A stretch of DNA of 41,936 nucleotides from Bacteroidia bacterium (lineage in GTDB: Bacteria > Bacteroidota > Bacteroidia > M30B66): positions 1 to 41,936 of the forward strand of contig JAGYKL010000029.1 in assembly GCA_018401705.1 (NCBI GenBank). The letters are read 5' to 3'. The position numbers and the translations under genes were made by a program. Below, in pieces: positions 1 through 41,936 of this stretch. Position 1 is the stretch's first letter, and every line of letters begins with the position of its first letter. The notes beneath the pieces were generated by a model, which made no database searches, was not told the origin of the DNA, and saw nothing but the letters and a program-made list of their open reading frames with translations.

Positions 1-195
1 GAAATGAGAGAAAAACTGGGTAACGATAAATTTAATTATGTCCTTTTATGCAATAAAATTTGCGGAGCAGCTCATTACAACATGCAGATGGACATTATCG
101 TAGAAACAGAAGAAGAATTTAATACCTGGATGGCCGAACAAAAAACATGGATGCAAACTCAAGCAACCATGCCAACAGCAGAACTAAAAAATTAA
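1..195 (+). CDS. coxB: Cytochrome c oxidase subunit II, C-terminal fragment
   Basis: This is the last 64 codons of a gene that begins before the window. The reading frame is open from base 1, so the internal ATG at base 4 is not the start. The fragment holds part of the CuA centre: the string CNKICGAAHYNM carries the two cysteines, the histidine and the methionine that bind the binuclear copper that accepts electrons from cytochrome c. A short polar tail follows, as in Bacteroidota subunit II. coxA follows 55 bases downstream on the same strand with no terminator between them, so the two are probably cotranscribed. The membrane anchor and the rest of the cupredoxin domain lie outside the window. 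Confidence 0.9.
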   Translation, partial: EMREKLGNDKFNYVLLCNKICGAAHYNMQMDIIVETEEEFNTWMAEQKTWMQTQATMPTAELKN

Positions 196-250
196 TTAAC
201 CAATTGAACACAGAACTAGGTCAATTGTTATATCAATAAAGAAGAAGGAT

Positions 251-2086
251 ATGTCAGCAATGGATTCAACACACAAAGAAGAACTAAACGTTCAAACAGC
301 ACATGTTGAACATACTCATGATCATGCAGACGAACATCATCATGAAGATACGTTCATTTCAAAATACATTTTCTCTCATGACCATAAAATGATCTCAAAG
401 CAGTTTCTTATTACTGCGATTTTTATGGCTGTTATTGCTATGATGATGTCTATAGTCTTTAGACTTCAATTGGCTTGGCCAGGGAAAAGTTTCCCAATAT
501 TAGAGCCGATCTTAGGCAAATGGGCTCCTGGTGGAGTTCTTGATCCAAACTTTTACCTCGCACTTGTTACGATTCATGGTACTATCATGGTATTCTTTGT
601 GCTTACTGGAGGCTTAAGTGGTACTTTCTCGAACTTGCTAATTCCTCTTCAAATTGGCGCTAGGGATATGGCTTCTGGCTTTCTCAATATGCTTTCTTTC
701 TGGTTTTTTGCAGCTTCTTCAGTTGTTATGCTAGGTTCTGTTTTTATCGAATCAGGTCCAGCATCTGGAGGTTGGACAGTATATCCTCCTCTTTCTGCCT
801 TACCAGAAGCAATGCCAGGGTCGGGATTAGGTATGACATTGTGGCTCGTCTCTATGTCCCTATTCATCGTTTCTTCTCTTTTGGGATCACTAAATTATAT
901 TGTTACAATCATTAACCTTAGAACTAAAGGTATGTCTATGACAAGATTGCCTTTAACTATTTGGGCTTTCCTTGTAACAGCAATTTTAGGTGTACTTTCA
1001 TTTCCTGTATTATTTGCTGCTGCATTATTATTGATTTTCGATCGTAGCTTTGGGACTAGTTTTTACTTAAGCGATATTTACATCGGAGGTCAAGCACTAG
1101 AATACAATGGAGGTAGTCCAATCCTTTATGAACACTTATTCTGGTTCTTAGGGCATCCTGAAGTATATATTGTTCTCTTGCCAGCTTTAGGTATTACTTC
1201 TGAGGTGATTGCAACTAACGCACGTAAACCTATTTTTGGTTACAGAGCGATGATTGCTTCTATACTTGGGATTGCTTTTCTTTCATTTATTGTTTGGGGA
1301 CACCATATGTTCATTACAGGAATGAATCCGTTCCTTGGCTCTGTGTTTGTATTTACCACACTACTAATTGCCATACCTTCAGCAGTTAAAGCATTCAACT
1401 ATATTACTACCCTCTGGAAAGGTAATTTGCAGTTTACCCCAGGAATGTTATTTGCCATTGGACTTGTTTCATTTTTCATTACAGGTGGTGTTACTGGTTT
1501 GATTTTGGGAGATTCCGCATTAGATATTAATGTTCACGACACTTATTTTGTGGTAGCCCACTTTCACCTTGTAATGGGTTCTGCAGCTATTTTTGGTATG
1601 TTCGCAGGTATCTATCATTGGTTCCCGAGAATGTTTGGAAGAGTGATGAACAAAAAAATGGGTTATGCTCACTTTTGGTTAACTTTTGCTGGTGCTTATG
1701 GAGTATTTTTTCCTATGCACTTCTTAGGAATGGCTGGTGTTCCACGTCGTTACTATTCAAACACAGAATTTCCAATATTCAATGATTTAGTAGATATTAA
1801 TGTATTAGTTACTTGGTTTGCTATCTTGGCTGCTACTGCTCAAGCAATATTCTTGTTCAATTTCTTTTACAGTATTTTTAAAGGACAAAAATCAAGTCAA
1901 AATCCTTGGAGGTCAAACACACTAGAGTGGACGGCTCCTGTTAAACATATTCATGGAAATTGGCCAGGAGCTCTACCTGAGGTTCATCGTTGGGCCTATG
2001 ATTATAGCAAGCCTGACAGAGAAGAAGATTTTGTTCCACAAGATGTTCCTATGACTGAAAAAGAATTGGCAGAAGGAGAACATTAA
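251..2086 (+). CDS. coxA: Cytochrome c oxidase subunit I
   Basis: This is the catalytic membrane subunit of an aa3-type oxygen reductase, which reduces O2 to water and pumps protons. The 611-residue protein has about 12 hydrophobic segments. All metal-ligand motifs are present: His109 (IHGT, heme a), His302 in HPEVY with the cross-linked Tyr306 (CuB), the pair His351-His352 (CuB), and His437/His439 in AHFHLV (heme a3 and heme a). The first 40 residues are cytoplasmic and unusually rich in His, Asp and Glu. The start is supported by a purine-rich stretch (GAAGAAGGAT) immediately upstream of the ATG. It follows coxB, and a strong hairpin lies behind it, so it is the last gene of its operon. Confidence 0.96.
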   Translation: MSAMDSTHKEELNVQTAHVEHTHDHADEHHHEDTFISKYIFSHDHKMISKQFLITAIFMAVIAMMMSIVFRLQLAWPGKSFPILEPILGKWAPGGVLDPNFYLALVTIHGTIMVFFVLTGGLSGTFSNLLIPLQIGARDMASGFLNMLSFWFFAASSVVMLGSVFIESGPASGGWTVYPPLSALPEAMPGSGLGMTLWLVSMSLFIVSSLLGSLNYIVTIINLRTKGMSMTRLPLTIWAFLVTAILGVLSFPVLFAAALLLIFDRSFGTSFYLSDIYIGGQALEYNGGSPILYEHLFWFLGHPEVYIVLLPALGITSEVIATNARKPIFGYRAMIASILGIAFLSFIVWGHHMFITGMNPFLGSVFVFTTLLIAIPSAVKAFNYITTLWKGNLQFTPGMLFAIGLVSFFITGGVTGLILGDSALDINVHDTYFVVAHFHLVMGSAAIFGMFAGIYHWFPRMFGRVMNKKMGYAHFWLTFAGAYGVFFPMHFLGMAGVPRRYYSNTEFPIFNDLVDINVLVTWFAILAATAQAIFLFNFFYSIFKGQKSSQNPWRSNTLEWTAPVKHIHGNWPGALPEVHRWAYDYSKPDREEDFVPQDVPMTEKELAEGEH

Positions 2087-2102
2087 ATTCTTTTTATTAA
2101 AC

Positions 2103-2149
2103 AACGAAGCAAACGTTCCTCGCTATAAGAGGGACGTTTGTCGTTTTAA
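2103..2149 (+). terminator. Terminator after coxA
   Basis: A hairpin with 12-base arms (2110-2121 and 2129-2140, one T-G wobble) and a 7-base loop. A shorter outer pair, AACGA/TCGTT, extends it, and TTTT follows. It lies 16 bases after the coxA stop and 33 bases before ruvB, so it should end the cox transcript. Confidence 0.75.
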
Positions 2150-2181
2150 GCAATGTCATTTCATTTGTATATTGCAACTAA

Positions 2182-3204
2182 ATGAATCCAAACCTTAATC
2201 CAGAAATAAATCATTTAACTGCAAAGGACAAAGAACTTGAGAAGGTTCTTAGGCCCGCTTCCTTTGAAGATTTCTCAGGGCAATCAGCTGTGCTAGCTAA
2301 TTTGCAGATATTTGTTGAAGCAGCAAAAATGCGCAATGAAGCATTAGACCACGTTCTACTTCATGGTCCTCCCGGATTAGGTAAAACAACTCTAGCTCAA
2401 ATAATTGCTAACGAACTTGGCGTTGGAATGAAAACGTCATCAGGACCTGTCCTTGATAAACCAGGGGACTTGGCCGGCTTATTAACTAACCTAGAAGCTC
2501 ATGATGTTTTGTTCATCGATGAGATACATAGACTTAGCCCTGTTGTTGAAGAGTACTTATATTCTGCTATGGAAGATTATAAGATAGATATCATGATTGA
2601 GAGTGGACCAAATGCTAGATCAATTCAAATCGAATTAAATCCATTTACATTAATAGGAGCTACCACTCGCTCAGGATTACTGACTGCTCCATTAAGAGCG
2701 AGATTTGGCATAAACTCGAGATTGAGTTATTATGATCAAAAACTACTCACTAAAATTGTTAAACGGGCATCTAGTATTCTCAATATAGACATATTAGATA
2801 ATGCCGCTAAAGAAATTGCAGGACGTAGTCGAGGCACACCTCGAATAGCAAATGCTTTATTAAGACGAGTGCGCGATTTTGCAATGGTTAAGGGAGATGG
2901 AAAAATCACAAAAGAGATTACAGATATTGCACTAGATGCATTGCATGTAGATAAGTTCGGGCTTGATGAAATGGATAATAGAATATTAAGAACGCTTATT
3001 GAGAAGTTTAAAGGAGGACCTGTCGGACTAAATACCATTGCTACCGCATGCGGAGAAGATGCAGAAACAATCGAAGAGGTTTATGAACCCTTCTTAATCC
3101 AGGAAGGATTTATCGTTAGAACTCCAAGAGGAAGAGAAGTAACCGATTTAGCTTTTAAGCATTTGGGCATGAGTAGAATTGGTCGTCAAGGAGGCTTATT
3201 CTAA
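2182..3204 (+). CDS. ruvB: Holliday junction branch migration helicase RuvB
   Basis: RuvB is the hexameric AAA+ motor that drives Holliday junction branch migration with RuvA during recombinational repair. At 340 residues the length is standard. Visible in order: the N-terminal [12 protein letters not shown] segment, Walker [10 protein letters not shown], Walker B FIDEIHR, the GATTRSG sensor region, the arginine-finger segment PLRARFGI, and the C-terminal winged-helix domain that ends with TPRGREVT. ruvA and ruvC are not adjacent, which is common in Bacteroidota. queG follows after 5 bases on the same strand, so the two probably share a transcript. Confidence 0.97.
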
Positions 3205-3209
3205 ACCCT

Positions 3210-4163
3210 GTGACAGTAAAAGAACATACTGAATACGACAGAAGTCTCATTGTTAAGCAATTAGCGTATAACAATGGATTTCAATATGTTGGAATTTCAA
3301 AGGCTGGGCCTTTGGAAAATGAAGCAAGAAAACTTGAGGAATGGTTAAATAAAGGTATGAACGGAAAAATGAGCTATATGTCAAATCATTTTGACAAGCG
3401 AATTGACCCTACCCTACTAGTTCCTGGTGCTAAATCTGTTATATCTCTTTTGCTGAACTACTCTACTGATAAAGTTCAGAGTGATCCTAAATCACCTAAA
3501 ATATCAAAATATGCCTATGGGAAAGACTATCACTTTGTAATAAAGAAAAAGCTTAAAGCCCTTTTGAATGATATAACAACAGAATTAGGTGAAGTAGATG
3601 GCCGAGTCTTTGTTGATTCAGCTCCGGTTATGGACAAAGCTTGGGCAGCAAAAAGTGGCTTAGGTTGGATTGGCAAGAATAGTAATCTAATTAATAAGCA
3701 ATCAGGCTCATTCTTCTTTCTCGCTGAACTTATTCTAGATCTAGAATTGGCTCCCGATGGCCCAATAAAAGACTATTGCGGCACTTGTACAAAGTGCATT
3801 GAAGCATGTCCAACTGATGCAATAGTATCTCCTTTTGTTGTGGATGGCAGTAAGTGTATTTCCTATTTAACTATTGAACTCAAGGAATCAATTCATGAAT
3901 CTTGGAAATCAAAAATGGAAAACTGGGCATTTGGATGCGATATTTGCCAGGATGTTTGCCCTTGGAATCGATTTTCAAAAAATCATAATGAACCTGAGTT
4001 TTATCCCAAGGAAGGCTTAATCGATATGCATTCTGAAGAATGGCAGGAACTATCAGAAGATGTTTTTCAAAACTTATTTCGAGATTCGGCTGTTAAAAGA
4101 GCAGGATTTAACAAATTGAAATCCACTATCCATTTAATCAATTATGGGGTAAAGGAAAAATAA
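3210..4163 (+). CDS. queG: Epoxyqueuosine reductase QueG
   Basis: QueG is a cobalamin- and iron-sulfur-dependent cytosolic enzyme that reduces epoxyqueuosine to queuosine at the wobble base of tRNAs with GUN anticodons. The 317-residue protein has the N-terminal cobalamin-binding fold (motifs [11 protein letters not shown] and [10 protein letters not shown]) and two [4Fe-4S] cysteine clusters: [12 protein letters not shown] in the middle and [10 protein letters not shown] nearer the end. The start is GTG, 5 bases after the ruvB stop; no upstream in-frame ATG is available and the N-terminus aligns well from here. It is convergent with ubiX, with only 3 bases between the stops. Confidence 0.94.
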
Positions 4164-4166
4164 TTT

Positions 4167-4724
4167 TCATTTTTTCGCCCATCGGTAAGTATCTTGTTTA
4201 ATTCCAACCAAATCAAGCACTCTGTCCACAACCGTTAATGCTAATTCTTCCAACGTTTGGGGTTTGCTATAAAATGAAGGAGTAGCTGGACAAATGATAG
4301 CGCCCGACTCAGTAAGTGAGGTCATATTTCGTAAATGCACCAAATTATAAGGAGTATCTCTTGCGACTAAAATAAGCTTCCTTCTTTCTTTGAGCATCAC
4401 ATCTGCTGCTCTAGTAATAAGATCATCAGATATACCATTTGCAATTCTTCCCATAGTTCCCATAGAACATGGACAAATTATTAAAGCATCATAACCAGCA
4501 GAGCCTGATGCAAATGGAGCAAAGAAATCAGTCCTCTCATACGTAGCAAATGGAAGAGTATTGAATCTTTCATTACCAAGCTCAAATTTCCATACATCTT
4601 TTGCATTTGAGCTGAATACAACGCCTACTTCAGAAATCTGATCTCTGTTAGCATCTAATTTTCCAAGCAATAAATCGGCGTAGATTGACCCGCTTGCTCC
4701 AGTGATTCCAATGGCAATTTTCAT
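4167..4724 (-). CDS. ubiX: Flavin prenyltransferase UbiX
   Basis: UbiX attaches a dimethylallyl unit to FMN to make the prenylated flavin cofactor of UbiD-type decarboxylases. In a Bacteroidota organism, which makes menaquinone, the partner UbiD-like enzyme is not in this window. The 185-residue protein starts with the flavoprotein loop GITGASGSIYA and has the CPCSMGTMGRIANG motif and the family's RKLILVARDTP motif. It is the last gene of a minus-strand run and lies 9 bases after the beta-barrel gene, so it is probably read through from the envelope operon although its job is cytoplasmic. Confidence 0.93.
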   Translation of the reverse strand: MKIAIGITGASGSIYADLLLGKLDANRDQISEVGVVFSSNAKDVWKFELGNERFNTLPFATYERTDFFAPFASGSAGYDALIICPCSMGTMGRIANGISDDLITRAADVMLKERRKLILVARDTPYNLVHLRNMTSLTESGAIICPATPSFYSKPQTLEELALTVVDRVLDLVGIKQDTYRWAKK

Positions 4725-4733
4725 ATTTGATTG

Positions 4734-5363
4734 CTAAAAGTTATAAAATACACGTCCCATAACACTTTTGTTAAGTTGGCCTCTTGTCAATCTAAAGCTC
4801 GCTTGTTGATCAAAGTTTCGAACTGGAAGAATACTATTTGAAGCTCTAACATTTAATGACCAATTTTCATTAAGTTTCCAAATCACCCCTAAATTTCCAG
4901 ACAAATCAAATTTTTTAAATTGCTCTCTTGCAGATAGAATTCCAACAAATTCACCATTGATATCCTCTTCTTTATGCCCAACATAAACTCCTAAAGATGG
5001 CCCACCTTCAATGACTATCTTATTTGAAAACTCGTATTGCAAAAGCACAGGAAGCTCTATATAATGAATTCTCAATAGGTAATAAGATGAAGCGGGGTCT
5101 TCTGGCCCGATATTTTTTTTACTCCCTTTACCTAAATAGGTCATTTCCAGTTGCCAATTGAGCTTATCAGTTAGTTCGCGATTGACATAAATACCTGCAT
5201 TAGGGCTTATTCTATTAAAGCCTCCTAAATCATCACCAGAGATTTGACTTGTATTAAACCCGGCAATAATACCAGCTTCAAATCCTTGGGAATATGAAAC
5301 TAGAGATAAAAGAAAAAACCCGGAAGTTAGAAGCAGCCGGGTCTTAGTAAATTTTAAAATCAT
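4734..5363 (-). CDS. Outer-membrane beta-barrel protein (PorT-like family)
   Basis: The product is 209 residues with a signal peptide (cleavage likely after the Ser-Tyr-Ser-Gln region near residue 27). The rest alternates short hydrophobic beta strands and polar turns and ends in a terminal aromatic (VFYNF), the usual signal for outer-membrane barrel insertion. The beginning, GFEAGIIAGFNTSQISGDD, is typical of the small PorT-type beta-barrel proteins of Bacteroidota, which are mostly of unknown function. It starts 2 bases after the Omp28-like lipoprotein gene and is followed by ubiX, so it belongs to the six-gene operon. No specific substrate or partner can be read from the sequence. Confidence 0.75.
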   Translation of the reverse strand: MILKFTKTRLLLTSGFFLLSLVSYSQGFEAGIIAGFNTSQISGDDLGGFNRISPNAGIYVNRELTDKLNWQLEMTYLGKGSKKNIGPEDPASSYYLLRIHYIELPVLLQYEFSNKIVIEGGPSLGVYVGHKEEDINGEFVGILSAREQFKKFDLSGNLGVIWKLNENWSLNVRASNSILPVRNFDQQASFRLTRGQLNKSVMGRVFYNF

Positions 5364-5365
5364 CG

Positions 5366-6217
5366 TTATCTGATTTTGATCTCCTCAACCTGAACTACTT
5401 CATATGACAGAGTTCTGTACAAAACTGCCACTAAATAAACTTTCGAGTCATCCCATTCTGCAGGAATGTTTCCACTTGAGGTGGTAGTAATTTCTTGGTT
5501 TACAGCATATGTATTTGAAGAACTAAGAGGTTCTCCAAAAGCACCATTCAAACTTCCTCTAAGCATATGTCTATGGTAGTAATCAGTAATATAAGATGGG
5601 GCAGGCAAATCATAATCTGCCTGAGGGCTTTGAATACTATCTTCAACGATATAATAGACCATATTTAATGATTCATCTATTTGATTGAGGAATTGAGTTC
5701 TTACCTCTACCGAAAGCTCTCTATTTCCAGTGTTATAATCAGGGTTAATAATAATATGAGCATCGGGAGGCAGATTAATCCATTCACTGGTCTTAGAAGC
5801 CCAATTAGTATGTTGAATAATTGTTTCTCCATTATAAGATTTACGATTTATCAAACCATTTGGCAGACCAGCTGCAGAGTTTCCAAATAAATCATCAAGT
5901 TCATCACCTATTGGCGTTCTATAATCAATACCAAATATGGACCCAGCAGGTTCAGCAAAAAAACCTGCATGAACGGCAATCGATACAATCTGATCACCAT
6001 ATAGGTTTTCTAATTGCTTGAGACTTTCGGCAGCTCTTGGACAATTACCGCAACGATGGCCTGTAAAATCTTCAACTAAAACTTTTCTTATTATTTGTTG
6101 AGTAGTATCTCCTCCCCCATTACCAGAAGAACCCGTGCCATATGGCCCCTCAACTTTATCGCATGAACTAAAAGAAACGATTAATCCAATGGCAATTATG
6201 CTAAAAATATTTTTCAT
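5366..6217 (-). CDS. Omp28-related lipoprotein with thioredoxin-like fold
   Basis: The 283-residue protein has a lipoprotein signal peptide with lipobox FSSC (Cys at residue 19), followed by a Gly/Ser/Asn linker, so it is lipid-anchored in the envelope. The segment VLVEDFTGHRCGNCPRA is the Omp28 family signature and has a thioredoxin-like Cys-x-x-Cys motif (CGNC). This suggests disulfide exchange or metal/thiol binding, though Omp28 proteins have no established activity. It is one of two Omp28-type proteins in the same operon; the other carries CGPC and a T9SS sorting domain. Spacing is 38 bases from the DUF6029 gene and 2 bases to the barrel gene. Confidence 0.8.
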   Translation of the reverse strand: MKNIFSIIAIGLIVSFSSCDKVEGPYGTGSSGNGGGDTTQQIIRKVLVEDFTGHRCGNCPRAAESLKQLENLYGDQIVSIAVHAGFFAEPAGSIFGIDYRTPIGDELDDLFGNSAAGLPNGLINRKSYNGETIIQHTNWASKTSEWINLPPDAHIIINPDYNTGNRELSVEVRTQFLNQIDESLNMVYYIVEDSIQSPQADYDLPAPSYITDYYHRHMLRGSLNGAFGEPLSSSNTYAVNQEITTTSSGNIPAEWDDSKVYLVAVLYRTLSYEVVQVEEIKIR

Positions 6218-6255
6218 AAGATTCTAATTCATAAATATACGAACCATTTTGCAAA

Positions 6256-7899
6256 TTAAAATGAGCTTAAAACAGAAATTGAGAATCCATTTGATGCTGG
6301 GACATTTCTGCAAACACCTCCAACACAGAATATTCCAGCTCTTTGTCTACCGTACTGAAGCATGATTCTATTGCCATTTTTTGTATATCCTGCATTACCT
6401 GTTAGATAATGAATTTGAAGTTCTTCGTTATAGTTCCCATAATTGTATTGATCCAAAAGGGCGACAAACCAGTTTGGAGAATAGGTATATTCGAGTAAGG
6501 CCATCGCCCAGCTTCCCTCATCTTGATCTGTTCTAAGCAATTGCGTCTCCAATCTTATGGTATGTCTGTTTGCAATTTTGTAGGATATATCAATAACGCC
6601 AATATCAGCGAAAATTGTACCGTACCCCGAAAGTCCCTGAACAACGTCCTTATTATAAACCCAATTGAGGTACATGATAGTACCTTTTAACTTTTTACTA
6701 ATTTTCTTATGAATCTCTACATGAAAATCTCTGAAATACATTTCATCAGAGGCCTGAAAGAAAGGACTAGTATAGCCTAAAGTATCATTCTCTGTTGGAT
6801 TCTTTACAATTCCATTAGTTCCTGAAAAGTTGACAGTAATTTCAGTTCCATATTTACCTCCGAGGGGAGTCTTCTTATCAAAACGATAAGACAGTTCTGC
6901 CTGAAAGCCCATCTCTCCATTGGGTTGAGTAGCATAAGGATAGATAGTCGCGGGAAGGTTGTAAGTATGCTGTCTAGTTAAAGCAGGGAGAAAGTTGATA
7001 TTAGCACCAATTCCTGCAGCAGTTCGATCAGAACGAAAGTCAAAATTATCTAAACGTTTAGCTGCTAATAACAACCCAAATCCTTTGGCTGAGTATGTTG
7101 TGGTGATTGATAAAGCCTGTCCTGGAGCATAAATAAAACTATTAGTTGCATTAGGGTCGTTGTACTTATAACCATATTCTGCAAGGAAATTCACTTTACC
7201 CCTTATGATGTTAAGCCTTCCGTCAAAAGCACCAACATTTTCTGGCAAGTTATAGAAAGGGTCTTGATCAGTCTGGTAGCGGCTAACAACACCTCCTCCA
7301 ACAATAACTATGGTTTTCTTATCTTCTAAAGAAGTGAACAGTTCATTGAAACTAACTTCAGCATCAAAACCTCTTACTATTCCTGGACTTAAGGAAAAAA
7401 AGGTTCTTTGTCTTGCAATTAATCCTTTGAGATAAACACCTTTAACCGGCTGGTATCTAACTCTAACTCCTTCAAAAGCATTGTCATAACCTAAACCACG
7501 TTCTTCATAAGCTCGCAGTAGGATTCCATTACCAAACTGCTCATAAAAATTACCTACGGTTGCTTCGAGTTTATCATTTTTATAGCTAGCAAACCTAAAG
7601 GGCACTCCAGTACCTTTAAAGCGAGGATCAAATCCTTGCATTACATTCAAGTAACTCTCATATCTTATGCCTGCAGAAAAATCACCACGCGTATACCAGA
7701 GATTCATGAAACCATTAGTTAGAATCTTTTCAGGAACTACTGGTGCTCCAATTAATGTATCAATATTATAGTATTGAGCGTCTACCTGAAAATTTCCATG
7801 AAGTTCACCTGCATTTTGAACTTGTGCTTGAACGCAATAAGCATGAAGAAATAGAAATAGAAATACCCCTCTACTCACATTAAAAGCAAATTTATTCAT
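6256..7899 (-). CDS. DUF6029-family outer-membrane protein
   Basis: The 547-residue protein has a signal peptide (about residues 1-25, ending in VQAQ) and then a long run of alternating beta strands, for example LYTRGD-like turns and YGYKYNDP-type aromatic girdles, ending in SVLSSF with a C-terminal phenylalanine. That composition predicts a large outer-membrane barrel, and the overall pattern matches the DUF6029 family, which is of unknown function. A Cys pair (CVGGVC) lies near the C-terminus and could form a disulfide, which is notable beside thioredoxin-like genes. Its ATG lies 2 bases after the stop of the broken tlpA, so translation may have been coupled to it. Confidence 0.75.
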   Translation of the reverse strand: MNKFAFNVSRGVFLFLFLHAYCVQAQVQNAGELHGNFQVDAQYYNIDTLIGAPVVPEKILTNGFMNLWYTRGDFSAGIRYESYLNVMQGFDPRFKGTGVPFRFASYKNDKLEATVGNFYEQFGNGILLRAYEERGLGYDNAFEGVRVRYQPVKGVYLKGLIARQRTFFSLSPGIVRGFDAEVSFNELFTSLEDKKTIVIVGGGVVSRYQTDQDPFYNLPENVGAFDGRLNIIRGKVNFLAEYGYKYNDPNATNSFIYAPGQALSITTTYSAKGFGLLLAAKRLDNFDFRSDRTAAGIGANINFLPALTRQHTYNLPATIYPYATQPNGEMGFQAELSYRFDKKTPLGGKYGTEITVNFSGTNGIVKNPTENDTLGYTSPFFQASDEMYFRDFHVEIHKKISKKLKGTIMYLNWVYNKDVVQGLSGYGTIFADIGVIDISYKIANRHTIRLETQLLRTDQDEGSWAMALLEYTYSPNWFVALLDQYNYGNYNEELQIHYLTGNAGYTKNGNRIMLQYGRQRAGIFCVGGVCRNVPASNGFSISVLSSF

Positions 7900-7901
7900 G
7901 A

Positions 7902-8427
7902 TTAAGGTTCGGATACTTCTTGACCTTCAGCTAATTTTTTCACCAGTTCATATAGGTGTAGCTCATCTCCTTCCGAATAGCTATTATGTTGCCACACTAT
8001 TTGGTTATCCTTATCTAAAAGAAATGTATGAGGAACTAAATTAACGTTTAACGCCCTTTTTAAGTCTGCATTAGGGTCAAGATATACTTCATAATCCCAA
8101 CCCTTTCCATTTACAAAAGGAGCTACCTTAGTTTGATTTCGAGCATCATCAATAGAAACAGCAATGAGCTTAACTCCTGTTTCCTCTTGCCATTCATCAT
8201 AAACCTCTGAAATATTTGTTAGTTCTGTAACGCAAGGTTTACACCATGTGGCCCAAAAAGAAATTATTGTTGGAGAGTCTCCATTATCAAATTCTTTTTT
8301 ATCAAAATTTTTGCATATCGATAGACTTTTAAAGTAGAGTATCCACCTCGGGCATTGGCCTTTATTGTCGAGGATTTGAGCATTTAATGCTGAAGAAAAG
8401 ACAATAAATAATATGTTAATTTTTCAT
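7902..8427 (-). pseudogene. TlpA-type thioredoxin, start region broken by frame shifts
   Basis: The frame read down from 8423 to the stop at 7902 is open and encodes a clear extracytoplasmic thioredoxin: TIISFWATWCKPCVTEL with the CKPC active site, then a cis-proline segment NLVPHTFLLDKD. The only plausible start is the ATG at 8427-8425, but it runs into TAA after three codons. Removing one A from its run of five would join it to a good signal peptide (KINILFIVFSSALNAQ). Further in, at 8307-8360, family-like residues (MPEVDTL, KSIDMQKF) sit in another frame and one stop interrupts them, so several indels are needed. There is no in-frame ATG later. Either the gene is decaying or this stretch of the assembly is poor. 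The C-terminal 110 residues look fully intact. Confidence 0.65.
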
Positions 8428-8447
8428 ATAATTTATAAGGAACAAAT

Positions 8448-10268
8448 TCAAAAAAACCGTATAATGACCCGGCTTTTTATTAATAATGCATTGTTAAACA
8501 TTGTGACAATATTACTTTGCAACAGTGCAAACTTTCTTAAAGACTGCGCTGAATCAGAGCTCACACGAACGCTGTAGATTCCAGAAGAAAGATCTGAAAC
8601 AGATATCGGAAGAATAGATGAACCTGAACCAGTTTGGTTAAACTGCTCAAATTTAACTCTCTGACCTAGCATGTCATATACCTCAACAGTAACAGCTTCA
8701 GGCTTCTGCAGGCTAAGTTCGATACTAACTAAATCTTTGGCTGGGTTTGGATATAAGTTGAATGAAGTAAACTCATTAACATTGCTTAACCCGCTAGCAG
8801 CATCAGTGCGCAAACCACTTTCAATCATATCTCCAAAATTAAAAGAATTAGCTTGTTCAGTAATGATTGCAACACCGCTTGAATTTAAGATTCTATAACC
8901 GTAAGGAGTAGCTCCGGTTACACCACCCGAATATGACATACCATCACCAAAAGAATCTTCCATTGTAAATGTGTAACACTTATTGATGTCTAATGTAACA
9001 GAATGTGTGTGAGTTTTAGTTGCATCAGGACCGCCACCTCCAAAAGAATCAGCAGTTCCTGCAACATATTGATGAGAAGCAACTACAGTGTTATTTTCAT
9101 CTGTAATTTCCCAGCTTGTCTCACCAGGATAGTAGTCTGTTTTCACCTCAACAGTGGTATTAGTAGAAGCATAGGCAGCGATACCAACGCTCACATTTGT
9201 AGCATTGTTTTGAGAATTCTCATCAGTCACGCCATTTGGACTGCTAGTAGTAACATTTAAAATGTTATCTGCATCTGGAGTAAAAGAAATGGAGCCTAAA
9301 CTTACTGTTGCTGTTTCATAGAAAGCTAAATTTCCAGACCAAGGCATTGAACCTGTTGTTCCGTTAATTTCATAATCAATGTTCAAAGAAGTTAATGGCT
9401 CAGAACCATAATTTTGAATTACTACCTGAGGATTAATATTACCATCGCAAGAAAACCCATCAACTCCTAACACCGATGATGCAAAAGCGTCATTGTTATA
9501 AGCAGGAACAACTGGAACATCTTGAGCAATCTGAGCTTGTTTTATGCTTTTATCTGTATCATCTTGAATAAATGCAACTACAGCTAACTCATTGATATCG
9601 TAAACATTTGCAAGATTCCAGCTTTGTTCAGTTGAGAAAGTTTCTCCAACATTATAAGAAGCAGCCATATTAATACCATTGTGGTTAGGCAAAAACTTCT
9701 TCATAACATTATAGAAATCTTTTTCTCCATTAGATCCAGGAGCAGTTGCAAAGGCAATATGCTTTTCAATTACTGCTATTCTAAGCTTTAAGTTTCCAGA
9801 AGTAGCTTCAGTACAAGTAGCAGTAGCATTTACTGTAATTGTTTCAGGAGTAAGTGAATAAGTAAGCTCAATATCAAATTGAGCTGGAGTGCCATAACGA
9901 GTATCGATTAAAGCTTGAGTATAACCTGCAGGAGCTCCATCATAAGGATTACCACCGAAAGTAGGAACAGATCCATCAATCATTGCTGTAGGAACACCAT
10001 TTTGACCATAATATTCATCAAATCGTCCATTAGCTTCTGTTGGGTTATGATCATGCATTGGATCATATCCTGGGAAATACCACTGATACTTAATGGATAC
10101 TGCTTTGGTTGTATTTGCATCAAGGAGTGTCTTAAATGCAGGATTTTGAGAAGCACATGGCCCGCATGATGCATTCGTCCCCTCTTCGATTAGAACCATA
10201 CGCTGAGACTGAGAAAAAGCACTTAAGCTAAACCCTGAAAGCAGCAGAAAAGTAAATAATTTTTTCAT
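8448..10268 (-). CDS. Omp28-like thioredoxin-fold protein with T9SS sorting domain
   Basis: This is a secreted multidomain protein of 606 residues. In order: a signal peptide (1-20); an Omp28/thioredoxin-like domain with LIEEGTNASCGPCASQ (CGPC near residue 37); a beta-sandwich region (about 270-360, CARDB-like, NPQVVIQNYGSEPL); a Gly/Asp-rich domain (about 370-480) with DSFGDGMSY; and a type A T9SS sorting domain (about 500-585; YPNPAKD, GIYSVRV). It should be exported through the outer membrane and attached to the surface. The last about 20 residues (after SLRKFA) do not look like a sorting-domain end. A one-base change near 8515-8520 would instead give LVAK and a stop, so the annotated tail is probably a frameshift product. 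It is the first gene of the operon, behind a TACATTTG promoter. Confidence 0.85.
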   Translation of the reverse strand: MKKLFTFLLLSGFSLSAFSQSQRMVLIEEGTNASCGPCASQNPAFKTLLDANTTKAVSIKYQWYFPGYDPMHDHNPTEANGRFDEYYGQNGVPTAMIDGSVPTFGGNPYDGAPAGYTQALIDTRYGTPAQFDIELTYSLTPETITVNATATCTEATSGNLKLRIAVIEKHIAFATAPGSNGEKDFYNVMKKFLPNHNGINMAASYNVGETFSTEQSWNLANVYDINELAVVAFIQDDTDKSIKQAQIAQDVPVVPAYNNDAFASSVLGVDGFSCDGNINPQVVIQNYGSEPLTSLNIDYEINGTTGSMPWSGNLAFYETATVSLGSISFTPDADNILNVTTSSPNGVTDENSQNNATNVSVGIAAYASTNTTVEVKTDYYPGETSWEITDENNTVVASHQYVAGTADSFGGGGPDATKTHTHSVTLDINKCYTFTMEDSFGDGMSYSGGVTGATPYGYRILNSSGVAIITEQANSFNFGDMIESGLRTDAASGLSNVNEFTSFNLYPNPAKDLVSIELSLQKPEAVTVEVYDMLGQRVKFEQFNQTGSGSSILPISVSDLSSGIYSVRVSSDSAQSLRKFALLQSNIVTMFNNALLIKSRVIIRFF

Positions 10269-10314
10269 GTGTTGAATAGTTGAAATTCTGATTGTGATTG
10301 TGAGTTATAACAAA

Positions 10315-10322
10315 CAAATGTA
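10315..10322 (-). promoter_or_regulatory. Promoter -7 element for the Omp28/TlpA/DUF6029 operon
   Basis: On the minus strand the bases read TACATTTG, a full match to the Bacteroidota -7 consensus TAnnTTTG. A TTG lies 21 bases upstream (complement of 10344-10346). The leader to the ATG at 10268 would be about 40 bases. It is the only good promoter match seen upstream of the run, which supports a single transcript down to ubiX. Confidence 0.55.
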
Positions 10323-10476
10323 AAAATTAATTGGGCTTAAAAACAATTTAATTTAAAAAAAGAATTGGAGTTAATCACGAAGTTGTGAAACTTACTTCTT
10401 CCCAAAGAGTTTCTCGTATTCGTAACTTTTAACAAAAAATGAATATTTGATATGCAATTTCTAGCACGAACTTTGG

Positions 10477-10484
10477 TATATTTG
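10477..10484 (+). promoter_or_regulatory. Promoter -7 element for the T9SS cargo gene at 10501
   Basis: TATATTTG matches the Bacteroidota -7 consensus and ends 16 bases before the ATG at 10501. No TTG lies at the ideal distance upstream. The 10269-10500 gap therefore carries two divergent promoters and no gene. Confidence 0.5.
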
Positions 10485-10500
10485 CCGTAAATAATCAAAT

Positions 10501-11211
10501 ATGAAGAATCTTTTACTTTCAATTACGCTAATTTTTTCCTTCTTAATAGTTTCCTTTTCTTCTTTTGCTCAAAGTCTTCAAATAGAAAATGTAGTGAGCA
10601 ATTTTTATGATCCAATACAAGATGCTATCGCTATCAAGGGGAACATTCGTAATACTTCTTCAGATACGTTGAGGATACTTGTTAAAAGTAATGCAATCGA
10701 TGTTGTAGATCCAGCAATAACTTTTTTCTGCTGGGCACAATGTTATAGCTCTGCAGTTATAGTATCTCCCTCTGCATTAATAGCTCCACCAAATGGCTTG
10801 ATAACTGAATTTCATGGTTATTACAGAGATAATGGTGTTACCTCTCAAGCTAGAGTTAATTACACCTTCTTTGTGGAAGGGAATGAGAACGACTCCTTAA
10901 TGATTGAGGCTGCTTTTGACCCTGCGACAGTTGGAATTAGAGACGTTAATTTAGAATCATCAACATTGAACGCATTTCCCAATCCCGCTAATGATAAATT
11001 AACAATTGCTTACAAGAATGTTAATTTTCAATCAGGTGCGAGTATTGAACTCTTTAATATGTTAGGCGTTAAAATTTCTACATTCGATATTCATCAAAGA
11101 GATGGAAGTCTTACAATCCCTGCCTATAATCTCAAAGCTGGTGTTTATTTTTACATTATTCGTGAAGCTGGAAAAACATCTAAAGCCAATCGTATCACAA
11201 TTAAGCATTAA
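10501..11211 (+). CDS. T9SS type A sorting-domain protein, small secreted protein
   Basis: The 236-residue protein has a signal peptide (1-24, ending in SFAQ), a short beta-rich domain of about 120 residues with no recognised family, and a C-terminal type A T9SS sorting domain (LNAFPNPANDKLTIAYKN, GVYFYIIREAGK, ending RITIKH). It is therefore expected to be exported through the type IX system and either released or anchored on the surface. The N-terminal domain includes FFCWAQCYSS with two cysteines that could form a disulfide. It is transcribed divergently from the Omp28-type operon and ends in its own terminator, so it is a single-gene unit. Its function is unknown. Confidence 0.8.
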   Translation: MKNLLLSITLIFSFLIVSFSSFAQSLQIENVVSNFYDPIQDAIAIKGNIRNTSSDTLRILVKSNAIDVVDPAITFFCWAQCYSSAVIVSPSALIAPPNGLITEFHGYYRDNGVTSQARVNYTFFVEGNENDSLMIEAAFDPATVGIRDVNLESSTLNAFPNPANDKLTIAYKNVNFQSGASIELFNMLGVKISTFDIHQRDGSLTIPAYNLKAGVYFYIIREAGKTSKANRITIKH

Positions 11212-11230
11212 TAAATTTTATCATAATTCA

Positions 11231-11252
11231 AGGGCCTATGGCCCTTTTTTTT
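11231..11252 (+). terminator. Strong intrinsic terminator after the T9SS cargo gene
   Basis: AGGGCC, loop TAT, GGCCCT, then a run of Ts to 11252: a textbook GC-rich hairpin with poly-T tail, 19 bases after the stop at 11211. The ATG at 11238 lies inside this hairpin and is therefore a poor start codon for the next gene. Confidence 0.85.
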
Positions 11253-11453
11253 ATGGATATAACCCCATATCATTGGATTTTCGCGGCTATCTTTTTGATT
11301 GCCTTCATAGGCATCTTAATTTGGACATTCAATAAGGACAAAAAGGTTAACCAAAGGCAATTTGGTAACATCACCTGGATAAGTTTCTTGATTGGAGGAG
11401 GGGTGATTTTGCTTATCATCATCAAATTCGCTTTACGGAATTTGAGCCAATAA
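11253..11453 (+). CDS. Small two-helix membrane protein, unknown function
   Basis: The product is 66 residues with two hydrophobic helices (about residues 8-24 and 45-60) separated by a charged segment with several Lys, Asp and Gln residues. The start chosen is the ATG at 11253, because the in-frame ATG at 11238 lies within the preceding terminator hairpin. No family is recognised; the overall size and helix-basic-loop pattern are loosely like small accessory subunits of membrane complexes, but that is only a resemblance. It is convergent with the Nudix gene, with 4 bases between the stops. Confidence 0.5.
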   Translation: MDITPYHWIFAAIFLIAFIGILIWTFNKDKKVNQRQFGNITWISFLIGGGVILLIIIKFALRNLSQ

Positions 11454-11457
11454 AAAT

Positions 11458-12072
11458 TCAAGGTTCTAAAATAGCCATTAACTCACTAATGATCATTGCT
11501 GTTGCTCCCCAAACTTTTTCTTGGTCTATTTCAAAATAGGGTACTTCAATTGGAGACTTAGAATTCCCAAGAATTGATGTGGAGCTTTTAATAAGTTCTC
11601 TTTTAAATAAAACCAAAGGGCTTTCAATAACTTTTTGAACTTCTCTTTTGTCAGGATTATAATTTACCTGCTCATGCAACCAGCCAACCACAGGATAAAC
11701 TAACATTGAACTTACGGGAATAATTAATGGAGAAAGAGCCCCAATAATCTCCACACTTCTTCCTCCTATTCCCAGCTCTTCTTCAGATTCTCTTAAAGCA
11801 ACTGAAATTGCTTCTGTTTCCCCTTCTTCAAATTTGCCCCCTGGAAAACTAACTTGTGCACTATGAATTCCATCGTAAGCACTACGTAAGGTTAAAACAA
11901 CATGAAGAATATCATTCAATTCAAATAGAGGAATAAGAACAGCAGCTTTCCTTAACTTTAATTCGTCAATTTCAAAAGAACGTAATCTACCATTAGGAGC
12001 CATTTTCAATTGAGCCACTTCTCCCGGAAGGGGAAGAGTCAATAATTCTCTCAACTGTTCTTTATTTACCAA
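11458..12072 (-). CDS. Nudix hydrolase, CoA pyrophosphatase type
   Basis: The 204-residue protein has a complete Nudix box at about residues 77-99: GGKFEEGETEAIS followed by REsEEELGI, giving the Gly, Glu and REXXEE metal-binding residues. The preceding segment, LRSAYDGIHSAQVSFPGG, is characteristic of the NudL/YeaB-type CoA pyrophosphatases, which cleave the diphosphate of CoA and acyl-CoA. No ATG opens the gene. The frame begins between a TAA at 12096 and residue 23, and the only fitting start is TTG at 12072, which is supported by a promoter element 16 bases upstream. The next ATG would remove the first 22 residues. It is convergent with the small membrane-protein gene. Confidence 0.85.
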   Translation of the reverse strand: MVNKEQLRELLTLPLPGEVAQLKMAPNGRLRSFEIDELKLRKAAVLIPLFELNDILHVVLTLRSAYDGIHSAQVSFPGGKFEEGETEAISVALRESEEELGIGGRSVEIIGALSPLIIPVSSMLVYPVVGWLHEQVNYNPDKREVQKVIESPLVLFKRELIKSSTSILGNSKSPIEVPYFEIDQEKVWGATAMIISELMAILEP

Positions 12073-12088
12073 TGTGCAAATTAAAAAG

Positions 12089-12096
12089 CAAAGTTA
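12089..12096 (-). promoter_or_regulatory. Promoter -7 element for the Nudix gene
   Basis: The minus strand reads TAACTTTG, a full TAnnTTTG match, ending 16 bases before the TTG start at 12072. It supports that unusual start over a later ATG. Confidence 0.5.
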
Positions 12097-12144
12097 TTTT
12101 AAAGGCTTTAAAAAAAGTAACTTAAAAACAATAGAAATTGCTTG

Positions 12145-12152
12145 TATATTTG
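12145..12152 (+). promoter_or_regulatory. Promoter -7 element, probable leaderless start of the BatA-like gene
   Basis: TATATTTG ends 7 bases before the ATG at 12160. With the usual distance from the -7 element to the start point, transcription would begin at or one or two bases before the ATG. It also rules out the TTG at 12142, which lies upstream of the element. Confidence 0.55.
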
Positions 12153-12159
12153 GCCTTTG

Positions 12160-14196
12160 ATGAAGTTCGCGAATCCTCAGTTTCTATGGGCCTTATTCAG
12201 TCTCGCTATTCCGATTCTGATACACCTTTTTCATTTTCGTCGCTTTAAAACAGTATTCTTCACAAATGTGAGGTTTCTGAGAGAGCTCAAAAAGGAAACT
12301 CAATCTCGTTCTAGACTAAGACATCTGTTGATTTTATTAGCAAGATGTTTAGCTCTTAGTGCTTTAATTATTGCATTTGCACAGCCATTCATTCCTAGTA
12401 ATATTAGTGAAGAGTCGGGAGAAAGAGCTGTAAGTTTTTATATCGATAATTCTTTCTCAATGGAAGCCCAAGGAGAAAGTTCAAGTTTACTAGAGTTAGC
12501 AAAAAAACATGCATTGAGCATAGCCCAAACCTACAAACCGACTGATCGATTTCAACTATTAACCAATGAATTGGACGGCAGGCAAACTCAATGGTTAAGT
12601 TTTGCTCAGTTTTCTGAAAGACTTTCTGAAGTCAACACTAACCACTCAATTAGAAACCTCGACTACATTTTAAATCGTCAAAAACAAAACATTAAAGCCG
12701 AGCAAAAAAAAGGTGTAGTATATGTTCTATCTGATTTCCAAAAGAACACCTCTAGCCTTAAAGACATAAAGCCTGATACATCTTTAAATTATAATTTCAT
12801 AAGACTTTCTTCAGGTATAAATGATAATATAAGTATTGATTCGTTATGGTTTGAATCGCCTTACAGAGAGCAAGACCAACCTGACAGACTAGTTTTCTCT
12901 GTAAGCAATTACTCTCGAAAGAGATTTGAAAATTTACCTGTCAACTTAAGAATAGATGGCACTGAACGAGGTCTTGAGAGTATAAGTGCTGGGCCGGATT
13001 CTTCACTAAAAGCAACAATTTCCTTTTCTACCCAAAACAAGGGTTTTCATTATGGAGAACTAAAGCTAACTGATTTCCCTGTGACTTTTGATGATGCTCT
13101 ATACTTCTCATACAATGTTCCAGAAAAAATCAGAATAATGCTTGTGAATGGAAGTTCAGAGAATGTATACTTAAACCAACTTTATCAAAATAAGCCTTTA
13201 TTTGAGTTAGAGAATTATAGTGAAACAGGTTTGGATTACTCAGCTATGAATAATCAGAACTTAATCATTCTAAATGAACCCGAAAAGCTTTCTTCAGGGC
13301 TAATTCTTGAGTTAAAGAAATTTGTAAATAATGGAGGGTGTCTAGTTCTTTTGCCTTCGCTTAATTCTAATGCTGAAGAATTAAACCGTTTAACATCAGC
13401 TTTAGAAGCTGGATTATATAAGGAAAAGTCGACCCTTCAACAAAAGGTATTCAAACTAAATCAATCCAATTCAATTTATGACGACGTCTTTGAAAGGAAA
13501 CAAGAGAATCTTGACTTACCAGAGATTAAATCATATTTCCCTTTCAATTCTACATCAAAAAGTTCTGAGGACGTATTAATGAGCTTGCAAAGTGGAGACC
13601 TTTTTATGTCTTCATACAATTCAGGAAAAGGAAAAGTTTATTGCGTAGCCGCTCCTTTATCTGATTTAGGAGGGAATTTTCAAAAGCATGCTATTTTTAT
13701 TCCGACTTTTTACAAAATTGCCTTGTATAGCGTTCCTTCAAATAAGTTATACTACGAATTAGGTGAGGATAACGCCATTGAGCTGGCTGCCCTACCACAA
13801 AGTGGCGATATACCGGTAAAAATCATCTCAATTGATGAACAATTTGAAGTAATACCAGAACATAGAGTTATAGAAGGCAAAATGACTATCTACCCAAAAA
13901 GCAGTATGTTGAAAGCTGGAAATTACAAGATTCTGCAAAATGATTCAATGCTGGGTATGATTTCTTTCAATTATAATAGGAAAGAATCTAACCCTGAGGT
14001 GCTCACAGAAAGTGAACTTCAATCGATAGTTGACGCTGCGGGTTTGAGTAAGAGTAACTTCACTGATGGCTCACAAAATGAATTGCCAAACGAATTACTG
14101 TTTGCTGACCAAGGCAAGCAACTTTGGAAGTTGTTCATTATACTTGCTTTGATTTTCTTAGCTATTGAAACTATCCTTATAAGATTCAGCAGATGA
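12160..14196 (+). CDS. BatA-type membrane protein with vWA-like domain
   Basis: The 678-residue protein begins with the aerotolerance-regulator N-terminal domain: FANPQFLWALFSLAIPILIH is the first transmembrane helix and the LLILLARCLALSALII segment is the second. A von Willebrand A-like region follows (about residues 90-220), with FYIDNSFSM as a degenerate MIDAS strand (DNSFS in place of DxSxS) and YVLSDFQKN. Then come beta-rich stretches, a gatase-like region, and a last helix (LFIILALIFLAIETILI). Such proteins occur with MoxR/Bat modules, but none is next to this gene. Its ATG overlaps nothing upstream, and the next gene starts 4 bases before its stop (ATGA), indicating translational coupling with the dihydroorotase-like gene. 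Confidence 0.8.
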   Translation: MKFANPQFLWALFSLAIPILIHLFHFRRFKTVFFTNVRFLRELKKETQSRSRLRHLLILLARCLALSALIIAFAQPFIPSNISEESGERAVSFYIDNSFSMEAQGESSSLLELAKKHALSIAQTYKPTDRFQLLTNELDGRQTQWLSFAQFSERLSEVNTNHSIRNLDYILNRQKQNIKAEQKKGVVYVLSDFQKNTSSLKDIKPDTSLNYNFIRLSSGINDNISIDSLWFESPYREQDQPDRLVFSVSNYSRKRFENLPVNLRIDGTERGLESISAGPDSSLKATISFSTQNKGFHYGELKLTDFPVTFDDALYFSYNVPEKIRIMLVNGSSENVYLNQLYQNKPLFELENYSETGLDYSAMNNQNLIILNEPEKLSSGLILELKKFVNNGGCLVLLPSLNSNAEELNRLTSALEAGLYKEKSTLQQKVFKLNQSNSIYDDVFERKQENLDLPEIKSYFPFNSTSKSSEDVLMSLQSGDLFMSSYNSGKGKVYCVAAPLSDLGGNFQKHAIFIPTFYKIALYSVPSNKLYYELGEDNAIELAALPQSGDIPVKIISIDEQFEVIPEHRVIEGKMTIYPKSSMLKAGNYKILQNDSMLGMISFNYNRKESNPEVLTESELQSIVDAAGLSKSNFTDGSQNELPNELLFADQGKQLWKLFIILALIFLAIETILIRFSR

Positions 14197-15470
14197 AGAC
14201 TCCTGATTTGATAATTAGAGATTGTGTTATTGCCGACCCAACTAGTAGTTTCAATGGAAAGATTTGCGATGTTAGAATTATAGATGGGGTTATTGATACA
14301 ATAAAGGATTCACATATTGAAGCGTCATCGATAAGAGAAATATCTGCTAAAGGATTTGAGATGATTCCTGGTGTTTTTGACTTTCAGGTAAATTGCGGTG
14401 AACCTGGTGAAGAAGTTAAAGAAACTTTTGAAACTCTTTCAAATTCGGGCGTTTACGGAGGTGTAACAGGAATGCTTGTAATGCCGTCTGCAAGCCCAGC
14501 CACTGATAACAGAGGTCAAATTGAATATCGTAAAAGAAAGTCTGAAGACCTTCCTGTAACATTTATGTTTGCTGGAAACATAACTAATGAAGGCAAAGGA
14601 AAGCAACTCACTGAAATGAAAGATTTAAGGCTGGGAGGAGCGGTTGCATTTAGCGACAACAAGCTACCAGCTGACAATTCCTTAGTCATTCACTTGGCTA
14701 TGCAATACAGCAAAATTACAGGAGGCACATTATTGTTTCATCCAGAAGATAGCACCTTGAGAATGAGTGGAATAATGCATGAAGGTGCAATTTCTGTCCA
14801 ACTAGGAATGAAGGGGCAACCTTCTTTGGCCGAGGAAATATCTGTAACGAAGCTGATTTCACTTGCTGAATATAACAGTTTACATATTCATATCTCAGGA
14901 GTATCCACTAAAGGTTCGATTGAGCTTATAAAACAGGCAAAGGCTAAGAATATTCATATAAGTTGCAGTGTTTATGCACAGAATTTATTTTTCTGTGATG
15001 AGGATTTGCTTCATTTCAATTCTGTATTTAAAGTTTGGCCACCACTTCGTGGGAAGGAGGATCGAGCCGCCTTGATTGAAGGTGTAAAAATGGGAATTAT
15101 AGACATTGTATGCTCAGATCACAGACCAGAAACTGTTGAATTTAAAGAAGTTGAATTTGATTATGCAGCATTCGGGATGTCTGGCACTCAAACATTACTT
15201 CAAGCAGTATTAAGCAGTCTTGGCGACTTAAGTACTGAAAAAATTGTAAGTCTGATATGTTTTAATCCTAGAAAAGTATTAGACCTTGAAATTAATCCGA
15301 TACTTGAAGGAGCAAAAGCAGACTTTGTTCTTATTGATAGAAATAAGCAGGTAGTAATAGATAAGAATGATTTGTATAGCCTTTCCGTAAATAATCCCTT
15401 CGTTGACCGAAAACTTAATGGAGAAATTCTTGGTACTTATACCAATTCTCAATGGTTTAGTCGTTACTAA
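14193..15470 (+). CDS. Dihydroorotase-like protein, probably catalytically inactive
   Basis: The 425-residue protein has the dihydroorotase/amidohydrolase fold from end to end, but the metal site is altered. The usual PGxxDxHxHxREPG reads PGVFDFQVNCGEPG, so both histidines of the HxH motif are replaced (Gln65 and Asn67) and the substrate-binding Arg is Gly. The later motifs are partly kept: IHISGVSTKGS (His present) and CSDHRPET (Asp present). Active enzymes of this family need the HxH zinc ligands, so hydrolysis of dihydroorotate is unlikely. Non-catalytic DHOase relatives are known that scaffold aspartate transcarbamoylase. This one is translationally coupled to the BatA-like gene and followed after 3 bases by a secreted protein, not by pyrimidine genes. 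Confidence 0.8.
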   Translation: MKTPDLIIRDCVIADPTSSFNGKICDVRIIDGVIDTIKDSHIEASSIREISAKGFEMIPGVFDFQVNCGEPGEEVKETFETLSNSGVYGGVTGMLVMPSASPATDNRGQIEYRKRKSEDLPVTFMFAGNITNEGKGKQLTEMKDLRLGGAVAFSDNKLPADNSLVIHLAMQYSKITGGTLLFHPEDSTLRMSGIMHEGAISVQLGMKGQPSLAEEISVTKLISLAEYNSLHIHISGVSTKGSIELIKQAKAKNIHISCSVYAQNLFFCDEDLLHFNSVFKVWPPLRGKEDRAALIEGVKMGIIDIVCSDHRPETVEFKEVEFDYAAFGMSGTQTLLQAVLSSLGDLSTEKIVSLICFNPRKVLDLEINPILEGAKADFVLIDRNKQVVIDKNDLYSLSVNNPFVDRKLNGEILGTYTNSQWFSRY

Positions 15471-15473
15471 GCC

Positions 15474-16337
15474 ATGATTAGATTGATACTACTTAATTTT
15501 TTCATTTTCACAGCCTTCTTAGTTAAAGCACAAGGCTATTTCGAAGTTCTTGAGAACATTGGTCAAGATATGCTTAACTCGGATGAAGAAAATGTAAGAG
15601 CAAGGGCTGCTGAAATATTTGTTAAAAGAATAGATAGTTTGATAGCTAATGACGAACAGTTCATTGAAGCAGATTTGAAAAATATTAGAAGCCTTTCAAC
15701 TTTAGATGCTCCAGATAAAAAATTTAGATTATTAACATGGAGCTCGCCTAATGAGGATAAAAGCTATAACTATTTTGGCAGAGTTGTTTTTAAAGAGGGG
15801 AAGTATATTAGAAGTGTAGTATTAAATGATAGTGGCTGGAAGTATTCGAAGCCTGAGTCTCGTAAAACGGATGAAGATAATTGGCTTGGGGCTGTTTACT
15901 ATAATTTAATTAAAAAGAAGCATCGAAGAAAAACCTACTATATACTTTTAGGTTGGAATGGCAACAATGCTTTTTCAAATAGAAAATTGATAGATGTATT
16001 AGTGTTAGACAAAAAGACAGACAGAATATATTTCGGAGCTCCCATTTTTACGAACAAAAGAACAGAGTATCGACAAATCTTTGAGTTCGGAGAGAAGTCA
16101 ACAATGAGTCTTAAATTCAACGAGAAAGAAGATAAAATTATCTTCGATCACCTGTCTCCTATTCAAGCTAATCAAAAAGGATTATTTGAGTTTTATGCTC
16201 CGGATTTTACCTATGACGCTTTTGTATGGAAAAAAGGTAAGTGGAGACTCGAAACAAACATTGACGCCAGAAATAAAGATTTAAATGAAGGCAATCAAAG
16301 AAAAAAACCAGAAAAGGGTCTTAAACCAAGTAATTAA
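15474..16337 (+). CDS. Conserved secreted protein, unknown function
   Basis: The 287-residue protein has an N-terminal signal peptide (about 1-19, LLNFFIFTAFLVKAQG). The mature part is rich in Lys, Asp and Arg with alternating beta strands, contains an YYILLGWNGNN motif and an FxFGAPIF-like stretch, and ends in a Lys-rich low-complexity tail (QRKKPEKGLKPSN). It is 3 bases after the dihydroorotase-like gene, and both probably share the transcript from the BatA-like gene. The pattern resembles uncharacterised periplasmic or surface proteins seen in Bacteroidota, but I do not recognise the family. It is convergent with the ABC exporter gene, with 2 bases between the stops. Confidence 0.65.
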   Translation: MIRLILLNFFIFTAFLVKAQGYFEVLENIGQDMLNSDEENVRARAAEIFVKRIDSLIANDEQFIEADLKNIRSLSTLDAPDKKFRLLTWSSPNEDKSYNYFGRVVFKEGKYIRSVVLNDSGWKYSKPESRKTDEDNWLGAVYYNLIKKKHRRKTYYILLGWNGNNAFSNRKLIDVLVLDKKTDRIYFGAPIFTNKRTEYRQIFEFGEKSTMSLKFNEKEDKIIFDHLSPIQANQKGLFEFYAPDFTYDAFVWKKGKWRLETNIDARNKDLNEGNQRKKPEKGLKPSN

Positions 16338-16339
16338 AC

Positions 16340-18145
16340 TTATTCTGACTTCTGCTCTTCTTCCAACAATTGGTTTTGAAACATTTCTGAATAAATCCCA
16401 TTCAATTGCATAAGTTCTTGATGATTTCCCTGTTCTACTATCATACCCTCTTCAAGAACAATAATTGAATCACAATTCATTACAGTAGACATCCTGTGAG
16501 AAATAATTATTGTTGTTCTATTCTCCATATGCTTTTTGATGCTTTGAAGAATTTTCTCCTCTGTTTCAGTATCAACTGCGCTAAGGCAGTCATCCAAAAT
16601 TAAAATTTTCGGTTCCCTTATCAGTGCTCTGGCAATAGAAATTCGCTGTTTTTGTCCCCCTGAAAGGGTAAGTCCTCTTTCTCCTACTAGAGTTTCAAAA
16701 CCATTGGGAAAACCTGAAATAGATTCAAATATGTTAGCGTCTTTTGCAGAATTACGAACCCTTTCATCAATATCATCAATCAATTTGGCATTCTTTAATC
16801 CAAATGAGATGTTATTTCCAATGCTTTCAGAAAAAAGAAAAACTTCCTGAGGCACATACCCAATAGCACTTCTGAGAGAGTCTAGATTGGTTTTAGAAAT
16901 CGAAACTCCGTCAATAGTAATATCACCTTCGGTAACATCATATAAACGACATATTAATGAAGCAATAGTAGATTTCCCTGAGCCGGTGCGGCCTACAATT
17001 GCTAAAGACTTTCCAGCTTCTATTTTAAAACTTACTGAATGGAGAGCTTCTATATTGCTGTCTGGATATACAAATTTAACTATCCGAAACTCAATTTCAC
17101 CTTTAATTTCAGAAGGCTTTAAGTTTATATTCTCTATTTGAGGAGTTCTATTTAGGAATTCATTAATTCTTGTTTGAGATGCAGCAGCTCTTTGCACAAT
17201 GGATGTTACCCAGCCAATTGATGCTACAGGCCAAGTGAGCATGTTGACATATAAAATAAATTCAGCAATTGTACCAGTTGTTATTTCACCTGAGAAAACT
17301 TTCTGACCTCCTACAAATACTGTAATTAAAGTGCTTAAGCCAATTAAAAGGATTATCATCGGAAAGAACAGAGCATTGATTCTTACAAGTTCAATATTTT
17401 TGTCTTTGTACTTTAATGCTTCTGCTTCGAAAGTTTGTCTTGTGAATATTTCACGATTGTAAGCCTTAATTACTCTTATTCCAGAGAACATTTCCTGCAC
17501 AAATGATGAAATAGCGGACAATTGCCTTTGAACAGCCTCACTTTTCTTTATTATAAAACTGTTTACCAGATAGATTGTGATTGCCAGAATAGGAAGAGGA
17601 ATGAGCACATATAATGTGAGTTCTGCGTTTATCGAAACCATTCGTGCAGTCACTAGAAAGAATAGTGAAAAGGTACTTATAGCATACATAATGGCTGGAC
17701 CTACATACATTCTAACCTGGCTCACATCTTCACTAATGCGTGCCATGAGGTCGCCAGTTTTATTTGATTTGTAGAAAGCCAAGTCTAGTTTTTGGTAATG
17801 AGCGAAAATGTCATTTTTGAGGTCAAACTCAATAAGTCGAGACATGACAATGATGGTTTGCCTCATAAAAAACATGAAAAGTCCTTTTAATAAGGCAGTT
17901 GCAATAACCACAAGACCAAAAATGAGCAACATGTTGAAGAAAGATGCTGATAAGACATTTCGAATTGTAGCACTTTCGAAAAGATTAAATACTAGAACTC
18001 CGTCCATAACGAGATCTATTCCTTTTCTGAGAATCTCTGCAGGATAAATGGCGAAAATATTTGATACTGTGACGAATACTGCACCAAGAATAAGCCTTGT
18101 TTTGTATTTAAATAGATATGGATTAAGAAATTTTAACGATTTCAT
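16340..18145 (-). CDS. ABC exporter, fused permease and ATPase (MsbA/MDR type)
   Basis: This is a half-transporter of 601 residues that would work as a homodimer in the inner membrane. The first about 330 residues hold six hydrophobic helices (ABC type 1 permease). The ATPase part has Walker A VGRTGSGKST, a Q-loop YVPQEVFLF, the signature LSGGQKQR, Walker B KILILDDCLSA and a switch histidine (IIISHRMS). Lipid A flippase or drug exporter roles are typical for this family, but the substrate cannot be read here. Its ATG is 145 bases from the leucine dehydrogenase ATG on the other strand, so the two divergent genes share that intergenic space. Confidence 0.9.
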   Translation of the reverse strand: MKSLKFLNPYLFKYKTRLILGAVFVTVSNIFAIYPAEILRKGIDLVMDGVLVFNLFESATIRNVLSASFFNMLLIFGLVVIATALLKGLFMFFMRQTIIVMSRLIEFDLKNDIFAHYQKLDLAFYKSNKTGDLMARISEDVSQVRMYVGPAIMYAISTFSLFFLVTARMVSINAELTLYVLIPLPILAITIYLVNSFIIKKSEAVQRQLSAISSFVQEMFSGIRVIKAYNREIFTRQTFEAEALKYKDKNIELVRINALFFPMIILLIGLSTLITVFVGGQKVFSGEITTGTIAEFILYVNMLTWPVASIGWVTSIVQRAAASQTRINEFLNRTPQIENINLKPSEIKGEIEFRIVKFVYPDSNIEALHSVSFKIEAGKSLAIVGRTGSGKSTIASLICRLYDVTEGDITIDGVSISKTNLDSLRSAIGYVPQEVFLFSESIGNNISFGLKNAKLIDDIDERVRNSAKDANIFESISGFPNGFETLVGERGLTLSGGQKQRISIARALIREPKILILDDCLSAVDTETEEKILQSIKKHMENRTTIIISHRMSTVMNCDSIIVLEEGMIVEQGNHQELMQLNGIYSEMFQNQLLEEEQKSE

Positions 18146-18167
18146 AGTTGCCTTATAGGGCAGCGTT

Positions 18168-18197
18168 TTGCGGGGTTTGAAAAATCAGCTACTTTTG
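18168..18197 (+). promoter_or_regulatory. Promoter for leucine dehydrogenase (-33 and -7)
   Basis: TTG at 18168-18170, then exactly 19 bases, then TACTTTTG at 18190-18197: the complete Bacteroidota consensus. It would leave a leader of about 90 bases before the ATG at 18291. I see no riboswitch motif in that leader. This is the clearest promoter in the window. Confidence 0.65.
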
Positions 18198-18290
18198 TGC
18201 CCTGCAAAGGGATGGCGGAAAGCAAACATTTATGCAAAAATATCAATTTTCTTCCTCATATTCCCAATGCATTTTCCCAAAACATAACAG

Positions 18291-19403
18291 ATGTCAAATA
18301 CTCAAGAACTAACTTCGGTCAATCAGGACCTAAATCGCGCAGTAATCGAAAGCATGCAGGCTGGAGGTCACGAACAGGTTGTTCATTTTCACGACCAATA
18401 TACTGGTCTAAGAGCAATTGTTGCAATTCATAATACTTGGCTTGGTCCTGCTTTAGGAGGAACCCGAATGTGGGCATATCATAATGAGCAAGAAGCCTTA
18501 ACAGATGTTTTGCGTTTATCACGTGGAATGACCTATAAAGCTGCAATTACTGGACTCAATTTAGGAGGGGGTAAGGCAGTTATTATCGGAGACTCTAGAA
18601 CACAAAAATCTGAAGCATTAATGCGTCGCTTTGGGAAGTTTGTTAATGGTCTTGCCGGGCGATATATTACTGCCGAAGATGTTGGTGTAAATACCAAAGA
18701 CATGGAATACATTTCCCGTGAAACAGAACATGTTACTGGTTTGCCTGAGTTTTTAGGAGGCGGTGGAGATCCTTCTCCTGTTACAGCTTATGGGGTTTAT
18801 CTTGGAATGAAAGCTTCTGCAAAAGAAGTTTATGGAAACGATAGTCTAGCAGGTAAAAAAATCCTTGTTCAAGGTATTGGAAAAGTAGGTCAGCATTTGG
18901 TTGATTATCTTATTCAAGAAGGTGCTGTTATTTATATAAATGACATCAATCAAGACAACTTACTTAAATTAACTCAAAAGCATTCAGGTTTAAAGATTGC
19001 AGATAGTGCAACAATGTTTGATTTGGATATTGACATATATGCACCATGTGCCCTAGGAGCAACAATAAATACAGAGAGTCTAGAAAAGTTGCGTTGCGCA
19101 ATAATTGCAGGAGCAGCCAATAATCAACTTTCAGATGAGAATATTCACGGAAACCTTTGCACTGAAAAAGGAATTCTCTGGGCTCCTGATTTTCTAATAA
19201 ATGCAGGTGGCTTAATCAATGTATCCATCGAGCTAGAAGGCTATAACAGAGAAACAGCTATGAGCTCTACAGAAAACATTTATGCGGCTGCATTGAATGT
19301 TTTCAAGATTGCGAAAACTGAAAATATAACGACTATTAACGCTGCCAAGCGTCTTGCTGAATTACGTTTAGAAGAGATTGGCAGAATAAAACTATCATAT
19401 TAA
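18291..19403 (+). CDS. ldh: Leucine dehydrogenase (Glu/Leu/Phe/Val family)
   Basis: The NAD-dependent enzyme oxidatively deaminates branched-chain amino acids to 2-oxo acids in the cytoplasm. At 370 residues, its length fits leucine dehydrogenase rather than glutamate dehydrogenase (about 450). Motifs: LGPALGGTRMW, GLNLGGGKAVI with the catalytic lysine, GDPSPVTAYGVY, and the Rossmann loop VQGIGKVGQHL. Substrate choice within this family rests on a few residues, so leucine is likely but valine or phenylalanine activity is possible. nusB follows after 4 bases on the same strand. The long leader comes from a clear TTG/TACTTTTG promoter at 18168. Confidence 0.85.
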   Translation: MSNTQELTSVNQDLNRAVIESMQAGGHEQVVHFHDQYTGLRAIVAIHNTWLGPALGGTRMWAYHNEQEALTDVLRLSRGMTYKAAITGLNLGGGKAVIIGDSRTQKSEALMRRFGKFVNGLAGRYITAEDVGVNTKDMEYISRETEHVTGLPEFLGGGGDPSPVTAYGVYLGMKASAKEVYGNDSLAGKKILVQGIGKVGQHLVDYLIQEGAVIYINDINQDNLLKLTQKHSGLKIADSATMFDLDIDIYAPCALGATINTESLEKLRCAIIAGAANNQLSDENIHGNLCTEKGILWAPDFLINAGGLINVSIELEGYNRETAMSSTENIYAAALNVFKIAKTENITTINAAKRLAELRLEEIGRIKLSY

Positions 19404-19407
19404 ATAG

Positions 19408-20355
19408 ATGCTAACACGAAGGCATATTCGGGAAAAAGTAATGAAGGCCCTTTACGCCTTCTTTCAATCCAACAATACAGAACTAGCAGCGGGTGAAAAG
19501 GAGCTTTTCCTGAGTATCGACAGAGTATACGATATCTACCTTTATTATCTGGCTCTTTTACCAGAAATTAGGCACTTTGGATCTCAACTTATTGAAGAAA
19601 GAAAACAAAAAAGGCTTCCAACAGAAGAAGATCTGAAGCCTTTGATGAATTTTGTAGACAACAAAGTAATTGAGGCCGTTTCGACCCATTCTGGTCTCTA
19701 TAATCTATTCTCAAAATCAAAAATTAGCTGGAATGCTGAGCAAGAACTTATAAAAAAGTTATACTTCAGTTTTAAGGATGAAGACTGGTTCAGAAGATAT
19801 CTTTTAAAAGAGACACCTACTTTTGAAGAAGACAGAGAAGTTGTTTATGATATTTTAGAGAAAATTGTTTTCCAGTCTGAGTTGATAGGTCAATATTTTG
19901 AAGAAAGAAGCATCTATTGGGTTGACGATATTGAGATTATGCAAGCTGGAGTGTTGAAAACGATTAAAGGCATTAAGGAAGATGTTATGTCTGGCTTTAA
20001 AATTCAACCTCTTCACAAGGAAGCTGATGAAGACAGGAAATTTGCATCAGACTTGTTCAGAAAAACAATTATAAACAGCTCTGAATTTCAAAAAGAGATA
20101 GCAAAGAGAACTCAAAATTGGGAAATCGACAGAATAGCTAGAATGGATATAATCCTAATGAAGATGGCTATATGTGAATTAACTCAGTTTACAAGTATTC
20201 CAGTTAAAGTTACTCTCGACGAGTACATTGAAATGTCTAAGGATTATAGTAGTCCCCAGAGTAAGACTTTTATCAATGGAGTACTTGATAAGATTGTTGC
20301 AGACTTTAAACGCGACAATAAAATAGCTAAAGCCGGACGGGGATTAGTAGAATAA
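19408..20355 (+). CDS. nusB: Transcription antitermination factor NusB, long form
   Basis: The C-terminal about 110 residues match NusB (TIINSSEFQKEIAKR, IDRIARMDIILMKMAICE, KTFINGVLDKIV), the RNA-binding partner of NusE in rRNA antitermination. The protein is 315 residues, more than twice the E. coli length. The extra N-terminal about 200 residues also look NusB-like in places (TRRHIREKVMKALYAFFQS), so the long form seems to be a tandem or extended fold, as is usual in Bacteroidota. It lies 4 bases after leucine dehydrogenase and is probably cotranscribed with it. It ends 9 bases from the aminotransferase gene on the other strand. Confidence 0.88.
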   Translation: MLTRRHIREKVMKALYAFFQSNNTELAAGEKELFLSIDRVYDIYLYYLALLPEIRHFGSQLIEERKQKRLPTEEDLKPLMNFVDNKVIEAVSTHSGLYNLFSKSKISWNAEQELIKKLYFSFKDEDWFRRYLLKETPTFEEDREVVYDILEKIVFQSELIGQYFEERSIYWVDDIEIMQAGVLKTIKGIKEDVMSGFKIQPLHKEADEDRKFASDLFRKTIINSSEFQKEIAKRTQNWEIDRIARMDIILMKMAICELTQFTSIPVKVTLDEYIEMSKDYSSPQSKTFINGVLDKIVADFKRDNKIAKAGRGLVE

Positions 20356-20364
20356 TGGAGTGTT

Positions 20365-21555
20365 CTAGGCTGTTTCAACTATGGCTTTAAGAATAATAGC
20401 GCAAGCCTTGTCTATTTCATCGTTACTAATAACTAAAGGAGGTGCAATTCTAAGACAATCGTCTGCGAAAAGAAACCAATCTGTTATTAGACCTTTTGTA
20501 TAGCAGGAGTTCATGACTCTTAAAACTCTATCGTTTGACTCCAATTTGAGAGCTAACAATAATCCCATCCCTCTGATTTCTATGATATCAGGGTGTTTTA
20601 AATTGTCAAGAATTCTATTCGATTTGGGAATGACTTCAGCTATTAGGTTAGATTGCATCAATTCTTCAGCCACTGCAACCGCAGCAGCACAGCATAATGC
20701 ATTCCCACCAAAGGTGGTAATATGTCCAAGAAGGGGGTCATGACTAAGGTCAGTCATCAACTCTGCTGAAGCCGCAAAAGCTCCAATTGGCAAACCACCT
20801 CCCATACCTTTCGCCATAGTTACAATATCAGGCCGAAGGCCGAAATGCTTAAGAGCGAAGCAAGCACCTGTTCTCCCAAAACCTGTTTGAATCTCATCAA
20901 TAATAAGTAAACAACCTGTTTCGGCACATCTATTTTGAAGAGCCTGAAGCCAAGCATAATTACCAACAATTGCTCCTGCCTCTCCCTGAACAACTTCAAC
21001 AACAACACATGCAGTTGAAGTTGTAATTTGCTGAAGATGTTCAAAGTTGTTAAAATCAAGCACTCTTGTACTTGGAAGCAAAGGTCGATATGCCGTTTTA
21101 AACATTTCACTCCCCATTATACTGAGAGCTCCATGAGAACTTCCATGGTAAGCACTTTTGAAAGAAATCAACTCGGTTCTACCAGTTCTGCGTTTAGCTA
21201 ATTTGAGAGCCCCTTCAATAGCTTCAGCACCCGAATTCACAAAATAAACACTATTCAAATATGCAGGTAGCATTTTAGAAATAAGTGTAGCCAATTGAAC
21301 CTGAGGAGATTGAATAAACTCGCCATAGACCATTACGTGCAAGTACTTATTGAGCTGCTCTTGTATTGCTTTAAGCACTCGGGGGTGTCTATGTCCCAAA
21401 TTACTGACTGAGATTCCTGAGATAAAATCTAAATAGGATTTACCTCCAACATCGGTGATATAACAACCATTAGCCTCTTGAACTTCCAACATTGGCGGAA
21501 ATGGAGAGGTTTGAGCTACATGTTTAAGGAAGAGAGCTCTTTGCGAAATATTCAT
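20365..21555 (-). CDS. Class III PLP-dependent aminotransferase (acetylornithine/ornithine type)
   Basis: The 396-residue enzyme has the class III fold. Visible motifs: YVTD-like N-terminus with GISVSNLGHRHP, VNSGAEAIEGALKLAK, SYHG-type AYHGSSHGALS, VVEVVQGEAG, LLIIDEIQTGFGRTG (PLP-ring aspartate), and TMAKGMGGGLPIGAF with the Schiff-base lysine. The closest families are acetylornithine, ornithine and related omega-aminotransferases, but the arginine genes that would settle the choice are absent. It stands alone on the minus strand, 42 bases from the next minus-strand gene end (the stress protein at 21598), with no clear terminator between. Confidence 0.85.
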   Translation of the reverse strand: MNISQRALFLKHVAQTSPFPPMLEVQEANGCYITDVGGKSYLDFISGISVSNLGHRHPRVLKAIQEQLNKYLHVMVYGEFIQSPQVQLATLISKMLPAYLNSVYFVNSGAEAIEGALKLAKRRTGRTELISFKSAYHGSSHGALSIMGSEMFKTAYRPLLPSTRVLDFNNFEHLQQITTSTACVVVEVVQGEAGAIVGNYAWLQALQNRCAETGCLLIIDEIQTGFGRTGACFALKHFGLRPDIVTMAKGMGGGLPIGAFAASAELMTDLSHDPLLGHITTFGGNALCCAAAVAVAEELMQSNLIAEVIPKSNRILDNLKHPDIIEIRGMGLLLALKLESNDRVLRVMNSCYTKGLITDWFLFADDCLRIAPPLVISNDEIDKACAIILKAIVETA

Positions 21556-21597
21556 GCCTGCAAGATGCTAATTCTTCTTGAAGCCTTAGATAAAGAG

Positions 21598-22485
21598 TTA
21601 GTATGGTGTTACATTACTTAAAGCTCCAACTGTTGGTCGTATGCTGAGCACAGGAACTTTACTGTGATTAACAACTTGTTGAGCATAAGGCCCCATGAAG
21701 AATCCAGTCGTATTAATTTCCTGCTCATTCATGATTATTATTAAATCAGCTCCAACTTCAGCCGAATAGTCCATAGTAGCTTTAGCAATATTCCCACAGA
21801 ATAAAGTAGAAGTAGTGAATTCGACATCTTTTTCAGTGAGATAGTCTTCTACTTGTTTCATCTTCATTCTGAATTTGGCATTCAAATCTTCATCGTTATG
21901 ATCATAAGACCTTAAACCACATATAAAAAGCTTAGCGTCAAAAGCTTTGGCCATTTTAACTGCAATTCCAAGTTTTTCTCGTGAGTGGAATGAATTATCA
22001 ATAGGAACAACTATGTTGTTAAAGCCTATTTCACTTCCATGATCTTGAACTGAAAGAACTGGACAAGCAGCTTCGGAAACAATTCTAAAAGCATTGCTTC
22101 CCATGAAAAACTCTTTCAAGCCAGAAACACCATGCGTACCGATAATAATTATGTCGGCATCTATTTCATCAGCAATTCTAACTACTTCTTCACGAACTCT
22201 GCCTGAGGTAACAAGCGTATTCACTTTTACTCCATGCTTTTGGGTTATTTCTTCTGCAATAGCAGTAAGCTTGCTTCCAACTGCTCCCGACAGCTTATTG
22301 TTTTGAGCCTCATCAAAATCGAGTTCAGGCAAGTTAACCCTGAAAGCAAATGTAGAAACAACATGAATAAGAGTAATCTGAGCATCGACCAATCTTGCCA
22401 TATTTACAGCATGATCGAGTGCTAAACTTGCTGTTTCTGAGAAATCTGTTGGGATGAGTATACGTTTAATATCAAGTGGATTCAT
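21598..22485 (-). CDS. Tandem-domain universal stress protein
   Basis: The 295-residue protein has two UspA domains in tandem (about 1-145 and 150-290). The first begins IKRILIPTDFSETASLALDH and ends with IIIGTHGVSGLKEFFMGSNA, a complete ATP-binding loop of the G-2x-G-9x-G(S/T) type. The second begins FNNIVVPIDNSFHSREKL; its loop is replaced by IIIMNEQEINTTGFFMG, so only the first domain is likely to bind nucleotide. It ends IRPTVGALSNVTPY. A related gene lies upstream on the same strand (22605-23483). The intervening 119 bases hold a strong -7 element and a dyad, so this copy likely has its own promoter. Confidence 0.88.
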   Translation of the reverse strand: MNPLDIKRILIPTDFSETASLALDHAVNMARLVDAQITLIHVVSTFAFRVNLPELDFDEAQNNKLSGAVGSKLTAIAEEITQKHGVKVNTLVTSGRVREEVVRIADEIDADIIIIGTHGVSGLKEFFMGSNAFRIVSEAACPVLSVQDHGSEIGFNNIVVPIDNSFHSREKLGIAVKMAKAFDAKLFICGLRSYDHNDEDLNAKFRMKMKQVEDYLTEKDVEFTTSTLFCGNIAKATMDYSAEVGADLIIIMNEQEINTTGFFMGPYAQQVVNHSKVPVLSIRPTVGALSNVTPY

Positions 22486-22518
22486 AACTACAAATTAGAT
22501 TTGATGTAAGCTGTCTTA

Positions 22519-22549
22519 CAAACCTAATGCATTTGAAAGAGATTGCCAA
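22519..22549 (-). promoter_or_regulatory. Promoter of the downstream stress-protein gene
   Basis: On the minus strand, TTG (complement of 22547-22549), 20 bases, then TAGGTTTG (22526 to 22519). This is one base longer than the ideal 19-base spacing. The leader to the ATG at 22485 would be about 30 bases. Confidence 0.6.
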
Positions 22550-22567
22550 AAATGATTTAAACGGGCT

Positions 22568-22588
22568 ATGTCACTGATTAAGTGACAT
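22568..22588. promoter_or_regulatory. Perfect dyad between the stress-protein genes
   Basis: ATGTCACT (22568-22575), spacer GATTA, AGTGACAT (22581-22588). The arms are perfectly complementary and there is no T-run after it on either strand, so it fits an operator better than a terminator. Its centre lies roughly 64 bases upstream of the predicted start point of the gene at 22485, where a Crp/FNR-type activator could sit. The match to such a site is only by shape. Confidence 0.5.
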
Positions 22589-22604
22589 TTAGTCGAATCA
22601 CTTT

Positions 22605-23483
22605 TTAATAAGGCTTGAAAACGGTAGTATTCTTTTTAACACGAGGTATAATACTACAAACTGGAATTTCAGAGTTATTGATTAACTCTTGTGCTGCCGA
22701 TCCGATAAATCGCTCTGAGAATTCTACTTCTTGTTGAGTCATAATCATAAGTAAATCTCCTCCAACTTTGTTAGCGTAGTCCATAACAGCTTCGCTTAAA
22801 TCCTTATGCTTTTCTGAAGCTTTTACTATTTCTGCAGAGTGATTAACATCTGCCTTTGTTAAAAAGGCTTCAACCTGATTTAACTGCAGTCTTAATTTAG
22901 TAATTACTTCTTCATCATCTGTTAAAAGAATTGAAACGACATGAATAAAGGCACCAAACTGGCGAGAGAGCTCAATAGCTTTATTTACTTTTTCTCTGGT
23001 TTCTTTGGTTAAATCTAAAGGAAGAACAATGTTTTTAAAGCCATCTTGCTTGGGTTCTCCTTTAATACTTATAACTGGAATACGAGACTCTCTCACAACG
23101 CGCAATGCATTAGAACCAATAAATCGTTTTACAATTCCATCAGCACCATTTGTTCCCATCACAATGAATGAAGCTCCAATTAATTCTGCGGCTCTAACTA
23201 CTTCTTCGTAGATTTTACCTCTAGCAACCATAGAATGCGCTTTAATACCTTTGTAAGCAAGCTGATTCTCTAAATCATTCATTTTCTCCCATACCTTCTG
23301 AGTAACTTCATCCAAATCAACATCTGAAAAAAAACTGGAGATAGCTCCTGGCTCATCAACAACATGAATTATATAAAGTTCTCCTTCAAGAACGCGGGTT
23401 ACAAGCTTTGCGTGATGAAGAGCAACTAAAGATTGTTGAGAAAAGTCTACTGGTACAAGAATGATTTTTTTTGTGGTGTTCAT
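22605..23483 (-). CDS. Tandem-domain universal stress protein
   Basis: The 292-residue protein also has two UspA domains. The first starts KKIILVPVDFSQQSLVALHH and has the loop IVMGTNGADGIVKRFIGSNA. The second starts FKNIVLPLDLTKETREK, with the loop altered to LMIMTQQEVEFSERFIGSAA. It parallels its neighbour at 21598-22485 in length, domain order and the loss of the second loop, so the pair most likely arose by duplication, with substantial divergence since. Its start is 45 bases from the probable TTG start of the divergent nucleoside phosphorylase, and its -7 element (23508-23515) lies between the two. Confidence 0.87.
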   Translation of the reverse strand: MNTTKKIILVPVDFSQQSLVALHHAKLVTRVLEGELYIIHVVDEPGAISSFFSDVDLDEVTQKVWEKMNDLENQLAYKGIKAHSMVARGKIYEEVVRAAELIGASFIVMGTNGADGIVKRFIGSNALRVVRESRIPVISIKGEPKQDGFKNIVLPLDLTKETREKVNKAIELSRQFGAFIHVVSILLTDDEEVITKLRLQLNQVEAFLTKADVNHSAEIVKASEKHKDLSEAVMDYANKVGGDLLMIMTQQEVEFSERFIGSAAQELINNSEIPVCSIIPRVKKNTTVFKPY

Positions 23484-23507
23484 GGGGTTTCTTTACTTTG
23501 AATCCTG

Positions 23508-23515
23508 CAAAAATA
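23508..23515 (-). promoter_or_regulatory. Promoter -7 element of the upstream stress-protein gene
   Basis: The minus strand reads TATTTTTG, 24 bases before the ATG at 23483. It lies just ahead of the likely TTG start of the divergent phosphorylase (23528), so the two genes' control regions overlap. Confidence 0.5.
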
Positions 23516-23527
23516 CATAAACCTACA

Positions 23528-24406
23528 TTGAACACCCTCCAAAGTTCCGAATTAGTGCTTAATCCTGATGGAAGTATCTATCATTTAAGGCTTCATCCCG
23601 AGCAATTAGCCGATAATATTTTACTCGTTGGCGACCAGTCGCGCGTTGAAGTTATTTCAAAACACTTTGACAATATTGAGTTTAAACAGCAGAACAGAGA
23701 ATTTGTTACTCATACCGGCACTTACAAAGGCAAGAGAATCACAGCAATGTCAACAGGCATTGGAACTGACAATCTTGACATTGTGATGAATGAAATTGAT
23801 GCCTTGGTGAATATTGATTTGAAGAAAAGAGTAATAAAAGATGAGAAGAAATCTCTAAATCTTATTAGGATTGGCACTTCCGGCACACTAGTAAAAGAAA
23901 TTAATGTTGACAGTGTTGTTGTTAGTTCGCATGGTTTGGGATTTGATGGTTTAATGCACTTTTATTCATATGCGGAAAATGATGAAGAACGATTGTTACT
24001 AGATGCAATAAATAAACAATTACAATTGCCACCACAACTTAATCGACCTTATTTAGTTTCGGCGGATGAAGGACTTTTTAATTTATTGAGCAAAGATTAC
24101 CATACAGGAATAACAGCAACTGCTTGTGGGTTTTATGCTCCTCAGGGTAGAGAGCTAAGACTTAGTCCTGCTGTGAAGGACTTAAACGAAAGGATGATGG
24201 AATTTCAAAAAGGGAATCACAAGATCACTAATTTCGAAATGGAAACATCTGCTTTATATGGATTGTCAAGGCTGCTAGGGCACAAAGCATGCACTGCATG
24301 TGCAATTATTGCGAATAGAGCAATACACGAATACAGTAAAGATTATAAACCTGTTATCGAAAACCTTGTTATATCAGTTATTGACAGACTAAGCACATAT
24401 GAGTGA
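23528..24406 (+). CDS. Nucleoside phosphorylase (uridine phosphorylase-like)
   Basis: The enzyme cleaves nucleosides with phosphate in the salvage pathway. Motifs: ILLVGDQSRVEVISKHF near the start, the RIGTSGTL phosphate loop, ADEGLFNLL, and TNFEMETSALYGLSRLLGH with the ribose-binding MET segment of the PNP/UDP family. No ATG opens the frame. Family proteins begin about 8 residues before the SELVLNPDGSIYH segment, and TTG at 23528 gives that length (293 residues). Earlier in-frame TTG codons, including 23471, would overlap the divergent stress-protein gene. The next gene starts 8 bases before its stop, so the two are coupled. Confidence 0.8.
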   Translation: MNTLQSSELVLNPDGSIYHLRLHPEQLADNILLVGDQSRVEVISKHFDNIEFKQQNREFVTHTGTYKGKRITAMSTGIGTDNLDIVMNEIDALVNIDLKKRVIKDEKKSLNLIRIGTSGTLVKEINVDSVVVSSHGLGFDGLMHFYSYAENDEERLLLDAINKQLQLPPQLNRPYLVSADEGLFNLLSKDYHTGITATACGFYAPQGRELRLSPAVKDLNERMMEFQKGNHKITNFEMETSALYGLSRLLGHKACTACAIIANRAIHEYSKDYKPVIENLVISVIDRLSTYE

Positions 24407-25304
24407 ACTGGAGGATGATAACCAATTAAGAGCAATGATTCTATTGCTTGAAGATCCTGACGAAGCAATCTTTTCTGAGATTAAGGAGAGACTGCTTTCA
24501 TTGGGAGCGCCTGTTATACCTGCACTTGAGAATGTTTGGGAAAGCACCTTCAACCACAATTTACAAAGGAGAATTGAGGATATAATTCAAGTAATTCAAT
24601 TCAGTCATGTAAAGGAAGAGTTACGTCTTTGGGCCGACACAGGAGGTATCGATTTATTGCAGGGCACTTTGCTTATTGCCAGATATCAGTATCCTGATTT
24701 AGATGAAGAAGATATTAGACGGCAAATTGAGCTTATTAAGAAAGACATTTGGCTGGAATTGAATCCTAATTTAACTGCATTTGAGAAAATCAGGGTTCTG
24801 AATCATATTTTGTTTGATGTATACAACTTCACTGGAAATACAGCAAACTATCATGCACCTCAAAATTCTTACATCAACAATGTAATAGAAAGCAAAAGAG
24901 GTAATCCTCTGCTTCTAAGCATATTGTACAGCTGCATTGCTCAAGGCTTGAACATCCCTGTGTTTGGAGTAAATCTGCCTGAGCACTTTATTCTGGCTTA
25001 TGTAGATGAATTTACTGAGCGTAAATCACCAGATGAAGAAGAGCCAATTTTGTTTTACATAAATCCTTTTAGCAGAGGGGCAATCTTTAGCCGCAGAGAG
25101 ATTGATACTTTTCTTAAGCAATTAAATCTGGAACCACTTAGGATTTTTTACGAAAGCTGCCCTAATACAGAAATCATCAAGCGCCAGCTTAGAAACCTCA
25201 TCGCTTCTTATGAGAAGCTTGGATATCCAGACAAAGTAAAGGACTTAAATGACTTGTTGGAGATTCTTACTTACCACGCTGACCCCGGAGGGCTTTTTTC
25301 CTGA
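24399..25304 (+). CDS. SirB1/transglutaminase-like protein
   Basis: The 301-residue protein starts with about 90 residues of HEAT-like helical sequence (LLEDPDEAIFSEIKERLL) and carries the SirB1 N-terminal domain after it: NNVIESKRGNPLLLSILY and LNIPVFGVNLPEHFILAY. In this family the region is a transglutaminase-like fold. Here the expected catalytic Cys position is Ser-Cys-Ile (YSCIAQG) and the His is in PEHFILAY, so a cysteine-His pair may be present, but activity is unproven. It overlaps the phosphorylase gene by 8 bases. Its 3' end overlaps the convergent gene at 25267 by 38 bases. Confidence 0.75.
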   Translation: MSELEDDNQLRAMILLLEDPDEAIFSEIKERLLSLGAPVIPALENVWESTFNHNLQRRIEDIIQVIQFSHVKEELRLWADTGGIDLLQGTLLIARYQYPDLDEEDIRRQIELIKKDIWLELNPNLTAFEKIRVLNHILFDVYNFTGNTANYHAPQNSYINNVIESKRGNPLLLSILYSCIAQGLNIPVFGVNLPEHFILAYVDEFTERKSPDEEEPILFYINPFSRGAIFSRREIDTFLKQLNLEPLRIFYESCPNTEIIKRQLRNLIASYEKLGYPDKVKDLNDLLEILTYHADPGGLFS

Positions 25305-25974
25305 CAGACTTGGGAAGATTAAGCAGTTGGCCTTTTCTGAATTTCCTTCTGTATTTTCTTTGTGAAAGCACTTCCTCTCCAGGTGGCATAACTTTCCACT
25401 CCCAACCTTTACCGAGAGATAATTTTCTGTAAATCTGCAACGAACCTTCTTTAATTGAAGAAGATGGTATAGCAGCCAAGGTGAATATTTGTGTAAATGA
25501 GGTTGTGTAACCAAAACTTGAAACATCCTTTAGGGCAACGTATACTCGCTCAATCTGTCGTCGTTTCTTCAATTCAACCTGCATACTATCGGCTGTTAAA
25601 CTGATAAGTTTTCCCCTATGGGGGAGGAAAATAGTATCAGACTTAATCCTGTAAATTATTGTTTTACCTGTCTTGATTACTGGTTTTCTCTTTTTAGATG
25701 GATGAGAAAAAAACAGCTCGTTTTGAAACATCATTTCTGAAGCACGCAGTTTAGAAGGATCTTCAAGCAAGAATCCATAAGTTTCTGAATTAGGAATTTC
25801 GTATTCGTTTTTGTCTGCCTGATCTAATGTTCTGAACGTTAGAACGGAATCGCTTACTCCGATAATATAGCAATCAAGAATGCCATCTCCGTTTTTCAGA
25901 AATATCTGGTCTTGCGCTAATGCAGTATTAGAACAACAGATAAATAATAAGACCGTAATGATGCGGTAATACAT
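25267..25974 (-). CDS. Secreted protein of unknown function
   Basis: The 235-residue product has a signal peptide (MYYRIITVLLFICCSNTALAQ) and a basic mature part with paired beta segments: GDGILDCYIIGVSDSVLTF, then TIFLPHRGKLISLTADSM. These look like two repeats of a small beta domain that sense or bind a ligand, but no family is recognised. It ends in a very basic tail (RKALRGQRGK). The ATG at 25974 is preferred over the GTG at 25986, because that codon overlaps the -7 element TAACTTTG. The last 38 bases overlap the end of the SirB1-type gene on the other strand. Confidence 0.6.
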   Translation of the reverse strand: MYYRIITVLLFICCSNTALAQDQIFLKNGDGILDCYIIGVSDSVLTFRTLDQADKNEYEIPNSETYGFLLEDPSKLRASEMMFQNELFFSHPSKKRKPVIKTGKTIIYRIKSDTIFLPHRGKLISLTADSMQVELKKRRQIERVYVALKDVSSFGYTTSFTQIFTLAAIPSSSIKEGSLQIYRKLSLGKGWEWKVMPPGEEVLSQRKYRRKFRKGQLLNLPKSVRKKALRGQRGK

Positions 25975-25985
25975 ATCGGATTGCA

Positions 25986-25993
25986 CAAAGTTA
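25986..25993 (-). promoter_or_regulatory. Promoter -7 element of the unknown secreted protein
   Basis: The minus strand reads TAACTTTG; the ATG at 25974 follows after 11 bases. A leader of only a few bases is expected. It lies between the divergent gene starts at 25974 and 26042. Confidence 0.5.
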
Positions 25994-26041
25994 GTGGTTT
26001 GCCAAAAGACTTTGTATTTTCACAGCCAGAAGAAATTAGCT

Positions 26042-26539
26042 ATGTCGTCACAGATTCTAAATGCTCAAAAAGTAAAGCAGAAAATAAGAAGGATTGCTCT
26101 CGAAATAATTGAAAGAACCTATGCTGAGGAAAAAGTAGTTATTGTAGGAATTAAGAATTCTGGTTTTGAATTAGCTCAAAGAATTTGTGATGAACTCAAA
26201 AGGTTTGAGAATAAAGAATACTCTTGCTATTCAATGCTAATAAATAAAACATCTCCACTTGAGACTCCAATTGAAACAGACGTTAATGGCGATGAATTGT
26301 ATAATAGCATCATCATTATTGTAGATGATGTGCAGAATTCTGGTAAAACAATGGCATTTGCAGTAAAACACTTTCTGCAATATCGGGTCAAATCAATACA
26401 AACTTGTGTGTTAATTGACCGCCGGCATAACTTATTTCCGGTGAGAGCAGATTATGTAGGCTTGTCACTCAGCACCACACTAAAAGAGCATGTTACTGTT
26501 GATACAGAAGATGGAAATATCTCGGTTTCGCTAAGTTAA
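26042..26539 (+). CDS. Type I phosphoribosyltransferase (PyrR-like)
   Basis: The 165-residue protein has the PRPP loop IIIVDDVQNSGKTMAF, with the acidic pair and the small-residue turn that define type I phosphoribosyltransferases, plus VVIVGIKNSGFELAQ at the start and VLIDRRHNLFPVRADYVGL near the end. This order and the DRRH/FPV segment are typical of PyrR-type proteins (uracil salvage or pyrimidine regulator), but Bacteroidota proteins of this type are usually left unnamed and no pyr leader is seen here. The start at 26042 (ATGTCGTCACAG) avoids an upstream in-frame extension that runs into the divergent promoter. It is convergent with aroK. Confidence 0.75.
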   Translation: MSSQILNAQKVKQKIRRIALEIIERTYAEEKVVIVGIKNSGFELAQRICDELKRFENKEYSCYSMLINKTSPLETPIETDVNGDELYNSIIIIVDDVQNSGKTMAFAVKHFLQYRVKSIQTCVLIDRRHNLFPVRADYVGLSLSTTLKEHVTVDTEDGNISVSLS

Positions 26540-26546
26540 GTATTGT

Positions 26547-27059
26547 CTAATTGGTATTAATAGCATTTACGACTTTTTGTATATCTGGATGCAAACCATC
26601 CAAATGCAAATGCATTTTATGGTAGAATACTTCACGTTCTGCAAGAACTTCTTCTAATTGAATAAGCCTTGACTCTCCTTTTTGATTAAGCAAAGGTCTG
26701 CTTTCAAAGCCATTCTTTTGAGAAAGTCTTGAATACAATGCCTTGGGACTCATCTCTAAATAAACCCCGAGGCCAGTTTTAAGCATTATCTCAACATTAT
26801 TATTGAAGCAAGGTGTTCCTCCGCCGCAGGCGATAACTACCTTTTTTTTACCAATTAAGGCGTTAAGTTGTTCACTCTCAACTTCTCGAAAACGAGATTC
26901 GCCATACCTTGAAATCCAATCAAATGGACTCATTGAAGTTTGCTGAGTGATGAAGTCGTCTAAATCAATAAAATCAAATGACAGACTGCGAGACAATTTC
27001 TTGCCAAAAGTAGATTTTCCACTTCCGGGCATTCCGTTTAGGAAAACTATTGCTGTCAT
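26547..27059 (-). CDS. aroK: Shikimate kinase
   Basis: The enzyme phosphorylates shikimate at the 3-hydroxyl in the chorismate pathway. The 170-residue length is standard. Motifs: Walker A LNGMPGSGKST, DLDDFI (the Asp pair that binds shikimate and Mg), RFREVESEQL with the binding Arg, ACGGGTPCF, and the lid segment GFESRPLLNQ. It is the only aromatic-amino-acid gene here. It starts 36 bases from tRNA-Leu, which runs divergently, and ends 7 bases from the phosphoribosyltransferase gene. Confidence 0.92.
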   Translation of the reverse strand: MTAIVFLNGMPGSGKSTFGKKLSRSLSFDFIDLDDFITQQTSMSPFDWISRYGESRFREVESEQLNALIGKKKVVIACGGGTPCFNNNVEIMLKTGLGVYLEMSPKALYSRLSQKNGFESRPLLNQKGESRLIQLEEVLAEREVFYHKMHLHLDGLHPDIQKVVNAINTN

Positions 27060-27078
27060 TTATGAATGATATTTTTTC

Positions 27079-27086
27079 TATTTTTG
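27079..27086 (+). promoter_or_regulatory. Promoter -7 element for tRNA-Leu
   Basis: TATTTTTG ends 9 bases before the first base of the tRNA at 27096, the right distance for a tRNA promoter with a very short leader. Confidence 0.6.
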
Positions 27087-27095
27087 CCGACCCTT

Positions 27096-27178
27096 GCCCA
27101 GGTGATGAAATTGGTAGACATGCTACTTTGAGGGGGTAGTGAGCTCAGCTCGTGCAAGTTCGAATCTTGTTCTGGGCA
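27096..27178 (+). tRNA. tRNA-Leu, anticodon GAG
   Basis: The acceptor stem is GCCCAGG paired with TCTGGGC (one G-T wobble), with the discriminator A at 27178. The anticodon stem CTACT/GGTAG closes the loop TTGAGGG, so the anticodon at 27130-27132 is GAG, reading CUC and CUU. A long variable arm (GAGC, loop TCA, GCTC) fits a class II leucine tRNA, and the T arm has GTTCGAAT. The length is 83 bases. The terminal CCA is not encoded. Confidence 0.93.
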
Positions 27179-27180
27179 CA

Positions 27181-27210
27181 AAGCCGGATGACTAAATCAT
27201 TCGGCTTTTT
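27181..27210. terminator. Two-way terminator between tRNA-Leu and the OmpH gene
   Basis: AAGCCGGATGA (27181-27191), a 5-base loop and TCATTCGGCTT (27197-27207) pair with one wobble, followed by TTT on the plus strand and preceded by A-rich sequence that serves as the T-run on the minus strand. The right arm contains the stop and last codons of the OmpH-type gene, so its end doubles as its own terminator. Confidence 0.75.
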
Positions 27211-27799
27211 GCATTCTATATTTCTCGTTTAAAGTTTTAAGCACTTGAGGCGTAATATCATTCTCTGGACTTGCATACCAAAGACCTCCACCACGTGCAT
27301 ATGAAAGCACATATGAATAGTTATTTTCAAGAGCATATTTCTTTAAGAAAACATCGATAGTGTCAAATATGCGACGGCTAACTTCAGCCTCCTGACGCTG
27401 CAAATCAGTGCTTAACTCTTGTTCAAGCTGCACTAATTCTTGCTGCTTTCTAACTAGTTTTTCTTGTTTACTTTCTCTTTCTGTTATTGTTAAATATTGC
27501 GCCCTTTGTTGAAAATCGTTTGCTTCCTTTTCAAACTGGCGTTGCTTAACTGTAAATTTTTCTTCAGCAGCAAGAGTTCGTTCTGAAGCTTTCTCAAATT
27601 CATCTTTATACATTTCATAATTCTCAGTGAGAGAATCGGCATTTACATAAGCAATGTTTAATCCTGATGATGAATGACTGCCATTTATTGAGTTGTTTGA
27701 GTTGCTAGGCTTTTCAGACTTAGAAGACATTTGCAGAGCAAACAAAACGACAACTGCTATAACCAGCAGTATATTGATGAATAAGTTTAAGTTTTTCAT
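27197..27799 (-). CDS. OmpH/Skp-family periplasmic chaperone
   Basis: Skp/OmpH proteins hold unfolded outer-membrane proteins in the periplasm. The 200-residue product has an N-terminal membrane segment (MKNLNLFINILLVIAVVVLF), a Ser/Asn-rich linker, then a long coiled coil (about residues 65-150: rich in Glu, Gln, Lys and Arg, with heptad spacing) between two short beta parts, LNIAYVNADSL and YSYVLSYARGG, as in Skp. The N-terminal segment lacks a clear cleavage site and may stay as an anchor. The start at 27799 is preferred because the upstream ATG at 27847 lies outside the -7 element (27817-27824). Confidence 0.85.
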   Translation of the reverse strand: MKNLNLFINILLVIAVVVLFALQMSSKSEKPSNSNNSINGSHSSSGLNIAYVNADSLTENYEMYKDEFEKASERTLAAEEKFTVKQRQFEKEANDFQQRAQYLTITERESKQEKLVRKQQELVQLEQELSTDLQRQEAEVSRRIFDTIDVFLKKYALENNYSYVLSYARGGGLWYASPENDITPQVLKTLNEKYRMQKAE

Positions 27800-27816
27800 A
27801 GTTGTTTTAAGAGCCA

Positions 27817-27824
27817 CAAATATA
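27817..27824 (-). promoter_or_regulatory. Promoter -7 element of the OmpH-type gene
   Basis: The minus strand reads TATATTTG, 17 bases before the ATG at 27799. It supports that start over the one at 27847. Confidence 0.5.
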
Positions 27825-27886
27825 ACCAAGCCTGAATACTTTGGCATTAGTTTTTATGTTCCTTCAAAATAGCTATCTATATCTTC

Positions 27887-27894
27887 TAACTTTG
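27887..27894 (+). promoter_or_regulatory. Promoter -7 element, probable leaderless start of the ECF sigma gene
   Basis: TAACTTTG ends 7 bases before the ATG at 27902, so the start point would fall at or within a base or two of the ATG. It is the only promoter match seen upstream of the sigma/FecR/repeat-protein run. Confidence 0.55.
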
Positions 27895-27901
27895 CCTCCT
27901 C

Positions 27902-28510
27902 ATGGAGACGCAGGACCTTATAAAAAGAATTGTTGATGGCGACGAAGTGGCTTTTGAAAAACTATTCAGAATTTTCTATAAGCCGCTTTGTGGATATGCT
28001 TTTGGCTTTCTCAAAGATTCTGATGCTGCTGAAGAAATAGTTCAGGATGTTCTCGTTAATATATGGCAATCGCGAAGTACGTTTCATATTGAAACAGCAA
28101 TTAGAGCTTACCTTTATAGAGCTGTTCATAATAGGTGTTTGAATTTTATTAGGCACGAAAAAATTAAGCAGCAGCATCAATCTTATACGGTTTCGATTAA
28201 CGAGCATAGCTATGAATCGGCTGGTTCGAGGTTAGCGGTAAGTGAACTCAAACAAAAAATAGATGATGCCCTTGAAGCCTTACCGCCCGGCTGCAGACAG
28301 GTTTTTCGTTTGAGCAGAATGGATGGTTTGTCATATAAAGAAATTGCCGACTTGCTTGAGATTTCTGTTAAAACAGTTGAGAATCAAATGGGCAAGGCCC
28401 TGAAATTAATGAGAATACATCTTGCTGATTTTCTTGTTTGGTTCATTTTTCTGTCATTGATAAATAATTTTGTTTTTGCGTGGGGGTATTTTCCACACGA
28501 AGTGTTTTAA
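27902..28510 (+). CDS. ECF RNA polymerase sigma factor (sigma-70 family, FecI-like)
   Basis: This ECF sigma factor has region 2 (about residues 18-90: FYKPLCGYAFGFLKDSDAAEEIVQDVLVNIWQSR) split from region 4 (about 115-170: PPGCRQVFRLSRMDGLSYKEIA, LLEISVKTVENQM), with the usual helix-turn-helix. After region 4 the last about 28 residues (DFLVWFIFLSLINNF and on) are strongly hydrophobic, as in some Bacteroidota ECF factors. A FecR gene follows after 11 bases, so it is a FecI-type factor held by its anti-sigma partner until a signal arrives. Its promoter is of the housekeeping type, with no sign of autoregulation. Confidence 0.9.
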   Translation: METQDLIKRIVDGDEVAFEKLFRIFYKPLCGYAFGFLKDSDAAEEIVQDVLVNIWQSRSTFHIETAIRAYLYRAVHNRCLNFIRHEKIKQQHQSYTVSINEHSYESAGSRLAVSELKQKIDDALEALPPGCRQVFRLSRMDGLSYKEIADLLEISVKTVENQMGKALKLMRIHLADFLVWFIFLSLINNFVFAWGYFPHEVF

Positions 28511-28521
28511 GAATAGTATAA

Positions 28522-29529
28522 ATGTCGCTCAATCAAATTTCAGAAGATCTAATAGCCCGCTACCTTAGCGGAGAAGCCACCAAGGGAGAAATTCGCGAGG
28601 TTGAGTCATGGGCAAATGAATCTGAAAATAACACTACAATTCTAGAGCAATATCGAAAGCTATGGTTACTAACGGCAAATGCCGAAATTCCTGAAGTTGA
28701 CGAAGAACAAGCTTGGTTAAAGATGAAGCTTAGAATGCGCGAAGACGCCGCGCAAACTAAGGAGGCTGAAATAATTCCACTTAAGAGTGGCAAAAGCTTT
28801 CCATTCTTAAGAGTAGCTGCAGGTATCTCTATATTGCTTTTAATAAGCTCATTGGTTTACTTTTTTAACATCAATGAGAAAGCAGTAAAATATGTGGCAG
28901 GAAATGAGCAAATGGAAGTTTATCTGCCTGATTCAAGCAAAGTCATTCTGCAACCTAACTCTTTGCTAAGTTTCAGTGAGTCTGACTATGCCAAAGAATC
29001 AAGAAGCATGGAACTTTCAGGAGAAGCATATTTTGATGTTAGACGTAATGAATCATCTCCATTTATTGTTTCCGTGAGCAAATCCCAAGTACAGGTTCTT
29101 GGAACTTCATTTAGAATAAAACAAAACTCAAATTCTGTTCAAGTTGCAGTAATCACGGGTAAAGTTGAATTAAGAAGTAAAGAATCGAACAGAGCTAAAC
29201 AAATACTTACTCCCGGATTAGAAGGTATATTAAATGAATCAGAAGGTAATATTTCAGTTGACAGCATTTCGACTGAAGAATTAGGCTATCAATTACATAG
29301 AACATTAGTCTTTGAAGAAACTGACCTAAAACAAGTTTGTAAAACACTAAGTGGGATATTTCATACAGATGTTTCATTAAGCACTTCAAACCTGGAGTTG
29401 TGTTTACTAACTGCCACCTTTAAGAATCAAAGCTTAAGTGAAATACTTGAGATTGTTGCAAGTACATTTAATTTAGAACTTAAAGAAAGTGGCAAAGGAT
29501 ACGCCCTTCATGGAACAGGATGTGATTAA
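28522..29529 (+). CDS. FecR-family anti-sigma factor
   Basis: The 335-residue protein passes the inner membrane once. Residues 1-85 are the cytoplasmic sigma-binding part (LIARYLSGEATKGEIREVESWA). A hydrophobic helix follows at about 93-113 (FLRVAAGISILLLISSLVYFF region), then the periplasmic FecR domain (about 125-220: VYLPDSSKVILQPNS, GEAYFDVRRNESSPFIV) and a C-terminal STN-like DUF4974 part (about 255-330). The known role is to take up a signal from an outer-membrane partner and control the sigma factor. It sits 11 bases after the sigma gene and overlaps the next gene by 20 bases, which ties all three together. Confidence 0.92.
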   Translation: MSLNQISEDLIARYLSGEATKGEIREVESWANESENNTTILEQYRKLWLLTANAEIPEVDEEQAWLKMKLRMREDAAQTKEAEIIPLKSGKSFPFLRVAAGISILLLISSLVYFFNINEKAVKYVAGNEQMEVYLPDSSKVILQPNSLLSFSESDYAKESRSMELSGEAYFDVRRNESSPFIVSVSKSQVQVLGTSFRIKQNSNSVQVAVITGKVELRSKESNRAKQILTPGLEGILNESEGNISVDSISTEELGYQLHRTLVFEETDLKQVCKTLSGIFHTDVSLSTSNLELCLLTATFKNQSLSEILEIVASTFNLELKESGKGYALHGTGCD

Positions 29530-31441
29530 AGGCTTTCTAATCTTGTTTTTTAGCTGGATGATTATTTCAGCGCAAGCGCAGGATGACCCCTTGATGCGTC
29601 GCATTACTTTATCAACCGGGAAAACTAAAATAAATGATGCACTTAATCAGGTTTCTGTTGCCGGGAAATTCTATTTCAGCTACAATTCATCAGGAATCGA
29701 CGAGAGTAAAATGGTACAAATTGATGTATCCAGAAAAACCGTAAGAAACACGTTAGAGATAATCTTAGGAAAGGAGTACATTTTTAAATCAGGAGGAAAT
29801 CATGTAATCATCCTGCCGAGGGCAGGAAAAAACTCAGGAAAGTCGAATCAAACATACAGAATTACTGGTGTTGTAAAGGATGCGCAAACAGGTAAAACAA
29901 TTTCTTCTGTATCGATTATTGAACTAGGAGAAAGGAATACGACTTCAAGTGATCAAAGCGGAACATATCAATTACCAATTAAAGGCAATGCTGAGTTTGC
30001 CAAAATCTTGGTAAGTAGAAAAAACTATCGAGATACGGTTATCACTATTAAACCTGAAGCAAATACACAAATAAGCATTCCTTTAAGGCCTCTGCCTCAA
30101 ATTGAGAAACTCAATTCTCTAAATGCAACTGTTCCGGTTGAAATGGAAGAGAATGGTTTGTTTAGAACTGTTGTTTCTGAGCAGCAGCAAATACTTAGCT
30201 ATAATTTACCCTTGTATGAACAAAGAAATTTTCAAGCATCATTTGTTCCCAATTTAGGTACAAACAAGAGTTTCTCTGGACTAGTTGAAAACCACGTATC
30301 TTTTAATGCTATTGGAGGATACTCAATGGCTCTTAGTGGCTTTGAGTTAGCAGGCATGTTCAATATCACCAGACGCCATGTTCGGGGAGCACAAATTGGT
30401 GGCTTTATGAATATTACGGGTGGACAATTAAGTGGCTTTCAACTGGCTGGATTCATGAATAATAATATTGGAGCAATTCATGGAGTTCAAACTGCGGGGT
30501 TCTATAATCTTTCTTTAGATTCACTGAAAGGAATTCAGCTAGCTGGCTTTTTCAACATGGCTCGTAACAGGGTTCGAGGTGTTCAGAGCGCTGGTTTTTT
30601 AAACATCTCAGGCAAAGAACTTAGAGGTGTTCAAATGGCTGGTTTTTTCAATCTCAGCGGAAAAGATGCCCGAGGGGCTCAATTATCAGGGTTTTGCAAT
30701 ATTGCAACAGGCGATATGTTTGGTGTTCAGGCTGCGGGAATGCTAAATTTAAGTACTGGAAACTTAAAAGGAGCGCAACTTTCTGGAGGCATTAACCTTA
30801 CACTGGATACAACTAATACAGTCCAGATAGCCACAATTTCAAATTTTGCCAGAGTAATCTACGGTACTCAGATATCTCTTTTCAATATTGCAGGCGAAGT
30901 TGGCGGATCTCAGGTAGGCCTCATTAATTATTGCGATACTGTTAATGGCTTACCACTTGGTTTAATAAGCATTGTAAGGAAGGGCGTACATCAACTTGAA
31001 TTTGCAAGTTCAGATGTAAGTGATTTATTGGTGACATTAAAGACTGGAACTCATAGATTGTATAATGTGCTAAGCGCTGGTATGTTCAATCTTAATAATG
31101 CTTCTTTGGCAAGTTTTGGCTATGGACTTGGTTCAATGAGTAAGCACAGAACTAAGCTTGGAGGAGGCGGAGAATTTGTGCTATCATTAGTTTTCAATGA
31201 AGCTTTTGATTTTGGTGTTTTTCCCGATACATGGGGCAGAGTGCATCCTTTCTTTTCATACAAACCTCTTAAATGGTTACAGCTAACTGCAGGGCCAAGT
31301 ATTCAAATTTACTGGATAGATCAGTCAAATATTTCAGGCCTACGGCCGGATGAGAAATTGGGCAGTGCAGTTAAGTTTTCGAATCACACCGGTAGCGGAA
31401 CAGCATGGCTGGGATGGCAATTTGGCATTAGATTATTTTGA
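29510..31441 (+). CDS. STN-domain protein with 16-residue surface repeats (LA_2272 type)
   Basis: In order: a signal peptide (1-24); an STN domain (about 29-103: RITLSTGKTKINDALNQVS, VRNTLEIILG), which in TonB signalling receptors contacts FecR; a CarboxypepD_reg-like domain (about 117-192: ITGVVKDAQTGKTISSVSI); ten tandem 16-residue units (277-436; pattern GxQxAGFxNxxxxxxx) resembling the LA_2272 surface repeats; and a barrel-like end (WLGWQFGIRLF). It lacks a TonB plug and the usual transporter barrel, so it looks like a signalling receptor without transport. The ATG at 29510, inside fecR, is preferred to the GTG at 29489. See the repeat feature and findings. Confidence 0.8.
   Translation: MEQDVIKGFLILFFSWMIISAQAQDDPLMRRITLSTGKTKINDALNQVSVAGKFYFSYNSSGIDESKMVQIDVSRKTVRNTLEIILGKEYIFKSGGNHVIILPRAGKNSGKSNQTYRITGVVKDAQTGKTISSVSIIELGERNTTSSDQSGTYQLPIKGNAEFAKILVSRKNYRDTVITIKPEANTQISIPLRPLPQIEKLNSLNATVPVEMEENGLFRTVVSEQQQILSYNLPLYEQRNFQASFVPNLGTNKSFSGLVENHVSFNAIGGYSMALSGFELAGMFNITRRHVRGAQIGGFMNITGGQLSGFQLAGFMNNNIGAIHGVQTAGFYNLSLDSLKGIQLAGFFNMARNRVRGVQSAGFLNISGKELRGVQMAGFFNLSGKDARGAQLSGFCNIATGDMFGVQAAGMLNLSTGNLKGAQLSGGINLTLDTTNTVQIATISNFARVIYGTQISLFNIAGEVGGSQVGLINYCDTVNGLPLGLISIVRKGVHQLEFASSDVSDLLVTLKTGTHRLYNVLSAGMFNLNNASLASFGYGLGSMSKHRTKLGGGGEFVLSLVFNEAFDFGVFPDTWGRVHPFFSYKPLKWLQLTAGPSIQIYWIDQSNISGLRPDEKLGSAVKFSNHTGSGTAWLGWQFGIRLF
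30338..30817 (+). repeat. Ten tandem 48-bp coding units (16-residue repeats)
   Basis: The units run GFELAGMFNITRRHVR, GAQIGGFMNITGGQLS, GFQLAGFMNNNIGAIH and so on, each exactly 16 codons. Gly, Gln, Gly-Phe and Asn are conserved while the seven or so residues after Asn vary. The DNA has diverged between units, so this is an old protein repeat, not a recent expansion. Further irregular units (14-15 residues) continue to about residue 482. Confidence 0.85.
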
Positions 31442-31494
31442 CAATTCATTAAGCTGATAATTTAGCAATTCAGTAAAGCGAATTTGATTTGATG

Positions 31495-31502
31495 TACATT
31501 TG
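31495..31502 (+). promoter_or_regulatory. Promoter -7 element, probable leaderless start of the EamA gene
   Basis: TACATTTG ends 6 bases before the ATG at 31509, so the transcript should begin at or next to the ATG. The TTG at 31500, inside the element, is therefore not the start. Confidence 0.5.
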
Positions 31503-31508
31503 CTTCGC

Positions 31509-32426
31509 ATGACAGAATTGAGCCAACGCAAAGCTTATATAGAGCTTCATATTGCAGTTTTTCTTTTTGGTTTTACAGGAATTTTAGGCCGGCTCATAGA
31601 AATAGATGCCACAGTACTTGTATGGCATCGCATGTGGCTTACATCCATTTTTATGTTTTTCTTAGTTAAATTAACTAAGAGATGGCAGAACATACCTCCA
31701 AAGGAATTGATTAGAATAGCCTTCATTTCTTCAACTATTGCTATTCATTGGGTTCTTTTTTATGCATCTATTAAGCTTGCTGGTGTTTCTGTAGCAATGA
31801 TTTGCCTTTCTTCGGTAACCTTGTTTACTGCCATTTTTGAACCTCTAATTTCTAGAACCAAACTGCAGCCCATTCAGTTAATGTTTTCTGCACTAGTAAT
31901 TCTGGGTATTTATTTAATGGCTAATGAGCAAAAAGAACAGGTAATAGGAATATTTGTAGGAGTAGCTTCTGCAATGTTTAGCGCTTTATTTACAGTGTTT
32001 AATAAGCAGATTTTACCTAAGTACAAACCAAGAATGCTTTCGTTTGTTGAGATGACCTTGGGTTTCGGGATGCTCACACTTATGCTGCCAATATTCAACC
32101 TTTTCTTTCCCGTAGAATTTACTTGGCCAGCATTAAGTGATTGGATATACTTATTAATACTAAGTCTATTTTGTACTGTAGCAGCGTTTAATCTTTCGCT
32201 AAATGCTTTAACAAGATTAAGTGCATTTACAGTAAATCTGGCAATTAATTTAGAACCTGTTTATGCCATCATTCTTGCATTTGTCATATTTAACGAATAT
32301 GAGATGTTGGGTCCAGGCTTTTATGCTGGCTCTTTAATTATTCTTGCATCAGTGGCTGGAGATTCGGCATTACGTAAGTACAGGAAGAAATCATTTCCAG
32401 ATACTTCTCCCGGGACACAACCTTAG
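31509..32426 (+). CDS. DMT-superfamily transporter with two EamA domains
   Basis: The 305-residue inner-membrane protein has ten hydrophobic helices in two EamA repeats (about 10-140 and 150-290). The first carries LHIAVFLFGFTGILGR near its start and the second begins near IGIFVGVASAMFSALFT and ends in LNALTRLSAFTVNLAIN and LAFVIFNEYE, the typical EamA end. Substrates in this family are varied metabolites and cannot be read. It has its own promoter, is not in an operon with the repeat-protein gene, and its last 36 bases overlap the convergent gene at 32391. Confidence 0.87.
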   Translation: MTELSQRKAYIELHIAVFLFGFTGILGRLIEIDATVLVWHRMWLTSIFMFFLVKLTKRWQNIPPKELIRIAFISSTIAIHWVLFYASIKLAGVSVAMICLSSVTLFTAIFEPLISRTKLQPIQLMFSALVILGIYLMANEQKEQVIGIFVGVASAMFSALFTVFNKQILPKYKPRMLSFVEMTLGFGMLTLMLPIFNLFFPVEFTWPALSDWIYLLILSLFCTVAAFNLSLNALTRLSAFTVNLAINLEPVYAIILAFVIFNEYEMLGPGFYAGSLIILASVAGDSALRKYRKKSFPDTSPGTQP

Positions 32427-33566
32427 GCCTGCAACAAAGCCTGTTAAGGAATATGCATTCCCAAGAGTGAATTCTGTTCTACTTTCATAAGAACCCAAAA
32501 CAAAAAAACTTAGATACTTTGAAGCATAATAATCGAACTGAATCTGTGCCTTCACTTTTGTTATATCTAGAGAATTACTTACTATATATCCTTCATTTTC
32601 AACCAAGTTGGTGGTATTGCCAAAAAACGATTTTAAGCCTAAATAGAATTTATCGTTTAATCTGTAGCTTAATGAAGGTTTAGATACTACTGAAAAATTG
32701 CCATCATTATTTTGAAGAATAAGCTCATGAAAAATGCCCAAGCGATTATTTCTCATGGGAAAATAACCAGTGCTAAGGTTCATTTGGAAATAATCGCTGT
32801 AATTAAAGTTCGAATATGATAATTCTAGAGACGAATGCCATTTACCAAAATATTTAGATGCTCCTCCTGAAATAGATTGATAACTAAAATAGCGAGTAAT
32901 ACCCTCAAGAGGCACAAACTCAATCTCAATTAAGTTTCCATTTGCAAAAACCCTCCAACTCTTATTAAAAAACCAAGATGCTTTTGCATGCATTACCTGC
33001 TGCATCGTTGAACCATAGAAATAATCTTGATTAATTAATTGATATGAACCTAATATGGAAAGTCTTTGCAAAGGAGCAATAGAAATGCTAGCAGTTTTAT
33101 ATTCAATTTGTCCTACAGAATCAGAATCACTAAACCTTATTCCGTATTCTGTGGAGAATGATTGTAATTGTGATTCGGCATAATCATTTGGGTGAGCGCC
33201 CATTTTTCGAAGCTTTTTTGCTTCTACTGCCGCCTCATGAAAGCGACCAAAAATAGTTAATGAGGTGTGTAATCTCAGAAGTGCAAAAGTATCTAAAGGA
33301 TTCATTTTGCTTGCCTTCCTAAAATATTCAGCAGACTTCAAATAATCACCATTTTGGAAATAGGCTTCTGCAATTCGATATCTCAAATAATAGTAATCTA
33401 AGCCTGCAGATGTTAGTAATGCCTTTTCATTATTAATCAGTGAATCCCATTGACCATTAACATACCAAGAATATGAAAGTGAATCTGGATTATTAATTCC
33501 TCTCTGAGCTTGGACTTTTAGGGCGAGAAAGCAAATGCAGATAAATTGGAAGAACTTTCGTTGCAT
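32391..33566 (-). CDS. TPR-containing outer-membrane barrel protein (YaiO-like)
   Basis: The 391-residue protein has a signal peptide (MQRKFFQFICICFLALKVQA). About residues 45-115 form two to three TPR-like helical pairs (RIAEAYFQNGDYLKSAEYFRK, FHEAAVEAKKLRK), then a long beta-rich region (about 150-391; LSILGSYQLINQDYFYGS, FNYSDYFQMNLSTGYF) with aromatic strands suggests an outer-membrane barrel similar to YaiO-type proteins. The ATG at 33566 is preferred over the one at 33617, since the signal peptide begins there. It lies 83 bases after sufB on the same strand, but no suf role is suggested by its sequence. Confidence 0.7.
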   Translation of the reverse strand: MQRKFFQFICICFLALKVQAQRGINNPDSLSYSWYVNGQWDSLINNEKALLTSAGLDYYYLRYRIAEAYFQNGDYLKSAEYFRKASKMNPLDTFALLRLHTSLTIFGRFHEAAVEAKKLRKMGAHPNDYAESQLQSFSTEYGIRFSDSDSVGQIEYKTASISIAPLQRLSILGSYQLINQDYFYGSTMQQVMHAKASWFFNKSWRVFANGNLIEIEFVPLEGITRYFSYQSISGGASKYFGKWHSSLELSYSNFNYSDYFQMNLSTGYFPMRNNRLGIFHELILQNNDGNFSVVSKPSLSYRLNDKFYLGLKSFFGNTTNLVENEGYIVSNSLDITKVKAQIQFDYYASKYLSFFVLGSYESRTEFTLGNAYSLTGFVAGLRLCPGRSIWK

Positions 33567-33649
33567 GCGCTGGCTGACTTCAAAAACGCATAAAGGATTA
33601 AAGCAATAGTAACACAATTACTTTAGTCCTGCATTTTTAATGACAGTTA

Positions 33650-35098
33650 TTAACCAACACTTCCTTCTAGACTCACAGAAAGAAGTTTTTGAGCCTCAAC
33701 AGCAAATTCCATTGGCAGTTGATTCAGTACTTCTTTACAATAGCCATTTACTATAAGGCCAATTGCTTTTTCTGTGTCAATACCTCTTTGTTTGCAATAG
33801 AAAAGCTGATCCTCCCCTATTTTCGAGGTTGTTGCTTCGTGCTCTACCTTTCCAGTTGGATTATTAATCTCAATATATGGGAAAGTATGTGCGCCGCAAG
33901 TATCTCCCATTAGTAGGGAATCACATTGCGAGAAATTTCTTGCGTTTGAAGCTTTAGCACCAATTCTAACTAAGCCACGGTAGCTATTCTGACTTTTTCC
34001 TGCAGAAATACCTTTAGAAATTATTGTAGACTTGGTGTTTTTACCTAAGTGTATCATTTTCGTTCCTGTATCTGCTTGTTGCATGTTGTTAGTAACAGCA
34101 ACTGAATAAAACTCACCTACAGAATCATCACCCTTAAGAATAACACTAGGGTATTTCCAGGTTATAGCAGAGCCAGTTTCAACTTGAGTCCAAGAAATCT
34201 TTGATTTGTAACCAGAGCAGATTCCTCGCTTTGTTACGAAATTGTAAATACCGCCCTTACCATTTTTGTCACCTGGATACCAATTTTGAACTGTGCTGTA
34301 CTTTACCTCACCTCTTTCATGAGCTACAATTTCAACAACGGCTGCATGCAATTGATTCTCATCGCGCATTGGTGCTGTGCAACCTTCAAGGTAGCTAACA
34401 TAAGAACCTTCATCGGCAATAATTAAAGTTCTTTCAAATTGACCTGTTCCAGATGCGTTAATTCTGAAATAAGTTGAGAGTTCCATTGGACATCTAACTC
34501 CTTTGGGAATATAGCAGAATGATCCATCAGTAAAAACTGCCGAATTTAGTGCGGCATAGTAATTATCTGTGTAAGGCACTACAGAGCCCATATATTTCTT
34601 AATTAAATCAGGATGCTCATGAACAGCTTCGCTGAACGAACAAAAGATGATTCCTAATTCTGAGAGTTTTTCTTTGAAAGTAGTTTTTACTGAAACTGAA
34701 TCAATAACAGCATCAACAGCAACTCCTGTTAGTCTTTTCTGCTCTTCAAGGGAAATACCGAGTTTTGCGAATGTTTTTAGTAATTCAGGATCTACCTCAT
34801 CTAAGCTATTAAGTACCTTTTGCTTTTTTGGGGCAGCGTAATAAATAATATTCTGAAAATCTATCTTAGGATAGTGAATGTGAGCCCATTCTGGCTCTAC
34901 CATTTTTAGCCAATATGCATAAGCTTTTAAACGATACTCAAGAAGCCATTCTGGTTCTTTCTTTTTTGCCGAAATAAACCTGATTATATCTTCATTGAGC
35001 CCTTTAGGAGCTGAATCCATCTCAATGTCAGAGCTGAATCCATATTTATAATCAGAATTTATATGTGCTTCTAGTAATTCGTTGCCTTGAGCCGCCAT
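33650..35098 (-). CDS. sufB: Fe-S cluster assembly scaffold SufB
   Basis: SufB is the cluster-scaffold subunit of the SufBCD complex. The 482-residue product has the N-terminal [25 protein letters not shown] segment, the [17 protein letters not shown] region and the beta-helix core [19 protein letters not shown] with [18 protein letters not shown] (cysteine conserved), ending [19 protein letters not shown]. It is 21 bases after the SufA-type gene, so the two are cotranscribed. sufC, sufD and sufS do not follow: the next gene is a TPR-barrel protein. The operon therefore appears shortened or dispersed. Confidence 0.95.
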
Positions 35099-35119
35099 AA
35101 TTATTGCAGTTTTTAATGT

Positions 35120-35446
35120 TTATACGGCAAAGCTTTCGCCGCATCCGCAAGTTCTAGTTGCATTAGGATTATTAAATGAGAACCCTTTTCCGTTAAGACC
35201 GCCTGAATACTCCAGAACGGTGCCAACTAAATACAAGAAACTTTTCTTGTCAACTAAAATCTTAACTCCCTTATCTTCAAAAAGTTGATCACCTTCCAAT
35301 TTCTGAGCATCAAAGTCCATCTTGTAAGATAAACCTGAGCAACCTCCACCTTCAACTCCTACTCGTAAATAACTGTCTGTACTAACTTTACTTTCTGCCA
35401 TAAGGCTAAGAAGTTTTTCCTTTGCTGTTTCTGATACGCTTATCAT
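35120..35446 (-). CDS. A-type iron-sulfur carrier (SufA/ErpA/IscA family)
   Basis: The 108-residue protein has the three conserved cysteines of A-type carriers: one in VEGGGCSGLSYKM and two in ATRTCGCGESFAV at the end. A-type proteins deliver [4Fe-4S] clusters from the Suf scaffold to target enzymes. It stands first in the sufA-sufB pair. The start at 35446 (MISVSETAKEKLLSL) fits the family; the upstream extension to 35485 would cover the promoter. A TATTTTTG element at 35475-35482 and a palindrome at 35512-35528 lie upstream. Confidence 0.9.
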   Translation of the reverse strand: MISVSETAKEKLLSLMAESKVSTDSYLRVGVEGGGCSGLSYKMDFDAQKLEGDQLFEDKGVKILVDKKSFLYLVGTVLEYSGGLNGKGFSFNNPNATRTCGCGESFAV

Positions 35447-35474
35447 CTTAATTGACTTATAGTATTTCAAAACA

Positions 35475-35482
35475 CAAAAATA
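35475..35482 (-). promoter_or_regulatory. Promoter -7 element for sufA-sufB
   Basis: The minus strand reads TATTTTTG, 28 bases before the ATG at 35446. It lies about 30 bases downstream (in transcript direction) of the 35512-35528 palindrome. Confidence 0.5.
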
Positions 35483-35511
35483 CAATGCTTGTTTTAAATA
35501 TCATCATTTTA

Positions 35512-35528
35512 TTTAGAATAATTCTAAA
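35512..35528. promoter_or_regulatory. Fur/PerR-like 7-1-7 inverted repeat upstream of sufA-sufB
   Basis: TTTAGAAT A ATTCTAAA: two perfect 8-base arms around one central base. It has the 7-1-7 architecture of the Fur/PerR/Zur family of boxes (for example PerR, TTATAAT-N-ATTATAA), with a G/C pair at one position. It sits about 50 bases upstream of the predicted sufA start point, next to the -33 region. A sufAB operator controlled by iron or peroxide is plausible. The site is also 63 bases from the TTG of the divergent PAS-LuxR promoter. Confidence 0.55.
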
Positions 35529-35590
35529 CAACAGCAAGCAGATGTTGCAAATTCACCTTTAAATTAAGCACAAGCAGAATTATTATGGTA

Positions 35591-35619
35591 TTGATAGATT
35601 AAACATTCAATTATATTTG
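35591..35619 (+). promoter_or_regulatory. Promoter of the PAS-LuxR regulator (-33 and -7)
   Basis: TTG at 35591-35593, 18 bases, then TATATTTG at 35612-35619. It is one base short of ideal. The ATG at 35642 follows after 22 bases. Confidence 0.6.
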
Positions 35620-35641
35620 TTCGGAATTGACATATAATAAG

Positions 35642-36409
35642 ATGCATTATCAGCAGGCGGACGAAGAAATAAACAGACAATTAAAGAAGTGGCTTGATTC
35701 AACACAAGCCTCACCAATAAATAAGAGCGTTGAGGGTTTTATTCTGCAATCTGGTCATTCACTTGAATTACTTTCGGATGCCAGAGTTGCATCGTTTATA
35801 TATAACTTTTCTCAGGGGAATTATTATTATTTCAACGATTATTTCGCCCATATAATGGGTGTTTCAAGAGAATATATTAAACAGTGTGGAATAAGAATAA
35901 TGCAAGAAAGAGTGCATCCTGACGACTTCTTAAAGTGTTTAAGTATCACTCATCAGGCGCTCAAAGAATTTGATCTTATGAAGGAGGCTGAGCGAGATTC
36001 TACTCAATTTAGGTTCTTTTTCAGGCTGCAGCAGAAATCAGGTGAATACTCTTGGGTAATGCAAAGCAATCGTCATGTTAAATGGGACCCATCCCTTCCA
36101 AGTCTTGATTTGGCCTATATCATTGAGCTATTTGACCAAATTCATCCCATGAAAGTAATGGGAGTTCTTCAAACCGCCAGAAGGTCTATTGAAATTTTCC
36201 CAACAGGAGAAGTTGAATTACTTAGTCAGTTATCGCAAAGAGAAATGGAAATTCTCAGACTCATTGCAATGGGCCTTTCTTCTAAGGAGATTTCAGATAA
36301 GCTTATCATCTCTGCCAATACAGTAAAATCGCATAGAAGAAATATACTTCAAAAATTAAACGTTAAAAACATGATGCTAGCAGTGAATATGCTTGACAGT
36401 CTTTCTTAA
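35642..36409 (+). CDS. PAS-domain LuxR-type transcription regulator
   Basis: The 255-residue protein has a PAS-like sensor region (about residues 50-170: FSQGNYYYFNDYFAHIMGVSR, then RFFFRLQQKSGEYSWVMQS, with the KxGxYxW/V end of a PAS fold) and a C-terminal LuxR/FixJ helix-turn-helix (about 195-250: LSQREMEILRLIAMGLSSKEI, ISANTVKSHRRNILQKL). No phospho-acceptor domain is present. Its ligand is unknown. The ATG at 35642 is preferred to the TTG at 35627, because the former is 22 bases from the -7 element. It is divergent from sufA-sufB, and its last 4 bases overlap the SGNH hydrolase gene. Confidence 0.85.
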   Translation: MHYQQADEEINRQLKKWLDSTQASPINKSVEGFILQSGHSLELLSDARVASFIYNFSQGNYYYFNDYFAHIMGVSREYIKQCGIRIMQERVHPDDFLKCLSITHQALKEFDLMKEAERDSTQFRFFFRLQQKSGEYSWVMQSNRHVKWDPSLPSLDLAYIIELFDQIHPMKVMGVLQTARRSIEIFPTGEVELLSQLSQREMEILRLIAMGLSSKEISDKLIISANTVKSHRRNILQKLNVKNMMLAVNMLDSLS

Positions 36410-37011
36410 AAATCAATATCCTTAATAGCTTTAAAGGCTTCTTCGGCCCAAAGGGCATACATCTTACCTGAGTAATGAAGTTTATCTTCAACTAAATACT
36501 CATCATTAAAATACATCCTGCTTAACTCAGTAATGCTGCAGTAATTTACATTTAGCTCAGTACTAATCTCTTTATTAATAGTATTGAACGTATCAATTTC
36601 AGCTGAAATTTTATTTTGGTCTCTATCCTTAGCAAAAGGAGTCTTCCCCCAATCGGGGATAGAAAGCACAATAACATGAGATAAGTTTCCTGCAACAAAC
36701 TTTATTGACTGTTTTAGCAAAGCCCTAAATTCAATAGAATACTGCTCAGGTGAAAGGCCTCTGTATTGATTATTAACACCAATCAAGAGTGAAACTAAAT
36801 CAAAGTTCTCTTGAATATGTTCTTTTTCAATAGCTTCAGCTAGTTCCCCGGTTGTCCATCCTGTTTTTGCAATGATTCTTGGATTCTGAAAATGTTGTTT
36901 ATTGAGATTGAGTATGTCAACCAATTGTTTACTCCAAGTAAAATCCTCATCAACTCCTTCACCTATGGTGTAAGAATCGCCTAATGACAAAACACGACCT
37001 CCGAATTTCAT
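36406..37011 (-). CDS. SGNH/GDSL-family hydrolase
   Basis: The 201-residue protein begins GGRVLSLGDSYTIGEGVDE, block I of the SGNH hydrolases with the catalytic serine in GDSY. It also has LIGVNNQYRG (block III, Gly-x-Asn) and a likely catalytic DxxH (DKLHYSG) near the end. No signal peptide is seen, so it is cytoplasmic. Esterase or lipase substrates cannot be read. It starts 9 bases after rpoN and is probably cotranscribed with it. It is convergent with the PAS-LuxR gene, overlapping by 4 bases. Confidence 0.87.
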   Translation of the reverse strand: MKFGGRVLSLGDSYTIGEGVDEDFTWSKQLVDILNLNKQHFQNPRIIAKTGWTTGELAEAIEKEHIQENFDLVSLLIGVNNQYRGLSPEQYSIEFRALLKQSIKFVAGNLSHVIVLSIPDWGKTPFAKDRDQNKISAEIDTFNTINKEISTELNVNYCSITELSRMYFNDEYLVEDKLHYSGKMYALWAEEAFKAIKDIDF

Positions 37012-37020
37012 TCGTAATAA

Positions 37021-38505
37021 TTATAACAACTCTTTTCTAAGTCTGGCAACCGGAATATTAAGCTGCTCCCTGTATTTGGCTACTGTTCTTCTGGCTATAT
37101 TATAACCTTTGTCTCTTAGAACTTGAGCTAACTGGTCGTCGGTTACTGGTTTAGATTTATCCTCATTATTTACAGCCTCTTCAAGAATTTTCTTAACCTC
37201 TCTTGTAGAAACCTCCTCGCCTGAGTCGGTGGATAAGGACTCAGAAAAGAACGATTTGAGCAAAAGAGTTCCGAATGGAGTTTGTATATATTTGCTATTT
37301 GCAACTCTTGAAACTGTTGATATGTCTAAGCCAATTTGCTCTGCTATATCTTTCAAAATCATAGGTCTAAGCTTAGTTTCATCACCATCTTGGAAATATT
37401 CATATTGATATTCCAATATCGCTTGCATAGTTAGCATGAGTGTTTGCTGCCTTTGCTTAATGGCATCAATAAACCAACGAGCCGAATCTATTTTTTGCTT
37501 CACAAAAAGGATGGCATCTTTTTGCTCTTTACCATTGGTCTTTTTGGATTTGCTGTAGTGATCGAGCATTTCCTGATAAGTTCTTGAAACCTTTAACTCA
37601 GGTGCATTTCTTGAATTTAAATAAAGCTCAAGACTACCTTCATTATTAGTTAAGATAAAATCAGGTGTTATATGCTGAGTATTCTTTGTTGAATCATTCT
37701 GAGAATTACCGGGTTTTGGATTCAGCTTAAGGATTTCCTTAATGGCATCCTTCAATTGATCCTCTGTTAACTCTAGCTTCTTTAGTATTCTGTCGTAGTG
37801 CTTTCTTGAGAAATCTTCCATACATTCTTTTAGAATGTATGCAGCAGTTTTTAGTTCAACAGTTTGATGCTCTTTTCTTTTCAGCTGAATAAGCAGGCAT
37901 TCCTGAAGTGTTCTTGCACCTATTCCGGGAGGATCTAGCTCCTGCACTTCTTTTAATAAGCGCTCAACTTCAACTTCTGAAGTGAAAATATTTTGTGAAA
38001 AAGCAAGATCATCAACAACCGACTCTATATCGCGGCGCATGTAGCCATCTTCATCAAGGTTTCCAATTAAGTAATCAGCTATTTCAAAATCTTTTTCCGA
38101 CAAACCCCTTAAACTTAATTGCTCATTTAACTGCTCCTGAAATGTAGAACCGCCAGCAAATGGAATTTCCCTTTTCTCATCGTCGGGACTATAATTATTT
38201 GCAGCCATTTTATAGGCAGGCGTTTCATCATCATCAATGTATGAACTTAAATCAAAGTCTTCGCGATTCTGATCAGCATGTGCCTCTTCATCACCGTCGC
38301 TACCTGAGTTAAAAGGATCTTCTATTTCCTTCTCATCACTTTGGTCGTCGCGCTCATTGCCTTCTTCTAATGCCGGATTTATTTCTAACTCTTCTTTTAT
38401 ACGTTGCTCAAGTGCAACCGTAGGCACCTGCAACAATTTCATTAACTGAATCTGCTGCGGAGATAGTTTCTGTTGTAATTTCTGTTGTAAACTTTGCTTT
38501 AGCAT
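37021..38505 (-). CDS. rpoN: RNA polymerase sigma-54 factor
   Basis: The 494-residue protein has the glutamine-rich region I (LKQSLQQKLQQKLSPQQIQ and the helical stretch after it), an acidic region II (about 50-110, many Asp/Glu), the core-binding domain (LDPPGIGARTLQECL), the helix-turn-helix region (LKDIAEQIGLDISTVSRVANSKYI) and the RpoN box IARRTVAKYREQL near the C-terminus. Sigma-54 needs an AAA+ activator, and none is encoded in this window. No convincing -24/-12 promoter (TGGCAC-N5-TTGC) was seen near gene starts here. An SGNH hydrolase gene follows after 9 bases. Confidence 0.95.
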   Translation of the reverse strand: MLKQSLQQKLQQKLSPQQIQLMKLLQVPTVALEQRIKEELEINPALEEGNERDDQSDEKEIEDPFNSGSDGDEEAHADQNREDFDLSSYIDDDETPAYKMAANNYSPDDEKREIPFAGGSTFQEQLNEQLSLRGLSEKDFEIADYLIGNLDEDGYMRRDIESVVDDLAFSQNIFTSEVEVERLLKEVQELDPPGIGARTLQECLLIQLKRKEHQTVELKTAAYILKECMEDFSRKHYDRILKKLELTEDQLKDAIKEILKLNPKPGNSQNDSTKNTQHITPDFILTNNEGSLELYLNSRNAPELKVSRTYQEMLDHYSKSKKTNGKEQKDAILFVKQKIDSARWFIDAIKQRQQTLMLTMQAILEYQYEYFQDGDETKLRPMILKDIAEQIGLDISTVSRVANSKYIQTPFGTLLLKSFFSESLSTDSGEEVSTREVKKILEEAVNNEDKSKPVTDDQLAQVLRDKGYNIARRTVAKYREQLNIPVARLRKELL

Positions 38506-38684
38506 AGTGTTGCAATGTTACCAAATTTTGCTTTCAGGCAGCTAAATCGAGATACAAATAATTATGCAAAAACTGCATTGTAACTCAAAAGCAATTAATT
38601 AAGAACTAATATCGCCATACAATTTTAAAAATCCAGCTATTTCGAAAGCTTTTTCTTCAATTATTAAATAAAAAAGTTGCTATT

Positions 38685-38702
38685 TATATGTACGTACATA
38701 TA
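38685..38702. promoter_or_regulatory. 18-bp perfect palindrome upstream of pirin
   Basis: TATATGTAC GTACATATA: nine bases and their exact reverse complement with no spacer. It ends 5 bases before the -7 element TATCTTTG of the pirin gene, so it covers the space between the -33 and -7 regions. A dimeric repressor bound there would block RNA polymerase. It is one of the two strongest operator candidates in the window. Confidence 0.65.
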
Positions 38703-38707
38703 TTTTG

Positions 38708-38715
38708 TATCTTTG
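38708..38715 (+). promoter_or_regulatory. Promoter -7 element of the pirin gene
   Basis: TATCTTTG, ending 16 bases before the ATG at 38732. It follows the 18-bp palindrome by 5 bases. Confidence 0.55.
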
Positions 38716-38731
38716 TGCAAAGAAACTAGAA

Positions 38732-39601
38732 ATGAAAAGCAGAACAGTTAAAGCCTTACTATTCGCTCATGAATATGCAATGGGAATACTTAGAGTTAAG
38801 CAACCATTCCCATCAGCTTCAGTAGAATATCCAGACCCATTTCTTTTGTTGCATCATGCAAAAGTTAATATCAACCCAGAAAAGAACCTTAAACATGAAG
38901 GTGTTGGACCTCATCCTCACAGAGGATTTTCGCCAGTAACTTTCATATTTGAGGGCGGTGTGCATCATCAAGACAGTCGAGGTAATAATAGTGTAATCTA
39001 TAAAGGTGGTGTACAATGGATGAATGCTGGCATGGGAATAATTCATAGTGAAAGGCCTCCAGCCAACATTCATGAAATTGGCGGTAAACAGGAAATCATT
39101 CAAATGTGGGTAAACACGCCTGCAAGTTCAAAAATGAATCAACCTGAATATCATCCGCTAAGAGCGGAGGATACTCCAACTTGGACAAATCCCCATGGCA
39201 AATCTGCCATTCATGTGGTGAGTGGCACTTTGATGGATTTACAAGGCCCCATCCCTACCCCACTTGATATTAACTCAGCAACAATTGAGCTTTTTGAAGG
39301 TGAATCAATTGAGATTCCTTTCAAAGAAAGTCATGAAGCTTTTATCTATTTGCTTGATGGAGAAATAAATATTCATGGATACGGCCCGGTAAGTGCCGAA
39401 AACGCAGTGTTATTTAATAAAGACGGCGATTCTATTAAGCTCAAGGGTAAGGCTGATACACGATTACTATTTATGAGTGGTGAACCAATTGGTGAGCCAA
39501 TGGCGAGTCATGGCCCTTTTGTGATGAATACAGAATCACAATTAATGATTGCTATGCGCGATTATCAGATGGGTAAAATGGGTGTGTTGGTTGAGGAATA
39601 A
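38732..39601 (+). CDS. Pirin-family bicupin protein
   Basis: The 289-residue protein has the pirin N-terminal cupin: DPFLLLHHAKV, GPHPHRGFSPVTFIFEGGVHHQDS (His ligands of the metal site), GMGIIHSE, and a second cupin after FEGESIEIPF. The C-terminal part ends at MRDYQMGKMGV. Pirins bind iron; some have quercetinase activity and others bind transcription factors, so the role here is open. The ATG at 38732 is preferred to the TTG at 38705, which lies before the -7 element. It is a single gene with an operator-like palindrome in front, suggesting strong regulation. Confidence 0.88.
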   Translation: MKSRTVKALLFAHEYAMGILRVKQPFPSASVEYPDPFLLLHHAKVNINPEKNLKHEGVGPHPHRGFSPVTFIFEGGVHHQDSRGNNSVIYKGGVQWMNAGMGIIHSERPPANIHEIGGKQEIIQMWVNTPASSKMNQPEYHPLRAEDTPTWTNPHGKSAIHVVSGTLMDLQGPIPTPLDINSATIELFEGESIEIPFKESHEAFIYLLDGEINIHGYGPVSAENAVLFNKDGDSIKLKGKADTRLLFMSGEPIGEPMASHGPFVMNTESQLMIAMRDYQMGKMGVLVEE

Positions 39602-39749
39602 TAATTTAAAGGCTTATTTAATCCGACTTCTTGGAGCTAATTGTATTGCACTGTTCGCGAAGGCTTTATATTCAACTTGAAAATAAATTGAAAAAGGCAT
39701 AGGGGTAAAATCAAGTATGCGTGTTTTGAGCATATAAGAAGTAAATTAT

Positions 39750-40964
39750 ATGAAACTCGCAGTATACTCTTTGGCTTTAACACTTTTGACTACTATATCA
39801 ATAGCTCAAGACACAACTAAAACATTAACTCATCCTATACAATTTTCGGTAATTCCGCCATTAAGCACCAATGGAGCGGCCAACGAAAACAGCATTAACA
39901 CTCTTTCATTTAATCTTCTTGCTGGTTATTCTGGGGGCATTGAAGGATTAGAAATGGGTGGCTTTGCCAACATTGTAAAAAACGATGTAAATGGAGCACA
40001 AATGGCAGGTTTTGCCAACATAGTTGGCGGAAGTACCCAAGGTTTACAAATGGCAGGCTTTGCCAATGTGAATCAAAAATCTGTTGAGGGCATACAGATG
40101 GCTGGCTTCACCAACGTTGTGAGTGATAGCATTAAAGCCATACAATTAGCTGGATTTTCAAATGTGGTGAGCGGTTCTGTTCAAGGTGTTCAAGCAGCTG
40201 GCTTTATGAATCTGGCAACGACTGGAGTTACTGGACCTCAAATTTCGGGCTTTCTCAATATGAGCAGAGGCAAAATTAAAGGCTCCCAACTCAGTGGCTT
40301 TTATAATTTATCTGTCGACACCATTGATGGAGCTCAATTAGCAGGATTTATGAATATTTCTGCAAAAAGAATTCAGGGCGCTCAGATTTCAGGATTCCTT
40401 AACGTTGCTCAAGCTCTTTCGGGTGTTCAATTAGGTGTTATAAATATCGCAGACACGCTTGAAAATGGCAGCCCTTTCGGATTTTTAAGTTTCATAAGAA
40501 AAGGGGGATTCATGGCAGTAGAAATTACGGGCGATGAAACATTCTACGCAGGGCTGCAATTCAAAACTGGAAGCAACATATTTTACAACATTTTAAACAT
40601 TGCTGGACGACCAGGCTCAACAGCATACTGGGGATTTGGTTACGGCGTAGGCTCAAACTTGAAGTCATATGGCAAACTGAGAATCAATCTAGATCTGACT
40701 GCCACTCAGGTTAATCGGAATGAATTCTGGACCAATCACCTTAACCTCCTTAGTAGGGCTAAACTTGGTTTTACATGGCAAGCGGCAAAACACTTTGCAA
40801 TAAGTGCAGGCCCCACATTCAACGTGCTTACGCTAAACAAATCCAATTCTGAAGGAATTGCAAGTCTTAAAACCGTAGCTCCTTATTCAGTTTACGACGA
40901 AGTCCATTCTAATAACACGAGACTAATCATGTGGCCTGGAGCTCACCTAAGTCTGCGCTTCTAA
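39750..40964 (+). CDS. 16-residue-repeat surface protein (LA_2272 type)
   Basis: The 404-residue protein has a signal peptide (1-20; LTLLTTISIAQ), a short leader, then about ten 16-residue units (66-224; pattern GxQxAGFxN) and a beta-rich C-terminal domain (about 240-404) ending WPGAHLSLRF. The C-terminal domain matches that of the STN-fused protein at 29510: SPFGFLSFIRKGG resembles LPLGLISIVRKGV, and FGYGVGS resembles FGYGLGS. There is no STN domain here. A TonB-dependent receptor starts 31 bases downstream, so the two are probably one operon. Function is unknown. Confidence 0.8.
   Translation: MKLAVYSLALTLLTTISIAQDTTKTLTHPIQFSVIPPLSTNGAANENSINTLSFNLLAGYSGGIEGLEMGGFANIVKNDVNGAQMAGFANIVGGSTQGLQMAGFANVNQKSVEGIQMAGFTNVVSDSIKAIQLAGFSNVVSGSVQGVQAAGFMNLATTGVTGPQISGFLNMSRGKIKGSQLSGFYNLSVDTIDGAQLAGFMNISAKRIQGAQISGFLNVAQALSGVQLGVINIADTLENGSPFGFLSFIRKGGFMAVEITGDETFYAGLQFKTGSNIFYNILNIAGRPGSTAYWGFGYGVGSNLKSYGKLRINLDLTATQVNRNEFWTNHLNLLSRAKLGFTWQAAKHFAISAGPTFNVLTLNKSNSEGIASLKTVAPYSVYDEVHSNNTRLIMWPGAHLSLRF
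39945..40421 (+). repeat. Ten tandem 48-bp coding units (16-residue repeats)
   Basis: The units run GLEMGGFANIVKNDVN, GAQMAGFANIVGGSTQ, GLQMAGFANVNQKSVE and so on, nine exactly 16 codons and the tenth 15. Gly, Gln, Gly-Phe and Asn are constant and the second half varies. The same unit occurs at 30338-30817, so the two proteins share an ancestral repeat array. Confidence 0.85.
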
Positions 40965-40995
40965 TATTCTCCAAAACACTGTTAATCTATATCTT

Positions 40996-41936
40996 ATGAA
41001 ACGAATCATATTCGCTTTGGGATTCCTTTGTCTTATAAATGCCTTAGACGCCCAAAATCCTTCACTTAGTCAAACAATTAGAGGCACAATAACAGACCAG
41101 CTCACTGAAACGCCAATACCGGGAGCAACAGTAATTTTAAATCCAAGTACTCCCTTAACAGGCACAACAACCAATCTAGATGGTGATTTCAGACTAAACA
41201 ATGTGCCTTTAGGCAGATACACACTAGTGGTGAATATGTTGGGTTATCAGGAAATGACAATTCCTAATGTTGTGGTTGGCAGTGGCAAGGAAATAATACT
41301 TCAAGTGAAACTTACCGAACATGCAGTTGAAATGAAAGCTGTTGAAATAACAGCAGGTGGCACAAATAAAACAGAAGCTCTCAATGAACTTACAACGGTG
41401 AGTGCCCGCCAATTTTCAATTGAAGAAACAAAACGCTACGCAGGGGCTCTAAACGATCCCGGAAGGATGGTTCAGTCATTTGCCGGTGTTACGTTTAATG
41501 CCGATGGAAATAATGAAATTGTGGTTAGAGGCAATTCGCCTCGCGGAGTGCTTTGGCGAATGGAAGGCATTGAAATTCCAAATCCAAATCACTTCTCAAA
41601 TCAGGGTGCATCGGGTGGAGCAATAAGTATGTTAAGCAATAACATGATGGCAAATTCTGATTTCCTAAGCGGAGCTTTCCCTGCTGATTATGGCAATGCG
41701 GCTTCAGGTGTTTTTGACATGAGATTAAGAAAAGGGAATAATGAAAAGCGCGAGACTGCTTTTCAGCTTGGTGTCATTGGCACAGACGTCGCCCTGGAAG
41801 GGCCAATAGATAAAGTGGCAGGCAGCTCTTACCTCGTAAATTACAGATATTCATCACTTTCTATGCTTCAAAAACTGGGTGTTGAAATTGTGGGTGATGC
41901 GATTCCTGTGTTTCAGGATTTGTCTTTTAACATAAA
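40996..41936 (+). CDS. TonB-dependent receptor, N-terminal part (cut by window end)
   Basis: This gene continues past the window; 313 codons are visible. In order: a signal peptide (1-20; FALGFLCLINALDAQ), a CarboxypepD_reg-like domain (about 28-110: IRGTITDQLTETPIPGATVIL, and LGRYTLVVNMLGYQ), then a plug domain (about 130-250: NEIVVRGNSPRGVLWRMEG, GGAISMLSNNMM, DFLSGAFPADYGNAASGVFDM). The barrel starts near the end (GVIGTDVALEGPID). It lacks an N-terminal STN domain, so it is a transporter type, not a signalling transducer. It starts 31 bases after the repeat-protein gene. Substrate unknown. Confidence 0.9.
   Translation, partial: MKRIIFALGFLCLINALDAQNPSLSQTIRGTITDQLTETPIPGATVILNPSTPLTGTTTNLDGDFRLNNVPLGRYTLVVNMLGYQEMTIPNVVVGSGKEIILQVKLTEHAVEMKAVEITAGGTNKTEALNELTTVSARQFSIEETKRYAGALNDPGRMVQSFAGVTFNADGNNEIVVRGNSPRGVLWRMEGIEIPNPNHFSNQGASGGAISMLSNNMMANSDFLSGAFPADYGNAASGVFDMRLRKGNNEKRETAFQLGVIGTDVALEGPIDKVAGSSYLVNYRYSSLSMLQKLGVEIVGDAIPVFQDLSFNI

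Follow-up and report, generated by a model that had tools for sequence, protein, structure and literature searches.

In the established view of FecI/FecR signalling, the import of a nutrient reports on itself by way of a plug driven by TonB. The window, a stretch of 41,936 nucleotides from a Bacteroidia bacterium, carries at positions 27902-31441 a sigma factor gene, a fecR gene and a third gene whose product has an STN signalling domain and no plug. As this plugless sensor proves to be a widespread variant, it is natural to ask how STN and FecR can work as a switch in the absence of TonB. The gene order, the domains, the predicted fold, the conservation of the locus, and a promoter-like motif with its positions were analysed in silico. 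We consider it probable that the locus represents a variant of FecI/FecR-type signalling: FecR would be held by a barrel that lacks a plug and stands on a periplasmic stalk, and this barrel probably reports the state of the outer membrane.

The sigma, fecR and STN-protein genes

Analysis of the open reading frame coordinates showed an operon-like trio. The first gene (27902..28510, +) encodes an ECF sigma factor of 202 amino acids with a hydrophobic C-terminal tail, and a family search placed it in a Bacteroidetes ECF subfamily (TIGR02985, 5e-54). The second (28522..29529, +) encodes a FecR-type membrane anti-sigma factor of 335 amino acids (FecR 1.1e-18, FecR_C 1.5e-10), with a transmembrane segment at approximately residues 99-117 in a TM scan and a C-terminal FecR_C, an STN-like domain. 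It is the sole FecR_C gene found in this genome by family search. The third (29510..31441, +) encodes the plugless FecR partner, a protein of 643 amino acids comprised of STN, CPD/NTE, beta-solenoid and 8-strand barrel regions, as identified from profiles, an AlphaFold2 (AF2) model and structure matches. Its ATG at 29510 precedes the end of fecR at 29529, and both the gene order and the 20-base overlap that the earlier note had reported agree with these coordinates. The tail of the sigma factor (..HLADFLVWFIFLSLINNFVFAWGYF, positions 28424-28507 of the window) is hydrophobic and may anchor it at the membrane. Comparable hydrophobic tails are present on this system's sigma homologues and, less pronounced, on some other Bacteroidia FecI-type sigma factors.

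The third protein matched profiles for the LA_2272 repeat (1.4e-15), CarbopepD_reg_2 (5e-7) and STN (4.5e-4), the latter two under the Pfam cut-offs. The STN call holds despite its low score because the family and the structure both back it: Pfam STN was matched in 28 of 45 homologues (best 7e-12), and residues 29-110 (29594..29839, +) have a fold similar to the PupB NTSD from the PupR:PupB complex (6ovk_B, Z 9.4). The AF2 model was computed from a 45-sequence alignment, has a mean pLDDT of 89.8 and gives no membrane placement. Residues 114-199 (29849..30106, +) form a CarboxypepD_reg-like domain resembling the SusC N-terminal extension (NTE; 9hfj, Z 12.2, 25% identity; profile E 6e-9). From the repeat register and the model (pLDDT mostly 95-98), residues 235-486 (30212..30967, +) form a parallel beta-solenoid of 16-residue LA_2272-type repeats, predicted to be periplasmic, of which residues 235-481 resemble parallel beta-helix proteins (P22 tailspike 2xc1, Z 12.0 over 223 residues, 3.8 A). 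Within it, ten G-x-Q-x-x-G-x-x-N units are present at an exact 16-residue spacing between residues 277 and 421, which is far from chance. The chain is completed by an 8-strand outer-membrane beta-barrel, residues 489-643 (30974..31438, +; OprF Z 13.4, NspA 12.8, OmpA 11.8), with the C-terminal residues ..GIRLF.

Neither Plug nor TonB_dep_Rec was matched in any of the 45 family members using Pfam profiles. There was no obvious TonB box by eye in the linker (residues 200-236), although this motif varies too much for its absence to be firmly concluded. The domain reading made earlier from the sequence, namely an STN domain, a CarboxypepD_reg-like domain, ten 16-residue repeats, a barrel-like end and no plug, is thereby borne out. 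The note had also asked whether the repeats and the C-terminal part form a closed barrel; the model has an 8-strand barrel of the OmpA/OprF/NspA type at the C-terminus and the repeats as a separate parallel solenoid.

Relatives of the STN protein were present in 96 of 395 class-level genomes. We examined 44 full-length loci from approximately 21 Bacteroidia families, selected as high-scoring full-length matches; some of the genomes are related and the locus counts are thus not independent. The gene directly upstream is fecR in all 44 loci; it is on the same strand and either overlaps the STN gene or is at most 67 bases away. The sigma gene precedes fecR in 43, the exception (L053) having no recognisable sigma gene on the stretch examined. 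The fecR of the trio was the only FecR_C gene in 14 of the 22 trio-bearing genomes tested, this genome included. These results support the earlier suggestion that the STN partner and its sigma/fecR neighbours are a unit: sigma-fecR-STN is conserved, and the FecR partner is the plugless STN protein. Outside the class Bacteroidia, the relatives among the matches listed cover mainly the solenoid and barrel, without the STN stretch. A contig scan with an 8-member alignment gave matches only in uncultured MAGs.

The canonical arrangement is also present in other genomes of the class, and sometimes in the same genome. There, STN TonB-dependent receptors beside FecI/FecR share the sigma-fecR-STN order and the CPD/NTE domain after the STN, but contain both a plug and a large barrel (approximately 800-1240 amino acids). 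A canonical STN transporter as the true partner was set aside where the genome has a single FecR_C gene. That the Pfam model shows no other STN proteins is weak evidence, as it misses true copies in several genomes.

The promoter-like dyad and its predicted targets

A promoter-like dyad, TAGGGGTA-N14-TGTC(T/A)T, was discovered de novo. Among the upstream words of the sigma genes, TAGGG-N16-TTGTC was present in 11 loci, compared with at most three for any dyad in shuffles. A PWM was built from the sigma upstream regions only and then run over all of the loci. Matches scoring above 15 bits numbered 74 in the 1.24 Mb of strand sequence and 1-10 in first-order resampled sequence; above 20 bits, the corresponding figures were 51 and none. 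Module genes follow 67 of the 74 matches, with seven located elsewhere. The genes so preceded were fecR (20), sigma (14, which include the PWM training sites, the remaining sites being independent of training), an STN-less TonB-dependent receptor (14), an STN-less solenoid-barrel paralogue (12) and DUF2807 lipoproteins (7), with the motif mostly 20-100 bases from the gene start. Of 45 loci, 34 have the motif ahead of one of the two regulatory genes, sigma or fecR, and none has it ahead of both. Exact sites in 15 genomes numbered 25, compared with one for a reversed-pattern control, and several distal sites precede the same families on other contigs. Distal sites with one mismatch did not exceed the reversed control in frequency, and only those before a DUF2807 gene were taken into account. 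Position and co-occurrence suggest that this sigma factor reads the motif.

In the window's own family, the motif sites are fewer and less exact. The dyad TGGGGGTA-N14-TGTTTT (28481..28508, +; PWM core 18.9, zero mismatches) lies 41 bp before fecR, within the 3' end of the sigma gene, and TAGGGGTA-N14-TGTTTT (39700..39727, +; PWM core 21.8, zero mismatches) lies 50 bp before the paralogue. These two, at 28481 and 39700, are the only zero-mismatch occurrences of TRGGGGTA-N14-TGTYTT in the whole genome. No motif site was present before the sigma gene at this locus.

The paralogue (39750..40964, +) is an STN-less protein of 404 amino acids with a signal peptide, whose solenoid and 8-strand barrel are of the same kind as in the STN protein (repeats 44% identical; AF2 pLDDT 86; structure matches). 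Matches of its solenoid to LbH acyltransferases had an rmsd near 10 A and were taken to indicate only a 'parallel solenoid'. Approximately 30 bp after the paralogue is an STN-less TonB-dependent receptor with CPD and a marginal plug (40996..41936, +), which is cut by the contig end and is 76% identical to complete relatives at L022 and L024. The L022 copy matched CarboxypepD_reg and Plug (E 1.1e-4) in Pfam, and a PDB sequence search with the receptor gave no match. Two DUF2807 genes, located by family search on another contig of this genome, have motif scores of 18.6 and 20.4 bits, and their products look like lipoproteins. Toastrack domains, including DUF2807, have been linked to membrane-stress systems (PMC11237479). 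By analogy, the toastrack lipoproteins may point weakly to envelope homeostasis, this link coming from other phyla in which the domain is predicted to be cytoplasmic. The system has a promoter motif that is small and sharply defined. LA_2272-type solenoid-barrel proteins gain from it a predicted regulon, the first for this group, and DUF2807 lipoproteins in Bacteroidota are connected with a candidate regulator.

Two other sites were recorded. An exact motif site is present in genome G022, 51 bp before a secreted barrel-like protein of 206 amino acids (L143:1552-2170) that is outside the described regulon families. In this genome, a one-mismatch site (L136, G000:C13:27960-27987, minus strand) precedes a secreted protein of 226 amino acids, and may represent a further target or chance.

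The receptor bears on the nature of the signal, as the STN protein and a neighbouring STN-less receptor could act as a split transducer. The STN protein would then sense the occupancy or TonB-driven movement of the receptor, and an imported ligand would still be what is sensed. Consistent with this, an orthologous STN-less receptor of approximately 785 amino acids is nearby in 23 of 44 loci, downstream and on the same strand in 22, and bears the motif in 14. At L116, a standalone STN-like secreted protein of 156 amino acids (4462-4929, -) follows another sigma-fecR pair and is itself followed by an STN-less TonB-dependent receptor (1930-4290, -), a possible split transducer. However, in approximately half of the loci no receptor of this kind lies within about 6 kb, and where present the receptor resembles the paralogue and the lipoproteins in behaving as a target gene that has a promoter-like site to itself. 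We therefore regard a split transducer as unlikely at the trio. The earlier note proposed sensing without import, and the sensor itself is devoid of transport parts, but the same counts, a downstream receptor in approximately half of the loci and the motif in 14, make it possible that import is carried out by a separate protein within the same regulon.

Placement of the solenoid and barrel

In 8-strand outer-membrane barrels, both termini face the periplasm. The solenoid runs straight into the first barrel strand in the AF2 model, and an aromatic outer-membrane beta-signal ends the chain in most homologues. Given an 8-strand barrel with a C-terminal aromatic residue, both termini are expected to be periplasmic, and with them the STN, the NTE and the solenoid. 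We infer that the solenoid lies in the periplasm, and the earlier note's proposal that the repeats are a surface sensor is probably wrong. At approximately 14 rungs, the stalk would be near 70 A long, a figure obtained by arithmetic (approximately 4.8 A per rung) and not taken from the model. Variability in loop length adds little on the topology, as only loop 7-8 stands out and this loop is already extracellular by strand count.

Repeats that are extracellular and ligand-binding, perhaps in an autotransporter-like arrangement, would fit the NCBI name for the repeat ('surface repeat') and the resemblance of a solenoid directly before a C-terminal barrel to the autotransporter order. In autotransporters (type V), the barrel has 12 strands and its lumen holds the linker helix of the passenger. 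In contrast, the barrel here has 8 strands, is matched end to end by OmpA, OprF and NspA, and has no helix in the lumen or at the solenoid-barrel junction in the model. Moreover, the STN can reach FecR only from within the periplasm, and a solenoid at the surface would then require two crossings, and the beta-signal ending the chain in most homologues also argues against this placement, which we consider very unlikely. That the STN is vestigial or degenerate, in a structural outer-membrane protein merely co-transcribed with an unrelated sigma/anti-sigma pair, would fit the sub-cut-off STN score and the existence of STN-less copies of the same solenoid-barrel, but is highly improbable given that the STN copy is beside fecR in every one of the 44 loci, that the STN is kept across approximately 21 families, and that the STN-less copies do not occupy the third position of the trio.

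A proposed signalling model without a plug

In the favoured reading, a plugless barrel on a periplasmic stalk that holds FecR, the third protein would be anchored in the outer membrane by its small 8-strand barrel. At rest, contact between STN and FecR would keep FecR intact and the sigma factor bound. As the sensor has no plug, whatever triggers it must alter the barrel, the stalk or their surroundings; such a change of state, in the outer membrane or periplasm, would cause the contact to be lost or altered, FecR to be degraded and the sigma factor to be released. The freed sigma factor would then act at promoters of the dyad type. The predicted targets here are fecR-STN, the STN-less paralogue with the receptor behind it, and the two DUF2807 lipoproteins. 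With fecR-STN as a predicted target, the circuit would include negative feedback, and sites before sigma would add positive feedback. It is speculation that the paralogue could compete for whatever the sensor binds.

Binding of an STN domain to a FecR-type regulator is known from PupR:PupB (PMC7186176), and shields FoxR from proteolysis (PMC11637429). In these Pseudomonas systems, the signalling domain is already in contact with the regulator when no signal has yet arrived. The FecR of the trio carries the FecR_C counterpart, and the STN has a fold like that of PupB bound to PupR. The same contact would be the simplest reading here, and by analogy with these systems we infer both the contact and the direction of the switch. 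Taken as a single step, the state of the outer membrane as the signal is somewhat doubtful. More broadly, we tentatively propose a transporter-independent branch of cell-surface signalling that extends across the class Bacteroidia, in which an OmpA-size barrel on a periplasmic solenoid gauges the state of the outer membrane or periplasm and commands a small set of genes, namely those for toastrack lipoproteins, for a TonB-dependent receptor and for its own STN-less copy. Cell-surface signalling of this type would then not need to depend on nutrient import.

Like FecIRA, PupB-PupR and FoxA-FoxR, the system has an ECF sigma factor adjacent to FecR, a C-terminal STN-like domain on FecR, and a neighbouring outer-membrane protein with an N-terminal STN. 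It has no TonB-dependent transducer: its partner lacks the plug and 22-strand barrel and instead has an 8-strand barrel on a beta-solenoid, and its predicted regulon, unlike that of FecIRA-type systems, is not a siderophore operon. In the PUMA3 system of Pseudomonas aeruginosa (VreA-VreR-VreI), VreA is a 23-kDa, mainly soluble periplasmic STN protein that lacks a barrel and whose C-terminal domain is TolA/TonB-like (PMC2729926). VreA is likewise an STN partner that is not a TonB-dependent transporter, whereas the partner here has its own outer-membrane 8-strand barrel and solenoid. Given this precedent, the present system is a variant, and non-transporter STN partners are not new as such. The LA_2272 and VC2662 repeat proteins (NCBIfam NF047436, NF047437) share the repeat type of the solenoid, but these are short repeat or small-protein models without STN or NTE, and state no sigma/fecR link. 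No Bacteroidota cell-surface signalling with a plugless partner was found in the open-licence literature.

Other proteins encoded after sigma-fecR pairs were also noted. At L105 (2253-4838) and L106 (2172-4934), these are STN and CPD proteins of 862 and 921 amino acids, respectively, in which Pfam finds no plug. At L110 (3174-4397, -), a protein of 408 amino acids that begins like an STN and matches nothing in Pfam may represent another type of non-transporter partner.
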